A stretch of 64,000 nt of DNA from assembly GCF_001435295.1 (NCBI RefSeq), contig NZ_CM003594.1, positions 2,433,361-2,497,360 on the forward strand, in the 5' to 3' direction. Positions 1 to 64,000 of the stretch are shown piece by piece; position 1 is the first letter of the stretch, and each line of letters begins with the position of its first letter. Origin of the DNA: Psychrobacter sp. P11F6. Lineage in GTDB: Bacteria > Pseudomonadota > Gammaproteobacteria > Pseudomonadales > Moraxellaceae. The position numbers were made by a program, and so were the translations under genes. The notes under the pieces were generated by a model. It ran no database searches, was not told the origin of the DNA, and saw nothing but the letters and a program-made list of their open reading frames with translations.

Positions 1-905
1 GAGGTAATAACGCCAGAACGCACGAGAAAGGTGCCCAATAGACTGAGTGCAAAAGCAAAAATCGCCAGCATAATCGTCCATGCTTTAAAGACACCACGTT
101 TTTCTGTGACGGCAAGCGAATGTAGCAGCGCTGTACCAGCCAGCCATGGCATCAACGAAGCGTTCTCTACTGGATCCCAGAACCACCAACCACCCCAGCC
201 AAGCTCGTAATAGGCCCACCATGAGCCAAGCGCGATACCAACGGTCAAAAAGCCCCAAGCCGCCAATGCCCACGGACGCGACCAGCGTGTCCACACTGCA
301 TCTAAACGACCTTCCCACAATGCCGCCATACAAAAGGCAAACGGCACGACCAAACCCACATAGCCCATATACAGCATCGGTGGATGAATAATCAAACCGA
401 AATCTTGTAGCACAGGATTTAGATCCGCACCATCAACAGGTAAGTTTGGCAATGTACGATCAAATGGCGACGAGGTAAAAATCAGCATCGCTAGCATCAT
501 CATCTGCACGCCGGCCAAAATTACCAACACTCGCGCACGCATAGACAGTGGCAAACCACGGCTAAAGTAAGAGACCAGCGCACACCAAGTAGCCATGATG
601 GTCATCCAAAGCAGCAATGAACCCTCATGACCACCCCAAGTTGCCGACAGCTTATAATACCAAGGCAACAGCGTATTAGAATGCTGAGTGACATAGACGA
701 GGCTGAAGTCATTGTAATAAAAGCCTGCCATCAGCGCGGCAAATGATGTGATCATGGCAGCAAATTGTGCCCACGCCAGACTTGGTGCCAAACGCTGCCA
801 CGCAACGTGGTCACGCATAATACCGACGGTTGGTAATACCACCTGCAAAATCGCCAATATAAAGGCGGCTAGCAAGGCAAAATAACCCAATTCTGTGATT
901 AACAT
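1..905 (-). CDS. ccmF: Cytochrome c-type biogenesis protein CcmF, N-terminal part (runs off left edge)
   Basis: Integral membrane subunit of the cytochrome c maturation (System I) haem lyase, which attaches haem to apocytochrome c in the periplasm. Reading the minus strand from an ATG at 905 gives [15 protein letters not shown] and an open frame to position 1 with no stop, so the C-terminal half lies outside the window. The frame shows many hydrophobic segments and, around 195-150, the tryptophan-rich haem-handling motif [16 protein letters not shown] typical of the CcmF/CcmC/NrfE family. An AAGG sits a little far upstream of the start. It is followed on the same strand, outside the window, presumably by other ccm genes. 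Identity is very likely; only the length is unknown. Confidence 0.93.
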
Positions 906-1158
906 ACGGTCTAACCTTGTTTACCTTAATACGGTCATTGTTTATTTTAGGGATTGGTTTTTTAGGATATTCGAAAGTATCCAGTAATCGTTACTACGAG
1001 TATTTATACTGCTGGTCTTTATTAGTATCATTTATTATAAAAGCGCCATTAGCCATTGCAGCTGAGGGCGCTTACAGCAAGGTACATTAGCGTCAACTTG
1101 TCACGTTTCTGTATCCACTCTGTATGCGATGTGTATAAAGGACATAAAAAATGCGTCA

Positions 1159-2493
1159 TTACTGAATCGCAGGAAAAAACACTAAGACCAGATGCAACCA
1201 GCCTGCTAAAAACCCTGTCAAACCACCCAACACGATTAATGTCATTTCATCTTCACGAAAAGCGGGACGTAATAAGTTCTGAAACTCATCTGGCGTCAGC
1301 GCGCGAATACGGTCACGAAACAGCCCAAATATTTTACTGGCACGGCTTTCATTGAGCTCAGGATCTCGCAATGGCACCATTGTCGCAACAATTGACTTAT
1401 CAATGATGGTGTTTTTTAGCTGTCCATATTCGCGGCGACCCAAGCCTAGGCGCAGTGTCGTACTAATCACTGGCGACTCTAGCACTTTATATAAATGCGA
1501 CTTCATCAACTCACGCGTTTGCGCAGCACGGTCACCATACATCATCTCATTCATGATGTTCTCAAGCGTCACCAAATCTTTTACGACAATCTCAGCAAAA
1601 ACCTCAGAAACTTCCTCTTGGCGTTTCATAAAACCGCCTTGCAAACGATACTGGGCGATATGTGGTAATTGCGGTCTAATAAAGGGAAAGCGACTCTGGA
1701 CAGCAAAAAACTTCACATAAGGAATAAATCGCGGCTCTACAGGATTAAACACCATCCAAATAGCAATCCAATTGGTAAGAAAACCCCAAATCGCGGCAAA
1801 AAACGGCACTGTCCAATGCTGCGGCACCACCAAAAATATAAACATTTGGATAATACCGAAGACCAAACCAATCAAAGCACTGATATGCCAAATAAAATCG
1901 ATCTCTTTTTGACCAACCTTCAAAAACATATTGACCATTAAACGACGATCACTTTCCATCGTGTTAACAATCATTTTGCGCATATCAACCAAGTCTTCGA
2001 CGTTATGGGTCAAGTCAGTCACCAAAGACTGCATGATATTGGGCAGCTCTTGATGCGCTTGAGCGTAGATACGGCGCTTCAACGCATAAGGCAGATTACC
2101 CCACAGCGCTGGCGAATGGTCCAGCATAATTTCATCAATCAATGCTTCAAGGTTTTTGTCCACGGTATCCGTGATAAATACCGCCATCTGCTCAGGCTCC
2201 ATCGCCTGAAAAAACTCATCAAGCGAGCCAAGCTTTGACAGCGTTTGATCCACGATAACGCCTGATATCTTGCCAGCCTTTCGTGGGACGATACCTTGCC
2301 AGCCAATACCCGGCAACCCAAAAAACGGGAAGTTTGGAATACGAATACCCCGAAACTTAATCGGATAGAACAGCATTTTAAGCGCCATCCACACGTGTAT
2401 CCATGTGACAAATGCAGTCACAGGCGGAATAGTCAGCATGGCAAAAAACTCTGGGTGTTCAGCTATTGTCTGCCACAATGAAGTTGCATCCAT
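1159..2493 (-). CDS. DUF445 family membrane protein
   Basis: A 444-residue membrane protein of the DUF445 family, whose biochemical role is not established. Visible features: a hydrophobic N-terminal segment (about residues 18-45), the family-like stretch FFGLPGIGWQGIVPRKAGKI just after it, a long charged helical region, a central hydrophobic pair (about 205-255, with FLTNWIAIWMVFNP), another charged region and a C-terminal hydrophobic hairpin (VLGGLTGFLAGWLHLVLVFF). The two copies of a TNWIA/GWQGI-type junction agree with a duplicated DUF445 architecture. It stands alone, upstream of ccmF on the same strand with a 250-bp gap, and is divergent from mrdA. No function is inferred beyond membrane localisation. 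Confidence 0.8.
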   Translation of the reverse strand: MDATSLWQTIAEHPEFFAMLTIPPVTAFVTWIHVWMALKMLFYPIKFRGIRIPNFPFFGLPGIGWQGIVPRKAGKISGVIVDQTLSKLGSLDEFFQAMEPEQMAVFITDTVDKNLEALIDEIMLDHSPALWGNLPYALKRRIYAQAHQELPNIMQSLVTDLTHNVEDLVDMRKMIVNTMESDRRLMVNMFLKVGQKEIDFIWHISALIGLVFGIIQMFIFLVVPQHWTVPFFAAIWGFLTNWIAIWMVFNPVEPRFIPYVKFFAVQSRFPFIRPQLPHIAQYRLQGGFMKRQEEVSEVFAEIVVKDLVTLENIMNEMMYGDRAAQTRELMKSHLYKVLESPVISTTLRLGLGRREYGQLKNTIIDKSIVATMVPLRDPELNESRASKIFGLFRDRIRALTPDEFQNLLRPAFREDEMTLIVLGGLTGFLAGWLHLVLVFFPAIQ

Positions 2494-2971
2494 GACTTAT
2501 CTTGCCCCTGACAGGTTAATTGTCGTCGCTAATTAAAGAGGATTAGCAAATTAGAACGCTTAACAAAAAGCCGCTCTGCCCATGATAATTATTATCAAAT
2601 AAATCGCCTGATTTTAGCATACTTGCCATTCATTAGCACACGTCGAGCCTAGGTAAGTTGTGACTAGGGATGACACGTTTTACTATTACTTTCGATAGCA
2701 ATAATATTAATATCATCTACAGGCGCTTTAGATAATAACGGCCACAAAATAAATGGTGGTGTACTGCGGCGGCTCATTTGTTCTGTTATAATTTGTGATT
2801 GTATGACCGCACATCGCTGTATATAGATTGAGGGATTATTATTTCAACTCATCTCAGTCCATGTAATTGAAATTCTTATTATTATCCTTTATGCTCGCCG
2901 CACTTTGGTGAACGACCCTGCCCTTTTACTCTCTTTTATTGACTCACTGACCGTTTGGGCTCTTACTTTCT
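2494..2971. promoter_or_regulatory. Divergent intergenic region between the DUF445 gene and mrdA
   Basis: This 478-bp AT-rich gap separates two divergent genes and must hold promoters for both. The best plus-strand candidate is an extended -10, TGTTATAAT at 2784-2792, about 180 bp before mrdA, without a convincing -35. I see no RNA gene or conserved ORF in it. Confidence 0.35.
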
Positions 2972-4957
2972 ATGAATAAACCGCTAACTCCCAATACTGA
3001 ACAGGTCAATCGTGTTTTCACCAGTCGTATTATTATCCTTGGAATTCTGATATTCATTGGATTGAGTGGCTTGATCGTGCGTTATGGTTACCTACAAGTC
3101 TATGCGCACGATAAGTATACGACGCAAGCAGACAATAACCGTATTAAGCTGATCTCTGCACCGCCCAGCCGCGGCTATATTTATGATCGCAATGGGATCA
3201 TATTGGCAGACAACCAGCCCGTATTTACGGCCATGTTAAGCCCTGATGAAGTTGAAAATCCAGAGCGTACGCTAAATTTGCTTGCGCCTATTTTTGAGCT
3301 AACAGATGAAAATATTACCGATATTTTAGCGCGACTGAGTAAAAGCAAAAACGATCCTGTGACCATTAAAATTGACTTAACCGATGCCCAATTGGCGCAG
3401 TTTAGTGAGCGTAAACCCTTTTTTCGCGGTGTAACCATCCAAAGCAAGCTGACACGTTCATATCCTTATGACGAGCTATTTGCACACGTCATCGGCTATG
3501 TTGGGCGTATCAATGATAAAGAAACCAAACGCATTGACAAAGATCGCTACGCTGGCACTGACCTTATCGGTAAAATCGGTATCGAAGATTATTACGAGGA
3601 CATATTGCTAGGGCAACCGGGTTATCAGTCGGTAGAAACCGATGCTCTTGGCAATATTTTGCGTCAATTAGACACTAAACCACCCGTAGCTGGTAATGAC
3701 ATTACGCTGAGCTTAGATTATGGCTTACAGCAAGTCGCCCAGCAGCAGCTAGACGGTCGTCGCGGCGCTATCGTGGCAATCGATCCAAAAAATGGTGATG
3801 TATTGGCGTTTGTCAGTAATCCAAGCTATGACCCCAACCCTTTTATCTCAGGCATCTCCTTTAAGGATTATGGCAATCTGCGTGAAGATCTCGATCAGCC
3901 GCTCTATAATCGTGCGCTACAAGGAATGTATCCTCCTGCCTCCACTATTAAGCCTTTTGAAGGCTTAGGCGGCATTCATTATGGGCTGCGTAATTGGGAA
4001 ACCACTATCTATGATCCCGGTTATTTTAGCTTACCGGGAGACTCACATCGATTCCGTGACTGGAAGCGCGGTGGTCACGGGTCAGTAGATCTTAAAAAAT
4101 CAATTATGATGTCGGTGGATACCTATTATTATAAATTGGCCTATGAGATGGGCATCCAGCGCCTACACGATTGGATGACACGCTTTGGATTTGGTGAGCC
4201 GACAGGCATTGATTTGCCCAATGAAAAATCAGGAATTATGCCATCACCAAAATGGAAAAAAGACACCTATGGTAAAGGCTGGTTGCCGGGTGAAACCATC
4301 TCAGTCAGTATCGGGCAGGGTTATTTCTTAGCCACACCATTACAGATTGCCAATGCAACCGCCATGACAGCGAATAAAGGCTATCACATTACTCCGCATC
4401 TACTAAAAAGTAGCGATGGTGCAGCACAAGTTAACGTAATCACTAAACCAGATGGTAAAATTGACTACAATGGCAAACCCTCTGACTGGTTACGTATGCA
4501 TGATGCGATGGAAGATACAGTCAAGGCAGGTACCGGACGTGGGATTTATACGCCGCGCTATCGTATTGCGGGCAAAACAGGTACTGCGCAAGTCAAGTCC
4601 ATTGCGCAAGGCAAACGTTATGATAAATCTGCCATAGACAAACGCCATTGGGATCATGCTTGGTTCAATGGTTTTGCACCCGTAGAAAATCCTGAGATTG
4701 CGCTTGCCGTATTGGTCGAAAATGGCGGTGGCGGTAGTAAAGTCGCTGCACCGATAGGTCGCGCACTATTTGACTACTGGATATTACAGCGCAAAAACGA
4801 CCCTATCTTGCCACCAACGGCTGATCAACTAAAAGTCATCAAGCGCCAAAAAGCTTTTGAAAAATTGATGCGTGATGCCCAGCGTGAAAAAGAAGAAAAA
4901 GCGCTAGAAGAAAAGGCAGAGGTGGAAGCAGCCACAGCCACCACGACCTCTGAGTAA
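2972..4957 (+). CDS. mrdA: Penicillin-binding protein 2 (peptidoglycan DD-transpeptidase, elongasome)
   Basis: Class B PBP that cross-links peptidoglycan during lateral wall growth together with RodA. The 661-residue protein has an N-terminal cytoplasmic tail, one membrane anchor (about residues 20-42, IIILGILIFIGLSGLIVRYG), the PBP dimer domain (PSRGYIYDRNGIILADN) and a transpeptidase domain with all three penicilloyl-enzyme motifs: SxxK (STIK, S324), SxD (SVD, S381) and KTG (KTGTAQ, K535). The C-terminal tail is rich in E, K and A (REKEEKALEEKAEVEAA). rodA does not follow directly; rsmD does, 36 bp downstream. Length matches the family (about 630-660). Confidence 0.95.
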   Translation: MNKPLTPNTEQVNRVFTSRIIILGILIFIGLSGLIVRYGYLQVYAHDKYTTQADNNRIKLISAPPSRGYIYDRNGIILADNQPVFTAMLSPDEVENPERTLNLLAPIFELTDENITDILARLSKSKNDPVTIKIDLTDAQLAQFSERKPFFRGVTIQSKLTRSYPYDELFAHVIGYVGRINDKETKRIDKDRYAGTDLIGKIGIEDYYEDILLGQPGYQSVETDALGNILRQLDTKPPVAGNDITLSLDYGLQQVAQQQLDGRRGAIVAIDPKNGDVLAFVSNPSYDPNPFISGISFKDYGNLREDLDQPLYNRALQGMYPPASTIKPFEGLGGIHYGLRNWETTIYDPGYFSLPGDSHRFRDWKRGGHGSVDLKKSIMMSVDTYYYKLAYEMGIQRLHDWMTRFGFGEPTGIDLPNEKSGIMPSPKWKKDTYGKGWLPGETISVSIGQGYFLATPLQIANATAMTANKGYHITPHLLKSSDGAAQVNVITKPDGKIDYNGKPSDWLRMHDAMEDTVKAGTGRGIYTPRYRIAGKTGTAQVKSIAQGKRYDKSAIDKRHWDHAWFNGFAPVENPEIALAVLVENGGGGSKVAAPIGRALFDYWILQRKNDPILPPTADQLKVIKRQKAFEKLMRDAQREKEEKALEEKAEVEAATATTTSE

Positions 4958-4993
4958 AAGTACGCTAAACGAGATACGGTAAATATAAATATT

Positions 4994-5680
4994 ATGAAAA
5001 AATCTATAAGCAGCCGCGAGCATAGGAACAATCATAAGAGCAAAAATATAGCTGCGGGCGACGTGCGGATCATTGGTGGTCAGTTTAAACGCCGTGTTGT
5101 ACGTTTTATTGACGCAGAGGGTCTACGTCCGACCCCAGATCGCTTGCGAGAGACGCTGTTTAGCTGGCTACTTGCTGATATTTATGGCGCTTATGTGCTT
5201 GATAGCTGTGCTGGTAGTGGTGTCTTAGGTTTTGAAGCACTGTCTCGTGGTGCCGCGCACGCAACCTTTATCGAAATAAATCCTGCGCAAAGTAATATGC
5301 TGCGTCAAAGTGCTGAACAGTTGCATCTGAGCACTGATACCCATCAAATTATCCAAGGCACTGCAGAAAGAGTATTGATGCAAGAGCAGATTGTTCCGCG
5401 CCCTTTTAATATTGTATTTATCGATCCACCGTATGCTCAAGATCTGTGGCAACCTATTTTAATAGCACTGATTACCCAGTCGTTAATTGATAGTGCAACA
5501 CTGATTTATCTAGAAGCAGATAAAGATTTAGAAAGCCAATTGAAACAACTGGAAGAGACGCTTAATAAAAATCCAGATATCCAATCAGGTACTATTCAGC
5601 AAATAATCCGCTTTGAATGTGTGAAACAGACCAAGGTTGGACAAGTTGTTGCTGGACTTTATCGTTTATCATCGTCATAA
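4994..5680 (+). CDS. rsmD: 16S rRNA (guanine(966)-N2)-methyltransferase RsmD
   Basis: SAM-dependent methyltransferase that modifies G966 of 16S rRNA in the assembled small subunit. The 228-residue protein begins with a basic extension of about 22 residues, followed by the family signature VRIIGGQFKRR and PTPDRLRETLFSWL. The SAM-binding loop is LDSCAGSGVLGFEALSRGA and the catalytic motif is DPPY (about residue 145). The extension is compatible with the only good upstream ATG at 4994; a start nearer VRIIGG would need a GTG at about 5060. It follows mrdA closely and may be cotranscribed with it. Confidence 0.93.
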   Translation: MKKSISSREHRNNHKSKNIAAGDVRIIGGQFKRRVVRFIDAEGLRPTPDRLRETLFSWLLADIYGAYVLDSCAGSGVLGFEALSRGAAHATFIEINPAQSNMLRQSAEQLHLSTDTHQIIQGTAERVLMQEQIVPRPFNIVFIDPPYAQDLWQPILIALITQSLIDSATLIYLEADKDLESQLKQLEETLNKNPDIQSGTIQQIIRFECVKQTKVGQVVAGLYRLSSS

Positions 5681-5791
5681 TTGTCGGGTTAATGCCTGCC
5701 ATTAACAAATTTTACAAATGTTTAGAACCGCTAAAAACTGGCCAACGCTGCAGTTTAATGTATATAAGGCGAAAATAAACCCCAATGCAGC

Positions 5792-5820
5792 TTGCAAGCG
5801 TAGGCACTACTGCTTATAAT
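5792..5820 (+). promoter_or_regulatory. Promoter of rplM-rpsI
   Basis: TTGCAA (5792-5797) and TATAAT (5815-5820) lie exactly 17 bp apart, and TG at 5811-5812 upstream of the -10 adds to the match. It is the strongest sigma-70-like promoter I can read in the housekeeping part. The transcript would start about 5827, leaving a leader of about 60 nt before rplM. Confidence 0.75.
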
Positions 5821-5890
5821 GTGCAGTCTGTTTTTTGAGAGCCCCGTTCCCAGCTAAACTCTCAACGAATTCTAATTTTAAGGTTTTATC

Positions 5891-6319
5891 ATGAAAACAC
5901 TTAGTGCAAAACCAGCTGAAGTGACCCATGACTGGTATGTCGTAGATGCTGACGGCAAAACCCTTGGTCGCTTAGCCACTCAAATCGCTAGTCGCTTACG
6001 TGGCAAGCATAAGCCTTCTTTTACGCCGCACGTTGACACTGGTGACTTCATTGTTGTCATCAATGCTGATAAAATCACGGTAACGGGTAAAAAAGCGCAA
6101 GATAAAAAATACTATCGTCACAGTGGCTACCCAGGTGGTATCAAGGAAACCAACTTCAGTAAGTTGCTTGCACATAAGCCTGAAGATGTTCTACACAAAG
6201 CAGTTAAGGGTATGCTTCCAAAGGGCCCTCTTGGCTATGCGATGATCAAGAAGCTGAAGCTATATGCGGGTACTGAACATCCACATACTGCACAGCAACC
6301 TAAAGAACTAGACATCTAA
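5891..6319 (+). CDS. rplM: 50S ribosomal protein L13
   Basis: Early-assembly protein of the large ribosomal subunit that binds 23S rRNA. The 142 residues are the normal length, beginning [20 protein letters not shown] and containing [20 protein letters not shown] and [21 protein letters not shown], both diagnostic for L13. An AAGG lies 10 bp before the ATG. It is followed after 10 bp by rpsI, the usual L13-S9 pair, driven by the promoter at 5792-5820. Confidence 0.98.
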
Positions 6320-6329
6320 GGATATACTT

Positions 6330-6716
6330 ATGGAACGCAATTACGGAACTGGTCGCCGCAAGACGTCTACTGCTCGTGTCTTTTTAGCTAAAGGTACTGG
6401 TAGCATCGTTGTTAACGGTAAGCCACTTGATGAGTATTTTAGCCGTGAAACTTCACGTATGGTTGTTCGTCAGCCTCTAGAATTACTTGACTCACCTACT
6501 GCTTATGACCTATACATCACTGTAAAAGGTGGCGGTATTAGTGGTCAAGCTGGCGCAATCCGTCACGGCATCACGCGTGCATTGATTGAGCTAAACGAAG
6601 CCAACAAACCTGCACTAAAAGCAGCTGGCTTTGTTACTCGTGACTCACGTCAAGTTGAACGTAAGAAATTGGGTCTACGTAAAGCACGTAAACGTCCACA
6701 ATTCTCGAAACGTTAA
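6330..6716 (+). CDS. rpsI: 30S ribosomal protein S9
   Basis: Small-subunit ribosomal protein whose C-terminal tail reaches the P-site tRNA. The 128-residue sequence starts [19 protein letters not shown] and ends in the basic tail [17 protein letters not shown] with the conserved terminal SKR. It is second in the rplM-rpsI operon and is followed by an intrinsic terminator at 6801-6838. Length and motifs are standard. Confidence 0.98.
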
Positions 6717-6800
6717 TCAAAGCTATCTCTTATCTTTTTACGGCTGTTGTCTTTATCTCAGAGCGACAGTCATAATATTAAAGAAAAGAGTAGATTTGCA

Positions 6801-6838
6801 AAACCTTATAAGCTGTCCGCAGCTTATAAGGTTTTTTT
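6801..6838 (+). terminator. Intrinsic terminator of rplM-rpsI
   Basis: A 14-bp perfect stem (AAACCTTATAAGCT at 6801-6814, complement at 6821-6834) with a 6-nt loop is followed by a T run to 6838. It lies 85 bp after rpsI. Confidence 0.85.
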
Positions 6839-6947
6839 ATGGCTGATGACTTTTGCATTTGCTCATGATTTTGTGCGTAACTCACCTTGCAAAGCAATGC
6901 TGACTACCCCATCATGATGATAACTTTTCATTATTAGTAACAATTTT

Positions 6948-8039
6948 ATGAAAGCGCCTGAACAATACGACCCCAGCAAACCACCTACCAAAAGCAGCCT
7001 GCCACCGCCAAGTACGCAGCAGCCTGCTAAGTCCCCAGCGATACCTGCTGGCATGCCAACGATTACCCAAAATCATAAGCGCACAGCACCCATAGAAAAA
7101 AAGCCTTTTCAATGGCAGTTTTTGTTGCCTAAATATTGGGGCATTTGGCTATTGGCAGCAATGATCTTACCCATCATATATTTGCCACTACGTTGGCAGT
7201 TTTGGCTGGGACGTCAGCTGGGCATATTTATCTATAAAATAGTAGGCTCACGTCGGCGTGATACGCTTATCAATTTGAAACTGGCTTTTCCAGAAAAGCC
7301 AGACGTCGAGCGCGAATTGATGGCAAAACAAGTCTTTGTCAATCAATGCATTGGTGTGTTTGAAACTTTATGTGCTTGGTATCGTCCAAATGTTTTTACT
7401 CGTACCGTTTCAATTTCGGGATTACAGCACGTTGTCAATGCACAGAATGAGGGTCGTCCTGTCATTTTACTGGGCGCTCATTATACTATGCTTGATCTGG
7501 GCGGCATGCTCTGTACGCAATTTTTTCCGATGGATGGGATGTATCGTCCGCAGAATAACGCGCTACTTGATTGGTTTGTTTATAATGGTCGTGCCAGTAT
7601 TCTCAGCAAGCAAATAGCCAGTCGTGACATGCGCAGTTTTATTGAGTCAATTAAAGCCGGTCACGTGATTTGGTACTCACCTGACCAAGATTATGGTCTA
7701 AAACAAGGCGTCATGGCACCATTCTTTGGTGTGCCAGCAGCGACTATTACAGCATCACGGCGCATGGCAAAATTGGGTGACAAGGCACATCCACCCGCAT
7801 TAATGGCGCTGCATACTTACCGGCAGACACCAGATAGTTTACCCAAAGGCAAACGCCCGCACTATCATTTAACGATTACCCCAGAAATTCAAAACTATCC
7901 AAGTAACGATGAATTGGCTGATGCGACGCGAGTCAATGAGTTGCTAGAGGGATTGATTCGTATTGATCCCACTCAGTGGATGTGGTTCCATCGTCGTTTC
8001 AAAAATGGTCCTGATGGTCGTACTGACATCTATAAGTAA
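6948..8039 (+). CDS. lpxL: LpxL/HtrB-type lipid A late acyltransferase
   Basis: Inner-membrane acyltransferase of the LpxL/LpxM family, which adds secondary acyl chains to Kdo2-lipid IVA. After an unusual proline- and lysine-rich cytoplasmic extension (about residues 1-60, with PPTKSSLPPPSTQQPAKSP) comes a hydrophobic anchor (about 62-85), then the HX4D catalytic motif (HYTMLD) in ILLGAHYTMLDLGG and the downstream SPDQDYGLKQGVMAPFFGV block. At 363 residues it is about 55 longer than typical LpxL. Whether it is LpxL, LpxM or LpxP by substrate cannot be decided from sequence alone. It is transcribed alone. Confidence 0.85.
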   Translation: MKAPEQYDPSKPPTKSSLPPPSTQQPAKSPAIPAGMPTITQNHKRTAPIEKKPFQWQFLLPKYWGIWLLAAMILPIIYLPLRWQFWLGRQLGIFIYKIVGSRRRDTLINLKLAFPEKPDVERELMAKQVFVNQCIGVFETLCAWYRPNVFTRTVSISGLQHVVNAQNEGRPVILLGAHYTMLDLGGMLCTQFFPMDGMYRPQNNALLDWFVYNGRASILSKQIASRDMRSFIESIKAGHVIWYSPDQDYGLKQGVMAPFFGVPAATITASRRMAKLGDKAHPPALMALHTYRQTPDSLPKGKRPHYHLTITPEIQNYPSNDELADATRVNELLEGLIRIDPTQWMWFHRRFKNGPDGRTDIYK

Positions 8040-8194
8040 GCGTGTATTGCTACGAAAAAGCGCCAAAAAATTTGCTATACTTTGCAGCTTATATTTTTTA
8101 TATTACCTACATATAAATAACAATGAATTTATAATAAATTGAAAAACGAAACTTTTATAAATAAAACCTTGATGAACCAAATAATGGATTTACC

Positions 8195-9295
8195 ATGAAT
8201 AACACTCATATTTCTGATAACCAAAGTTCTGACAACCAAGCTCCTGATCACTCAACGCAAGCCAAGCGCATTTTGACGGGCATCAAACCGACGGGTACCT
8301 TACATTTAGGAAATTACGTTGGCGCGATTCGCCCAGCCATTCAGTCTATCCAAAACAGTGATGACGAAGCATTCTTTTTTTTAGCAGATTACCATGGCAT
8401 TATCGGCTGTTATGATCCTGCTATTATTCATGAATCGACCAAAGCCATTGCAGCGACTTGGCTTGCCTGTGGTCTGGATCCTGAGCGCGTCACTTTTTAC
8501 CGTCAATCAGATGTGCCGGAAATACCAGAGCTTGCTTGGATTTTGAACTGCTCATGTGCCAAAGGTTTAATGAATCGTGCTCATGCTTACAAAGCAGCTG
8601 TCGATATTAATATGAAAAAAGAAGACGTCGATCCTGATCAAGGTATTAATATGGGGTTGTTTGGCTACCCTGTACTCATGGCAGCAGACATCTTGATGTT
8701 TAATGCCACACATGTACCTGTCGGTCGCGACCAAATTCAGCATGTCGAAATGGCACGTGATATTGCTGGTACCTTTAACCATCGCTATAAAACGCTCTTT
8801 ACCTTACCATCTGCCGTTGTAGATGACGATATCCCATTACTAACGGGTTTGGATGGTCGCAAAATGAGCAAGAGCTATGGCAATACCATTCCGCTATTTG
8901 GTGATTCTAATCCGCAAGTCAGTGCCGAAAAACAGATGCATAAAGCCATCATGAAAATTGTGACCAACTCACAACTGCCTTCCGAGCCAAAAGACCCTGA
9001 CGATTCGGCTATTTTTGAGATTTATAAAGCCTTTGCTACTCCTACAGAAATTGCTGATATGCGCGCGCAGTTTGCCGCTGGTATCGGCTGGGGCGATGCC
9101 AAGCAAGCCCTGTTTGAGAAAATAAATACGGAAATAGCACCCTTCCGCGCGCGTTATGAGCATCTTATGGCTAACCCAAAAGAGCTAGAAGAAATCTTAC
9201 AAATGGGTGCAGAAAAAGCCCGTCGTCATAGCCGTAAGCAATTAGATAAGACTCGTCGTGCGATTGGTATCCGTCCACTTGCCAAAATTAAATAA
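8195..9295 (+). CDS. trpS: Tryptophanyl-tRNA synthetase
   Basis: Class I aminoacyl-tRNA synthetase that charges tRNA-Trp. A short hydrophilic N-terminal extension (about 24 residues, rich in N, S and D) precedes the catalytic core with the HIGH-equivalent [14 protein letters not shown] and the KMSKS loop [12 protein letters not shown] (about residue 223). The core reads as a standard bacterial TrpRS; 366 residues is slightly long because of the N-terminal tail. scpA begins 35 bp downstream, so trpS-scpA-scpB may share a transcript. Confidence 0.96.
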
Positions 9296-9330
9296 TCATT
9301 TGATTATGTTAGCCAAGATGGATATTAAGC

Positions 9331-10260
9331 GTGCAGACTAAGCTAAAAAATGAACAAGCGGCTTTACCAAAAGCCGCTCTTCTTCTAACTCTACCTCAAG
9401 CCTCTGATTCTTTAGATACTAAGCGCGCACAAGACGGCTCATTTATTAATGATATGTCTTTGCGCATTTACCAGACATCCGTACAACATCTACCAGAAGA
9501 TCTCTATGTGCCGCCGCAAGCCTTTGCCATTTGGCTTGAGCAGTTTGCCGGACCATTAGATTTCTTGCTATATTTGGTCAAAAAAAATAATGTTGATCTG
9601 ACCCAAATGCCGATACTACCCATAACGGAGCAGTATTTGGCTTACATCAGCGAATTAGATACCGAGCATTTTGAATTGGCAGGCGATTATCTGTTGATGG
9701 CGTCCACGTTGATTGCCATTAAAACCGAGCTGTTGCTGCCCAAGCCTGAAACTCCCAGCGATGAGCGTGATCCAAAAGCAGAACTGATTGAGCGCCTTGA
9801 AGAATATGCGCAAATCAAAGTAGCAAGTCAACGCTTAGATAATCTGGTGCGTCTTGAGCGCGATGTGTTTTTGGCCATGGTCAGTATGCCCGGTCAAGAC
9901 GTCATGAATGCGGAATTACCTAGCTATTCGCCAAACCTTTTGATTGACAGCCTATTTAAAATGCAACTGCAGCCCGATTATCAAATGCATACCATCAAAG
10001 TCGATGCTGTTCCTCTTGCTGATCGTATTGCCAGTATTAGCCGACAGCTCAGTACGGATGGCGAGCACTCTTTTTATGAGCTACTAGATAAAACACAAGG
10101 TAAAATAGGTGTGGTTGTCAGCTTCGTCGCCATACTAGAGCTGATAAAACGACAGTTGGTTGGTATCGTAAATACTGATTTAAAAAGTCATCCTACTACT
10201 GACAATAATGATGCTGAAGACCGTCATACTAAACCCTTAACGTTACAGTGGTTGGCATAG
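9331..10260 (+). CDS. scpA: Segregation and condensation protein A (kleisin of SMC-ScpAB)
   Basis: Kleisin that bridges the SMC heads in the bacterial condensin complex. The start is a GTG at 9331. A non-conserved N-terminal stretch of about 60 residues precedes the ScpA core, recognisable from FAGPLDFLLYLVKKNNVDLTQMPI and ITEQYLAYI; the winged-helix C-terminal part contains FYELLDKTQGKIGVVVSFVAILELIKR. At 309 residues it is somewhat longer than typical (about 250-280). scpB follows 67 bp downstream, as is usual. A later start nearer the core cannot be excluded. Confidence 0.92.
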   Translation: MQTKLKNEQAALPKAALLLTLPQASDSLDTKRAQDGSFINDMSLRIYQTSVQHLPEDLYVPPQAFAIWLEQFAGPLDFLLYLVKKNNVDLTQMPILPITEQYLAYISELDTEHFELAGDYLLMASTLIAIKTELLLPKPETPSDERDPKAELIERLEEYAQIKVASQRLDNLVRLERDVFLAMVSMPGQDVMNAELPSYSPNLLIDSLFKMQLQPDYQMHTIKVDAVPLADRIASISRQLSTDGEHSFYELLDKTQGKIGVVVSFVAILELIKRQLVGIVNTDLKSHPTTDNNDAEDRHTKPLTLQWLA

Positions 10261-10327
10261 TTATTATCCACCTGTCTATTCCTATAAATATCGATACACA
10301 TCATCATTTAAAAAGAGTCGCTTTCTA

Positions 10328-10942
10328 ATGACAGATACTGACAATACCAAGCAAGATCATGACAAACCATCCTCATTATCTACCGCTTTACTGTCATTGA
10401 CCGACGAGCAGCGACAGCATCTAGAAGACTTAAGCAAGCATATCGAAGTGCTATTACATGCGTCAGAAGCGCCCCTAACCGCCACTGTCTTAAGAAAACA
10501 CCTGTCTTTAACGGCTAAAGAGCTAACACAGGTTTTGGCGCTACTAAGACAGCGCTTAGATATGGGCGTGCTAAGCTTGCACGAAACTGCCAGCGGTTAT
10601 CGACTGCAAGTCGCGAATAACTATAGTGCTTTAATTCAACGCGTCTTCCCGCAGCGCCAAGAACGCCTGAGCCAAGCCTTACTTGAGACGCTTAGTGTGA
10701 TTGCTTACAAGCAGCCAGTGACTCGTAGCGACATAGAGCACGTGCGCGGTGTGACGCTATCAAGCAATATACTGCGTCAACTATTTGATAAAGGCTGGAT
10801 TGAAGAGAAAGGTTACAAAGAAACCTTGGGTCGCCCAGCATTGCTACAGACCACGCCACAATTTTTAGATGCATTTGGACTGAGTGAGTTGAGCGAGTTG
10901 CCACCGATGCCAGATATCAGCGCCATCAAAGCGATGTCTTAA
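10328..10942 (+). CDS. scpB: Segregation and condensation protein B
   Basis: Partner of ScpA in the SMC condensin complex; it forms dimers of winged-helix domains. The 204-residue protein has a charged N-terminus, then the first winged helix (HIEVLLHASEAPLTATVLRKHL) and the second with LLETLSVIAYKQPVTRSDIE and the strongly conserved VRGV. It ends with GRPALLQTTPQFLDAFGL, typical of ScpB. It is last in the probable trpS-scpA-scpB unit and convergent with lolA. Confidence 0.95.
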   Translation: MTDTDNTKQDHDKPSSLSTALLSLTDEQRQHLEDLSKHIEVLLHASEAPLTATVLRKHLSLTAKELTQVLALLRQRLDMGVLSLHETASGYRLQVANNYSALIQRVFPQRQERLSQALLETLSVIAYKQPVTRSDIEHVRGVTLSSNILRQLFDKGWIEEKGYKETLGRPALLQTTPQFLDAFGLSELSELPPMPDISAIKAMS

Positions 10943-11032
10943 GCCTTTAGAGCGTGAAGCCTTTAAAAATCATTAAGCAATTAAAACGTAGTATAGAAGA
11001 GATTTAGCATTATTCTCCAGAGAATCTTTATT

Positions 11033-11069
11033 CAAAAAAAAGACAGACCGCATAGGATCTGTCTTTTTT
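11033..11069. terminator. Bidirectional terminator between scpB and lolA
   Basis: AGACAGA (11041-11047) pairs with TCTGTCT (11058-11064), flanked by an A run on the left and a T run on the right, so it can end transcripts from both sides. It sits between the convergent scpB (+) and lolA (-). Confidence 0.75.
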
Positions 11070-11126
11070 ATTTAATCAATAAAGTCTTTAATTGATCTTT
11101 AATAATTGGCTCTTGCTAACGGCCTA

Positions 11127-11816
11127 TTATTGATTGATAACATCAACGCCTTTTGGTGGCGTAAACTTAAACTGACTGCTACTGATGCTTGGGTTTAGTT
11201 TGATACTACTGAATTTGATGGAAGTAGTTTGACCAAGGCTATCATTTAGTACCATCATTACTGGCTTACCACCGCTAAAACTCATTGATAAACTCTTAAA
11301 GCTGGCACTGTCTGATTTTGGGTACAGCACATAGTAATTTTTATTATCATATGGCTGGGTAATTTTGAAATTCTTGTCAATTTGGCTTGGGTCGCCTGAT
11401 AACAGCAGTGCTGGTGTATTACCAACTTGGCTGTCAACGTTTTGCTTGGTCGCTTGTTCTAAATCCTTGTCATAAACCCACATGGAGTTACCATTAGCGA
11501 CGATCAGTTGCTGTGATGGCGACTTTGTTTCCCAGCGGAAATTATTTGGGCGTTGTACACTCATCGTACCCGTAAAAGTACCACTGTTGGCACCTTTGGT
11601 CGTTTGGCTAAAGTTAGCCGTCATGCTTTTGGTATTTGTCAGCAGCTTGTTTAAACGTTTGGCAGCGGTCAAATTATCAGCTGGTGCAGCAGTAGCTGAT
11701 TGTGTCAATACCATCATCGGGGCTGCGACACCAAGCGATGTCATTAATACACCAGCTAAAGCACCGCTCATCATTTTTTGTTTTAAAGTTGTTTTGTTGG
11801 TTAATAAAGTCATCAT
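11127..11816 (-). CDS. lolA: Outer membrane lipoprotein carrier protein LolA
   Basis: Periplasmic chaperone that carries lipoproteins from LolCDE to LolB at the outer membrane. The 229-residue precursor starts at a double ATG behind GAGAGGA and has a signal peptide with a hydrophobic core MSGALAGVLMTSLGVAAPM and a probable cleavage after ATAAPA. The mature part shows LolA features: SMTANFSQTT, GTMSVQRPNNFRWETKSPSQQLIVANG and the DP..ID and LNDSLGQTTSIKFSSIKLN segments. It stands alone with its own terminator. Confidence 0.92.
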   Translation of the reverse strand: MMTLLTNKTTLKQKMMSGALAGVLMTSLGVAAPMMVLTQSATAAPADNLTAAKRLNKLLTNTKSMTANFSQTTKGANSGTFTGTMSVQRPNNFRWETKSPSQQLIVANGNSMWVYDKDLEQATKQNVDSQVGNTPALLLSGDPSQIDKNFKITQPYDNKNYYVLYPKSDSASFKSLSMSFSGGKPVMMVLNDSLGQTTSIKFSSIKLNPSISSSQFKFTPPKGVDVINQ

Positions 11817-12178
11817 AAATCCTCTCTAAAAATGCATAATCGCTTAAAAATTGTCGCTTTAAAATAAGACATCTTATTAAAATTTTTGTTTTCCATAAAT
11901 ATTTATCTAGCCACCATAAAATAGCTGCTAATAAACCATGACGACAGTGTGCCAGTTTTTTTATTACACGCCTAGTCATGATTTGCAATCTTTACTACCG
12001 CTGCCATACACGCTTGTAACTACTCTTTTGACCATTATTGTGATCATAAGTGGCTACACAATAATAAACCGCATGGATGGTGATTTTTTTGACTATTCAT
12101 TATTTTCTAACGTTATTTACTAATATTGTTTATCAGCATAAAGCCAATTTAGTATCCATAACCACTACGAAAATAACT
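11817..12178. other. Upstream region of lolA, no gene seen
   Basis: About 360 bp of AT-rich DNA between the lolA start and the rpmA terminator. It should contain the lolA promoter. I see no convincing ORF, RNA gene or repeat. Confidence 0.4.
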
Positions 12179-12218
12179 AAAAAAAGCCCCTACTACCAAA
12201 CGGTAATAGAGGCTTTTT
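12179..12218 (-). terminator. Intrinsic terminator of rplU-rpmA
   Basis: Read on the minus strand, a GC-rich stem with arms at 12186-12197 and 12202-12214 (one unpaired base) and a short loop is followed by a run of T. It lies about 50 bp after rpmA. Confidence 0.8.
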
Positions 12219-12266
12219 AGTCATCGGATTATTTTAGTCTTTGACTAAAACAACCTAGATGGGCAA

Positions 12267-12524
12267 TTATGCGCTTTCAACCATTACATAACGACGGTTG
12301 AACTTACCTTTGGTCGCAAACTTTACCACACCGTCATTCAGTGCAAATAAAGTATGATCACGACCCATGCCAACGCCTTCGCCTGCGTGGAATTCTGTAC
12401 CACGTTGACGAACGATGATGTTACCAGCTGTGATAGCTTGGCCACCAAAGATTTTAACGCCTAGCATTTTTGGGTTTGAATCACGACCATTACGGCTTGA
12501 ACCGGCAGCTTTCTTATGTGCCAT
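12267..12524 (-). CDS. rpmA: 50S ribosomal protein L27
   Basis: Large-subunit protein whose N-terminus reaches toward the peptidyl transferase centre. The 85 residues begin [20 protein letters not shown], which is diagnostic, and include [28 protein letters not shown]. No N-terminal extension is present, unlike the Firmicute form that must be cleaved. It is second in rplU-rpmA, 91 bp after rplU. Confidence 0.98.
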
Positions 12525-12615
12525 GGGAAAATCTCCTTGTTAATTTGACTTATCGCTGATGCGATAACTCTTAAGCATTTAGTGCACTATTTAGCAGTAA
12601 TTGCTAAGTGGATAA

Positions 12616-12927
12616 TTAGGCATTAATAGCTTTGATTTTTAACAAGGTATACCATTGGCGGTGACCTTGCTCTTTGTGATAATGCTTACGACGGTTGTGC
12701 TTAACGATACGGATTTTTTCGCCGCGACCATGTTCAACCACTTCAACTTCAACGCTAGCACCTTCAACGATAGGCTGACCGATTTTGACAGTTTCGCCGT
12801 CAACAATCATCAATACATCTTCGAATTTAATTGTTGCGCCAGTTTCTGCTTTTAGTAGTTCAACTTTAAGCAACTCATCGACAACTACACGGTGCTGTTT
12901 ACCACCAGTTTTGATTACTGCGTACAT
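12616..12927 (-). CDS. rplU: 50S ribosomal protein L21
   Basis: Large-subunit protein that binds 23S rRNA. The 103 residues start [20 protein letters not shown] and end with the L21 block [26 protein letters not shown]. It is first gene of the rplU-rpmA operon, read from the promoter at 13015-13043. Confidence 0.98.
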
Positions 12928-13014
12928 TGTATGACTCCGTTTAACCCGTGTGCCGTGGCTGATGTTATACCAACGCTTTTACGACGAACACGACAGGGAA
13001 AAATTAAAGGCAAG

Positions 13015-13043
13015 ATTTTACGGCTTTTTGCTCATAAAAGCAA
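13015..13043 (-). promoter_or_regulatory. Promoter of rplU-rpmA
   Basis: On the minus strand TTGCTT (13043-13038) and TAAAAT (13020-13015) are 17 bp apart, about 90 bp before rplU. It is a good sigma-70 fit in the expected place. Confidence 0.6.
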
Positions 13044-13478
13044 GCCGTCTATCTCACTTGTTTGACTGGTTTTTGTAAGGCAGTTACACGAATAACCACC
13101 TCACTTTTTATTATATCTACTGCTGATTAGGAGCACATCTAAGATGCTACTCCAACAAAAAAACACTATATAATAATAGCGGCTATTATAACTTATATAA
13201 TCAGCGACTTACAGCCTTTTATACATCTCTTAAAGGACCTTAGATATCGCCGATAAATGACCATTAATTCTAATGAAGTTTCAGCCAATTTTTACAGTTT
13301 TTATATCAATTTCTATATATAGTAAATCTTATATGAAAGATAGGCGCGATGTTTTAGGCACGTTTTAACCCACAATCTAAAGGCATAGCTATGCTATTAT
13401 AGAAAATAATGCCTTACCTATCTATAAAACTAAGGCTATAAAAAATTCTCTTTATTCTTATTAATATGACTATTTATT
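13044..13478. other. Divergent upstream region of rplU and ispB
   Basis: About 430 bp of very AT-rich DNA. It should carry the ispB promoter; several TATAAT-like hexamers (for example near 13169) make a single choice unsafe. No ORF or RNA gene recognised. Confidence 0.4.
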
Positions 13479-14504
13479 ATGACCAGCATCCCTTCACATA
13501 AAACAGATTCAATGACTCAATCAACGCCTAATTATGCTGATATCCAAAGTATCGTGGCGGATGATTTTGAGATTATGGACAAGCAAGTATTTGGTAGTCT
13601 TAATTCCAAAGTTCAGCTGGTAATGAGCGTCTCACAGCATGTAATTAATGCTGGTGGTAAGCGAATGCGCCCGCTGATTACCTTGTTATGTGCACGCATG
13701 TTTGAGGACAAGCCCTCAGAAAAAGCCATGCATCTAGCCGCTATTACTGAAATGCTGCATACAGCGACCTTGGTTCATGACGATGTGATTGATGAGTCAG
13801 GACAGCGCCGTGGTAAGCCAACTGCTAATGCCACTTGGGATAATGCCACCGCGGTACTAGTCGGTGACTATCTGATTGCTCGCGCCTTTAATTTATTAGT
13901 TGGCTTCCAAAGCCTGCCACTGTTGCAAGTATTCTCAGATGGCACCTGCGATATCGCTGAAGGCGAAGTATTGCAGCTCCAGCATCAGCACAACCCTGCC
14001 GCGACAGAAGAGGATTACTTGCGCATTATTGACGGTAAAACCTCGCGGCTGTTTATGATGGCGACTCAAGGCGCTGCAATTTTACAAGACAGAATAGAGC
14101 ATATGCAGGCTTTAGGCGATTTTGGTCAGCACTTTGGCAATGCTTTTCAAATTATCGATGATGTACTCGACTATAGTGGTGATAGTGAGGTAATGGGCAA
14201 AAACCTAGGAGACGACCTTGCTGAAGGCAAGCCAACCCTACCGACCATCAAAGCGCTTGAGCTGCTAAAAGACAACGATGCCGAAGGCTATGAGCAGTTG
14301 CGTGTCGCTGTACAAACTGGAAAGACACCGAACGCTGAACAACTTATTGAGTTAGTGCGCCGCTCAGGATCATTAGATTACTGTAAGCAGCGGGCTTGGG
14401 AAGAAACCAAGCTGGCGCAACAAGCACTGAGTACGTTACCTGACAATCGTTATCGCACAGGCTTATATCAATTGACTGAATTGGCTAGCGCACGCTTGCT
14501 GTAG
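13479..14504 (+). CDS. ispB: Octaprenyl diphosphate synthase (trans-polyprenyl synthase)
   Basis: Makes the long isoprenoid side chain of ubiquinone/menaquinone by sequential condensation of IPP onto an allylic diphosphate. The 341-residue protein has the first aspartate-rich motif in LVHDDVIDESGQRRGKPT and the second in IIDDVLDYSGD, plus the conserved GGKRMRPLI at the substrate site. An ATG 33 bp further in (MTQSTPNYADIQ) would also suit the family length; I kept the upstream start. Its usual position upstream or opposite of rplU-rpmA supports IspB. Chain length (C40, C45) cannot be read directly. Confidence 0.92.
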   Translation: MTSIPSHKTDSMTQSTPNYADIQSIVADDFEIMDKQVFGSLNSKVQLVMSVSQHVINAGGKRMRPLITLLCARMFEDKPSEKAMHLAAITEMLHTATLVHDDVIDESGQRRGKPTANATWDNATAVLVGDYLIARAFNLLVGFQSLPLLQVFSDGTCDIAEGEVLQLQHQHNPAATEEDYLRIIDGKTSRLFMMATQGAAILQDRIEHMQALGDFGQHFGNAFQIIDDVLDYSGDSEVMGKNLGDDLAEGKPTLPTIKALELLKDNDAEGYEQLRVAVQTGKTPNAEQLIELVRRSGSLDYCKQRAWEETKLAQQALSTLPDNRYRTGLYQLTELASARLL

Positions 14505-15124
14505 TCAGTATCGTCATAACAGCTGTCAATACTTGCGGCTAGCAGCCATTAGCTGTTGGTAAAGACCATTAATGAGTAATTGTGTTAATGGTCACAGTTA
14601 ATAGTTGCTAAAGTTTTTGTTTTGTTGACAAACCTTATTTATCGTTGGTTAAAGACCTTACAGCCTATATGGATATGCTATTTTCACAAAAGTTTACAAT
14701 TATTTCTCATTGACCGTTGTATGACTGTACATTAGCTGTTAATGAAGATGGCGCTTGCCATGACAGCATTTAATGCATTCACAAAAGCTGATATTACGAT
14801 TTCTAACCATAAATCCTGCGCTCAACTACTTGACTGTGGGGTTATCCCGATAGTTTATAATTACTCGTTAACTTTACTAATCAAGGTTGTGGTTTGGCTA
14901 CAGCTTTGATGCTTAAGATTCTTAAACCGATATTTGATACTTATATCGCTATTAGAGGTTCTAATAGTGATGTTTGGCTAAATTCATATTATTAAGAACA
15001 AACTTAGCCGAGAAAGTAAAGATCATTAGAATCAACACTCATTTTTATATTCAATACGCTTAGATTTATTGATAAACTTTTTATACTGTCATTACTTATT
15101 TTATACCTATTGCCGAGGACATTG
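14505..15124. other. Long intergenic region before the RND efflux operon
   Basis: About 620 bp with no convincing ORF. A short inverted repeat (ACCATTAA at 14565-14572 with TTAATGGT at 14585-14592) follows ispB but has no T run. A TTGACA at 14625-14630 lacks a good -10 at the right distance. No regulator gene of the TetR type, often found beside such operons, is present here, so control of the pump must come from elsewhere. Confidence 0.45.
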
Positions 15125-16522
15125 ATGAAGCACTCTACTCTTGCGCTTGTAATAGCATCTGTACTATCTGGAGCTGTACTGATTGGCTGTGACAAAAACG
15201 AGGACGCCGCTGGCGCAGATGCCGCACAGCAGCAGATGCCGCCTGCGGTTGTTAACGTCCAGACTGTCACGCTCGATACTGTACCCCAAGTACAGACTTT
15301 TTCTGGACGTACTACGGCTTATCAGACTGCCGACGTCCGCCCACAAGTTAATGGCGTTATTGACGAAGTATTGTTCCGTGAAGGCGGCAACGTCAAAAAA
15401 GGCCAGCCACTTTATCGTATCAATACTGATAACTACGCTTCTTCTGTCACCAGTGGTCAGGCAGCAGTGCAACAAGCACAAGCAAATTACCAGACAGCAC
15501 AAGCAAATAATGCCAATGCAAAAGCCGAGCTAGCCAGCCGTCAGGCATCATTGGCACAAGCGCAAAATGATTTACAGCGCTTACAAGGCTTGGTCAGTAT
15601 CGACGCCATCTCAAAGCAGCAGTATGAGCAGGCACAAACACAAGTACGTACTGCACAAGCAGCGGTACAAAGTGCGGCCGCCGCTGTTGGACAGACACAA
15701 GCAGGCATCGAAAGTGCAAAAGCAGGCATTCAAACTGCTCAAGCGGGTTTAGATGCTAGTAACCTAGATCTTAACCGTACCATCGTACGTGCCCCGCTGT
15801 CAGGTCGTACTGACCGCTCTAGTGTCACCGCTGGTACTTTGGTCAGCGCAGGTCAGGCTGATCCGCTGGTGACTATCTCACGCTTGGATCCTATCTATGT
15901 TGATATCAGTCAATCTTCCTCTGAGCTATTAAAACTGCGTCAGCAAATCGCTGAAGGCAAAGCACAGCCGGGTATGAATTCGGTTGAGTTGGTATTAGAA
16001 GATGGCTCAGTCTACCCAGCACGCGGCAAGCTTGCTTTATCTGAAGCAAAAGTTGATGAATCAACAGGCGCTGTGACCTTGCGTGCTATTTTTCCAAACA
16101 GCAATAACATCTTGCTGCCTGGTATGTATGTGACGGCACGTTTGACACAAAGCGTGATTACCAATGCTGCATTGGTACCGCAAAGCGCCGTAATGCGTAC
16201 ACCAAAAAGTGAGACGCAAGTTTACATCGTTGATGAAAATAATAAAATCCAAGTACGTCCTGTCACTATTAATGGCACTTATAAAGGCCAGTGGGTTGTC
16301 ACTGACGGCTTACAAGCAGGGGACAAGATAGTTGTTATCGGCGGCTCAAAAGTTAAGCCTGAACAAGAGGTGGTCGTTAAGCCATTAGAGAATCCAAACC
16401 CAGCACCAGCTAAAGAAGGTGCCCCTAATGCCCAGACGCCGCCGCAAGCTGCTAAAGCGATGGATAAGCCAGCTAGCAAAGATGCCACTGCTCAGAAACC
16501 AGCAGAGTCTACCGCTAACTAA
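15125..16522 (+). CDS. acrA: RND efflux periplasmic adaptor (AcrA/AdeI-like lipoprotein)
   Basis: Membrane fusion protein that links an inner-membrane RND pump to an outer membrane channel. I place the start at the ATG at 15125 behind GAGG (15115-15118), not at the in-frame TTG 15 bp earlier. A signal peptide ends in the lipobox LIGC (about residue 22), so the protein should be lipid-anchored in the periplasm. Then come the barrel-sandwich half (GNVKKGQPLYRINTDNY), a long alanine- and glutamine-rich coiled-coil hairpin, the second half LNRTIVRAPLSGRTDRSSV and the beta-barrel domains. The C-terminal tail of about 45 residues is rich in P, A and K. The RND pump gene follows 34 bp downstream. 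Confidence 0.93.
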   Translation: MKHSTLALVIASVLSGAVLIGCDKNEDAAGADAAQQQMPPAVVNVQTVTLDTVPQVQTFSGRTTAYQTADVRPQVNGVIDEVLFREGGNVKKGQPLYRINTDNYASSVTSGQAAVQQAQANYQTAQANNANAKAELASRQASLAQAQNDLQRLQGLVSIDAISKQQYEQAQTQVRTAQAAVQSAAAAVGQTQAGIESAKAGIQTAQAGLDASNLDLNRTIVRAPLSGRTDRSSVTAGTLVSAGQADPLVTISRLDPIYVDISQSSSELLKLRQQIAEGKAQPGMNSVELVLEDGSVYPARGKLALSEAKVDESTGAVTLRAIFPNSNNILLPGMYVTARLTQSVITNAALVPQSAVMRTPKSETQVYIVDENNKIQVRPVTINGTYKGQWVVTDGLQAGDKIVVIGGSKVKPEQEVVVKPLENPNPAPAKEGAPNAQTPPQAAKAMDKPASKDATAQKPAESTAN

Positions 16523-16556
16523 TTCCATTCAAAGATAGGAAGACTAGGAATATACT

Positions 16557-19500
16557 ATGTCACGTTTTTTTATTAATCGCCCTATTTTTGCATGGGTTAT
16601 GGCTATTTTAGTCATGCTCATCGGGGTGATATCGGTCATTAACTTACCGATTGAGCAGTATCCACGTATTGCACCACCGACGATTTCAGTCAGCGCAAGC
16701 TATCCTGGTGCTAATGCTCAGACGGTTGAAGATTCAGTCGTTCAGATTATTGAGCAACGCATGAAGGGTCTTGATGGTCTGATGTATATGTCGTCATCGA
16801 GCTCCTCGAATGGTGCTGCATCCATTACGCTCACTTTCGAAAATGGTACAGATTCTGATACTGCACAGGTACAGGTACAGAACAAACTCCAAGCCGCCAT
16901 GAGCTCACTACCCGAGTCGGTACAGCGTCAAGGCGTCAACGTTAATAAATCCTCTAGCAGCTTTTTAATGGTGCAAGGTTTTATCTCTGAAGATGGCAGT
17001 ATGGATCGTGCGGATATCGCCGATTATGTCAACTCAAACGTTGTTGACCAGTTAAGCCGTGTGGAAGGTGTTGGTGAAGTACAAGTTTTCGGTTCTGCTT
17101 ATGCCATGCGCATTTGGTTAGATCCGGCGCGCTTACGTAGCTATAACATGGTACCAGCGGATGTGGTTGAGGCAGTACGTGCACAAAACGCCCAAGTATC
17201 TGCCGGTCAGCTAGGTCAAGCACCTGCTGATACCAGTCAACAGGTTATCAATGCGACTGTCACGGTTCAAAGCTACCTACAAACGCCTGATGAATTTAAA
17301 AACATTCTATTAAAAACCGATACCGCTGGCGCAAAAGTGCGTTTAGGTGATGTGGCAGAGGTTGAGATTGGTAGTGCAGACTACGGCGTAGTGTCGCTAT
17401 ACAATGGTAAAGAAGCAGCTGGTCTTGGTATTTCATTGGCGGGTGGTGCAAACGCACTGGAAACTCGTGAAGCCGTTGGTGCTCGTATGGCAGAGCTGGA
17501 AGCAAACTTCCCAGCAGGTCTAACATCCGTTATCCCTTATGACACCACACCATTTGTGCGCTTGTCTATCGAACAAGTGGTTATGACACTGCTTGAGGCA
17601 ATTGTTCTCGTATTTATCGTTATGTTCGTTTTCTTACAGAACTGGCGTGCGACTATCATTCCTACTCTTGCCGTACCTGTCGTACTACTTGGCACCTTCG
17701 CTGTACTTTACATCGCTGGTTTTAGTATTAACGTCTTGACCATGTTTGCCATGGTACTATCCATCGGTCTGTTGGTCGATGATGCGATCGTCGTCGTCGA
17801 AAACGTTGAGCGTATCTTGGAAGAAGATCCTGATATCTCTATTAAGGATGCTACCGTACAATCAATGGGCGAGATTAGTAAAATCGTTATTGGTATTGCG
17901 CTGATTCTATCTGCCGTATTCGTACCGATGGCATTCTTCGGTGGCTCAACAGGTGTGATTTATCGTCAGTTCTCTATCACCTTGATTACCAGTATGGTGC
18001 TATCGGCCTTAGTGGCGCTTATTTTTACCCCTGCCCTTTGTGTGACCTTACTCAAGCGTAGCAAGAGCCATGACAAAGGCAATACAGAAGAGCAAAAAGG
18101 CTTCTTTGGTTGGTTTAACCGCTCGTTTTATAAAGTCAGTCGTAGTTACGAGAATTTAGTTGGCAAAAGTTTCCGCTTGAAGTGGCTATACTTAATTCTT
18201 TATGCTGCCATTATCGGTATTATGGCAGTGGTATTCTTACGTATTCCCGGCTCGTTCTTACCAGAAGAAGATCAAGGTATTATGTTTACCTTGGTTCAGT
18301 TACCTGCTGGTGCGACGCTTGATGAAACGCAAGAAGTGCTCGATAAAGTCAGTGATTATTACAGTACCCAAGAAGGCGATAATATCGCTTCAGTCTTTAC
18401 TATCGCAGGTTTTAGTTTTGCAGGACAAGGGCAGAATATGGGACTGGCCTTTGTACGTTTATCGGATTGGGCTGATCGTCCTGGTGAAGAAAACACTGCA
18501 CAGGCTGTCGCTGATCGCGCCATGGGTTACTTCTTTACCCAATTAAATGAAGCACAAGTATTTGCGATTGTACCGCCAGCCATAACCGAACTTGGTAACG
18601 CCAGTGGTTTTGACTTAATGATTCAAGACACGGGTAACCTTGGACATGAGGGTCTACTCGAAGCACGTAATATGCTGCTTGGCATGGCTGCGCAAAACGA
18701 CAAAGTCGCGGGCGTTCGTCCAAATGGTCAAGAAGATGCACCGCAGTTAAAAGTGAATATTAATCAAGAGCAGGCCGCTGCTTATGGCTTGTCACTTGCT
18801 AGTATTAATAGCGTTATTTCTACCGCTTGGGGCTCAAGTTATATTAATGACTTCGTCGATCGCGGGCGTATTAAACGCGTCTTTGTTCAAGGTGAACCAA
18901 GCAGCCGCACTAACCCTGAAGATATTGCTAAATGGTATGTACGCAACGATGTAGGTGAAATGATTTCATTTGATGCGTTCTCTAGCAGCGAATGGCAATC
19001 TGGCTCACCGCGTCTGACCCGTTATAACAGCTTACCATCGATGAATATTCAAGGTAGTGCTGCACCCGGTCTAAGTACGGGTGAAGCGATGAGTTCGATG
19101 GAAGCAATGATGGAGAATCTGCCTGAAGGTGTGGGCTATGAGTGGACGGGTATGTCACTTGAAGAGCAAAAGTCAGGTGCACAAGCGCCAATGCTATACG
19201 CGCTTTCAATCTTGGTGGTATTCTTATGTCTAGCAGCCTTGTATGAAAGCTGGTCTATCCCCTTCTCTGTGCTATTGGTCATTCCACTTGGGGTATTAGG
19301 TGCAGTCATCTTTACTTGGCTACGTGGCTTTAATAACGATATTTATTTGCAGGTAGGTCTACTCACAGTCGTTGGTCTATCCGCTAAAAATGCTATCTTA
19401 ATTATTGAGTTTGCAAAAGAGCACCAAGAGGAAGGCTATAGTCTGAGAGAAGCCGTTATGACAGCCGCGCGTCAACGTTTGCGCCCGATTATCATGACCT

Positions 19501-19787
19501 CGCTTGCCTTTGGACTGGGTGTTGTGCCATTATTTATCGCCACAGGTCCTGGTTCAGGCAGTCAAAATGCCATTGGTACTAGTGTACTAGGTGGCGTCGT
19601 GACCGCGACATTGTTAGGTATCTTCTTTATTCCCATGTTTTATATTTGGGTACGTAGTATGTTCCCGTACAAATACGAGAATAATAAACCAAATGATAAA
19701 GATGATGGTCATGGTACGCCTGACCCACAAGACCCAACGCCTTCTGAGAATTATCAGCCTGCAAGCTTTGGAGACAATACACAATGA
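16557..19787 (+). CDS. acrB: RND multidrug efflux pump, HAE-1 family (AcrB/AdeJ-like)
   Basis: Proton-driven inner-membrane exporter that captures hydrophobic drugs from the periplasm. The 1076-residue protein starts [21 protein letters not shown], shows the duplicated 6-TM plus large-loop layout, and in TM4 has the proton-relay aspartate pair ([20 protein letters not shown]). TM10 carries the essential lysine in [17 protein letters not shown]. The signature [15 protein letters not shown] also fits HAE-1. The C-terminal tail is hydrophilic (about 45 residues). It overlaps the downstream channel gene by 4 bp. Substrates cannot be read from sequence. Confidence 0.95.
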
Positions 19788-21595
19788 GTGTTCAGAAAAT
19801 ATATAACACCAACTCAGCAGCGGTAGCAAATATTGCTATCACTGCGCAACCAGCGGGCTCACATATGCGCAGAAATGCTGGTCGCCTAATCGGCTTGACC
19901 GTTTTAGCGATGAGCATGGCTGCTTGTAACACGATTCCAAAAGCAGATATGCGCCCTGTGCTTGCTGAGCCAAATATCCCTATCGAACAAACCTACGGGG
20001 CATTCGATAAAGAAACAGTTAGTAGCGCTGATCAAGCAAGTATTGCGGGTCAACGCTGGCAGAATTTTTATAGTGACGAACGTTTAAAGGGCTTGATTGC
20101 TTTAGGGCTAGAGAACAACAAAGACTTTGAGAGTGCTCGTTTAGCAATCGAGAAAGCACGCGCACAGTATCAAATTACCGATCTTAATGATCTACCAGCG
20201 ATTAATGGTAATGGTGGATACACGCGTCAAGCACAAAATAGAACCGACAAAAACCCCAATAGTAGTTATAACGTCAACCTAGGGTTGGCTAATTACGAGT
20301 TGGACTTTTGGGGCAAAATTGCTAGCTTAAAAGATCAAGCGCTACAGAATTTCTTAGCCACTACAGCGGCCAAAGACTCGACCCAAATCAGCTTGATTAG
20401 TAACATCGCTCAGAGCTATGCCAACTTGAGCTATAGCTTGGCGCAGTTAAAGCTGGCAGAAGCCACGGTTGAAAGTCGTGAAAAGTCTCTGTTTATCGCT
20501 GATAAACGCTTTGAAGCAGGCATTGATCCGAAGCTGCCATCTTTGCAAGCCAGTGCGTCATTAGAAAATGCCAAACTTGCTGTCCTACGGGCACAAAGTA
20601 GCATTTTAAAATCACGTAACGCCTTGCAGTTCTTGGTGGGTGGACCGATTCCAACCAATCTAATTCCAACACCAGCAGTCAGCAACATCACTAGCCAGCA
20701 GATATTTAGTGCAGGCTTACCAAGTGAGTTGCTACGTTATCGCCCAGATGTACTGCAAGCAGAATACAACCTAAAAGCCGCTGGTGCCAATATCGAAGTG
20801 GCACGCGCGTCTTATTTCCCGTCTATCAGCTTAGCCAGTAGCATTGGGGTTAGTAGCGGCAGTTTAGATGACTTATTCAAAAGCGGCGCTGTCGGTTGGT
20901 CGTTTGGTCCAAGCATTAGCGTGCCTATCTTTGACGCTGGTCGCTTAGACGCCAATTATGATGTGGCTAAAATTGAGCGTGAACAAACGCTCGCAGGCTA
21001 CGAGAAATCTATCCAAACCGCATTCCGTGAAGTGTCAGACGTACTCGCGACACGAGCCACACTTGGTGAGCAGCTCGAAGCACAATACCGTCTACAAGAT
21101 AACTTTGAACAAACATTCCAGATAGCAGATGCACGCTTTAAAGCAGGTATTGCCAACTATCTAGATGTGTTAGATGCACAGCGTTCATTGTTCTCAACGC
21201 AGCAAGGTATTTTGGATTTAGAGCTACAAAAAATTGTGAGCCAAGTCGAGCTATACCAAGTGCTGGGTGGCGGTGCCAATCTGGATGTACCAACGGCGAT
21301 TCCTGTACCGCATAAAAACTTAGTGCAACTAGTGAATCTACCTGCCAATAGCAATAAAGCAAAAGCGACAAATGCTATCGATGCGGCTAGCTCAGCGCGA
21401 GTTGCTTCTGCACAAGAAGCAAACGCCATTAAACAAGCGCAACCATCGGAAACGGCTACCTTTGAGCCGACCGCTGTCGTTGACGTCAATAATGATGGCA
21501 AAAAAGATGCTGCCGTAGGAGTCGTTACCAAACAGACGACGTATAACGAAACCAGCGTTGAGCAAGTACCGGTCACGCAGATCGTTGAGCCTTAA
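19784..21595 (+). CDS. Outer membrane efflux channel lipoprotein (OprM/AdeK, NodT family)
   Basis: TolC-type channel completing the tripartite pump. The ATG at 19784 overlaps the pump stop (ATGA). An alternative ATG at 19865 ([11 protein letters not shown]) lies directly before the signal peptide and would remove 27 residues. The lipobox is SMAAC. Two OEP repeats follow, with [20 protein letters not shown] and [40 protein letters not shown], typical of NodT-family channels. At 603 residues it is about 110 longer than usual. The extra C-terminal region is A-, K- and Q-rich and contains DVNNDGKKD, which looks like a calcium-binding EF-hand/dockerin-type loop. Confidence 0.92.
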
Positions 21596-21648
21596 ACACT
21601 CATAAATAGTGTGAGGTAATTTCCTTCACATTGATAGTCGATAAGTAC

Positions 21649-21680
21649 AAAAAGCCCTACCGACTTGGTAGGGCTTTTTG
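21649..21680 (+). terminator. Intrinsic terminator of the RND operon
   Basis: AAAAAGCCCTACC (21649-21661) pairs perfectly with GGTAGGGCTTTTT (21667-21679) around a 5-nt loop; the right arm ends in T's. Confidence 0.88.
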
Positions 21681-21827
21681 CTTTTGTAAGGCGCTTTTAG
21701 TTATAGTAGACAAATTAGCTTACACATACTTTTATCCACTTATTAATGTCCGTGATATAAAAAAACATATGCTTCAAAACAGCTTATTTAATCAAGCTGA
21801 TAAATAACAATGACTAAAATCTAATGA

Positions 21828-22844
<1,017 letters not shown>

Positions 22845-22867
22845 TATTTAGCTACTTTTCATATCGT

Positions 22868-22908
22868 AAAAAAGCCCCAACCGCTTATGAGTAGCTGGGG
22901 CTTTTTTT
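22868..22908 (+). terminator. Intrinsic terminator of hemB
   Basis: GCCCCA (22874-22879) pairs with TGGGGC (22896-22901), flanked by an A run and a T run. It may also serve the convergent GST gene. Confidence 0.8.
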
Positions 22909-22963
22909 GTGCTGACATTCTATTAAAACAAAAAGATTTATTGCGTGTACTAACTATGAGTAT

Positions 22964-23941
22964 CTACAGCTGCTCACGATCATGCGCTGTCATAAAATCA
23001 ATCACAGGACCGACAGGGACGATACGAGTGGGATTAATACTGGCGTGACTGGTGTAGTAATGCTGCTTGATGTGAACCATATTCACCGTCTCTGCGATAC
23101 CTTCGACTTGATACAAATCACGCAGATAGCTCCAAAGGTTTGGATAATCAACAATACGACGCAGATTACATTTAAAATGCCCAACATAAACGGCGTCGAA
23201 ACGTACCAAAGTGGTAAACAGTCGCCAATCGGCCTCAGTGATCGTACTGCCTACCAAATAACGCTGAGTTGCTAAGCGCCCTTCAAGCGTATCTAGTGCT
23301 GCAAACAACTCAACCACTGCCTCTTCGTAGGCCTCTTGTGTGGTCGAAAATCCAGTTTTATACACGCCATTATTTATCGTAGAATAGACAAAGGTATTGA
23401 TATCGTCGATTTCTGTTAATAACTCGGCTGGCACAAAGTTACCTGCTACTGCGCCCACATCATCAAAGGCTGAATTAAACATACGGATGATTTCTGACGA
23501 CTCATTACTAACGATGGTATTGGTCTTCTTATCCCATAAAATAGGTACCGTGACGCGACCTGTATAATCTGGCTTGGCCTTGATATAGAGTTCATAGGCA
23601 TAGTCTGCATGGATATTCGGATCGCCAATAACCTCCTCTCCCGCTGCAAACGTCCAACCATTCTCTCCCATGAAGGGATGAACGACAGACAGTGCAATCA
23701 TATCCTCCAAACCTTTGAGCTTACGATAAATCAAAGCACGATGCGCCCAAGGACACGCGAGCGACACATATAGATGATAACGGTCAGCTTCGGCTTTAAA
23801 ACCCTCAATACCTGTTGGTCCTGCATTGCCATCCACGGTCACCCAGTTCCTAAAACCGGCATTCTCACGTTGAAAGCGGCCACCATTGGCTTCTGTGTCA
23901 TACCATTTGTCCTGCCACTGTCCATCGACCAATAAGCCCAT
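22964..23941 (-). CDS. Glutathionyl-hydroquinone reductase (Xi-class glutathione transferase, YqjG-like)
   Basis: Glutathione-dependent enzyme that removes glutathione from glutathionyl-hydroquinones. The 325-residue protein has the Xi-class N-terminal pattern: GRFQRENAGFRNWVT, then the catalytic cysteine in YVSLACPWAHRALI, VVHPFMGENGWTF, and in the thioredoxin fold VPILWDKKTNTIVSNESSEIIRM. The C-terminal helical domain contains ITEADWRLFTTLVRFDAVYVGHFKCNLRRI, a hallmark of the group. Cytoplasmic; transcribed alone and convergent with hemB. Confidence 0.93.
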   Translation of the reverse strand: MGLLVDGQWQDKWYDTEANGGRFQRENAGFRNWVTVDGNAGPTGIEGFKAEADRYHLYVSLACPWAHRALIYRKLKGLEDMIALSVVHPFMGENGWTFAAGEEVIGDPNIHADYAYELYIKAKPDYTGRVTVPILWDKKTNTIVSNESSEIIRMFNSAFDDVGAVAGNFVPAELLTEIDDINTFVYSTINNGVYKTGFSTTQEAYEEAVVELFAALDTLEGRLATQRYLVGSTITEADWRLFTTLVRFDAVYVGHFKCNLRRIVDYPNLWSYLRDLYQVEGIAETVNMVHIKQHYYTSHASINPTRIVPVGPVIDFMTAHDREQL

Positions 23942-24252
23942 GTTATTCTCCGACTATGTCTCGTTTCTATTCAACGCTATTAAGCATGACTTACTTTGAG
24001 TCATTACTATTATGACTCTCACTTCAGTTAGAGAGATATCATACCAGTTATAGGCCCTTATCCATTAAGGTTCGCCCTCTTATTAACAATAAAAACTACA
24101 CCAATTAAATTAAATATTTAGAAAATATACACAAAAATTCTTCTAAAACTCTTAATATAAGCCTCAATACCAAATATTATGATAATAAATTAGAATTACG
24201 ATAAAAAACACTTGCAAAGTCTGAGAAACTTGCTAAAATGCTCAACCTAAAT
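23942..24252. other. Intergenic region before tRNA-Val
   Basis: About 310 bp, strongly AT-rich between 24080 and 24230. A promoter for the tRNA must lie close to its 5' end (TTGCAA at 24212 is a candidate -35). No ORF recognised. Confidence 0.4.
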
Positions 24253-24329
<77 letters not shown>

Positions 24330-24338
24330 AATATTTAG

Positions 24339-24370
24339 AAAGCCCCAATCTCACGATTGGGGCTTTTTTT
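24339..24370 (+). terminator. Terminator after tRNA-Val
   Basis: AAAGCCCCAATC (24339-24350) pairs with GATTGGGGCTTT, 4-nt loop, followed by T's to 24370. It begins only 9 bp after the tRNA. Confidence 0.88.
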
Positions 24371-24571
24371 GTCTGTAATATATGGGCTGTAGCGAAAAAG
24401 GAAACTATACGTCGATGCAAATTCCCTCTTTTCTCACTTTCCGCAAACGTCATCAAAAAACGTGTGTGCCTAAATTGTGCCTAAGTTGCGCCTGCTCTCT
24501 ATTTTGCCTTTCTTTCAGAGTAGCACTTTCGACCTCTACCCTAGATTATCTAAAACCACTTTAAAATTAAT

Positions 24572-24796
24572 TTACTTCTCTTTATCTAGCGAGTCGTTAG
24601 GTACATAAGTAAATAAATCACCTACTTCAATATCTAGTGCCTCACAAATTTTATCCATAGTGTCAAAATCTATTCTTGAAGTCTGTTCGTTATAGATCTT
24701 GTGCACTGTCGACTTGCTAATTCCTGTCATTCTTATTAGATCTGCCACCTTCATACGACGTTCAGCTAGTAGCACTGGTAAATTACATAAAATCAT
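24572..24796 (-). CDS. Small Cro/CI-type transcriptional repressor
   Basis: A 74-residue protein that is almost entirely one helix-turn-helix domain of the XRE/HTH_26 kind: LLAERRMKVADLIRMTGISKSTVHKIYNEQTSRIDFDTMDKICEALDIEVGDLF. The recognition helix is ISKSTVHKIYN. It is divergent from an excisionase-like gene across a 150-bp region with repeated operator-like sequences. By position it is probably the repressor controlling excision and its own synthesis, as in many integrative elements; that role is inferred. Confidence 0.8.
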   Translation of the reverse strand: MILCNLPVLLAERRMKVADLIRMTGISKSTVHKIYNEQTSRIDFDTMDKICEALDIEVGDLFTYVPNDSLDKEK

Positions 24797-24819
24797 TAAT
24801 AATTCCTTAATAGACTAAA

Positions 24820-24906
24820 AAAGTACTTGCATCGACTAACGATAGCTAGTAAAGTACTTCTATCGAATAACAAATTACTTTTATAGAATTATTTGTTATC
24901 TCGATA
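24820..24906. promoter_or_regulatory. Iterated operator between repressor and excisionase genes
   Basis: Three related direct repeats, AAAGTACTTGCATCGA (24820), AAAGTACTTCTATCGA (24851) and AAATTACTTTTATAGA (24872), are spaced 31 and 21 bp apart, close to three and two turns of the helix. In addition TATCGAATAACAAAT (24861-24875) and ATTTGTTATCTCGATA (24891-24906) form an inverted repeat with one extra base. This is the expected layout for binding by the divergent repressor and by the excisionase-like protein. Confidence 0.6.
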
Positions 24907-24946
24907 AAACAACCTAGTTATTTAATTGGCTTACAAGGAATTTATT

Positions 24947-25162
24947 ATGTCACATACCTACCTAACTACCCAAGAGCTTTCTGAGCTCATCAAATATAAC
25001 CCTCGTACTATCCGTAATGAGCTCAAGGATAGTGTGCTTATCGAAGGCATTCATTATATACGCCCGTTCGGTGGTCGTAAGATTTTGTACATTTGGGAAG
25101 AGATTGAAAAAGATATGCGCACTGGCATTGCCGGTAGCATCAACGCCATGGCACTACAATAA
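24947..25162 (+). CDS. Putative excisionase / small DNA-binding protein
   Basis: Encodes 71 residues from the ATG at 24947, which has a well-placed AAGGA; an upstream in-frame TTG has none. The sequence MSHTYLTTQELSELIKYNPRTIRNEL looks like a MerR/excisionase-type winged helix-turn-helix, followed by FGGRKILYIWEEIEKDM. It lies 11 bp before the integrase gene and is driven by the operator region at 24820-24906, the usual xis-int arrangement. The excisionase role is inferred from context. Confidence 0.65.
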   Translation: MSHTYLTTQELSELIKYNPRTIRNELKDSVLIEGIHYIRPFGGRKILYIWEEIEKDMRTGIAGSINAMALQ

Positions 25163-25173
25163 GGAGAAATAGG

Positions 25174-26376
25174 ATGGCTAGTATCAGAAGGCGCAAAGGG
25201 AGCAATATGCTATTTGTCGATTTTTATTATATGGGTATACGCTGTCGGGAGACGACAAACCTTACAGACACGCCGGCGAATTGCAAGAAGCTTGATAAGG
25301 TGATTGAGAAAATGGAAGCAGAAATCATTCTAGGACTGTTCAACTACGCTAAGTACTTTCCAAAAAGTGATAAAGCGGCAGAAATGGTAGCGTTGAACGA
25401 TCGCAAGGAATGTATCAACACTAATACACCTTCCTTTGAGCAGTTTGCAAAATTATGGTTTTCTGAAAAAGAAATTGAATGGCGTGATACTTATAAGCGC
25501 AAAATAAAGGAGATTATTGATATGTACTTGATTGCTAAGTTTGGGACTAAACCCATTCATCTTATAAAAAAGACAGATGTATTAGCCTTCCGTTCATCGC
25601 TCGCCAAAGTAACGTACGGAAAAGCTAACAAACATCTGTCAGCGGCACGCATCAATTCGATAATGGTACCTTTAGGTATGATACTAAAAGAAGCAGCTAA
25701 ACGCTATCAATTTGATAATCCCTACTACGATATCAATGCGCTCAAAGAGCCTAAAACAGATATTCAACCATTCACACTGAATGAGGTTTGGACGTTTATC
25801 AATGGTGTGAGAGCAGACTATCGCAATTATTATCTGGTACGTTTTTTCACAGGGATGCGTACGAGTGAGATTGATGGGTTGACGTGGGAGAACATTGACT
25901 TTAATCGACGTGAAATTGTGATCAAACAAGCTTATGTTAAAGGCAAAATTGTTCCTCCTAAAACTCAAGAGTCTTACCGTGCGATTCAAATGTCACCTTG
26001 GGTCTACGATGCTCTAAAAGAACAGCAAACTATTACTTATGGACGCTCTGATTATGTATTTTGTGCACATACCGGTGAGCCACTTGACTATAACAACGTG
26101 AATAAGCGTGTTTGGCACCCTACTCTTAAGATTCTGGGTCTGAAGAAGCGTAATGCTTATCAGACTCGTCATACTGCAGCAACACTATGGTTAGCTGCTG
26201 GCGAAAGTCCTGAATGGATTGCCAGTCAAATGGGACACTCTACGACCAAGATGCTATTCAATACTTATAGCCGCTATGTGCCAAATATGACCCGCCAAGA
26301 TGGCAGTGCATTTGAGGCTCTGGTCAATCGCAGTCAGATTGCTCAAGTATCTACCGACAAGGAGACGTCACAATGA
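25174..26376 (+). CDS. int: Tyrosine recombinase, phage-type integrase
   Basis: Site-specific recombinase likely to integrate the island at tRNA-Val. The 400-residue protein has an N-terminal arm-binding part of the DUF3596 type (MASIRRRKGSNMLFVDFYYMGIRCRETTNLTDTP is spread over residues 1-34), a core-binding SAM-like domain (about 85-190) and a catalytic domain with Arg in FTGMRTSEIDGL, the block AYQTRHTAATLWLAAG, GHST and the nucleophile in NTYSRYVP. The first His of the usual HxxR box is Tyr, a common variation in this subfamily. Start behind AAGGAG. It overlaps the next gene by 4 bp. Confidence 0.93.
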   Translation: MASIRRRKGSNMLFVDFYYMGIRCRETTNLTDTPANCKKLDKVIEKMEAEIILGLFNYAKYFPKSDKAAEMVALNDRKECINTNTPSFEQFAKLWFSEKEIEWRDTYKRKIKEIIDMYLIAKFGTKPIHLIKKTDVLAFRSSLAKVTYGKANKHLSAARINSIMVPLGMILKEAAKRYQFDNPYYDINALKEPKTDIQPFTLNEVWTFINGVRADYRNYYLVRFFTGMRTSEIDGLTWENIDFNRREIVIKQAYVKGKIVPPKTQESYRAIQMSPWVYDALKEQQTITYGRSDYVFCAHTGEPLDYNNVNKRVWHPTLKILGLKKRNAYQTRHTAATLWLAAGESPEWIASQMGHSTTKMLFNTYSRYVPNMTRQDGSAFEALVNRSQIAQVSTDKETSQ

Positions 26377-26663
26377 AATCCATTAATTACGATAAATTGT
26401 ATGCGGCATTTAAACCTAGCGGCTATGTCAGTAAGGATGCCAATACTATCGCCAACATATTGATTTATGATCTATGTATTCAGCCTGGTTCTAATCTAGC
26501 ACGCTTTTTAGAAGTAAAAACGTACTTTGATAATCATATGGCGATGCGTGTGTGGGTACAGAAACGCTTGGACGTGAATATTGGGTATGTGGTTAATGAT
26601 ATGTGTCAGCAGCTTCAGGGTGAGCTTTATGAGCTATTACCGCAGCCTGGCTATGCGTACTGA
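26373..26663 (+). CDS. Hypothetical protein, cotranscribed with the integrase
   Basis: A 96-residue protein that overlaps the integrase stop by 4 bp (ATGA), so translational coupling is likely. Sequence: an N-terminal YDKLYAAFKPSGYVSKDANTIANILIYDL, then a stretch with FLEVKTYFDNHMAMRVWVQKRLD. I do not recognise the family; no signal peptide or membrane segment is visible. It lies between the integrase and a zinc-ribbon gene. Confidence 0.6.
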   Translation: MKSINYDKLYAAFKPSGYVSKDANTIANILIYDLCIQPGSNLARFLEVKTYFDNHMAMRVWVQKRLDVNIGYVVNDMCQQLQGELYELLPQPGYAY

Positions 26664-26673
26664 GGAGAATACT

Positions 26674-26982
26674 ATGAGTGTTAAGCTTCAGCCTAGCATG
26701 ACGCAGAATACACGAGATTTAAATATCTGTGGCGATTACTGGGCATACAACAATCAAGGTAATTATATTGCACACGTAATATCAGTTTGTCAGAAGTACG
26801 ACATCAGTTCTCATATCTTGTTTCAAACAATAGGTGAGTGTTTTGCTTATTTAGATGATGTGCGATGCGAGTACTGTGGTTACGTTTGTCCTCTAGAAAC
26901 ACCTGCAGACATTCCTTTTATGCGCTCAAAAGAGCGTTGGTGTTGTGAGGTGTGTGAGCATGCCTTATGGCGTGACAACTAA
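26674..26982 (+). CDS. Hypothetical protein with probable zinc-binding cysteines
   Basis: Encodes 102 residues from an ATG at 26674 with GAGGAGA 7 bp upstream. A longer frame starting at 26581 overlaps the previous gene and has no ribosome site. The C-terminal half contains two cysteine pairs, CEYCGYVCP and WCCEVCEHAL, which suggest a small zinc ribbon. Function unknown. It is the last gene before a terminator and the cas1 region. Confidence 0.6.
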   Translation: MSVKLQPSMTQNTRDLNICGDYWAYNNQGNYIAHVISVCQKYDISSHILFQTIGECFAYLDDVRCEYCGYVCPLETPADIPFMRSKERWCCEVCEHALWRDN

Positions 26983-27013
26983 AGCACTTAACAAGATAAA
27001 GTGTTTTACTAAT

Positions 27014-27045
27014 CACCAGATAATTTAGGTTGTCTGGTTTTTTAT
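27014..27045 (+). terminator. Terminator of the integrase operon
   Basis: CACCAGATAA and TTGTCTGG form a stem (arms about 27014-27023 and 27029-27037) followed by TTTTTTA. It insulates the integration genes from the cas operon. Confidence 0.7.
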
Positions 27046-27062
27046 TGATCTTTGAATTATGA

Positions 27063-27162
27063 CGACATTCAATGTCGCAGAGAAAACGCTATCCATTGTT
27101 TTGCAAACATAATTCCAGTAAAGTAAACCTTATCTTAAATATGGTTTTATATTACTGGAATT
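27063..27162 (+). promoter_or_regulatory. cas1 upstream region with two inverted repeats
   Basis: A 15-nt palindrome CGACATTCAATGTCG (27063-27077) lies upstream of TTGCAA (27101-27106). Then AATTCCAGTAA (27111-27121) and its exact complement TTACTGGAATT (27152-27162) flank a 30-bp interval that itself contains a second nested pair (TAAACC/GGTTTTA). The right arm includes the GGAA ribosome site of cas1, so the stem, if formed in RNA, would hide it. Confidence 0.5.
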
Positions 27163-27165
27163 ATT

Positions 27166-28161
27166 ATGGCCAAATCAACCAACCCCTATACTAACAACAG
27201 CTTTGATTCATCCGACCTAAAAACCATTCTACATTCCAAACGTGCAAATATTTACTACTTATCACACTGCCGTGTCATGCAAAAAGACGGTCGCATCCTC
27301 TATCTCACTGAAGAAGACAAGGCCAATCTGTTCTATAACATTCCTATTGCTAATACCACATCCTTACTACTCGGTACAGGGACTTCGATCACTCAAGCGG
27401 CAATGCGGTTATTGTCACAGGCTGGGGTGTTAGTTGGCTTCTGTGGCGGTGGCGGATCACCACTATTTATGGGCGCAGAGCGTGAAATCTTCATTGAATG
27501 GATGACCCCGCAAAGTGAATACCGCCCAACGGAATATATTCAAGGTTGGATGAGTTGGTGGTGGGATGATGATAAACGCTTAGCGGCAGCCAAACTGTTA
27601 CAACATGCTCGCCTTGCCTATCTACAAACCATTTGGAGCAAAGATAGTGAACTGAAACGCCATGGCTTTGATAGCAGCCGTGATGAGATTAGAGACTTAA
27701 TCGAAAACAATGTCCGTCAGATAAACCAGCAAATGGAGGTCATGCATTTATTGCAGCTTGAAGCAAGGTTAACCAAAAACCTCTATAAACTAGCTGCCAA
27801 GAATACCGGCTATGACGGCTTTACCCGTGAGCATGAAGGTATCGATAAGGCCAATGGCTTCTTGAATCACGGCAATTATCTCGCATACGGACTTGGCGCA
27901 ACGACGGCATGGACGCTCGGCATTCCGCATGGCTTTGCAGTAATGCATGGCAAGACTCGGCGCGGGGCATTGGTATTTGATATCGCTGATATTATTAAAG
28001 ATGCACTGGTGCTACCTCTTGCCTTTATCTGTGCAAGCGAGAACCTAAGCGAGCAAGAGTTTCGGCAAGAGTGCCTGAATATGTTCACTAAACACAAAGC
28101 ACTCGACTATCAGTTTGAAGTGGTTAAGCAGATTGCTATGACTAAAGACTGGAGCGTGTAG
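27166..28161 (+). CDS. cas1: Type I-F CRISPR integrase Cas1
   Basis: Metal-dependent nuclease/integrase that inserts new spacers together with the Cas2 part of Cas2/3. The 331-residue protein carries I-F Cas1 features: the N-terminal fold (SKRANIYYLSHCRVMQKDGRILYL), the central GVLVGFCGGGGSPLFM and the helical catalytic domain with REHEGIDKANGFLNHGNYLAYGL, GIPHGFAVMHG and VFDIADIIKDALVLPLAF, which supply the Glu, His and Asp ligands. It is adjacent to the cas2/3 gene without any gap (stop 28161, start 28162). Confidence 0.97.
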   Translation: MAKSTNPYTNNSFDSSDLKTILHSKRANIYYLSHCRVMQKDGRILYLTEEDKANLFYNIPIANTTSLLLGTGTSITQAAMRLLSQAGVLVGFCGGGGSPLFMGAEREIFIEWMTPQSEYRPTEYIQGWMSWWWDDDKRLAAAKLLQHARLAYLQTIWSKDSELKRHGFDSSRDEIRDLIENNVRQINQQMEVMHLLQLEARLTKNLYKLAAKNTGYDGFTREHEGIDKANGFLNHGNYLAYGLGATTAWTLGIPHGFAVMHGKTRRGALVFDIADIIKDALVLPLAFICASENLSEQEFRQECLNMFTKHKALDYQFEVVKQIAMTKDWSV

Positions 28162-31100
28162 ATGATTGTCACCTTTGTTTCGCAATGTGAAAAAAAGTCG
28201 CTCAGTCGCACGCGGCGTATTCTAGACGCGTTCGCCAATCGTATCGGGGATAATGTTTGGCAAACGGCAATTACCGAAGATGGTCTTACGACTGTCAAGA
28301 AACTGCTGCGCAAATCAGCGACCAAGTCAACGGCAGTAAGCTGTCATCGTAATAAGACGCGCCAGCTGACGGAGCTGGTATGGGTTGTGGGTAATAAGCG
28401 TAAGTTTAATGAGATTGGCGTGGTGCCAGTTAATCGAACCAAACGAAACATTCTACATAGCGAATGGGAAAATGACTGGAGTTACGCCAGTAGTATTCAA
28501 ATTATCGCTACGATTGCTGCGCTACTTCATGATATCGGTAAATCAACCATTGGCTTTCAAAATAAACTTATAAAAGGCAGTAAACAAGGTGACTCTTATC
28601 GTCATGAGTGGATATCACTAAAGCTTTTTGAGCTAATCATTAAAGATTGCAACACAGATGAGGCATGGCTTGATCGATTAATGCATCTGGACAAATGGTT
28701 AGAGGTCAATGATATAGAGAAACTGATCTCTATAGCTAATCAAAACACTGTAGATATAGAACCAATGCCACCGCTAGCTCAATGGGTCGCCTGGCTGATT
28801 GTCACTCATCACCGCCTGCCACCAGCTGATAAAGTATTTCATTCCTCTACTGCCATTCAGCGTATGCAGCAGCCTAAAGAAACCTCGCTTTATAAGCGAA
28901 ACTTACAGCAGTTTTATGGTCACTTAATACCTTTTGATTATTGGGTAAAAAATCCTAAATCGCTAGATGAGATGACCCAAGCTCAACTTAAAAGCTTTTG
29001 GCAATTCGAGCACTTAGTTATTAATAGTTCTGCTTGGCAAAAAAATATTAGACGCTGGTCTAAAAAAGCGCTGAACGATTCTACCCTCCTTCAGATTAGC
29101 CAACAAGCTGTTGAATCTCACAAATCTATCAGCGATCCATTTTTACTACACTTATCACGTCTATGCTTAATGGTAGGCGATCACAATTATTCTAGTCTCA
29201 AAGAAAACGACTCGCGCTGTATAACCGTCAACAGCCAATTTAAAAAACTAGCGGCTAATACGGATCGTACTGCTAACATACCCACAGTTAAACAATCACT
29301 TGAAGAGCATTTACTAGGTGTAGCTACTTTCACAGCTCATTTCTGCCGAGCGCTACCTATTATTGCTAATGAAATGCCGACGCTACGTAATCATGATCCT
29401 CTAGCCAAACCTACTGGCATAGAGCGTTTCAAATGGCAGAATCAAGCGTTTAAGATGTGCTACGGCTTGCAAGAATCCACACGCGAACATGGATTTTTTG
29501 GGGTAAATATGGCATCAACAGGTGCAGGCAAAACGATTGGTAATGCTCGCATTATGTACGCTTTAGCTGACCCAAAAAAGGGCGCACGTTTTACTATTGC
29601 CTTAGGTCTGCGGATTCTAACTTTACAGACAGGACTTAGCTTTCGTAAGGACTTGAAATTAAAGGGTGATCAATTAGCAATACTTGTCGGTGGCAGCGCC
29701 AATAAAAAACTGTTTGAGCTGGCCTACGATAATAAGACTAATGACATTACCGAGATCATCGGTGAGCATGCAAATGATAAAGAGCCTGATAATGAATCAC
29801 AGACATTCGGCAGTGAATCTAGTGAGGATTTAATAGATGAAATAGTCGATAGCGATATTGATTATCAAGATTATGAAGCGCTTAATCTTGATACCGTTAT
29901 TGCCAGCTCAAAAGCGCGCGATCTTATCTTTGCGCCTATTGTGACCTGTACTGTTGACCATATTATTCAAGCCAGCGAATGCAAACGTGGCGGTAAATAT
30001 ATAGCACCAATTCTGCGATTACTTAGTAGTGACTTGATACTTGATGAGCCTGACGATTTTGACCAAGCGGACTTGCCTGCGCTTTCTCGACTCGTGCATC
30101 TTGCTGGACTATTTGGCACACGAGTACTGCTATCTTCTGCCACTTTGACCCCTGATTTAGTAACAGGGTTATTTGAAGCTTACATGGAAGGTCGGAAACT
30201 GTTTAACCAAAGCCAAAACAAATCAATGCCTAGAGTGGTCTGTGCATGGTTCGATGAACAACCTAAAGCGATGATGTCTGAGCAATGTGCTGATATGGAT
30301 GAATTCCAAGACAAGCATAAACAATTTTGCGATAAACGTGCCAGCTATTTAGCCAAGCAGCCTGTTAGACGTCAAGTAGAAATACTGCCGTTTTCAGTAT
30401 TATATACTCAGGATAAAGCCACACAGTTTTATAGCGCTTTAGCACAAACGATAGTCGATGCGGCTGTCAATTTGCATGATAAGCATCATGAAGTGCTGAC
30501 TAATTCGGATAAGAAAAACTCTGTTGTAAACGCACAAGTGAGTATCGGACTGGTACGCGTTGCTAACATTAACAACATTACTAATATTGCCATGCAGCTT
30601 TTTAAAGCAGATAGCATCACTGTGCCAGATGATACGGTAATACATGTGGTGTGCTATCACGCTAAGCAGCTATTACTACTACGTAATGCTTTAGAAAATA
30701 AGCTCGATAGAATCCTAGATCGTAGCGACAATAAAGTTAGCGTGCTTAATCATCCTGAAATTAAACAAGCCATTACCAATTATCCTACTAAAAATCATAT
30801 TTTTATAGTACTCGCTACTCCTGTCGCCGAGGTCGGACGCGATCATGATTATGATTGGGCGATAGTCGAACCTTCTTCTATGCGCTCTATTATTCAGCTG
30901 GCTGGGCGTGTTTGGCGTCATCGGCCTAATAAGGTTGCTAACACACCTAATATTTTATTGTTGCAATACAATATCCGTTACTTCAAACATCCAAATGGTC
31001 AGCGACCTATTTTCACTTATCCAGGATTTGAGACCGCGTTATTCAAGCCGCCAAGCTACGATTTGAATGAATTAATGACTCAAGAGCAGTTAGCGCACGT

Positions 31101-31650
31101 TGATGCCAGACCTAGAATTTTATCTTCTGAAAGTAAAACAATAGAGACGTTAAGCGACCTTGAACATCACGTTATGCAGCATTTATTAAATAGCCCCAAG
31201 CTTAACTACGTTAATGCCTATTGGGATAGCAAGGCTACGGCTAATCGCACCCATACACATTTGCAGCAAATCAGTCCTTTTCGGGCAGGAACGCCGCAAG
31301 ATGATTGGTTATTAATTCCGCGAATGGTCAGCGATGACGAAGATATCGATCAACCAACCACTGGCTTTGATGCGTACTATAGCGAGGATGTCTTCGAAAA
31401 AGGCTTAGCCAAATCTACCCCTCAGAATAAAACCATTCAACCACTAGCCTTTAGTTTTGAGCATGTACAAATAAAGCCTTGGTTGATTACTTCACTAAAT
31501 GATGTCTTACAAGATTTACAACTCTCACATTCTGATAAAAGCATGCGCTCATTAGCGATTACTTATTCATCGGTATCGCTTGATAGCATCAAGTCTAGCA
31601 ATAGTAGCGGCTGGACGTTTCATGAGTTTTTTGGATTTGTGCGTGGATAG
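28162..31650 (+). CDS. cas3: Type I-F fused Cas2/Cas3 helicase-nuclease
   Basis: Carries out target DNA unwinding and degradation after Cascade binding and, through its Cas2 part, spacer acquisition. In the 1162 residues I see an N-terminal Cas2-like domain (MIVTFVSQCEKKSLSRTRRI, to about 95), an HD nuclease with LLHDIGKST (about residue 122), YRHEW and VTHHRLPP, and a superfamily 2 helicase with Walker A STGAGKTIG (about 452), DExD-like LDEPDDF (about 626), SSAT and motif VI QLAGRVWRHR (about 911). All key residues seem intact, so the enzyme should be active. After its stop comes a 270-bp gap with a crRNA-like RNA gene. Confidence 0.97.
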   Translation: MIVTFVSQCEKKSLSRTRRILDAFANRIGDNVWQTAITEDGLTTVKKLLRKSATKSTAVSCHRNKTRQLTELVWVVGNKRKFNEIGVVPVNRTKRNILHSEWENDWSYASSIQIIATIAALLHDIGKSTIGFQNKLIKGSKQGDSYRHEWISLKLFELIIKDCNTDEAWLDRLMHLDKWLEVNDIEKLISIANQNTVDIEPMPPLAQWVAWLIVTHHRLPPADKVFHSSTAIQRMQQPKETSLYKRNLQQFYGHLIPFDYWVKNPKSLDEMTQAQLKSFWQFEHLVINSSAWQKNIRRWSKKALNDSTLLQISQQAVESHKSISDPFLLHLSRLCLMVGDHNYSSLKENDSRCITVNSQFKKLAANTDRTANIPTVKQSLEEHLLGVATFTAHFCRALPIIANEMPTLRNHDPLAKPTGIERFKWQNQAFKMCYGLQESTREHGFFGVNMASTGAGKTIGNARIMYALADPKKGARFTIALGLRILTLQTGLSFRKDLKLKGDQLAILVGGSANKKLFELAYDNKTNDITEIIGEHANDKEPDNESQTFGSESSEDLIDEIVDSDIDYQDYEALNLDTVIASSKARDLIFAPIVTCTVDHIIQASECKRGGKYIAPILRLLSSDLILDEPDDFDQADLPALSRLVHLAGLFGTRVLLSSATLTPDLVTGLFEAYMEGRKLFNQSQNKSMPRVVCAWFDEQPKAMMSEQCADMDEFQDKHKQFCDKRASYLAKQPVRRQVEILPFSVLYTQDKATQFYSALAQTIVDAAVNLHDKHHEVLTNSDKKNSVVNAQVSIGLVRVANINNITNIAMQLFKADSITVPDDTVIHVVCYHAKQLLLLRNALENKLDRILDRSDNKVSVLNHPEIKQAITNYPTKNHIFIVLATPVAEVGRDHDYDWAIVEPSSMRSIIQLAGRVWRHRPNKVANTPNILLLQYNIRYFKHPNGQRPIFTYPGFETALFKPPSYDLNELMTQEQLAHVDARPRILSSESKTIETLSDLEHHVMQHLLNSPKLNYVNAYWDSKATANRTHTHLQQISPFRAGTPQDDWLLIPRMVSDDEDIDQPTTGFDAYYSEDVFEKGLAKSTPQNKTIQPLAFSFEHVQIKPWLITSLNDVLQDLQLSHSDKSMRSLAITYSSVSLDSIKSSNSSGWTFHEFFGFVRG

Positions 31651-31677
31651 GCTTGAGCTTATTAAAATCATTGGCAT

Positions 31678-31781
31678 AAAAAAGCACGGCGTTAACCGTG
31701 CTTCTGATAGAAGCCACCTAAGCGGTGGTGAAAGGTAATACCAGTTATAACATTTTCTAAGCCACCTAAGCGGTGCAATCA
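31678..31781 (-). ncRNA. crRNA-like regulatory RNA (CreR/CreA-type mini-CRISPR)
   Basis: Two degenerate CRISPR repeats sit on the minus strand, 48 bp apart (31754-31781 and 31706-31733). Each matches the array repeat at 20 of 28 positions. The first keeps the hairpin and an exact 3' CTTAGAAA, the 5' handle of a I-F crRNA, but is degenerate at its 5' end. The second keeps the 5' part and the hairpin with a compensated extra pair but has lost its 3' end. Between them is a 20-nt spacer, ATGTTATAACTGGTATTACC. Upstream, an extended -10 TGTTATAAT (31791-31783) would start RNA about 31776. Downstream, a stem (31683-31689 with 31696-31702) followed by T's ends it about 31678. No cas gene product is encoded here. 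The role as guide for Cascade at the csy1 promoter is inferred. Confidence 0.85.
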
Positions 31782-31828
31782 AATTATAACAGAGCGTCTT
31801 TTATAAATATAACCAATATATTTAATTT

Positions 31829-31850
31829 TATAATACTAGTTATAACATGG
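31829..31850 (+). promoter_or_regulatory. csy operon promoter -10 and pseudo-protospacer for the crRNA-like RNA
   Basis: TATAAT at 31829-31834 is the best -10 for csy1; the -35 is poor. On the minus strand 31850-31849 reads CC, the type I-F PAM, followed by ATGTTATAACTAGTATTA (31848-31831). This equals the spacer of the RNA gene at 31678-31781 over positions 1-11 and 13-18. Position 12 differs, but every sixth base of a type I guide is flipped out and unpaired. Binding of Cascade here would cover the -10 and start site of csy1. Confidence 0.8.
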
Positions 31851-31930
31851 TTTACTTGTTAATCATTATATGCTTTACTATTGTAAATAAAAAACTTTTG
31901 TGCATTATAAAAGGAGCTAATCTTGACTGA
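31847..31930 (+). CDS. Possible 27-codon leader ORF upstream of csy1
   Basis: ATG at 31847 opens MVYLLIIICFTIVNKK, a hydrophobic then basic peptide of 27 residues ending in TGA at 31928-31930, overlapping the csy1 start (TTG at 31923). It would begin about 6 nt after the predicted transcript start, with no ribosome site. It could be a coupled leader peptide, a small CreT-like toxin repressed by the crRNA-like RNA, or chance. Low confidence. Confidence 0.25.
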   Translation: MVYLLIIICFTIVNKKLLCIIKGANLD

Positions 31931-33302
31931 TATATCCCCAGAGCTAGCAAGCAGTGTTGTCAAAGCATTCCTTATTAGCCAGTACGATAAAAAAACGGAT
32001 ACTGAGCAAAAACAGCTCGCTAAAGCAATAGAAAGTAATGATTTTGACAAAATTACAGAATTGAAAGCTACTTTAGCTGACGCCCAAGAAAAATATAGTG
32101 TCGCCACTTGGATTCCAGATGCTGCAACGCGTATGGCAACCCAATTGAACTTCGGCACGCATATATCAAAAGGCGTGCATCCTGATGCCAAAGGCGATAA
32201 TGTTAGCTTTAACTTAGATACTCACTTACCGCAGACTATCGTAGGTACGCATTCGATAGACAGCAGCTATATCGATGCTAATGGAAATGCCGCTGCACTG
32301 CCCCTTGCAGCCTTTTTTGATTTTGAGGTGGATGAGACGACTAAAATACGCGACCTTATTCTAGCGGATAATGCTGACTTTATTGCTACGCTTGCAGGCG
32401 ACCAAGCTTTGGCAAAGACTTATCAACAGGCTTTTAAAAAGGCGCTACAAAATATTATTACCACTCCTATAACTCATGAGCGTAATAAGCAAACGCTATG
32501 GGTGACTAACGCTTATGAAAGCACGGATATTGAAGCGCTTGATTATATAAATGTGATTCCACTTTATCCCTCTGTGCTTACTCATGAAGTTTATCAACGC
32601 ATTAATAACCTTAAATTTTCTGAAGAAAATAAAGCTGCTCGCGATAACCGTTTTAAAAAAACCGCTGAACAGCGGCCTTATGTCACTTTAAACAATTTAG
32701 CAACGCTTCAGCTTGGCGGCACAAAACCTCAAAATGTCAGCTTACTCATGAGTAAACAAGGTGGTCGCAACTACCTTTTGTCTTCGCTTCCACCCATCAT
32801 CAAGCAAGAGCGTGCGTTTAAACTATCCAAATTTGCCAATAGTATTTTTGGCACCAGTATGGAATATAACGCGCGTAAAGAGATTCAAAGTATTTTTAAA
32901 TCTATCAAAGACACTCGTAATATCGTCGATGTTAGAGATGCGCGTAAACTTGCTATCGATGAAGTGCTTTATCAGATATTTGCAGCCGCAGAAGATATCC
33001 GCAGCTCCATGCCAGCAGGCTGGTCAAAAGACTATGATCTTGATCGCACAGAAAAGCTTTGGCTTGATCCAAAACGTGCTGATTTAGAGGGTGAAGAAGA
33101 ATTTAAAGCAGAGCGTGAACAAGATGATGCTTGGCATAGTCAAATCGTTCATCGTTTTGCCCGTTGGCTTAATACTTTGATGCAAGCCGAGTTTAAGGAA
33201 ATTGCCAGTGACTTTGGCGACGGGGAACATTTAGACTGGGAGCGTGAGATTGAAGATATGCAAAAACGCTATGAGCGCGCAGGCAAAGGAGTATTTTTAT
33301 GA
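31923..33302 (+). CDS. csy1: Type I-F Cascade large subunit Csy1 (Cas8f)
   Basis: PAM-recognising subunit of the Csy surveillance complex, paired with Csy2 at the crRNA 5' end. The start is a TTG at 31923 with AAGGAG at 31911-31916. The 459-residue protein matches Csy1 in layout: a hydrophilic N-terminus (KATLADAQEKYSVATWIPDAA), TQLNFGTHISKGVHPDAKG, VIPLYPSVLTHEVYQRINNL, TKPQNVSLLMSKQGGRNYLLSSLPP and the Arg/Lys- and Trp-rich C-terminal helical bundle. It is first of csy1-csy2-csy3-cas6f, read from a promoter that appears to be a target of the crRNA-like RNA. Confidence 0.93.
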   Translation: MTDISPELASSVVKAFLISQYDKKTDTEQKQLAKAIESNDFDKITELKATLADAQEKYSVATWIPDAATRMATQLNFGTHISKGVHPDAKGDNVSFNLDTHLPQTIVGTHSIDSSYIDANGNAAALPLAAFFDFEVDETTKIRDLILADNADFIATLAGDQALAKTYQQAFKKALQNIITTPITHERNKQTLWVTNAYESTDIEALDYINVIPLYPSVLTHEVYQRINNLKFSEENKAARDNRFKKTAEQRPYVTLNNLATLQLGGTKPQNVSLLMSKQGGRNYLLSSLPPIIKQERAFKLSKFANSIFGTSMEYNARKEIQSIFKSIKDTRNIVDVRDARKLAIDEVLYQIFAAAEDIRSSMPAGWSKDYDLDRTEKLWLDPKRADLEGEEEFKAEREQDDAWHSQIVHRFARWLNTLMQAEFKEIASDFGDGEHLDWEREIEDMQKRYERAGKGVFL

Positions 33303-34270
33303 GCCGTATAGACGATGATAACGATATTGGCGTAGTTGGCTATTTGCTATTTAAGAAGGTCATTATTGATGGGGCAAATACTATCTCAAGTCCACTGACT
33401 TATGGTTTCCCAGCTATTACTGGATTCTTAGGTAGCTTTCATGCGATGTCACGCAAGATGGCGGATGATGAGCAATTATCAAGTGTTTCACTAGGCGGTG
33501 TGTTGCTAGCTTGCCATGACTGTCAGCCGCAAATGTATCGCCCTAACACTTATAACAATTACACTTTTAATCAAACACGCAACCCTATCAAAAAGGACGG
33601 CAAAACAGCATCTATTATTGAGGAAGGCAAATGCCGCTTAGTCATGAGCTTTGTAGTTGAAGTACTGGCAGACACTAACTTAACGGCTGAGCAGCAAGCG
33701 TCTGCCATACAAAAAACAAAGCAGTGGATTCAGCAACAACGTATGGCTGGTGGCAGTGTGCATGGACTAGCTCGATTTGAGCCAGTACAGTTTTTTGATA
33801 GTAGTGACATTAGTGCCGTCATACCACAGCTGTTGCCTGCTTTTGTACTGATGGACGCACAAGATGAGTTTGCTCAAATTATAAATGAGGTACAAAAAGA
33901 CAATCCAGATGCAACGCCTTTAGATGCCTTGATAGACGTTTGTGCGCTGTATCAAATTCCTGAAACTAAGCCTAATGGCGAGACCAAATGGTCAACTATG
34001 TCGCGTAAAAGTGGTCACGGTTGGCTTGTGCCCATGCCTATAGGTTACCAAGGTATGTCCGACTGTTATGAAGCAGGCATCATGCAAAACGTGCGTAACC
34101 CTGAATATTCTAGCCAGTATGTCGAAGCCATTTATAGCCTTGGAAAATGGGTTTATCCGCAGCGTTTAAATCGCATCGGTGGTGAGCATGATATTGCCAA
34201 TGCGTTTTGGCGTTATCGCTACGATGCCGATGACTCTGTTTATCTAGTCACTCAGCAGCAAGATCTTTAA
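33299..34270 (+). CDS. csy2: Type I-F Cascade subunit Csy2 (Cas5f)
   Basis: Forms the crRNA 5'-handle-binding tail with Csy1. The 323-residue protein overlaps csy1 by 4 bp (ATGA), so their 1:1 synthesis is likely coupled. Family-like features: GYLLFKKVIIDGANTISSPLTYGFPAITGFLGSFHAM at residues 14-50, an RRM-like start, then GLARFEPVQFF and HGWLVPMPIGYQGM near the C-terminus, plus RNPEYSSQYVEAIYSLGKWVYPQR. Length is normal for Cas5f (about 320). Confidence 0.94.
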   Translation: MSRIDDDNDIGVVGYLLFKKVIIDGANTISSPLTYGFPAITGFLGSFHAMSRKMADDEQLSSVSLGGVLLACHDCQPQMYRPNTYNNYTFNQTRNPIKKDGKTASIIEEGKCRLVMSFVVEVLADTNLTAEQQASAIQKTKQWIQQQRMAGGSVHGLARFEPVQFFDSSDISAVIPQLLPAFVLMDAQDEFAQIINEVQKDNPDATPLDALIDVCALYQIPETKPNGETKWSTMSRKSGHGWLVPMPIGYQGMSDCYEAGIMQNVRNPEYSSQYVEAIYSLGKWVYPQRLNRIGGEHDIANAFWRYRYDADDSVYLVTQQQDL

Positions 34271-34286
34271 ACTTATTTTTAATTTT

Positions 34287-34304
34287 TAAAACTATCCAGT
34301 TTTA
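34287..34304 (+). promoter_or_regulatory. Small hairpin between csy2 and csy3
   Basis: TAAAACT (34287-34293) and AGTTTTA (34298-34304) form a 7-bp stem with a 4-nt loop in the only real gap (75 bp) of the csy operon. It lies before the gene whose product is needed in six copies. It might stabilise or process the csy3 message; there is no proof. Confidence 0.3.
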
Positions 34305-34345
34305 TAACAAATGCAATTTAATTTTTTATTCTCATGGAGAACATT

Positions 34346-35362
34346 ATGTCAAAATCAGCCCTAAAAACTGCATCCGTACTCGCTTTTGAGCGTAACTTAG
34401 ACGTATCAGACGCCTATCTGTGGCAGACCGATAGTCAAGCAGCAGCTTCGCCCTCCCCTGTGGTTATTAAAGAAAAATCCGTTCGTGGTACGATTAGTAA
34501 TCGCTTAAAAAACGCTATTACCAATGACCCTGCCAAATTAGATGCTGAGACTGAAAAAGCCAACTTACAAAAAGTAGATTCAGCATCATTAGATGAAAAT
34601 AACGATACTTTAGTCGCACGCTTCAGTCTCAAAGTTCTGCCTTTTACTGGCAAACCTAACGTCTGTAACGACCAAGACTATCAACAAGCTTTAGAGCAAG
34701 TCGTTACTGACTATATTAGCACTCAGGGTGTCGATGAGTTGGCACGACGCTATGCGATTAACGTGCTAAATGCGCGTTGGTTATGGCGCAACCGTGTGGG
34801 CACTGAAAGTATTAAAGTCACCATTAAGTGCAATGGACAAACTATTACCATTGATGATGCAAAAGCTTATGGTCTCAAAGACTTTAATAGTGATGATGCT
34901 CATATCAAACAAGTGGCTGATTGGATTAAAGCGGGTCTAAACGGTGATGAGTTCATTATTTTATACGTAGAAGCACAAGCCATCATCGGTTATGGTCAAG
35001 AGGTTTACCCCTCACAAGAACTGATACTCGATACCGGCAGTAAAAAGAGTAAGGTGCTTTACCGCGTTAGTGATAAGAAAGGCTCTGAGGACAATGCGGG
35101 TATGCACTCTCAGAAAGTCAGCAACGCAATTCGTACTATTGATACTTGGTATCCTGATGCCCAGTTCCCTATTGCTATCGAGCCTTACGGTGCTGTGACG
35201 ACATTAGGCACGGCATTCCGCCAGCCTAAAGCTAAGATGGATTTTTATAGCTTATTTGATAATTGGGTTTTAAAAGGTGACGCACCAGATGTTGAGCAGC
35301 AACATTATGTAATGGGTGTGCTGATCCGTGGCGGTGTGTTTGGTGCCAGTGGCAAGGAGTAA
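34346..35362 (+). CDS. csy3: Type I-F Cascade backbone subunit Csy3 (Cas7f)
   Basis: Six copies form the helical backbone that holds the spacer part of crRNA. I start at 34346 (MSKSALKTASVLAFERNLDVSDAYLW), which has GGAGA 6 bp upstream; an in-frame ATG 12 bp earlier overlaps that site. The 338 residues match Cas7f in length and in SVRGTISNRLKN, LNARWLWRNRVGTESIKV and the C-terminal EPYGAVTTLGTAFRQP and HYVMGVLIRGGVFG. A 75-bp spacing to csy2 with a hairpin may allow higher expression. Confidence 0.95.
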   Translation: MSKSALKTASVLAFERNLDVSDAYLWQTDSQAAASPSPVVIKEKSVRGTISNRLKNAITNDPAKLDAETEKANLQKVDSASLDENNDTLVARFSLKVLPFTGKPNVCNDQDYQQALEQVVTDYISTQGVDELARRYAINVLNARWLWRNRVGTESIKVTIKCNGQTITIDDAKAYGLKDFNSDDAHIKQVADWIKAGLNGDEFIILYVEAQAIIGYGQEVYPSQELILDTGSKKSKVLYRVSDKKGSEDNAGMHSQKVSNAIRTIDTWYPDAQFPIAIEPYGAVTTLGTAFRQPKAKMDFYSLFDNWVLKGDAPDVEQQHYVMGVLIRGGVFGASGKE

Positions 35363-35365
35363 GGT

Positions 35366-35983
35366 ATGAGTAATTCAACTTTAAACCTTACCCATTACCA
35401 AGAAATAACTATCATCCCTGATCCCGAGATTGCGCCTTACTTTATTTGGAGTAAGCTCTTTAATCAGCTGCATATTGCTCTAGCGGCATTGAAAAATGAA
35501 CACGGTATCGACTCCATAGGTGTCAGCTTCCCTGATTATCATTACGATAATAAAAATGAGAAATCATCTAAGTTGGGATTAAAACTACGCCTTTTTGCGC
35601 CAAACCAAAAAAACTTAGACACCCTAAACCTGGATAAATGGCTGTCACGACTGTCAGATTATGTGCATGTTAAAGGTATTAAAGAAGTCGGTGATAAAGC
35701 GACTGGTTATGTCAGTGTGCAGCGTTACCGATTTAAACCAATTGATATACAAGCACAGACATTGGCAGATAAGTTAAAAGTCAGTTATGAGGAGGCGATG
35801 GTCACTGTCGCCAAACGCAAAAAAGAGATGGCATTGCCATTCATTCAGATGCGTAGTCATACCAACAATAGTAATTACCGTTTAAGCATTTTACAGTCGC
35901 CTTGTGATAACTCTCAAGCTGGTAGCTTTAATACTTATGGCTTAAATGGTATGCAAGACACGGTTACCGTTCCACATTGGTAA
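35366..35983 (+). CDS. cas6f: Type I-F crRNA endonuclease Cas6f (Csy4)
   Basis: Cuts the pre-crRNA at the base of each repeat hairpin and stays bound to the 3' stem. The 205-residue protein begins after a 3-bp gap from csy3 and shows the Cas6f pattern: ITIIPDPEIAPYFIWSKLFNQLHIAL with the likely catalytic His (LHIAL), GVSFPDY, and the C-terminal RNA-binding region YEEAMVTVAKRKKEM with basic residues, MALPFIQMRSHTNNSNYRLSI. Slightly longer than the Pseudomonas protein (187). Confidence 0.94.
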   Translation: MSNSTLNLTHYQEITIIPDPEIAPYFIWSKLFNQLHIALAALKNEHGIDSIGVSFPDYHYDNKNEKSSKLGLKLRLFAPNQKNLDTLNLDKWLSRLSDYVHVKGIKEVGDKATGYVSVQRYRFKPIDIQAQTLADKLKVSYEEAMVTVAKRKKEMALPFIQMRSHTNNSNYRLSILQSPCDNSQAGSFNTYGLNGMQDTVTVPHW

Positions 35984-36160
35984 GCTAATTAAATGGTAAT
36001 GACGAATTACCCAAAAATTAAGCATAAAAACCCTTTTTTTTACTATTTAAAAACTTACAATGAAATCAATCAGTTACGATAAGGTGAAAAATGGAGGGTA
36101 AAATAGGGTATTTTGCCCTCTACGCCTTGTCGTAACTGAATTTTTTGAGGTATAATTTCT
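35984..36160 (+). promoter_or_regulatory. CRISPR leader with IHF site, inverted repeat and array promoter
   Basis: AATCAATCAGTTA (36064-36076) fits the IHF consensus WATCAANNNNTTR exactly. CAGTTACGATAAGG (36071-36084) and CCTTGTCGTAACTG (about 36125-36138) form a 14-bp inverted repeat with one mismatch. Inside it GAGGGTAAAATA and TATTTTGCCCTC form a second stem. TATAAT (36151-36156) preceded at 18 bp by TTGTCG (36127-36132) would start RNA at the edge of the first repeat. IHF bending of the leader is established for adaptation in I-E and I-F systems. Confidence 0.7.
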
Positions 36161-39100
36161 CTTCATCACCGCATAGGTGACTTAGAAATGCTTAGAATTA
36201 ACCAGCGATCTTGATTCAGTCTTCATCACCGCATAGGTGACTTAGAAAAATCCGAACCATTGCGCGTCCAATACGCTCCACTTCATCACCGCATAGGTGA
36301 CTTAGAAACATTTCTTATCACTAGATTGCCCTGACGCTTTCTTCATCACCGCATAGGTGACTTAGAAATGAGCCAGATCCTATCTATGCTCCTAAGCCTA
36401 CTTCATCACCGCATAGGTGACTTAGAAATTGATTATTCGCACTTAGTTAGTGCAGTTGACCTTCATCACCGCATAGGTGACTTAGAAAGCCCTGTCATGG
36501 TGTTAGCGCACTATGTCGGGCTTCATCACCGCATAGGTGACTTAGAAATAGCGATATGCCCGGTCGCCCCGGTGCTGTCCTTCATCACCGCATAGGTGAC
36601 TTAGAAACATCGCGGTAAGGGTTATTGCGAGTGGTGCCACTTCATCACCGCATAGGTGACTTAGAAATTTAACTGTTGAATGCCGTGAAAGTCTCATGAC
36701 TTCATCACCGCATAGGTGACTTAGAAAGTTTAACAGACGGTCGAATTATTAATCATTGACTTCATCACCGCATAGGTGACTTAGAAATTTGATTAACTTA
36801 TCGGTACTCATAATAATATCCTTCATCACCGCATAGGTGACTTAGAAATTGCTACTTTAAATAGCGGTGAAAGTGGTCTTCTTCATCACCGCATAGGTGA
36901 CTTAGAAACGAACAAATCGGATTAGCCTCACTGATTTCAACTTCATCACCGCATAGGTGACTTAGAAACACGACCCTCGGCTTCGGAGGTCGCGGTCATG
37001 CTTCATCACCGCATAGGTGACTTAGAAATAGACGAAGCGATACACGACAAGGCAGCCTACCTTCATCACCGCATAGGTGACTTAGAAAAGCTTACGGTTG
37101 CATTGGCGTTATGTCACGCACTTCATCACCGCATAGGTGACTTAGAAAGTGGTGATTAGCGGTGATGCGGTATCGGAAGACTTCATCACCGCATAGGTGA
37201 CTTAGAAAAACTATTTCAAGGCTGGTCGGCTCTGTGTCCTCTTCATCACCGCATAGGTGACTTAGAAACAAAGCGGATGATGCAGCCGACGCTTGATAGC
37301 CTTCATCACCGCATAGGTGACTTAGAAAATGTTTCCCGTCTACATCCAGTACGTGATGGTCTTCATCACCGCATAGGTGACTTAGAAATGTCTCAGTTAT
37401 ATGTATGATTTTAGATTGGTCTTCATCACCGCATAGGTGACTTAGAAAAACCGAGCCTGATGACATTGTTGCTTTAAATGCTTCATCACCGCATAGGTGA
37501 CTTAGAAAAACATCATCCGCCACTGGCTTAATCCAATTTACTTCATCACCGCATAGGTGACTTAGAAAAATCAGCAGATAGTCCAGTTGATACGAGGCAC
37601 CTTCATCACCGCATAGGTGACTTAGAAATTCGCTGTCTCGACAGCAAGTGCTGCGATAGCCTTCATCACCGCATAGGTGACTTAGAAAATAGCTTTAGCA
37701 ACAGCCTGCTGAATAGCCATCTTCATCACCGCATAGGTGACTTAGAAACGCAAGCCCGTTTGTATGAAGGCGCAATTTGCGCTTCATCACCGCATAGGTG
37801 ACTTAGAAAGTAATCAACACACGTGACGCTTGCAGTAAGTCCTTCATCACCGCATAGGTGACTTAGAAAAGCCAATGCAGTAGCAATCACCTCATCAACA
37901 ACTTCATCACCGCATAGGTGACTTAGAAAAATGACTGGCTATCCATACTTTACGATACCGACTTCATCACCGCATAGGTGACTTAGAAAACTTTCAATGT
38001 CTCGTCACCAGCTCTCAGCTCCTTCATCACCGCATAGGTGACTTAGAAAAAATACTTACACTGCATTTGTGTTTAGCGGAACTTCATCACCGCATAGGTG
38101 ACTTAGAAATCCATGATAAATTGCTTAACATGATTAGCCTCCTTCATCACCGCATAGGTGACTTAGAAAACCTTCCCAGATCTTAACGCCTGCTGTGTAA
38201 TCTTCATCACCGCATAGGTGACTTAGAAAAGTACCGTTAGACCCACTCATGCCAGCACAAGCTTCATCACCGCATAGGTGACTTAGAAAATTATTCATCC
38301 CCCCCCTATCTCTACACGCTCTCTTCATCACCGCATAGGTGACTTAGAAATGATCAACACGGTATGAAGTCACAACAAAACCCTTCATCACCGCATAGGT
38401 GACTTAGAAATTTCAGGTTAGTCATAGCTTCAACACTTTTGTCTTCATCACCGCATAGGTGACTTAGAAAGCCATAATGCCGAGAAAGATAAACGAAAGT
38501 GTCTTCATCACCGCATAGGTGACTTAGAAATGTACCTGCTGATGCTATGGCTGAACCTATAACTTCATCACCGCATAGGTGACTTAGAAAACTGTAAAGC
38601 GGTTCTTAGCCCATTCATTGTACTTCATCACCGCATAGGTGACTTAGAAAACTGACCACGTTCAACATCCTCAATGTAGTAGCTTCATCACCGCATAGGT
38701 GACTTAGAAACTAATGACGCGACTCAGCAAAATAAGTTTGAGCTTCATCACCGCATAGGTGACTTAGAAATCCCACTGCTCAGGTGTTTTCTGTTCCTGC
38801 TGCTTCATCACCGCATAGGTGACTTAGAAATACTGAAGTAGATGCAATAACTCAAAATCTGCCTTCATCACCGCATAGGTGACTTAGAAACGTAACAATA
38901 TCGTCAGGCATTGTAAGAAACACTTCATCACCGCATAGGTGACTTAGAAAAATCAAAACCGATATTGTCCAGCTCACCAAAACTTCATCACCGCATAGGT
39001 GACTTAGAAAAAAAGATGATACGTCTTTACCGTACTTGTCCTCTTCATCACCGCATAGGTGACTTAGAAATAATAGATTGATTATTTCCTTATAAGTGTG

Positions 39101-41051
39101 ACCTTCATCACCGCATAGGTGACTTAGAAAAACAACGCATTCGCTTTGAGCCTATCTTTGAGCTTCATCACCGCATAGGTGACTTAGAAAGTAACCCGTC
39201 ATCGTACCACCAACACCAGCGGCTTCATCACCGCATAGGTGACTTAGAAAAACTGTGGTCGCAGCGACGACTTACGAGCTAACTTCATCACCGCATAGGT
39301 GACTTAGAAAACCAAGTTATCCAGCCCAACAAGAACCCTCAACCTTCATCACCGCATAGGTGACTTAGAAATGTCATGAGCCAACCTGTCAAGTCATCCT
39401 CATCTTCATCACCGCATAGGTGACTTAGAAATTAAGCATGATTGCACCAATGCCACCACTAATCTTCATCACCGCATAGGTGACTTAGAAAGTAGTAAGG
39501 CGCTACTGGCAGATAATCACCTGCTTCATCACCGCATAGGTGACTTAGAAAATTAGAGTGAACAGTGGTTATGCCCCCTGGATCTTCATCACCGCATAGG
39601 TGACTTAGAAATCATACATAAAAGCGATGATGAGAGATATAACCTTCATCACCGCATAGGTGACTTAGAAAAACCAAAGAAGGCATGGGGCAGGGTGATT
39701 TAGCTTCATCACCGCATAGGTGACTTAGAAAGTAGTCAGATTGTGAGTTTCCTAATACTGTCACTTCATCACCGCATAGGTGACTTAGAAAACAACACCG
39801 CTTATAGATACTTTGCTAGTATGCTTCATCACCGCATAGGTGACTTAGAAAACTCACGTAGCTCATCGATGCCCATTTCAGCACTTCATCACCGCATAGG
39901 TGACTTAGAAATTGTATTACGCCAGCCCCTGCAAAATTAGCCCCTTCATCACCGCATAGGTGACTTAGAAATTATTTTAAAAGCAGCTCAAAGGATCACA
40001 AATCTTCATCACCGCATAGGTGACTTAGAAAATCCAGCCAGTCGTCACCGTCAGCGTCTCATCCTTCATCACCGCATAGGTGACTTAGAAAAAATCAGCA
40101 GCACCTCAAACATCTGCTCGTCACTTCATCACCGCATAGGTGACTTAGAAACTACACCTACGTACTGGGATATGTAATGCGTACTTCATCACCGCATAGG
40201 TGACTTAGAAATGCACGTTGGGCGCGGTCATGCAACAATAGCGCTTCATCACCGCATAGGTGACTTAGAAAACTGGCAATCCGCTATGAAGATGGCTTTG
40301 CTTCTTCATCACCGCATAGGTGACTTAGAAAAAAATACCGATTACCTCGGACTTAATGCCATTCTTCATCACCGCATAGGTGACTTAGAAATAACGCCCC
40401 TGCATGGCAGACCGATATCTTAGCTTCATCACCGCATAGGTGACTTAGAAAGTATAAATTTAGAAAATATATAACCATTCTATCTTCATCACCGCATAGG
40501 TGACTTAGAAAATGCGACGACACAAAAACGTGCTCGTTATCTTCTTCATCACCGCATAGGTGACTTAGAAATATTTGAAGTCTCTTGATTTAGAGAGGCG
40601 TCTCTTCATCACCGCATAGGTGACTTAGAAAAATAGTGAAATCGTAAGTATTTAAGCTGTCGACTTCATCACCGCATAGGTGACTTAGAAAATTTCAGAC
40701 AACAAGCCGTACTTGGTTGCTATCTTCATCACCGCATAGGTGACTTAGAAAGAAATGTCGGTCTTTAGCCCTTATTTGACGTACTTCATCACCGCATAGG
40801 TGACTTAGAAAACTGCCAGTCGTCTTGCTGATTCATGCGGTCACTTCATCACCGCATAGGTGACTTAGAAAATATCACGATAGTTTCAACGATATACCAA
40901 GCTCTTCATCACCGCATAGGTGACTTAGAAAGTTACGGCATCCGTGATGCTCGATGAAAAAATCTTCATCACCGCATAGGTGACTTAGAAAAAACAGGAA
41001 CGCTTAACAGTAAGGTAAATCCACTTCATCACCGCATAGGTGACTTAGAAA
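36161..41051 (+). CRISPR. Type I-F CRISPR array, 82 repeats and 81 spacers
   Basis: The repeat is 28 bp: starts CTTCATCACCGCATAGGTGA and ends CTTAGAAA; TCACC/GGTGA form the Cas6f hairpin around GCATA. Repeat starts fall at 36161, 36221 and so on to 41024. Counting one start per 60-bp step with a net shift of 3 gives 82 repeats. Spacers are 32 bp except one of 31 (36549-36579) and four of 33 (the first at 36788-36820). All repeats look identical, including the last. The repeat orientation and the leader place new spacers at the left, next to cas6f. I could not match spacers to phages by eye. Confidence 0.98.
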
Positions 41052-41212
41052 CTTACAAGCGTCACCTACTGTCGTGTATTTTCTAACTTTCCTATAAACC
41101 TAAGCGAAGTGGGTTTTAATTATTAGCCACTCATCGTAAGGTGGGAGTGAAGGTCAATATACAGAGCATAACGACCAAGTCATCAAATCATTATCTTAGT
41201 GGGGTGTGTAGT

Positions 41213-41719
41213 ATGAAGTCACTATCAATAGGCAAGCTACAGAAAAACACGGTGCTAGTCTTCCAAGGCGTCCTTGGTCTGTTTAATATTTATACCTGTC
41301 ATATCAGACCGCTTATTACTGAAGCCTTGACGGTTGAGTATAGCGCTGCTTTGACTAGACCTACATTATTTATCGAAGAAAACAAAAAACAGTTTATAGT
41401 CAACAATTTTGAGCTTTTTCACCTAATCAAAAGCCCTCATGTTGATTTTAATGTACTAAGACAAGAAGTATCTGTGAGATATATCCTAAAGGATGATTTT
41501 AATTTTGATCTCTGTTTTTATGAGCTTATTGCATCGATTGCTCAGCATAATAAGAAGCTAGATATCAAACTCATTTATAGACAACTTAAAACTATCTTAG
41601 ATAAACAGATGAATCAGCAGTTATTTGGCAAAAACATCTTTGCTGTCACTAAATTTTGTGAGCTTATTAATATTACTGTGCCGACCTATTATGCTCGTTA
41701 CTCTGGAGTATCTTTATGA
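41213..41719 (+). CDS. Unknown protein, first gene of the recombinase cluster
   Basis: 168 residues from the ATG at 41213; an in-frame GTG at 41141 would add 24 residues but has no better ribosome site. Sequence features: MKSLSIGKLQKNTVLVFQGVLGLFNIYTCHIRPLI is spread over residues 1-35, later FDLCFYELIASIAQHNKK and CELINITVPTYYARYSGVSL. No known domain is recognised. It overlaps the next gene by 4 bp, and the whole cluster to 47585 is read as one operon. In this position it resembles the small accessory protein of multi-recombinase island modules, but this is inference. Confidence 0.6.
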   Translation: MKSLSIGKLQKNTVLVFQGVLGLFNIYTCHIRPLITEALTVEYSAALTRPTLFIEENKKQFIVNNFELFHLIKSPHVDFNVLRQEVSVRYILKDDFNFDLCFYELIASIAQHNKKLDIKLIYRQLKTILDKQMNQQLFGKNIFAVTKFCELINITVPTYYARYSGVSL

Positions 41720-42345
41720 CTCAAAATAGTGACATTTTACCTACTGAGGAACAATGGCTGTCTGCAAAGACCATTGATTACTTAAAGAGTGATAAAGCGT
41801 TTGTTTACCCCGAATCTGTTGTAGAGGCTATCTCTACTATCGTTATCGCAGTACATAACAGTTATGAGCGCAATGATAATGCGATTAAGTATTTATTAGA
41901 AAATATTGTGCAAACACTACAAGATAGACCAGTTTCCGATCAGTACATGCAGATCAATCGGACGGATTTGGCACAAAAGCCACTGATAATGCAGCTGCTT
42001 ATCCTAATGCAGGATATCGTCATCAAACAGCATTATTTAGGTCAATCAGTGCAACAGCTAGTTTGGTTGTCCATAGCGATGCATACCGCAGCTTTACTTA
42101 TAGTTCAAGGTAGAAAAACCGATACCGATACTATACTCATGCAATTTAAGATGGCACAGTTCTCAGCATCTCCTAGGCGCACCTGGATATGGGACACACT
42201 CCCTGGTATCGCCCAAACTGAGATAAATATAGAGCCTGTATTATCAGTATTCGATGGTATATTGAAGCAACAAAAAAGCGCACTTGATTTGTTAAATAAT
42301 AAACAATCTATTCATATTGAAGAAAAAAAAAGTAACAAAAGATAA
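41716..42345 (+). CDS. Unknown protein, second gene of the recombinase cluster (may be fused to the next frame)
   Basis: A 209-residue protein beginning MTQNSDILPTEEQWLSAKTIDYL, start overlapping the previous stop (ATGA). Predicted mostly helical, with no membrane segment and no family I recognise. It ends in SIHIEEKKSNKR, where the last codons run through nine consecutive A's. The next frame begins inside this gene without a ribosome site, so a frameshift could join the two into one protein of about 850 residues. Confidence 0.6.
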   Translation: MTQNSDILPTEEQWLSAKTIDYLKSDKAFVYPESVVEAISTIVIAVHNSYERNDNAIKYLLENIVQTLQDRPVSDQYMQINRTDLAQKPLIMQLLILMQDIVIKQHYLGQSVQQLVWLSIAMHTAALLIVQGRKTDTDTILMQFKMAQFSASPRRTWIWDTLPGIAQTEINIEPVLSVFDGILKQQKSALDLLNNKQSIHIEEKKSNKR

Positions 42346-44245
42346 TTCTGATGAAAAAGCCAAGCATAAAGATAAAATAAAAAAGGCTAAATCTGATGCA
42401 AAAGCAAAACTCAGCCAAATAGAAAAAATAGCAACCGCCTATCAAAATGCGCATGTATTACAGAAACCAAGAGCTCAACGTAAGAAGCCACCTAAAAACA
42501 TTAAAATCAAAGCTATCAACTTAGCAGATGATACATCTACATCTCCCTTAGACTCTACTGCAACGAGCCATAACTGGAATACTATGCCCGATAATGATGC
42601 ATGGGGTAGCACACATGATGATATAGAAAACAGTGCTACCACCGTAGATCTCGCATTTTTAGAAGCTAATACTGAAAGCTATGAAGGGTTAAGGACGAGC
42701 TTTGAAGAGCGTATTGACCACTATGAGGCCCCCTATGTCAGCTATGGCGAATATCCAAACCCATTAATCAAAAACTCTATACCGCTACAAACTATAGATT
42801 TATCGCTACAGCAAAGCTACATGTCTCAGCGCAATCTCGCGCTCAACTCTAACACGCGATTGCTCTGTGTTGCTGGTTACCAAGCGCTATTTGCGGCGCT
42901 CAACCAAGATGCAAGCGCGTTAACAGAATCAGAGACTCATAAAAACTGCGCTGGTATTTTACTGTTATCTATGATTACCGGACTGCCAGTTAAGTCTTTA
43001 CTGATAACCGGATATATCGGTCATCCTGGCATTTTTAATCTTGAGGGTAAAAGGTATTATATTAAACACAGCCTTGGCATTACTACGCGATCCAATAGTC
43101 AAACTTTAACAAAGAAAGATTATGAAAATCATTCTGATACTATCAAAATCCCACTGCCGTTGTGGCTGATAGATAATTTGCTTGCTTGTGAATTACCGGA
43201 AAAGAAGGATATTACGACTTATCTTGCTACCTTACGTAGCAGTCTTGGACTGCCGTACTTGTCAATCAATCGCATAGAAACCGCACTACATGTCGTACTC
43301 TCTCGTTATACGCCTAATTGTCATGAGCACATTGCCGATATCATTTGCCGCACGCCAGCGCCACATGCTCCAGCCATGTACTACAGCAGCCACATCAGTG
43401 AAATGATCATTGCTCACTATAAATCAGCGCTAAGCGTATTTAGCAGCTTAAGTAGTTTTGATTTAACTTATATCACCCCTTGGCATAAATATACCGTAGG
43501 CTCAGGGTTCGCGCTTAAGCTCGAAACTGTTCATACAATCATAAATGAGATGAAAATCTGGGCAGATCAAAGTATAAATGATGATGAGCATTTCAATCGA
43601 ACCAGTATTTTTGTATGGTTTGTATTCTGCCTCTTAACTGGAGTACGGCCGAATAACGGTCTTGGTAAAGTGTACAATATCGATCTTGATATGGGTTGGC
43701 TGGAAATCAACGATAAGCCAGTTAAAAAAGTAAAAAGTGACCGTTTGATACCACTATGTCCTACTCTTATACATCATCTAATAGACTATAGAGATTATTT
43801 AATTGACTACCAGATTAAGCATCAAACAAAACATGATATTAGCGCAACTATTGATGATATCCGCTTAGGTAACGATGAAGCATTATTAAAGCTTTTGTCA
43901 GAGAGCACCTTTATATTGAAAGATATAAAGCGCGGCGATGCCTACCATATGACTAAAGAAATCATTGACGCCAACCCCTATTGGACACGCCATTTTGTGC
44001 GTACTCAACTTGAAAGGCATGGCGTTCAGCTCTCGTTAATCAACACGGTTATCGGTCATGAAAAAGCCCGTCAAGAAGTATTGGGGCGCTTCTCATCAAC
44101 TAGTAAAGCGGATATTAAGCGTGTTGCATCTATATTTGAGCAGATCGCTGAACAGCTAGGACTAACCGACATAAAAATCGACAATTATCCTCTTCTAAAT
44201 CATGTTGGCATAAACTCCACAGAGGTAGGCCATGCTAATAGATAA
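42317..44245 (+). CDS. Tyrosine-recombinase-like protein, probably lacking the nucleophile
   Basis: 642 residues from a TTG at 42317 with no visible ribosome site. A Lys-rich N-terminus (KKKKVTKDNSDEKAKHKDKI) leads to a long unknown region. A C-terminal tyrosine-recombinase fold then follows: Arg in FCLLTGVRPNNGLG, a lysine in VKKVKSDRLIPL, and YWTRHFVRTQLERHGVQLSLINTVIGH. After the GH the expected Tyr is absent; GRFSST has Phe. So it is probably inactive in strand cleavage and may serve as a partner of the larger recombinase. It overlaps the upstream gene by 29 bp and the downstream one by 14 bp. Confidence 0.7.
   Translation: MKKKKVTKDNSDEKAKHKDKIKKAKSDAKAKLSQIEKIATAYQNAHVLQKPRAQRKKPPKNIKIKAINLADDTSTSPLDSTATSHNWNTMPDNDAWGSTHDDIENSATTVDLAFLEANTESYEGLRTSFEERIDHYEAPYVSYGEYPNPLIKNSIPLQTIDLSLQQSYMSQRNLALNSNTRLLCVAGYQALFAALNQDASALTESETHKNCAGILLLSMITGLPVKSLLITGYIGHPGIFNLEGKRYYIKHSLGITTRSNSQTLTKKDYENHSDTIKIPLPLWLIDNLLACELPEKKDITTYLATLRSSLGLPYLSINRIETALHVVLSRYTPNCHEHIADIICRTPAPHAPAMYYSSHISEMIIAHYKSALSVFSSLSSFDLTYITPWHKYTVGSGFALKLETVHTIINEMKIWADQSINDDEHFNRTSIFVWFVFCLLTGVRPNNGLGKVYNIDLDMGWLEINDKPVKKVKSDRLIPLCPTLIHHLIDYRDYLIDYQIKHQTKHDISATIDDIRLGNDEALLKLLSESTFILKDIKRGDAYHMTKEIIDANPYWTRHFVRTQLERHGVQLSLINTVIGHEKARQEVLGRFSSTSKADIKRVASIFEQIAEQLGLTDIKIDNYPLLNHVGINSTEVGHANR
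42323..42331 (+). other. A9 tract at the junction of two recombinase-cluster frames
   Basis: Nine A's follow GAAG at 42323-42331. Deletion of one A, or a +1 shift, joins the frame of 41716-42345 to that of 42317-44245 without a stop. The downstream frame has only a TTG start. This may be transcriptional slippage, a real disruption or a sequencing error. Confidence 0.5.
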
Positions 44246-47200
44246 ATTATGCTTACCAAAAATCATCGATGATTTAGCAAAGTTTAATGGCAGAAAAAAT
44301 TGCTACGTGCCTTATTCTTCAGTAGTTAAAGACAGTAGCCCTGCTAGAGTACGTGAACTACACCTGCTAGCTGACTTACAGACTGAGTGGAATTCCTTGC
44401 AAAAGGCTTATCCTGGTAATATTAATTTTATTAAGTGTTTTGATAAACATTACAAACAAGTGCTTTGGCCCGATGATCTTATCTTTTTTGCTGTACCTGC
44501 ACTAACGAGCTTTTATGATGAGTTATGGTTACCTCCAAGCCAAGTGTCAAGTCGATTTCACCGTGACTTTTATGAGCAGCTACGACCTTTATCTAACCAA
44601 GGGTTCGATGAGTTTCAAGCTATCATTCAAGATAAGATTACAAAAGCTAATGAGTCAACCAAAATACTAAAACAAACATGGCAAACTGTCAGTAAGTTTA
44701 TTGACTATCAAAATCAGCACTATATGCTTGCTGAGCATCACTACCCTAAGATAACAGCGCCGCAACCTATTAAAACCAATCCACTGATTATAAATGCAGA
44801 TTGGGTAAAAAATGGCAAGTTACTGGTCAAAACTATTCGCGCAGTACAACATCACTGGAATAAAACAAGTGATTACAACCAAGATCAAATCTTAAGTTGG
44901 TTGGTATTCTCAGGTATTGTATATGGCGGCATTAATGAGGTGCAGATGCTTCAAGGGTGGCTTGATTCTCTACTTACTAAGGAGTATCAGCCGTTTATCA
45001 ATGAAAGAATAGTGGTATCGCCACGCTTTGTGCAAAAACGCTATGGTAACGAACGCATAGAAGGTAGTGACACGCTTTATAACACTAAGCAAATCGTCGT
45101 AGATGTAGTCAGTCAATGCTGGCTAATGCGTTACCATAAAAACAGCACTCAAGCAGAAATTGAACCTATCATTGCCAAGCTGTCAGAAAATAAGATAAAA
45201 CAATACTTGACCGTGGCATTGTCTGACGTGATCAGGCCTTTAGGTATTAAGCCACCTCCTTTTTCAAGGTTTTTATATTACGCCAGTTATCACTGGGAGT
45301 GGCTCGATGGCGCTGATATTGACCATGCTTCAGTTGGGGTGCTGCGAGGTGTACATAACACTGTTGGATTGAGTACACAGGACTTTAAGCATTTTTTAAA
45401 CCAAAAATATCAGTATAAAGATGAGCCGTATGATCTAGAACATATCTTGACACTGTCTATCAACCAAAACTCTATTAATCAAAAAGAGGCGCCTAGCAGT
45501 TCTAGCAAAAAGATAGAGGTTAGAAAGTCAGATTTAATTATGAATCTTACTAAAGACTTCAAAATAAATGAAAAACAGAATAAGAAAAAAATCGTTCAAA
45601 CGACTTACACCCTCATCGAAAGAGTACAAAAACGCTATGAGCAATATGATGACTTAAGTGAAAAAATTTTATTAGATTGGGTACTAAGTTTACTAAATCG
45701 AAAGGAGTCAAAGTCGCCTAGTAATGAATCTATTTTGAAATATATCAGAACTATAGGCTATGAATGGTTATATTTCACAACGGCGCAGCCGCTTGATATT
45801 TGGTCAGAAGAAGAGTTTGAGGAACTTTATGAAGATATTTTAGAGTACAAAGCTGTCGTACGTAACAATACTGACACTGGATACTCTGCCAATTTATTGA
45901 AGAGTATGCACAACTTTGCCAAGAGCAAATACAACCTTCCCTCCGTGAACTTCCAACAGTCCAAAAATGGTCGACGTGTACGTGCCGAGCTGATATCACC
46001 GCAAGCATATCACTCCATTATTACGCAGATATTGGATTCTGTAGATATATTGGAGCAGGAGATGTTCGCGCTTCTATTTATCTTAGTCTATCGTACTGGC
46101 ATGCGCAAAAAAGAGCTGTTGGGACTTAAGTATAATGACATCGAAGGCTTAAAAACAGCTGTACCATCAGTGGTAATCAGGCCCAATAGCTATCGTCCAA
46201 CCAAGACTCAAAGTAGTATTCGCCGCGTTCCCTTATTTGCCCTCCTCAAACCTAATGAACTGAATTTTTTTATTAACTTTGTGCAGAGTAATATTGGCGA
46301 CAGTTCAAACAAATTTATCTTTACCTTATCATCGGATCAGCGCCCTATTGATGACCATGTTCCGTTGCAGTTACTCAAACGAGTTTTAAAAGACATATCG
46401 GTAGATGATAATGTAGCAGAGCATACCTTTCATGGTTTTAGGCATACGGCAGTGAGTAACCTATCTTTAGCGCTATTAGGTCATCCAGATCTCGTAAAAG
46501 CCCTCACCGATTATGACGAAAAAGACATACTGCGTATAAAAAAAGGCCTACTTGGGGAGCATATAAATGCACAAGATCGTTGGTACGCTCTATCGGGTAT
46601 TATGGGGCACTTATCGCCTGAGCGTAGCTTTGAGTATTACAACCATTTTGCCACTTTGATGGCTACTTATGCGTTAAGCGTCTCTAATATAAAACTACCT
46701 AAACAAACACTACTTAATCTTACCAAATCTACTAAAATTAGCGAAAGAAAGATCAATGATAATGCTGACATTAATGATAACGGTGTGATCAATATGCCTA
46801 GTATACGTACGCTGTTATTTAAAAATATCATAGAAGGCAAACGCAAGTCACCGAAATTCACGATCGAAAACTGTGATAAGCAATTTCTCTTGAGTACCAA
46901 TACGCCAGCCACTGATGAATTGTTTGGTCGTTATGGTCTAAACCGAGTACAGCTGCTACTACAGACCTATGATAAAGAGATTCCTTTAAGTAAAGCAGCC
47001 CAGTTAGCAAATATTTCTATTCATGATGCAAACATTTTAATAGAACGTGCGAGCGAGGTTGCCGCTATCACTACCAAACGCGGCAAACCTCGCTTTGTAA
47101 AGCTATCCGATTCAAATAATTCCGTACTGAGTCCACTGAACATTCAATACCAAAGTGATTTAAGATTACTATCGCTTTTGTTAAGTAATGCCTACCGTCT

Positions 47201-47585
47201 ACGAGAAAAGTCAGGGGCTGACTGGACTTGGTTTATTGAGATATGTAGTCAAAAACTGTCTAGTAGCAGAGCATACCTACCATTTAGAAAAGGAGATGAG
47301 AAAGAGTTGCAACGTTTCATTGATATTGCTAAGAAACTGCTGCCTCTGAAACGTTGGCTAATGAGTAGCAACGAAGCCTTGTTGATGAAAAATATGTCAC
47401 CTAACGATTATCAAGATATTAAGCGGCAATCTAACGACTCGATAGAAGCTATTCATATTGGTATTGCTAGCCGAGATCCTAGAGATCAAACCAACAAATG
47501 GCAGTATTCGCCCCTACTACGGTTTTTTGTGCATATGATGCTAATTACTGATGAGAGGCTAGTTATTAATGATAGTCAGACATAA
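44232..47585 (+). CDS. Large tyrosine recombinase of the post-CRISPR cluster
   Basis: A 1117-residue protein with a complete tyrosine-recombinase active site in its middle: Arg in YRTGMRKKELLG (about 625), Lys in RPTKTQSSIRRVPL, HxxR in FHGFRHTAVSN (His about 734), His in IMGHLSPE and the nucleophile in FEYYNHFA (about 800). An N-terminal region of about 480 residues and a C-terminal one of about 300 residues are unfamiliar; the latter has a helix-turn-helix-like part (LSKAAQLANISIHDANILIERASEV). Start ATG at 44232 overlaps the previous gene by 14 bp. Much larger than ordinary integrases (300-450), it is likely the catalytic subunit of an unusual mobile element. Confidence 0.8.
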   Translation: MLIDKLCLPKIIDDLAKFNGRKNCYVPYSSVVKDSSPARVRELHLLADLQTEWNSLQKAYPGNINFIKCFDKHYKQVLWPDDLIFFAVPALTSFYDELWLPPSQVSSRFHRDFYEQLRPLSNQGFDEFQAIIQDKITKANESTKILKQTWQTVSKFIDYQNQHYMLAEHHYPKITAPQPIKTNPLIINADWVKNGKLLVKTIRAVQHHWNKTSDYNQDQILSWLVFSGIVYGGINEVQMLQGWLDSLLTKEYQPFINERIVVSPRFVQKRYGNERIEGSDTLYNTKQIVVDVVSQCWLMRYHKNSTQAEIEPIIAKLSENKIKQYLTVALSDVIRPLGIKPPPFSRFLYYASYHWEWLDGADIDHASVGVLRGVHNTVGLSTQDFKHFLNQKYQYKDEPYDLEHILTLSINQNSINQKEAPSSSSKKIEVRKSDLIMNLTKDFKINEKQNKKKIVQTTYTLIERVQKRYEQYDDLSEKILLDWVLSLLNRKESKSPSNESILKYIRTIGYEWLYFTTAQPLDIWSEEEFEELYEDILEYKAVVRNNTDTGYSANLLKSMHNFAKSKYNLPSVNFQQSKNGRRVRAELISPQAYHSIITQILDSVDILEQEMFALLFILVYRTGMRKKELLGLKYNDIEGLKTAVPSVVIRPNSYRPTKTQSSIRRVPLFALLKPNELNFFINFVQSNIGDSSNKFIFTLSSDQRPIDDHVPLQLLKRVLKDISVDDNVAEHTFHGFRHTAVSNLSLALLGHPDLVKALTDYDEKDILRIKKGLLGEHINAQDRWYALSGIMGHLSPERSFEYYNHFATLMATYALSVSNIKLPKQTLLNLTKSTKISERKINDNADINDNGVINMPSIRTLLFKNIIEGKRKSPKFTIENCDKQFLLSTNTPATDELFGRYGLNRVQLLLQTYDKEIPLSKAAQLANISIHDANILIERASEVAAITTKRGKPRFVKLSDSNNSVLSPLNIQYQSDLRLLSLLLSNAYRLREKSGADWTWFIEICSQKLSSSRAYLPFRKGDEKELQRFIDIAKKLLPLKRWLMSSNEALLMKNMSPNDYQDIKRQSNDSIEAIHIGIASRDPRDQTNKWQYSPLLRFFVHMMLITDERLVINDSQT

Positions 47586-47811
47586 TCATTATTGAATAAG
47601 CGCACTCAATGCTTTACAAAAATTGACTAAAACCCTATATCCTGACACCTATTATTTTTTATCATCACCGCAATGACCTTATATCAGAGTTATTCAAAAC
47701 GATAACGAAACCATTCCATCCATCATCGTCTCCACACCTCCTTTAATGATCTATGCGGTCAAATCCGTAGACATTAACTTGGCAGATTTTAGTTATCCCA
47801 CCTAATATAAT

Positions 47812-47852
47812 AATAAAAAAAACGCTACCCGATAATTAATCAGATAACGCTT
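47812..47852 (-). terminator. Terminator of the type I secretion operon
   Basis: On the minus strand GCGTTATCTGAT and ATCGGGTAGCG form a 11-12 bp RNA stem with several G-U pairs and a 5-nt loop, followed by eight T's. It lies about 30 bp after the hlyD-like gene. The rest of the 300-bp gap (47586-47811) shows nothing I can name. Confidence 0.7.
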
Positions 47853-47883
47853 TCCTTATTACTTGTCTAAACTATGTTAAACA

Positions 47884-49053
47884 CTAACGCTCACCCAAGC
47901 CTTCAGAAAAGGTTTTGGTTAATGGCTTAGTCAGATAGGACAGCACTGAACGCTGTTGCGCTTTGATATCGACTGAAGCAGTCATACCAGGTCTAATGAT
48001 AATTTCATCGCGACGCGCAGCAAACTCAGCACCGGTAATTTTTATTTGTACGCGATAATATGGCTCCTCTCCTTTGGGTGTTTGCTCAATCAAAGTATCT
48101 GGACTGATATAGGTCACCTTACCCGTCATAGCACCAAAGATAGAGTAATCATAAGCATCAAGCTTAACGCTAGCGACTTGATTCTCTTTGACATAAGCGA
48201 TATCCACTGGACTAACTTTAGCTTCGACGATCAGGTCGCTACTGGTGGGCAATATCTCCATAATAACCTCACCAGGTTTCACAACGCCGCCAATAGTGGT
48301 AATTAAGATATTATTTACCTTGCCCTCAGTTGGAGCAAATAGCTTGGTCTCTTCCAATACTTGTGAATGATCACGCAGCTGCTCAAGCTCAGTATCCAGC
48401 TCTTCTTGTGCTTTGGTCATTTCCGATTGTGCTTCTTCAAAGTACTTGTTTCGCTTATTGGTAATTTGTGCTTGGATCTCAGCAACTTGTCGGCGCAGTT
48501 TAATCACGTCAGCTTGGCTGACATCACCATATTCTAACAGTGGTTCATTCATACTGAGCTCTTGCTGAGCCAGTACCATCATATTCTGTAGCGAGCTGAC
48601 ATCTTGATCAATGGCTTGCCGACGGCGGTTATATAGTTGGGTTTGGTTTTCTACGTATTCGCTATAGTTTTTGATTCCATCTGGAAACTTAAGCGGCTTT
48701 TCAAATATTTCTGCTTCAAGGCGAGATAACTTGGCTCTTAGCGCGGCGATCTTCGAACTTGAATTAGCGAATGCCGCTTGCGCCCGCTCTTCTTCTAGTG
48801 TGACAACCAGTTGTCCCTTAGTGACATCCTCTCCTTCTCGCACTAATATTTCAGTCAATACACCACCCTCAACTGCTTGAATATCCTGCGTTCTAGCACT
48901 GGCGATAACCGTTGCTGTGGCACGGGTTACTTGATCAATTTGAGCAAAATAGGCCCAAACTACCAAGACGATTACCCCTATAAGTGCACCCCAAATAATA
49001 ATACGGGTACGCCCAACTTTAGGATCATGAGACTTATGCTGATAGTTATTCAT
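47884..49053 (-). CDS. Type I secretion periplasmic adaptor, HlyD family (LapC-like)
   Basis: Joins the ABC transporter to the TolC-type channel for export of the giant adhesin. The 389-residue protein has a short cytoplasmic N-terminus, one membrane anchor (about residues 18-38, IIIWGALIGVIVLVVWAYFA), the first lipoyl half (AVEGGVLTEILVREGEDVTKGQLVVTLE), a coiled coil with many Q and E, the second half KLFAPTEGKVNNILITTIGGVV and the family ending RDEIIIRPGMTASVDIKAQQRSVLSYLTKPL. It overlaps the ABC gene by 8 bp. LapC-type by context. Confidence 0.92.
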   Translation of the reverse strand: MNNYQHKSHDPKVGRTRIIIWGALIGVIVLVVWAYFAQIDQVTRATATVIASARTQDIQAVEGGVLTEILVREGEDVTKGQLVVTLEEERAQAAFANSSSKIAALRAKLSRLEAEIFEKPLKFPDGIKNYSEYVENQTQLYNRRRQAIDQDVSSLQNMMVLAQQELSMNEPLLEYGDVSQADVIKLRRQVAEIQAQITNKRNKYFEEAQSEMTKAQEELDTELEQLRDHSQVLEETKLFAPTEGKVNNILITTIGGVVKPGEVIMEILPTSSDLIVEAKVSPVDIAYVKENQVASVKLDAYDYSIFGAMTGKVTYISPDTLIEQTPKGEEPYYRVQIKITGAEFAARRDEIIIRPGMTASVDIKAQQRSVLSYLTKPLTKTFSEGLGER

Positions 49054-51358
49054 TATCTTGTCCTACATCATCTGGGTTATTGCGAACATCGGTGGCTAGC
49101 GAGGTATTAGAGGTATTGCTAATGACTTTAACTTTAGACTTACTCACCTTAATTGAGGTTTTATTTTTATTTTCTTGATCATCATTACCTTTTAGTTGTT
49201 TAAGCACTTGCTCTTTTGGTCCATCCATCACTATTTTCTGATTGTCCATGATAATAATACGATCGACCAATTGTAATAACGGCATCTTGTGAGTAGCTAC
49301 AATGAGAGTCGAGCCTTGTCCAAACTCTTTACTAAGCACATTGATACATTGCAACTCTTGACGGTTGTCCATCGATGCCGTCGGCTCATCCATCAATAAA
49401 ATCGTTGGCTTGGTCAGCAGTAAGCGAGTGAAAGCGACCAGTTGTTTTTGACCACCAGATAGCCCTTTACCACCCTCACTAATAGGTAGATCCAAACCAC
49501 TGGAGTGGCTAGCCACCAGCTTAATCAACCCCGTCTTTATTAGAGCTTCACGCATCACATCATCACTTGGCGCAGGTAGCCCAATCAATAGGTTTTCTCT
49601 TAGCGTGCCCTCAAACAGACGATGGTCTTGTTGTAAGTAGCCGATCTGTTCACTAAGAGACTCGCGGCTAATCTGTTGAATATCCAGTCCATCTAGCAGT
49701 ATTCGACCCTGCGTTGGGGCATATAACCCTGACAGTACTTTTAATAACGTCGACTTCCCTGAACCAATAGCGCCCAAAATTGCAATACGCTCGCCCGCTG
49801 TGATATATAGTTTATTAATGGCTAATGCTGGCTGCTCATTGTCTTGGTAATTAAAAGTCACTTTTTCTAAGTCAAAACTACCAGCAATATGACTGGGCGA
49901 CAAGGGATGCGCCACGCCATGATTGTCTTGTTGTAATGAAAAAAGCTGTTCGATATTCAGTTTTGCAGCTTTCGCATGTGAATGCTGTACCAGTAAATTG
50001 GGGATACTCATGACAGGTGCTAAGATACGCCCTCCTAAAATAGAACAGGCAATCAACCCGCCCATAGTCATATCACCTGACATCACTACGAACGATCCAA
50101 CAATAACAATGCCGACATAGCTTGTCTGCTGAACCATCTGTGACAGATAGCTTAAGTTGTCATTGGCATGCTTCATATCCAAATCATTTTTGGTCGTAAT
50201 ATTCATTACATCAAGCCAACGGGATAAAAACTTCCAATTACCCGAACCAGCCTTAATGGTTTCAATACCCTCGACTGTTTCAACCAAAATACCGGTTTTA
50301 CGATAAGAGGCTGAGGCACCAACGGCCGCGATACTATCAATTTTTTTGCGTGCAGCAAACCCCAATGCAATAGCAATAATCGCCGCTACAATAGGTACTA
50401 AAGCCACTAAAGGATTACCAATAACGATGATCAAGGCTACAAAAATGATTGCCATCGGAATATCGACCAATCCAAACAAAGTACTCGCTGTATAAAAACC
50501 ACGAACTTGCTCGTAACCCCGGAGCTGCGCGGCCATTGAACCCACCGACCCTGGCATTTGGTCAATCCGAACACTCAGAAGCCGCTGAAATACTTCTCGA
50601 GACAAGTGTTGATCAAGGTTGACCACTACTTTATCCATAATCTTTGAGCGCGCAAACTTCATAAATGTTTCAAATAAAATAACTAAACCGACACCACTTG
50701 CCAGAATGATTAAAGTGTATTCACTGCGAGTTGGAATGACTCGGTCATAGACCTGCATCGAAAATAGTGATACTGCTAACGCTAGCATATTAATCAAAAG
50801 TGATGCGACTACTGCTTCAATAACAATACCACGATAGTTTTTTAGATCTTTTTTAAGTATTTGATCAAATGATAACTGTTTGCGTTTGCTCGGCTCGCTT
50901 TCTAAGCGGATACGCAATAATTGTGTAAACGCATCACTTGGATGAACACTAATTTGCTCAGACTGACTAAACTGCCATAATCCTTGAGGGTTTTGTTGTT
51001 CAATGACCCCCCAACCTTGCGACGAATGTAATGCCAATAAGGGTAAAAAGGCAGCATCTGGCATCGGTAATGATTCTGGTAGCTGATCCACCCCTAACTG
51101 TTCTAGCACCTTTACAATGCTTGCCAGTGTCATTAGTTCTGTCTGCTGATGAAGCACCCCGTAAAGACGCAACTTATCAATGGGATAACCTTGCTGAGTG
51201 AGCAAAGTGTGCAGCGAGAAAGCCAATTGCTCAATCTCATTACTGACTTGCTCTTTCACCTGTTCATCAGTTTCAGGCGTCAAAAATTGCAAAGTAGAAT
51301 TTTCCATCAGCTCACTATCAGAGGCTTGGTCACTCGAAGCTGGAATAGGGTTATTCAT
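49046..51358 (-). CDS. Type I secretion ABC transporter (LapB-like, degenerate C39 domain)
   Basis: ATP-driven inner-membrane exporter. In 770 residues I see an N-terminal C39-like domain (about 30-170) without the catalytic cysteine, as in LapB/RTX exporters. A six-helix ABC membrane domain follows (starting IVIEAVVASLLINMLALAVSLFSMQVYDRVIPT), then a nucleotide-binding domain with Walker A GAIGSGKSTLL, Q-loop, signature LSGGQKQ, Walker B ILLMDEPTA and the switch His in ATHK. The last 60 residues are hydrophilic and rich in K, S and N, not typical of the family. It is the middle gene of the tolC-abc-hlyD unit, 93 bp after the channel gene. Confidence 0.93.
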   Translation of the reverse strand: MNNPIPASSDQASDSELMENSTLQFLTPETDEQVKEQVSNEIEQLAFSLHTLLTQQGYPIDKLRLYGVLHQQTELMTLASIVKVLEQLGVDQLPESLPMPDAAFLPLLALHSSQGWGVIEQQNPQGLWQFSQSEQISVHPSDAFTQLLRIRLESEPSKRKQLSFDQILKKDLKNYRGIVIEAVVASLLINMLALAVSLFSMQVYDRVIPTRSEYTLIILASGVGLVILFETFMKFARSKIMDKVVVNLDQHLSREVFQRLLSVRIDQMPGSVGSMAAQLRGYEQVRGFYTASTLFGLVDIPMAIIFVALIIVIGNPLVALVPIVAAIIAIALGFAARKKIDSIAAVGASASYRKTGILVETVEGIETIKAGSGNWKFLSRWLDVMNITTKNDLDMKHANDNLSYLSQMVQQTSYVGIVIVGSFVVMSGDMTMGGLIACSILGGRILAPVMSIPNLLVQHSHAKAAKLNIEQLFSLQQDNHGVAHPLSPSHIAGSFDLEKVTFNYQDNEQPALAINKLYITAGERIAILGAIGSGKSTLLKVLSGLYAPTQGRILLDGLDIQQISRESLSEQIGYLQQDHRLFEGTLRENLLIGLPAPSDDVMREALIKTGLIKLVASHSSGLDLPISEGGKGLSGGQKQLVAFTRLLLTKPTILLMDEPTASMDNRQELQCINVLSKEFGQGSTLIVATHKMPLLQLVDRIIIMDNQKIVMDGPKEQVLKQLKGNDDQENKNKTSIKVSKSKVKVISNTSNTSLATDVRNNPDDVGQDNE

Positions 51359-51451
51359 GATAAGTACATCCTACTGATTAACGGGTTTTTAGATAAACAA
51401 GTGCAAAAAATACAAGACAGCTTATTTATTCATAGAGGCTTTGCGATAGGC

Positions 51452-53008
51452 TCAAGGGCTCTCTATCAGCAAACCTGTATTGGAATCAATCATATCAGGG
51501 TCATTAGAGATGGTATTCAAAAACCCATCAGATGCATCTTTAATAGAGTAGGTCACCATCTCTTGATTTTTCATACCTACAGGTTGAATCACCGCTCTAT
51601 TGGATGTTTGCTGCGCAACATGCTGACCATTAAGCCATTTCTTTACGGGATCTATTGGGTGGAATATAGGTTCAGGCTGGCGACTTTGGTTAAACTGTTG
51701 CCATGACATCATGCCAAAATCAACTTGCAGTTTATAATAAGCAGCAATGATAGATGCTCGGGTGTCAACCAATTGTGCCTGATACTGGGAGTGCTCACGA
51801 ACCGCATTCAGCACCTCAAGCCAAGACTTACGACCAGCGATGAATTGACGACGGTATGAGCTGACTACAATCTGAGCACCTGCAACTGCTGCTATCAATG
51901 AGCGCTCTTGATCTTTAGCGCTGGCAAACTGTTGATATTGGGTTTGTATGGTCTCAAGTACCAAACGCCTAGAAGCCTCTTTTGATTGAACAAGACTATT
52001 GACACGTGATTCTGATGCTTTTGCAAGGGCTAAATTAGACAGCCCTGCCCCTGGATCATAACTGAGCCCTACTGAGAACTCTCCACCATTATCCTTATTT
52101 TTATCACTCTCATGATAATAGTCATACTCGTATTGTGCGTATATTGTCGGATAGCGAGAGGACTGCAAAGACTTCAGCCCTTGCTTGGCCGCCTCAACTT
52201 GATAACTCTCTTTTACCACAGTAGGATTATAAAAACTGGCTTGATCAAAGGCTAGCTTCTCAAAAGTTTGGGAATAACTTCTGGCGCGTGCAACCATTTC
52301 ACTTAAGTTTGGAACGGGTAGTTCTATCGCTGACACCTTACGACCGGTAATTTGCTCTAAACGAGCCATAGCGATACGTTGCTGCTCGACAGCAGACTGA
52401 TAGGAGTTTTGTTCTTGCAAAATACGGTTAGTCACCAAGTCCATCTCAATGCGAGCGGAGACTCCTTGGCTAACACGCCGTTGCATCATGGCTTCAAACT
52501 CAGCAAGCAACTGCAAATTGTCATAATAGACTTGTTGTTTTGATAAAGCCGTAATATAGCTTTGCCACGCCTCTATCGTCGTTTTAGCCACTTGGTTTTG
52601 TTGCTCGTAGACATATTCTGTCGCCGCTTTATCATCAAATATCGCTTGATTAACATTGGCGGTCAGCTTGCCTCCTGTCCATAATGACTGGCGGAGCTGA
52701 AACTGGGAGACCATGCCGTCATCACGATCATAACCTGATGAAAAAGTAGGAGCAGGCAACAAACTAAGCTTCGCTGCACTAATGCTTTCAGTAGTCGCCT
52801 GTTGCTCTGCTCTTGCTGAACCCACCATAGGGTGAGTTTGAATCGCTTGATTAATAAGTGCATCCATATGCGCATCAGCGCTTGCTAACGCAGCACTGGA
52901 TACCGTCATAAGTAGCAAACTTACATGTATACTATGGCGTATTTTTTTTATGATATAACACCTCTTAGGCAACATATTTTTTGACAAGTTATTTTGGTAA
53001 ACAGTCAT
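51452..53008 (-). CDS. Type I secretion outer membrane channel, TolC family (LapE/AggA-like)
   Basis: Forms the exit duct for the adhesin. The 518-residue precursor starts at an ATG with GAGG just upstream, has a basic N-terminus, a signal peptide core HVSLLLMTVSSAALASADA and then two OEP repeats: TGGKLTANVNQAIFDDKAATEYV and ITGRKVSAIELPVPNLSEM, later GLSYDPGAGLSNLALAKASESRV and FIAGRKSWLEVLNAVREHSQYQAQL, the type I-secretion TolC pattern. A 75-residue C-terminal tail after SWQQFNQSRQPEPIFHP is unusual. A later start at MLPKRCYIIKK is also possible. Confidence 0.9.
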   Translation of the reverse strand: MTVYQNNLSKNMLPKRCYIIKKIRHSIHVSLLLMTVSSAALASADAHMDALINQAIQTHPMVGSARAEQQATTESISAAKLSLLPAPTFSSGYDRDDGMVSQFQLRQSLWTGGKLTANVNQAIFDDKAATEYVYEQQNQVAKTTIEAWQSYITALSKQQVYYDNLQLLAEFEAMMQRRVSQGVSARIEMDLVTNRILQEQNSYQSAVEQQRIAMARLEQITGRKVSAIELPVPNLSEMVARARSYSQTFEKLAFDQASFYNPTVVKESYQVEAAKQGLKSLQSSRYPTIYAQYEYDYYHESDKNKDNGGEFSVGLSYDPGAGLSNLALAKASESRVNSLVQSKEASRRLVLETIQTQYQQFASAKDQERSLIAAVAGAQIVVSSYRRQFIAGRKSWLEVLNAVREHSQYQAQLVDTRASIIAAYYKLQVDFGMMSWQQFNQSRQPEPIFHPIDPVKKWLNGQHVAQQTSNRAVIQPVGMKNQEMVTYSIKDASDGFLNTISNDPDMIDSNTGLLIESP

Positions 53009-53319
53009 CCAGTTACCTCAGTTTTATTTTGAGAGAATAAAAATTTTAGATGTTATATAGTAAGGTATGAAAATACTATCGTTAAATTTAGACATATTAA
53101 ATACACGCTTTGTCAAAGCCTTAACTCATGATTGTAAGACAACTAAATCTAAGCATAAATTTAAAAATATTTCCAACTAACTGCCAACATAGATTCTTTT
53201 TTTATATTGATAGTTGAATACTCGCAGACAGCTTTAATGATTATAATCGCTGAAAAGGCCCTGCTCGCACATCCACAAACTACGAGTATGATGTTTAATT
53301 AATGGATTAAAAACTAGTG
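53009..53319. promoter_or_regulatory. Divergent promoter region of the secretion operon and the small gene 53320
   Basis: About 310 bp, AT-rich, between divergent genes. It should contain promoters for both directions. No confident -35/-10 pair or operator stands out, and I see no RNA gene. Confidence 0.35.
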
Positions 53320-53982
53320 ATGCCTTCATTACCACCTATTTCAGCTAAAAAACAAAAAAACAGGAGCATGATAGCAATTGTGATGGCTATCATGCTCCAT
53401 ATTTTGATTGCAGTTATTGTCTATTTCAGTGTTTTTGATAAAAAAATTTCATCAACACTAGGGTCTGTATCAGATACTAATAGGCACCCTATATTAAAAG
53501 CTACAGAAGTAAAGCCACAAATATTACCTGCACTAATAGAAAACAAAAAGTCGCAAGCTCCCCAGTCTTCTGAACCGATAAGTAACTACGATACAACCAA
53601 TTCTTATAAAGTAGCAACTGATACTCAACGTAAATTAATAAATACAACTGTGGAGATAACCACTAAGGAAGCAATACCCGTAAATAACACTCAAAGCCAA
53701 GCACAAGAAAAAAAATCAGTAGTGAGTCCGATAGACGAATCATCTATAGGGTCAATACCTGACAATCAAAACAATCGTGCTGAGTATACGCTTAAGCAGA
53801 CCAAAGAATATGAAGCTCTAGATGCTGAGATCGATAAAGACAATGAACAGCTCTCAAAGTTGATCATTGAAGTCAAAAAGCATAATCAAAGTCAAATTCA
53901 ACAACATCAGCTTCCTAGTGGCAATATTAATAATCAACCAACAGTTGAGTACGGTTACCCTATTACTCCCATCACCCCTTAA
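53320..53982 (+). CDS. Unknown single-pass membrane protein with a TonB-like N-terminus
   Basis: Encodes 220 residues from the ATG at 53320 (a GTG lies directly before). After a short basic N-terminus comes one membrane segment, MIAIVMAIMLHILIAVIVYF, with a histidine inside the membrane as in TonB. The rest is a hydrophilic, probably unstructured periplasmic tail rich in N, Q, S, T, K and P, with a short helical part (LKQTKEYEALDAEIDKDNEQ). No TonB C-terminal domain is present; it ends YGYPITPITP. It is opposite in strand to the adhesin and its exporter and lies between them. Function unknown. Confidence 0.6.
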   Translation: MPSLPPISAKKQKNRSMIAIVMAIMLHILIAVIVYFSVFDKKISSTLGSVSDTNRHPILKATEVKPQILPALIENKKSQAPQSSEPISNYDTTNSYKVATDTQRKLINTTVEITTKEAIPVNNTQSQAQEKKSVVSPIDESSIGSIPDNQNNRAEYTLKQTKEYEALDAEIDKDNEQLSKLIIEVKKHNQSQIQQHQLPSGNINNQPTVEYGYPITPITP

Positions 53983-54037
53983 CTGCCAAAAAAAGAACTC
54001 GGCTGTTGAGGCTTCAAACGCAGATAGATAAAAGTTT

Positions 54038-54091
54038 GCATCATTCACACTAAAAGCCTTGATTATCTAAAGCTTTTAGTGTGAATGATGC
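54038..54091. repeat. Long perfect inverted repeat after the small gene
   Basis: A 20-bp arm beginning GCATCATTCACACTAAAAGC (54038-54057) is exactly complementary to 54072-54091 with a 14-nt loop. No T run follows. It could be a strong RNA hairpin that ends or protects transcripts from the convergent genes. Confidence 0.7.
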
Positions 54092-54113
54092 CATATTAAT
54101 GCAAGAATTAATA

Positions 54114-54147
54114 ATATAAGGTGCGCTTTGATAGCCGCACCTTATAT
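54114..54147. terminator. Second hairpin, probable terminator of the adhesin gene
   Basis: ATATAAGGTGCG (54114-54125) pairs perfectly with CGCACCTTATAT (54136-54147), 10-nt loop. It lies 26 bp after the adhesin stop on the minus strand; the downstream tract is T-rich but not a clean T run. Confidence 0.5.
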
Positions 54148-54173
54148 CCATATTTTCAAGTTTCAGTCATCGT

Positions 54174-57100
54174 TTATAAAATCGTAATGTCGGTCTGAAT
54201 CAATAACTCATGAGTGCCATTGGTATCAGAGAAGCTATAGACATTGTAACTATTGCCCCCTTGAGTAGTAGTACCGCTGTTCGTCCAATCGTTACCAGTT
54301 AGACTCACGCTATCAGCACTATCACCGTTGATAACCAAGCCTTTATTGCTCATCACCGTGTCATTGATTATATCTAGCACATCACTGGTACTAAGGTTGG
54401 TCAGCGTCTGCGCACCGTTACCGGTCATATCGATGGTTTCAATACTCTCAAATACAGTCGCATCAAAGCTGCTAAAGTCGATACTGGTATCAGCAACGTT
54501 AATGAGGAGCGTATCATTACCAGCACCACCATCCATTAAGGCGTTATCTACAGAGAATACAATTTTATCGTTACCTGCACCACCTTTCAGCGTATTGACA
54601 CCAGTGCCACCATCGATTAAGTCATTACCGCTACCTCCAATCAAGATATCATCACCAGCGCCGCCTTTATAATTCACAGCTACAGACTGTCCAGAGGCAT
54701 CAACGATATCATTCTCTGCTGTACCTACAAAGGTTTTGCTAAAAGCAATATCGACAGATATAGACGGTAATTCACCATTGTTATCTGTATAAACGCCAGA
54801 CGTATCCGTCATAGCCCCTACGGTATCGGTAGTACTAAGAGCGAAGTCCAGATCGCCTTTTAGTGGTACAGAAGACTGAATTTGTAAATCATTGATTTGC
54901 TCAGGGGTGATACCAGTTATGGTATAGCTGTTAGCGGCATCATCCCACACGGCAGTCAACATTTCACCTGTACTTTTTACTCTAAAGCGTAAGACATCAT
55001 CGGTCAAGCTAACGCCATTATCAGTGATGGCTATATTAACAGTCTCACTACCATCCGTGTCTTGCATAACTGCGTTTAGATTAAGTGTGGTCCACTTACC
55101 CTGATTACCGAGGATAGTAGAAGGATTAGCTGTTACCCCATCAGCGACTGGCGTCACATCGAGATCAATCACTAGAGGATCACTGATCATACCGCTGTCA
55201 TTAACCACCTTCATCTCGATCCCTGTTACTTTATCGCTGCTATTTTCAGGTGGCATAATGAATATATTAGGCGTTTCACCCGCTGCGCCACTGTTAATAT
55301 TATTCAGTTTAGAGGTGTCGATAGACCATGAGTTATTACCACCAGAATTACCATTATTGCTTGCCAACACTGTATCACCATTAGTATCAGTATAATAAAC
55401 TAGATAGCCATTAGGGATATTGTCTAAGGTAATAGCGCTTGCCATATCACCTTCATCGATATTGGAGATTTTATAATCGATAGCAATCATGCTATCTTCG
55501 TCACCAATAGCTGTGGCTATTGACTCACCACTATTACTAGTGATATCTAGATTATCCGGCTGCGCTGAGACTTCAACGGTATATTCATGCTCATAGGTTA
55601 GCGTACCACTGTCATATCCTGCCTCATCTGTCGTTTCTTTGTGAGCAGCTTTTACGGTGATAGTGGCATTACCATCGGCGTTTTCGGCAGGCGTATATTT
55701 GACCGTAACGCTATCAGGAGAGTTAGTACCAACCTCTAGCTCATAGTAAGTGCCAGCAGGAATATCACCGACTTCGTTATCATTCAATACCACCTCGTTT
55801 AGGGGATTACCATTGGCATCAGTCAGCACTCCAGCAGGACCAGTACCTGTCAATAAACTAGATTCATCTACTTGAATATAGAGCTTGCCATTGATTAGTA
55901 GGACGTAATCACCATCAGCACTGTTTTTTAGGTTGATATTGATATCGATGCTAGTATCTTCATCCGTTGCCACCGTGGTTGATTTGCCATCAGCATCCAT
56001 AGGATCAGTAACTGGCTTGATTTCGACATTGACGTCACTGACCTGCTCCCTTTCCTCGCCACCATCTTTATCCAAGACGGTAAAGTTGGCATTAAAGGTA
56101 AAATCTTGGGTGCCATCTGTCACGTTGGTACTAAAGTCTTTCGGCGGAGTCACTGTCACTCCATTAAGTGCTGCTTCTGGATTAAGATTACTAGCATCAT
56201 TCACGCTAATAATCCATTTACCACCAATCTGCTGCACACTCACCGCTGGATTGGTACTCTCTAATACAGTATCTGTTGGCAAATCAGTCAATGAGAAAGT
56301 ATAGGAGTCGACAGTATCAGCGGTCGCAGGGTTCAGAGTCGCATCTAATATATCGCCAAGAGTGAAACCAGTATCCTCTAATTGTGCTGGTATTTCTACC
56401 TTACTAGTAAAGCTATCTATTAAGTCAGGCTTGACAGGCGCATCACCCCCGCCCGTTCTGTCTAAGGTAATCTCAAAGTTCCCCTCTACACGCGCTTCGC
56501 TACCGTCACTACCTTGACCATTAATATCCTGCGTAATACCCGTCACTTTAATATTGAAAGAACCTTTAGGTATATTGACCGTGCTGTCATTACGCTCAAG
56601 CACTAACTCATAAGTCGGCGCCATAGTAATGATGACTGGGTCATTGGGCACATCAACGTACCAGATACCATCTGATAAGATACCACCCACTACATTCAGA
56701 CCCTCTGGAACATCAGTAACTTCTAGGCGAGTAAAGCTCTCTGAGCCATCTTGGTCAGGTGACGATAGTGATACGGTGACAGAAGCAGTATTATCCGTAC
56801 CGCTATTATTAATAGTGTCATCTGTCACATCCAAGGTCATGCTTGGTGCATCAGTGACCGCTTGGAAGGTCACATCTACCACTGCACTGCCTGTGTTAGA
56901 TGTGCTAATCTCTGAACCATCAGTCAGTTCAGTGGTGTCAGTATAAGTGTAGTCAAATTCTATACTGACATCATCATCGCTATGGCGTTTATCGTCATCG
57001 TACATAATTTCGATTGTTTGATCGGGCGTAAATTTCAAAGTTGGTGGTGGATTAGTCGTTAAGTCCACTTCAATACCGTCGACACGTAAAATGACGTCTT

Positions 57101-60100
57101 TAGCCATTAGATCAGTTACTGATAGTGTGATACTCTCAAGTGATTCTGTTCCTGTCGCTGAGTCACCCTTATCTGTCGTTGTAAAGGCCGATTCAAAGTC
57201 CATGTTCGCCCATAGATCTTCAGTAGCAACGACTTGAGGATCATTCATATTGCCATCAGCAGCATCAGGGGTCACTAGAATAGAAACGTCTTTACCATCA
57301 TGAGTCACACTGTCACCAGATACTGTCTCTGTCGTGGTACCCGTGATCGTAAAGTTAATTTCACCAGCGAAGTTATCTGGTGTCTTTAATTGTGCAGTAT
57401 TATTCTGTAGCGCCTCTAGGGTCACTGACCATACTCGATCAGAACCACTGCCACCTAAGAAGGTAACCCCTGCACCAGTTAAGTTGAAACCAGTAGGTAA
57501 GTTTTCAACTCGATACACTATCTGCTCAACAGCTGGGCTATCACCATCATATGCCTCGATATCCGCAACAGTAGCAAATAGGCTGGATAAGGCAATCTGA
57601 TGGTTGCCCGTACTATCTAGCGTTGCCTCGTCAGTGACATAAGTATAGTCCTTACCATTGATAAGAGCTGTGCCGGTTGCCAATTTGTCATTTATTATCA
57701 GATCTGCCTTGCCAATGACCTTAACAGGTAGGTTGAGCATAGGACTTGCAGCACCGGTAGTTCCACCCTCTTGACTTACTGCCTGTACTTTTAGATTTAC
57801 CGTACCGCTGAAGTTCTCGGCAGGCACAAAGTACAACCCAGTTACGCTATTATTGTAATCTTCAATCACTACCGTACCACCAGTAGTATCAAGTAAGAGT
57901 GTATCACCGTCTTTATTGGTGTAATAAAGCTGCCCATCTGCTGGTATCTCTGAGATGGTCACATCATAAGTCTCAGACCCGTCGTTATCACGCGAGCTTG
58001 GGCGGATATTGAGTACAATGCCGTCGGTAGGAATGACGTCAGTTGTCATGTCCGCAGCAGTATCACGATTATTACCACCGTTTATCGCCTGATCTTCGAC
58101 CCCTTCGGCAGGATCAACAGCTAAAGTGGCTGGGTCGGCTACGCCTTTAACTTCAAAGGTTAAGTAACTTTCGCCACTGATGGCTTCATCTTTTGCGCCA
58201 CCATCTTCGTCAACATCAACCGTTTTTGCCTCAACTTTTACTGCTGTCTCAGCACCACTGGTAAGGTTATAGTCGCTATAGTCTTGCGGCGGGGTCACTG
58301 TAACTGTATCTAAATACTCCATCGGGATATCGACACCGTTGCCGTTATCAGTCAGGCTAACTAAACCATTGCCGTCATTATAAGTAAATACCGCACCTTC
58401 AACTGAAGTGAAGCCGCTGTCACTCTTATTACCAAATGTCATATGAGCGAAAGTTTGTTCAGAGGTGTCCTGATTATTCCAATAGCCTTTTAGGTCAAAC
58501 CCATCACTATTAAGATCAAATGCTGCATCTTCATTAGCGTTGGCTGCGTAAGTATGACTTGAATTGATGGTAAGGTCATCTATGGCATCACTATCACTAC
58601 GTCCTCCAACGACTTCAGCAACAGGCGTTACGACTACCGTTTGCGTTAAATTTTGACTACCTGTTGCTGGTAAACCAATACCACCATCATCATCCAGATC
58701 TACCGTAGTTACTGTGAAGGTAAAATCAGCATCTTTGGATGAGTGTGCAGGCGGTGTAATAGAGAAGTCTTCCAAATAAGCATCTAAATCAGCATTATCT
58801 GCCGGCGTAATACCACTGATAATAATCGGTGTCCCGCCACTGCTACCTACTGTCGTTGTCCCTGCACTGTCCTTATAAGTCCAGCCTTCAGGCAAAACAA
58901 ACTCTATCGTTGTAATGGTTTCTGGTAATAGACCGTTATTATCTTGTTTGTTGTCTTGCACGGTAAAGCCAAATTTATCAAGGGTGACAACTGTGTCTTC
59001 TTTGGTTTCAACACCTTTATTAACAAGCTCAACTTGACCAGCTACTGGGGTGACGGTTAGGTCTACTTTGACGGTACCGATAAGATCTACAGATGTATTT
59101 TTAATAGCCGAATCAGGGTCATGGTCCTGAGTATATAGCGATATTTCTACACCATTCATATCTAGGGAATCAAACTTCCCAGTCTGAATAGTGATTTTAG
59201 GCTCTGAGTTACCACTGACTACAAAATCAGTAGAAGTTAAGCCAGCATTAATACCGATCAATACCTGACCATTCTTATCGGCGATAAATGGGGGAAGCGG
59301 CTCAGAGCTGCCAGCAGGTGTGAAATTAATAATGGCGCCAGGGACTAGACCTGTAATCACAAAGCCATAAGTCTCAGCATCGCCTTTAGCGGCATTACCT
59401 ACTAAATCTCCAAATGTTGTGGTTATTGGTAACTCAATAGATTCACCTTCTTTAAGAGTTACGGTTAAAGTATCCCCAATAACTTCACTTTGATCATAAC
59501 CAAACTTACTATCATCATCTCCAGCGTCATGAGGATTATCTGGATCATTAGGGTCGTTTTTATCTACGCTATCAGTGACGGCTTGGACATCAACCTCAAT
59601 TTTAACTGTGCTAGTTGCACCCGCCACATCAACACCACCTACCTGTGCAATATTGCCGTTACTATCCATTTCATACTCAGTAACTGACATATCAAAAGAT
59701 ATATTAGTAGCATCGTTTGCAGGTGGTGTGAGGGTTATTCCTTCGAATTCAGCACTACTCATATTGACCGTAGGTGTGCCGTCAGCAACCAAAGACCCCG
59801 TATCAGTCAGCTGAATAACGATATTACCGTCTGCATTTGGAGTAAGAATATTACCTGAACCGTCTTTTAGCACTGCACCTGCTGGAATATCGGATAAAGT
59901 GATGTAACCAAGACGCTCAGGCGTATCATCGTTACTCGTAGAATCAAGATCAGTGTTATCGGTGATCGTAGGTACCGTTAAACCCAATGCGATAGTAGTA
60001 TCTTCATTAGTCTCAACTGAAACACCCTCTAATCCAGGCTTATCTGATACTGGGTTAACGGTGATGGTTAAAGTTTCAGTGCCTGTTTGTGGTGTTGTCG

Positions 60101-63100
60101 GATTAGTGCCGTTATTTACTGTAACGGTAATTTCTGGTACTTGACCACTGTAGTTGTCAGCAGGTACAAAAGTATAGCTGCCATCGCTATTAACCGTAAT
60201 GTTACCAATAGAGTTTGTACCGTCAACTAAGATATCGCTACTTTCACCTGCATTTTTGGTTATCGTTGTACCATCAGCAAGCTCAAAAGTATAACTTTCA
60301 ACAGTAAGCGCTTCACCATCATCAGCATCGGGAGTACCATTTTTGAAAATATTATCCGATATTAATGTATCTTCTGGTGTGAACACTTCATCATCGACCA
60401 GTACAAACTTATTATCTGTCCCAGTGATAGTTACCTCAACGTAACGAATTTCACTAGTGCTAAGCTCATTACCGTTGCCTGGGCTATCAATACCTGCATT
60501 GTCTGAAACCTTTACAGCATAACGAATAGTGATTGTTTCGCCAGCAGGGATAAAATCAAGCGCGTTAGGTAGCGCTTCAAATGTCCAATCAGCAGTATTA
60601 CCTGTTGCATTAACAGGATTAACAGTACTATCTACAGAAAATAAATTCTTTAATGCAGCCTCTTGATCAGGGGTAAGTGTATAGTCAGTACCACTTACTG
60701 TAACAGTAGTAGAAGCAATTACGTGTTCAAGTTTTACTTGATCATTAAGGTCAATATCTTCAAAGGTTACAGTTCCAGTTTTTGTCATTTCTTCGCCTGG
60801 GGTTGGCTCATCAAAAACTTCTGAACCAATCACATCATTAGTAGCTCCAGAGACAGCGTTAGTAATCACTGGTCTATCGTTAGTTCCAGTTATGGTGATA
60901 GTTAAGGTTGCACTGCTGCTATCACCATCAGCGTCAGTGATGGTATAGGTAAAGGTTTCGGTCAAACTTTCCCCTAATGCCAAATACTGTACAGCAGTAT
61001 TATCAACATCATAGGTATATTCACCATTCACATCTAACGTTAGTTCGCCAAAATCGCCTTGAATTAGAGTCGGTGCTGTGCCATTAACTGTACTGGCAGT
61101 ACTCCCAAACTCTACTGCCGTTACCATAGTTGCATCTGCACCTAAATCATCCGCTTGATCAGGAGCTGTACCTTTGATTACGTTACCAGTTGCTGTGATT
61201 TTGCCAGATGGCTGATCTACACTTACATCTTCTGTGACGCTATTCTTATCATTATTAGCATTAGGTGCGGTATCAATAATCTCAATATCTAAGGTGTCAG
61301 TGATGGTATCACCAATGCTATTGGTTAGTATTACATTAAACTGATCAACTACTGAACCAGCGCTATGATCCTCTGCATTGCCGTTTTCTGTATATTCGTA
61401 AGTGAGTTCACCTGTTGCTGCGTTGTAGTTAGTGATTACCAGCTTACCTAAACTAGTATTAATAGTGACCGATGTATTGGAAGCATTAGTAACGTCTAAA
61501 CCGCCAACAGTTAGATCGGTGACGCTTTGTGGATTGGTGATATTAATGGTGCCAGTTATTGTGTTACCCGTACCTTCGATGACGCTGTTGTCAGCAGGTG
61601 TTAATGCTGCGTCTTCATCGACGATATCGATAGTTGGTGGTACGTCATTATCAATAATGGTACCAGTGGCAGTGCCCTGGGTTGGACTGACCGTAGCAAA
61701 GTCATCATCGGTGCTGATATCGAACACTAGGTCTTCGCTGTTCTCGAAGATGTCATCGTCTTTGGCGGTGACGGTGATGACTGGGGTAAAGCTGCTACCT
61801 GCTGGAATAGTCACGGTGCCAGTAGCTAAGAAGTCAGCGATCTCTTGTGTATCGGTGATGACCACATCAGGGCCGCCCTCAACGGTGTAAGAGATTTGAT
61901 CAATGTCATCAGCATCTACGGTAGTGCCTGTGCCAAGGTTGACCGTGACGACAGTGTCAAAGTTGCTGACATTGTCTTGAGAGATGGTGAATTCTAAGGT
62001 GTCATTGCCCGTCTCGCCTTCAACGGCTGACGGTTCTGTAGCAATGATACTAACAACTGGCTTATCGCCATCGGTGGTGCTGCCGTCATTAGGGTTGCCA
62101 TTGTCTTCATCTAAGATGGTACCAGTGGCAGTGCCCTGGGTTGGACTGACCGTAGCAAAGTCATCATCGGTGCTGATATCGAACACTAGGTCTTCGCTGT
62201 TCTCGAAGATGTCATCGTCTTTGGCGGTGACGGTGATGACTGGGGTAAAGCTGCTACCTGCTGGAATAGTCACGGTGCCAGTAGCTAAGAAGTCAGCGAT
62301 CTCTTGTGTATCGGTGATGACCACATCAGGGCCGCCCTCAACGGTGTAAGAGATTTGATCAATGTCATCAGCATCTACGGTAGTGCCTGTGCCAAGGTTG
62401 ACCGTGACGACAGTGTCAAAGTTGCTGACATTGTCTTGAGAGATGGTGAATTCTAAGGTGTCATTGCCCGTCTCGCCTTCAACGGCTGACGGTTCTGTAG
62501 CAATGATACTAACAACTGGCTTATCGCCATCGGTGGTGCTGCCGTCATTAGGGTTGCCATTGTCTTCATCTAAGATGGTACCAGTGGCAGTGCCCTGGGT
62601 TGGACTGACCGTAGCAAAGTCATCATCGGTGCTGATATCGAACACTAGGTCTTCGCTGTTCTCGAAGATGTCATCGTCTTTGGCGGTGACGGTGATGACT
62701 GGGGTAAAGCTGCTACCTGCTGGAATAGTCACGGTGCCAGTAGCTAAGAAGTCAGCGATCTCTTGTGTATCGGTGATGACCACATCAGGGCCGCCCTCAA
62801 CGGTGTAAGAGATTTGATCAATGTCATCAGCATCTACGGTAGTGCCTGTGCCAAGGTTGACCGTGACGACAGTGTCAAAGTTGCTGACATTGTCTTGAGA
62901 GATGGTGAATTCTAAGGTGTCATTGCCCGTCTCGCCTTCAACGGCTGACGGTTCTGTAGCAATGATACTAACAACTGGCTTATCGCCATCGGTGGTGCTG
63001 CCGTCATTAGGGTTGCCATTGTCTTCATCTAAGATGGTACCAGTGGCAGTGCCCTGGGTTGGACTGACCGTAGCAAAGTCATCATCGGTGCTGATATCGA

Positions 63101-64000
63101 ACACTAGGTCTTCGCTGTTCTCGAAGATGTCATCGTCTTTGGCGGTGACGGTGATGACTGGGGTAAAGCTGCTACCTGCTGGAATAGTCACGGTGCCAGT
63201 AGCTAAGAAGTCAGCGATCTCTTGTGTATCGGTGATGACCACATCAGGGCCGCCCTCAACGGTGTAAGAGATTTGATCAATGTCATCAGCATCTACGGTA
63301 GTGCCTGTGCCAAGGTTGACCGTGACGACAGTGTCAAAGTTGCTGACATTGTCTTGAGAGATGGTGAATTCTAAGGTGTCATTGCCCGTCTCGCCTTCAA
63401 CGGCTGACGGTTCTGTAGCAATGATACTAACAACTGGCTTATCGCCATCGGTGGTGCTGCCGTCATTAGGGTTGCCATTGTCTTCATCTAAGATGGTACC
63501 AGTGGCAGTGCCCTGGGTTGGACTGACCGTAGCAAAGTCATCATCGGTGCTGATATCGAACACTAGGTCTTCGCTGTTCTCGAAGATGTCATCGTCTTTG
63601 GCGGTGACGGTGATGACTGGGGTAAAGCTGCTACCTGCTGGAATAGTCACGGTGCCAGTAGCTAAGAAGTCAGCGATCTCTTGTGTATCGGTGATGACCA
63701 CATCAGGGCCGCCCTCAACGGTGTAAGAGATTTGATCAATGTCATCAGCATCTACGGTAGTGCCTGTGCCAAGGTTGACCGTGACGACAGTGTCAAAGTT
63801 GCTGACATTGTCTTGAGAGATGGTGAATTCTAAGGTGTCATTGCCCGTCTCGCCTTCAACGGCTGACGGTTCTGTAGCAATGATACTAACAACTGGCTTA
63901 TCGCCATCGGTGGTGCTGCCGTCATTAGGGTTGCCATTGTCTTCATCTAAGATGGTACCAGTGGCAGTGCCCTGGGTTGGACTGACCGTAGCAAAGTCAT
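54174..64000 (-). CDS. Giant RTX adhesin secreted by type I system, C-terminal part (runs off right edge)
   Basis: Surface or biofilm adhesin of the LapA/BapA kind. The frame is open from the right edge to the stop at 54174, giving about 3,274 residues here; the N-terminus is outside. In protein order I see: Calx-beta-like 153-residue repeats (VVSIIATEPSAVEGETGN..., 64000 to about 61660); VCBS-type domains (FTYTITDADGDSSSATLTIT, to about 60400); cadherin-like and related domains (for example YTFVPADNYSGQVPEITVTV, to about 54700); RTX calcium repeats (GGAGDDILIGGSGNDLIDGG, about 54680-54520); and a C-terminal secretion region. The composition is very acidic with no cysteine noted. It is likely exported by the tolC-abc-hlyD genes next to it. 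An in-frame ATG at 63701 is internal to a repeat, not the start. Confidence 0.92.
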   Translation of the reverse strand, partial: DFATVSPTQGTATGTILDEDNGNPNDGSTTDGDKPVVSIIATEPSAVEGETGNDTLEFTISQDNVSNFDTVVTVNLGTGTTVDADDIDQISYTVEGGPDVVITDTQEIADFLATGTVTIPAGSSFTPVITVTAKDDDIFENSEDLVFDISTDDDFATVSPTQGTATGTILDEDNGNPNDGSTTDGDKPVVSIIATEPSAVEGETGNDTLEFTISQDNVSNFDTVVTVNLGTGTTVDADDIDQISYTVEGGPDVVITDTQEIADFLATGTVTIPAGSSFTPVITVTAKDDDIFENSEDLVFDISTDDDFATVSPTQGTATGTILDEDNGNPNDGSTTDGDKPVVSIIATEPSAVEGETGNDTLEFTISQDNVSNFDTVVTVNLGTGTTVDADDIDQISYTVEGGPDVVITDTQEIADFLATGTVTIPAGSSFTPVITVTAKDDDIFENSEDLVFDISTDDDFATVSPTQGTATGTILDEDNGNPNDGSTTDGDKPVVSIIATEPSAVEGETGNDTLEFTISQDNVSNFDTVVTVNLGTGTTVDADDIDQISYTVEGGPDVVITDTQEIADFLATGTVTIPAGSSFTPVITVTAKDDDIFENSEDLVFDISTDDDFATVSPTQGTATGTILDEDNGNPNDGSTTDGDKPVVSIIATEPSAVEGETGNDTLEFTISQDNVSNFDTVVTVNLGTGTTVDADDIDQISYTVEGGPDVVITDTQEIADFLATGTVTIPAGSSFTPVITVTAKDDDIFENSEDLVFDISTDDDFATVSPTQGTATGTIIDNDVPPTIDIVDEDAALTPADNSVIEGTGNTITGTINITNPQSVTDLTVGGLDVTNASNTSVTINTSLGKLVITNYNAATGELTYEYTENGNAEDHSAGSVVDQFNVILTNSIGDTITDTLDIEIIDTAPNANNDKNSVTEDVSVDQPSGKITATGNVIKGTAPDQADDLGADATMVTAVEFGSTASTVNGTAPTLIQGDFGELTLDVNGEYTYDVDNTAVQYLALGESLTETFTYTITDADGDSSSATLTITITGTNDRPVITNAVSGATNDVIGSEVFDEPTPGEEMTKTGTVTFEDIDLNDQVKLEHVIASTTVTVSGTDYTLTPDQEAALKNLFSVDSTVNPVNATGNTADWTFEALPNALDFIPAGETITIRYAVKVSDNAGIDSPGNGNELSTSEIRYVEVTITGTDNKFVLVDDEVFTPEDTLISDNIFKNGTPDADDGEALTVESYTFELADGTTITKNAGESSDILVDGTNSIGNITVNSDGSYTFVPADNYSGQVPEITVTVNNGTNPTTPQTGTETLTITVNPVSDKPGLEGVSVETNEDTTIALGLTVPTITDNTDLDSTSNDDTPERLGYITLSDIPAGAVLKDGSGNILTPNADGNIVIQLTDTGSLVADGTPTVNMSSAEFEGITLTPPANDATNISFDMSVTEYEMDSNGNIAQVGGVDVAGATSTVKIEVDVQAVTDSVDKNDPNDPDNPHDAGDDDSKFGYDQSEVIGDTLTVTLKEGESIELPITTTFGDLVGNAAKGDAETYGFVITGLVPGAIINFTPAGSSEPLPPFIADKNGQVLIGINAGLTSTDFVVSGNSEPKITIQTGKFDSLDMNGVEISLYTQDHDPDSAIKNTSVDLIGTVKVDLTVTPVAGQVELVNKGVETKEDTVVTLDKFGFTVQDNKQDNNGLLPETITTIEFVLPEGWTYKDSAGTTTVGSSGGTPIIISGITPADNADLDAYLEDFSITPPAHSSKDADFTFTVTTVDLDDDGGIGLPATGSQNLTQTVVVTPVAEVVGGRSDSDAIDDLTINSSHTYAANANEDAAFDLNSDGFDLKGYWNNQDTSEQTFAHMTFGNKSDSGFTSVEGAVFTYNDGNGLVSLTDNGNGVDIPMEYLDTVTVTPPQDYSDYNLTSGAETAVKVEAKTVDVDEDGGAKDEAISGESYLTFEVKGVADPATLAVDPAEGVEDQAINGGNNRDTAADMTTDVIPTDGIVLNIRPSSRDNDGSETYDVTISEIPADGQLYYTNKDGDTLLLDTTGGTVVIEDYNNSVTGLYFVPAENFSGTVNLKVQAVSQEGGTTGAASPMLNLPVKVIGKADLIINDKLATGTALINGKDYTYVTDEATLDSTGNHQIALSSLFATVADIEAYDGDSPAVEQIVYRVENLPTGFNLTGAGVTFLGGSGSDRVWSVTLEALQNNTAQLKTPDNFAGEINFTITGTTTETVSGDSVTHDGKDVSILVTPDAADGNMNDPQVVATEDLWANMDFESAFTTTDKGDSATGTESLESITLSVTDLMAKDVILRVDGIEVDLTTNPPPTLKFTPDQTIEIMYDDDKRHSDDDVSIEFDYTYTDTTELTDGSEISTSNTGSAVVDVTFQAVTDAPSMTLDVTDDTINNSGTDNTASVTVSLSSPDQDGSESFTRLEVTDVPEGLNVVGGILSDGIWYVDVPNDPVIITMAPTYELVLERNDSTVNIPKGSFNIKVTGITQDINGQGSDGSEARVEGNFEITLDRTGGGDAPVKPDLIDSFTSKVEIPAQLEDTGFTLGDILDATLNPATADTVDSYTFSLTDLPTDTVLESTNPAVSVQQIGGKWIISVNDASNLNPEAALNGVTVTPPKDFSTNVTDGTQDFTFNANFTVLDKDGGEEREQVSDVNVEIKPVTDPMDADGKSTTVATDEDTSIDININLKNSADGDYVLLINGKLYIQVDESSLLTGTGPAGVLTDANGNPLNEVVLNDNEVGDIPAGTYYELEVGTNSPDSVTVKYTPAENADGNATITVKAAHKETTDEAGYDSGTLTYEHEYTVEVSAQPDNLDITSNSGESIATAIGDEDSMIAIDYKISNIDEGDMASAITLDNIPNGYLVYYTDTNGDTVLASNNGNSGGNNSWSIDTSKLNNINSGAAGETPNIFIMPPENSSDKVTGIEMKVVNDSGMISDPLVIDLDVTPVADGVTANPSTILGNQGKWTTLNLNAVMQDTDGSETVNIAITDNGVSLTDDVLRFRVKSTGEMLTAVWDDAANSYTITGITPEQINDLQIQSSVPLKGDLDFALSTTDTVGAMTDTSGVYTDNNGELPSISVDIAFSKTFVGTAENDIVDASGQSVAVNYKGGAGDDILIGGSGNDLIDGGTGVNTLKGGAGNDKIVFSVDNALMDGGAGNDTLLINVADTSIDFSSFDATVFESIETIDMTGNGAQTLTNLSTSDVLDIINDTVMSNKGLVINGDSADSVSLTGNDWTNSGTTTQGGNSYNVYSFSDTNGTHELLIQTDITIL
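61656..64000 (-). repeat. Tandem 459-bp repeats in the adhesin gene
   Basis: The sequence GGTACCAGTGGCAGTGCCC recurs at a strict 459-bp period (near 61660, 62118, 62577, 63036, 63495, 63954). The units between 61656 and 63950 read as five copies with no difference I can find, and a sixth begins at the edge. Each codes for one 153-residue Calx-beta-like domain. The copy number in the genome is unknown since the array leaves the window. Confidence 0.93.

Follow-up and report, generated by a model that had tools for sequence, protein, structure and literature searches.

CreR, the cas-regulating crRNA-like RNA, is treated as established in reviews (available parts of PMC12737573 and PMC12948488) and is named for types I-B, I-E and V-A in the accessible portion of PMC13131331. 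Such elements are known to have degenerate repeats (PMC9458426, in part). In subtype I-F, the CreA mini-array of Acinetobacter is situated in the gap between cas3 and csy1; in the sections of PMC10097628 which describe it, CreA has two psi-repeats and a 20-nt guide with mismatches at positions 6, 11 and 18, represses a promoter and lowers the target transcript about 7-fold, and Csy4 is needed (strain AYE, with psi-R2 replaced). According to the same sections its guide tolerates changes at positions 10, 12, 19 and 20 and needs position 1 only partly, and the target lies downstream of the start of a toxin RNA and is followed by a 33-bp ORF with a Shine-Dalgarno sequence. Racr RNAs, as excerpted in PMC10651486, are phage-borne solitary repeats that block immunity. 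Self-regulation of this kind is already known, with CreR published and a CreA mini-array published from the same I-F gap. Mini-arrays partly matching cas8 and cargo promoters were reportedly also described by Shmakov et al. in 2023 (NAR 51:8150), with an I-F1 mini-array said to have been tested; by that account, the element described here is of the same kind and the same subtype.

The present element lies in a 64,000-nt stretch of Psychrobacter DNA, called the window. It shares with Acinetobacter CreA the cas3-csy1 gap, two psi-repeats, a 20-nt guide and a CC-flanked partial target, but its target adjoins the probable csy1 -35 and no Shine-Dalgarno ORF was found; position 1, which Acinetobacter CreA needs in part, was never mismatched in the 20 family pairs and 7 outside pairs described below. 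With CreR it has in common a predicted crRNA-like RNA partially complementary to its own cas promoter, but it belongs to subtype I-F, which is not among the types named in the accessible portion of PMC13131331. As in CreR, two repeat-like sequences surround a spacer outside the array and the spacer partly matches a site beside a PAM in the promoter of its own cas genes (a promoter placed by conserved register, not by transcript); the match is kept in relatives despite changed letters, except in locus L054 and the weak loci given below. An earlier note on this DNA had drawn the analogy with CreR and CreA, and it is apt: the I-F Acinetobacter CreA from the same gap represses a promoter (PMC10097628, same sections). 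With phage Racr RNAs the element shares the character of a CRISPR-repeat mimic outside an array, and one narrow mini-array pattern had no exact match in viral contigs. The element did not occur among the matches listed in a literature search naming Psychrobacter.

Layout of the mini-array between cas3 and csy1

The type I-F gene set of the window (cas1, cas3, csy1, csy2, csy3 and csy4 by PADLOC) comprises a complete effector set, and all five named relatives of its Csy1 are from Psychrobacter. On the plus strand, cas3 (cas2-3 of type I-F; 28162..31650, PADLOC Cas23f, E-value 0) is the upstream neighbour of the mini-array. A gap of 272 bp separates it from csy1/cas8f (31923..33302, TTG start, PADLOC Cas8f, E=3.4e-118), the first gene of the presumed regulated operon, and csy2, csy3 and csy4 (cas5f, cas7f and cas6f, PADLOC) extend over 33299..35983. 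The main CRISPR array (36161..41051, plus strand), with 82 identical repeats in the sequence, is the presumed source of competing crRNAs. Rfam at gathering thresholds gave one tRNA and no other match in the 64-kb window.

On the minus strand of the gap, an extended -10 is followed by repeat 1, a 20-nt spacer, repeat 2 and a terminator-like stem with T6. The two degenerate repeats that the earlier note had placed around the spacer lie at 31781-31754 (psi-R1) and 31733-31706 (psi-R2), each 20/28 identical to the array repeat; BLAST of the gap against the main array matched repeat 1 over 27 nt at 93%. The earlier note had repeat 1 keep both hairpin and handle. Its CTTAGAAA handle is intact, but the stem (GCACC/GGTGG) has only 4 bp, the outermost pair, which adjoins the presumed Csy4 cut, being lost (G opposite G). 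Repeat 2 has a 5-bp stem (CCACC/GGTGG) with a compensated C-G pair, as had been proposed. The guide ATGTTATAACTGGTATTACC between them (31753-31734) matches 31831-31848. Because 76 of the 81 spacers in the main array are 32 nt long (4 are 33 nt and 1 is 31 nt), the guide is 12 nt short.

The promoter and terminator elements expected on either side of the mini-array were found, the extended -10 (TGTTATAAT) at 31791-31783 and the intrinsic-terminator-like stem (AAGCACGG/CCGTGCTT) with T6, the end of the RNA gene, at 31703-31678. By eye, the -10 motif is also seen in L008 and L013, and a stem with T run resembling that of the window in L008, L012 and L013. Transcription of the mini-array would be expected to start near 31776. 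As the design recurs in relatives in other letters, the tiny RNA gene is very probably real. The terminator-like stem is present in the predicted fold of the 103-nt RNA, in which repeat pairs with repeat instead of forming two hairpins. A simple promoter and terminator scan of the window listed neither the conserved csy1 promoter nor the mini-array terminator; its sole promoter-like site was at 31862-31833 on the minus strand, with 1.6 expected by chance.

The guide and its target in the window and in relatives

The spacer was said to equal a CC-flanked site at positions 1-11 and 13-18, and it does so on the minus strand at 31848-31831, next to a CC PAM at 31850-31849, with 17/18 positions matched and the mismatch at position 12. 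When random Markov spacers were scored on the CC sites of both strands of the 272-bp gap, 0/20,000 reached 16/18 (best 15/18). Over 1000 nt, a score of 17 was reached by 1/18,000 random spacers, an AT-repeat-like one, and a chance event of that kind was also seen in cross-locus scoring (1/300). In the own genome the CCATGTTATAACTNGTATTA pattern fits exactly at the target site only; the next best were the spacer itself, which differs at 2 PAM positions only, and three sites with 3 mismatches. The reversed pattern, used as control, also had 1 site within 3 mismatches. The target site is also the sole match in the genome to the PAM and seed, CCATGTTNTAACT. Scored on its own gap the window's guide reached 17, and none of the other 24 gaps gave it more than 13. 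Copies of an 18-nt piece of the spacer in 6 viral contigs adjoin neither a repeat nor a CC and were attributed to chance.

Relatives were surveyed at three levels. In the genus, 20 of 105 genomes had a Csy1 match, at 21 places, and a mini-array lay within 1500 nt at 10 of these. Since none was seen over that distance at the other 11 places, 5 of which are weak Csy1 matches, the mini-array is not essential. In the family, taken to be Moraxellaceae, 71 of 348 genomes had a Csy1 match at 74 places, 69 of which were examined and 5 left out; 25 guides were taken from hairpin-plus-handle candidates, partly by judgement. A class-level draw, scanned with a stricter handle, gave Csy1 matches in 32 of 369 genomes and a mini-array in 7 of 29 loci besides the window, with 4/34 places left out. 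The second repeat, missed by the scan, was read by eye in L034, L035, L036, L046 and L049, and the weak candidates checked for targets were those of L009, L049 and L054 only, all three loci being kept. The first, extra 32-nt spacers of L012 and L009, a repeat of L040 without second spacer and the second repeats of L041, L042 and L044 were set aside, and no convincing target was found for these six. The class-level candidate L095 was chance-like and had no target.

When the 32 guides (25 from the family, 7 from other class members) were scored without PAM demand, the unique best nearby match was CC-flanked in 26, or in 26/39 if the seven set-aside guides and repeats are scored as misses. Guides without such a match were those of L012, L029, L032, L034, L046 and L102. 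The own target outscored every unrelated gap in 24 of the 25 family guides, with a tie for L054, and the margin was just one point in L018, L029, L032, L034, L046 and L049. The number of chance spacers equalling the observed score, per 300, was 10 for L029, 7 for L032, 12 for L054 and 3 for L034. A convincing target is absent in L054, and targets are weak in L029, L032, L034, L046 and L102. The earlier note had proposed comparing related loci for maintenance of the spacer-target match: apart from these exceptions it is mostly kept, in that the letters differ, the site is CC-flanked and the mismatches fall at 6, 12 and 18. In L037, L038, L039 and L046 the best CC-flanked target is on the opposite strand to that of the other loci; L046 has a better match, without CC, if no PAM is demanded. 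Judged by the spacing of the hairpins, the inter-repeat guides of L029, L031 and L032 are just ~13-16 nt long.

Type I effectors flip out every sixth base, and the mismatch at position 12 had been ascribed to this property. The 20 family pairs have mismatches at 40/60 of positions 6, 12 and 18 and at 27/300 elsewhere (Fisher 1.3e-20), and the 7 pairs outside the family at 16/21 and 6/105 (Fisher 1.6e-11), values which treat positions and related loci as independent. No mismatch falls at positions 1-5 or 7 in the family; outside it there is none at 1-5 and one at 7. The 20 pairs leave out the near-duplicates L006, L034, L035 and L044 as well as L054, addition of which gives 40/63 against 33/315 (Fisher 3e-18), and they count both L008 and L012, which have an identical 18-nt guide. 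For the class targets, the figures reported come from an unweighted recount, because the initial ranking was blind to 6, 12 and 18 and so favours the result. The internal mismatch of the window is of the sixth-position type. Base pairing holds in 98% of the stem cells of repeat 1, as judged from 21 of the 32 sequences, and both sides of the pairs vary; most of this pairing was a requirement of the scan itself. In these 21 sequences pairing and covariation were above all 500 shuffles, and pair types were fewer than in 497/500.

Position of the target relative to the probable csy1 promoter

Twelve csy1-targeting loci aligned at the PAM have a common promoter, in which the -35 follows the PAM immediately and precedes an extended -10 by ~17 bp. 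In the window, this register over 12 loci places the probable csy1 -35 (TTTACT) directly after the PAM at 31851..31856 and the probable extended -10 (TGCTTTACT) at 31871..31879 on the plus strand, with 17-bp spacing and a leader of ~37 nt. The window's own -35 and -10 are both weak (TTTACT and TTTACT). In the register score over the 12 loci, from which L004, L006 and L035 were left out and in which L013 and L049 were unscored, offset 0 was the best of 105 offsets (8.75, mean 5.31, sd 0.76); L004 has the same register by eye. In 7 further loci outside the family offset 0 was again best, less clearly (6.79, mean 4.73, sd 0.72, runner-up 6.36). Low scorers in the exact register were L009 (5), L017 (4) and 3 of these 7 loci.

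With the conserved csy1 promoter starting immediately behind the PAM, the Csy complex would probably dock just upstream of the csy1 -35 and not on the -10. The proposal that the target covers the csy1 -10 is therefore unsupported by the comparison of loci; the TATAAT read as such is present in the window at 31829-31834 and is absent in that register from L008 and L012.

Proposed regulation of the csy operon and competing explanations

It is highly likely that the mini-array is a CreR-type regulatory mini-CRISPR, the RNA of which guides the Csy complex in repressing the operon that encodes it. From the layout and the match we infer how transcription, Csy4 processing, loading, repression and release would proceed at the Psychrobacter locus. 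A leftward RNA of ~95-100 nt would run from near 31776 to near 31678, and Csy4 cleavage after the repeat hairpins would release a short crRNA composed of an 8-nt handle and the 20-nt guide. The Csy complex carrying this crRNA would bind the CC-flanked site at 31831-31850, where the match is observed. Its Csy1/Csy2 end would then lie at the csy1 -35 and block RNA polymerase, for which Acinetobacter I-F CreA is the precedent, and productive Cas3 cleavage would not be expected from so short a guide with mismatches. By analogy with published CreR, the free complex would limit its own operon, which could be released by array crRNAs competing for Cas proteins or by anti-CRISPRs that remove the Csy complex. 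Control of csy1 may be partial, because read-through from cas3 is possible.

The RNA could instead be the antitoxin half of a CreTA module, repressing a small toxin RNA (CreT) between target and csy1, with csy1 a bystander. In Acinetobacter I-F CreTA, too, a 20-nt guide and a CC site lie in this gap in divergent layout (PMC10097628, same sections), and a 27-codon ATG frame opens at 31847, within the window's target site. Provided that the conserved promoter is correctly placed, with its ~37-nt leader, this ATG is upstream of the csy1 transcription start. Between target and csy1, the 15 csy1-targeting loci searched, the window included, had no start codon preceded by a Shine-Dalgarno-like 4-mer other than starts in frame with csy1. 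The Acinetobacter target is downstream of the transcription start whereas that of Psychrobacter is upstream of the conserved -35, and the gap is 272 bp in the window against ~400 in Acinetobacter CreTA. Such a module is thus improbable, though a variant with a toxin RNA lacking a reading frame would be compatible with these observations. As for a protein toxin of the CrePA type, the window has no ORF of at least 40 aa in the stretch from target to csy1.

That the element is a decayed array, now inert, with a chance or fossil self-spacer, would agree with the degenerate repeats and the broken stem pair of repeat 1, but spacer and target co-change across loci, positions 1-5 are unmismatched in the 20 and 7 pairs while mismatches cluster at every sixth position, and repeat-1 stem pairs change on both sides (with most of that pairing demanded by the scan); we consider this very unlikely. 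Equally unlikely is a guide serving targeting or spacer acquisition instead of repression. The mini-arrays of L009 and L012 have an added repeat and 32-nt spacer, as from Cas1-Cas2 action, but a guide causing cleavage of its own chromosome should harm the cell, and the promoter register points to regulation.

Read as a regulatory mini-CRISPR, the element supplies a clean natural example, amenable to testing, of a CRISPR effector presumed to control the I-F operon that encodes it, and its relatives offer many spacer-target pairs with different letters. The docking register and sixth-position drift make such elements findable from sequence alone and predict which base changes would matter and which would not. 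As a tentative and rather doubtful extension, a docking rule may apply to I-F systems across Gammaproteobacteria, in which the PAM abuts the csy1 -35, the Csy1/Csy2 end occupies the -35 and the guide drifts at 6, 12 and 18; under it, a DUF2188 gene behind the guided promoter (L004, L006) would be cargo whose expression is turned on by anti-CRISPR removal of the complex.

Additional genes and repeats accompany several mini-arrays. In L004 and L006 the guided promoter is separated from csy1 by a small gene (~90-329 nt upstream of the Csy1 match); the protein of L004 is DUF2188 (PF09954, E=1.3e-19), and guide and target match at 20/20 in L004 and 19/20 in L006. The extra repeat and 32-nt spacer of L012 and L009 are on the promoter side of the mini-array, as if inserted by Cas1-Cas2, and these spacers had no exact match in viral contigs. 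The mini-array of L009 and its target have between them a BrnT-type toxin gene (PF04365) and a neighbour without Pfam match; the target stays 115 nt from the start of the Csy1 match. In L015, L017 and L018 the mini-array is separated from cas3 by HigB-like and HTH (HigA-like) genes on its own strand, assigned by Pfam for the L017 pair only.
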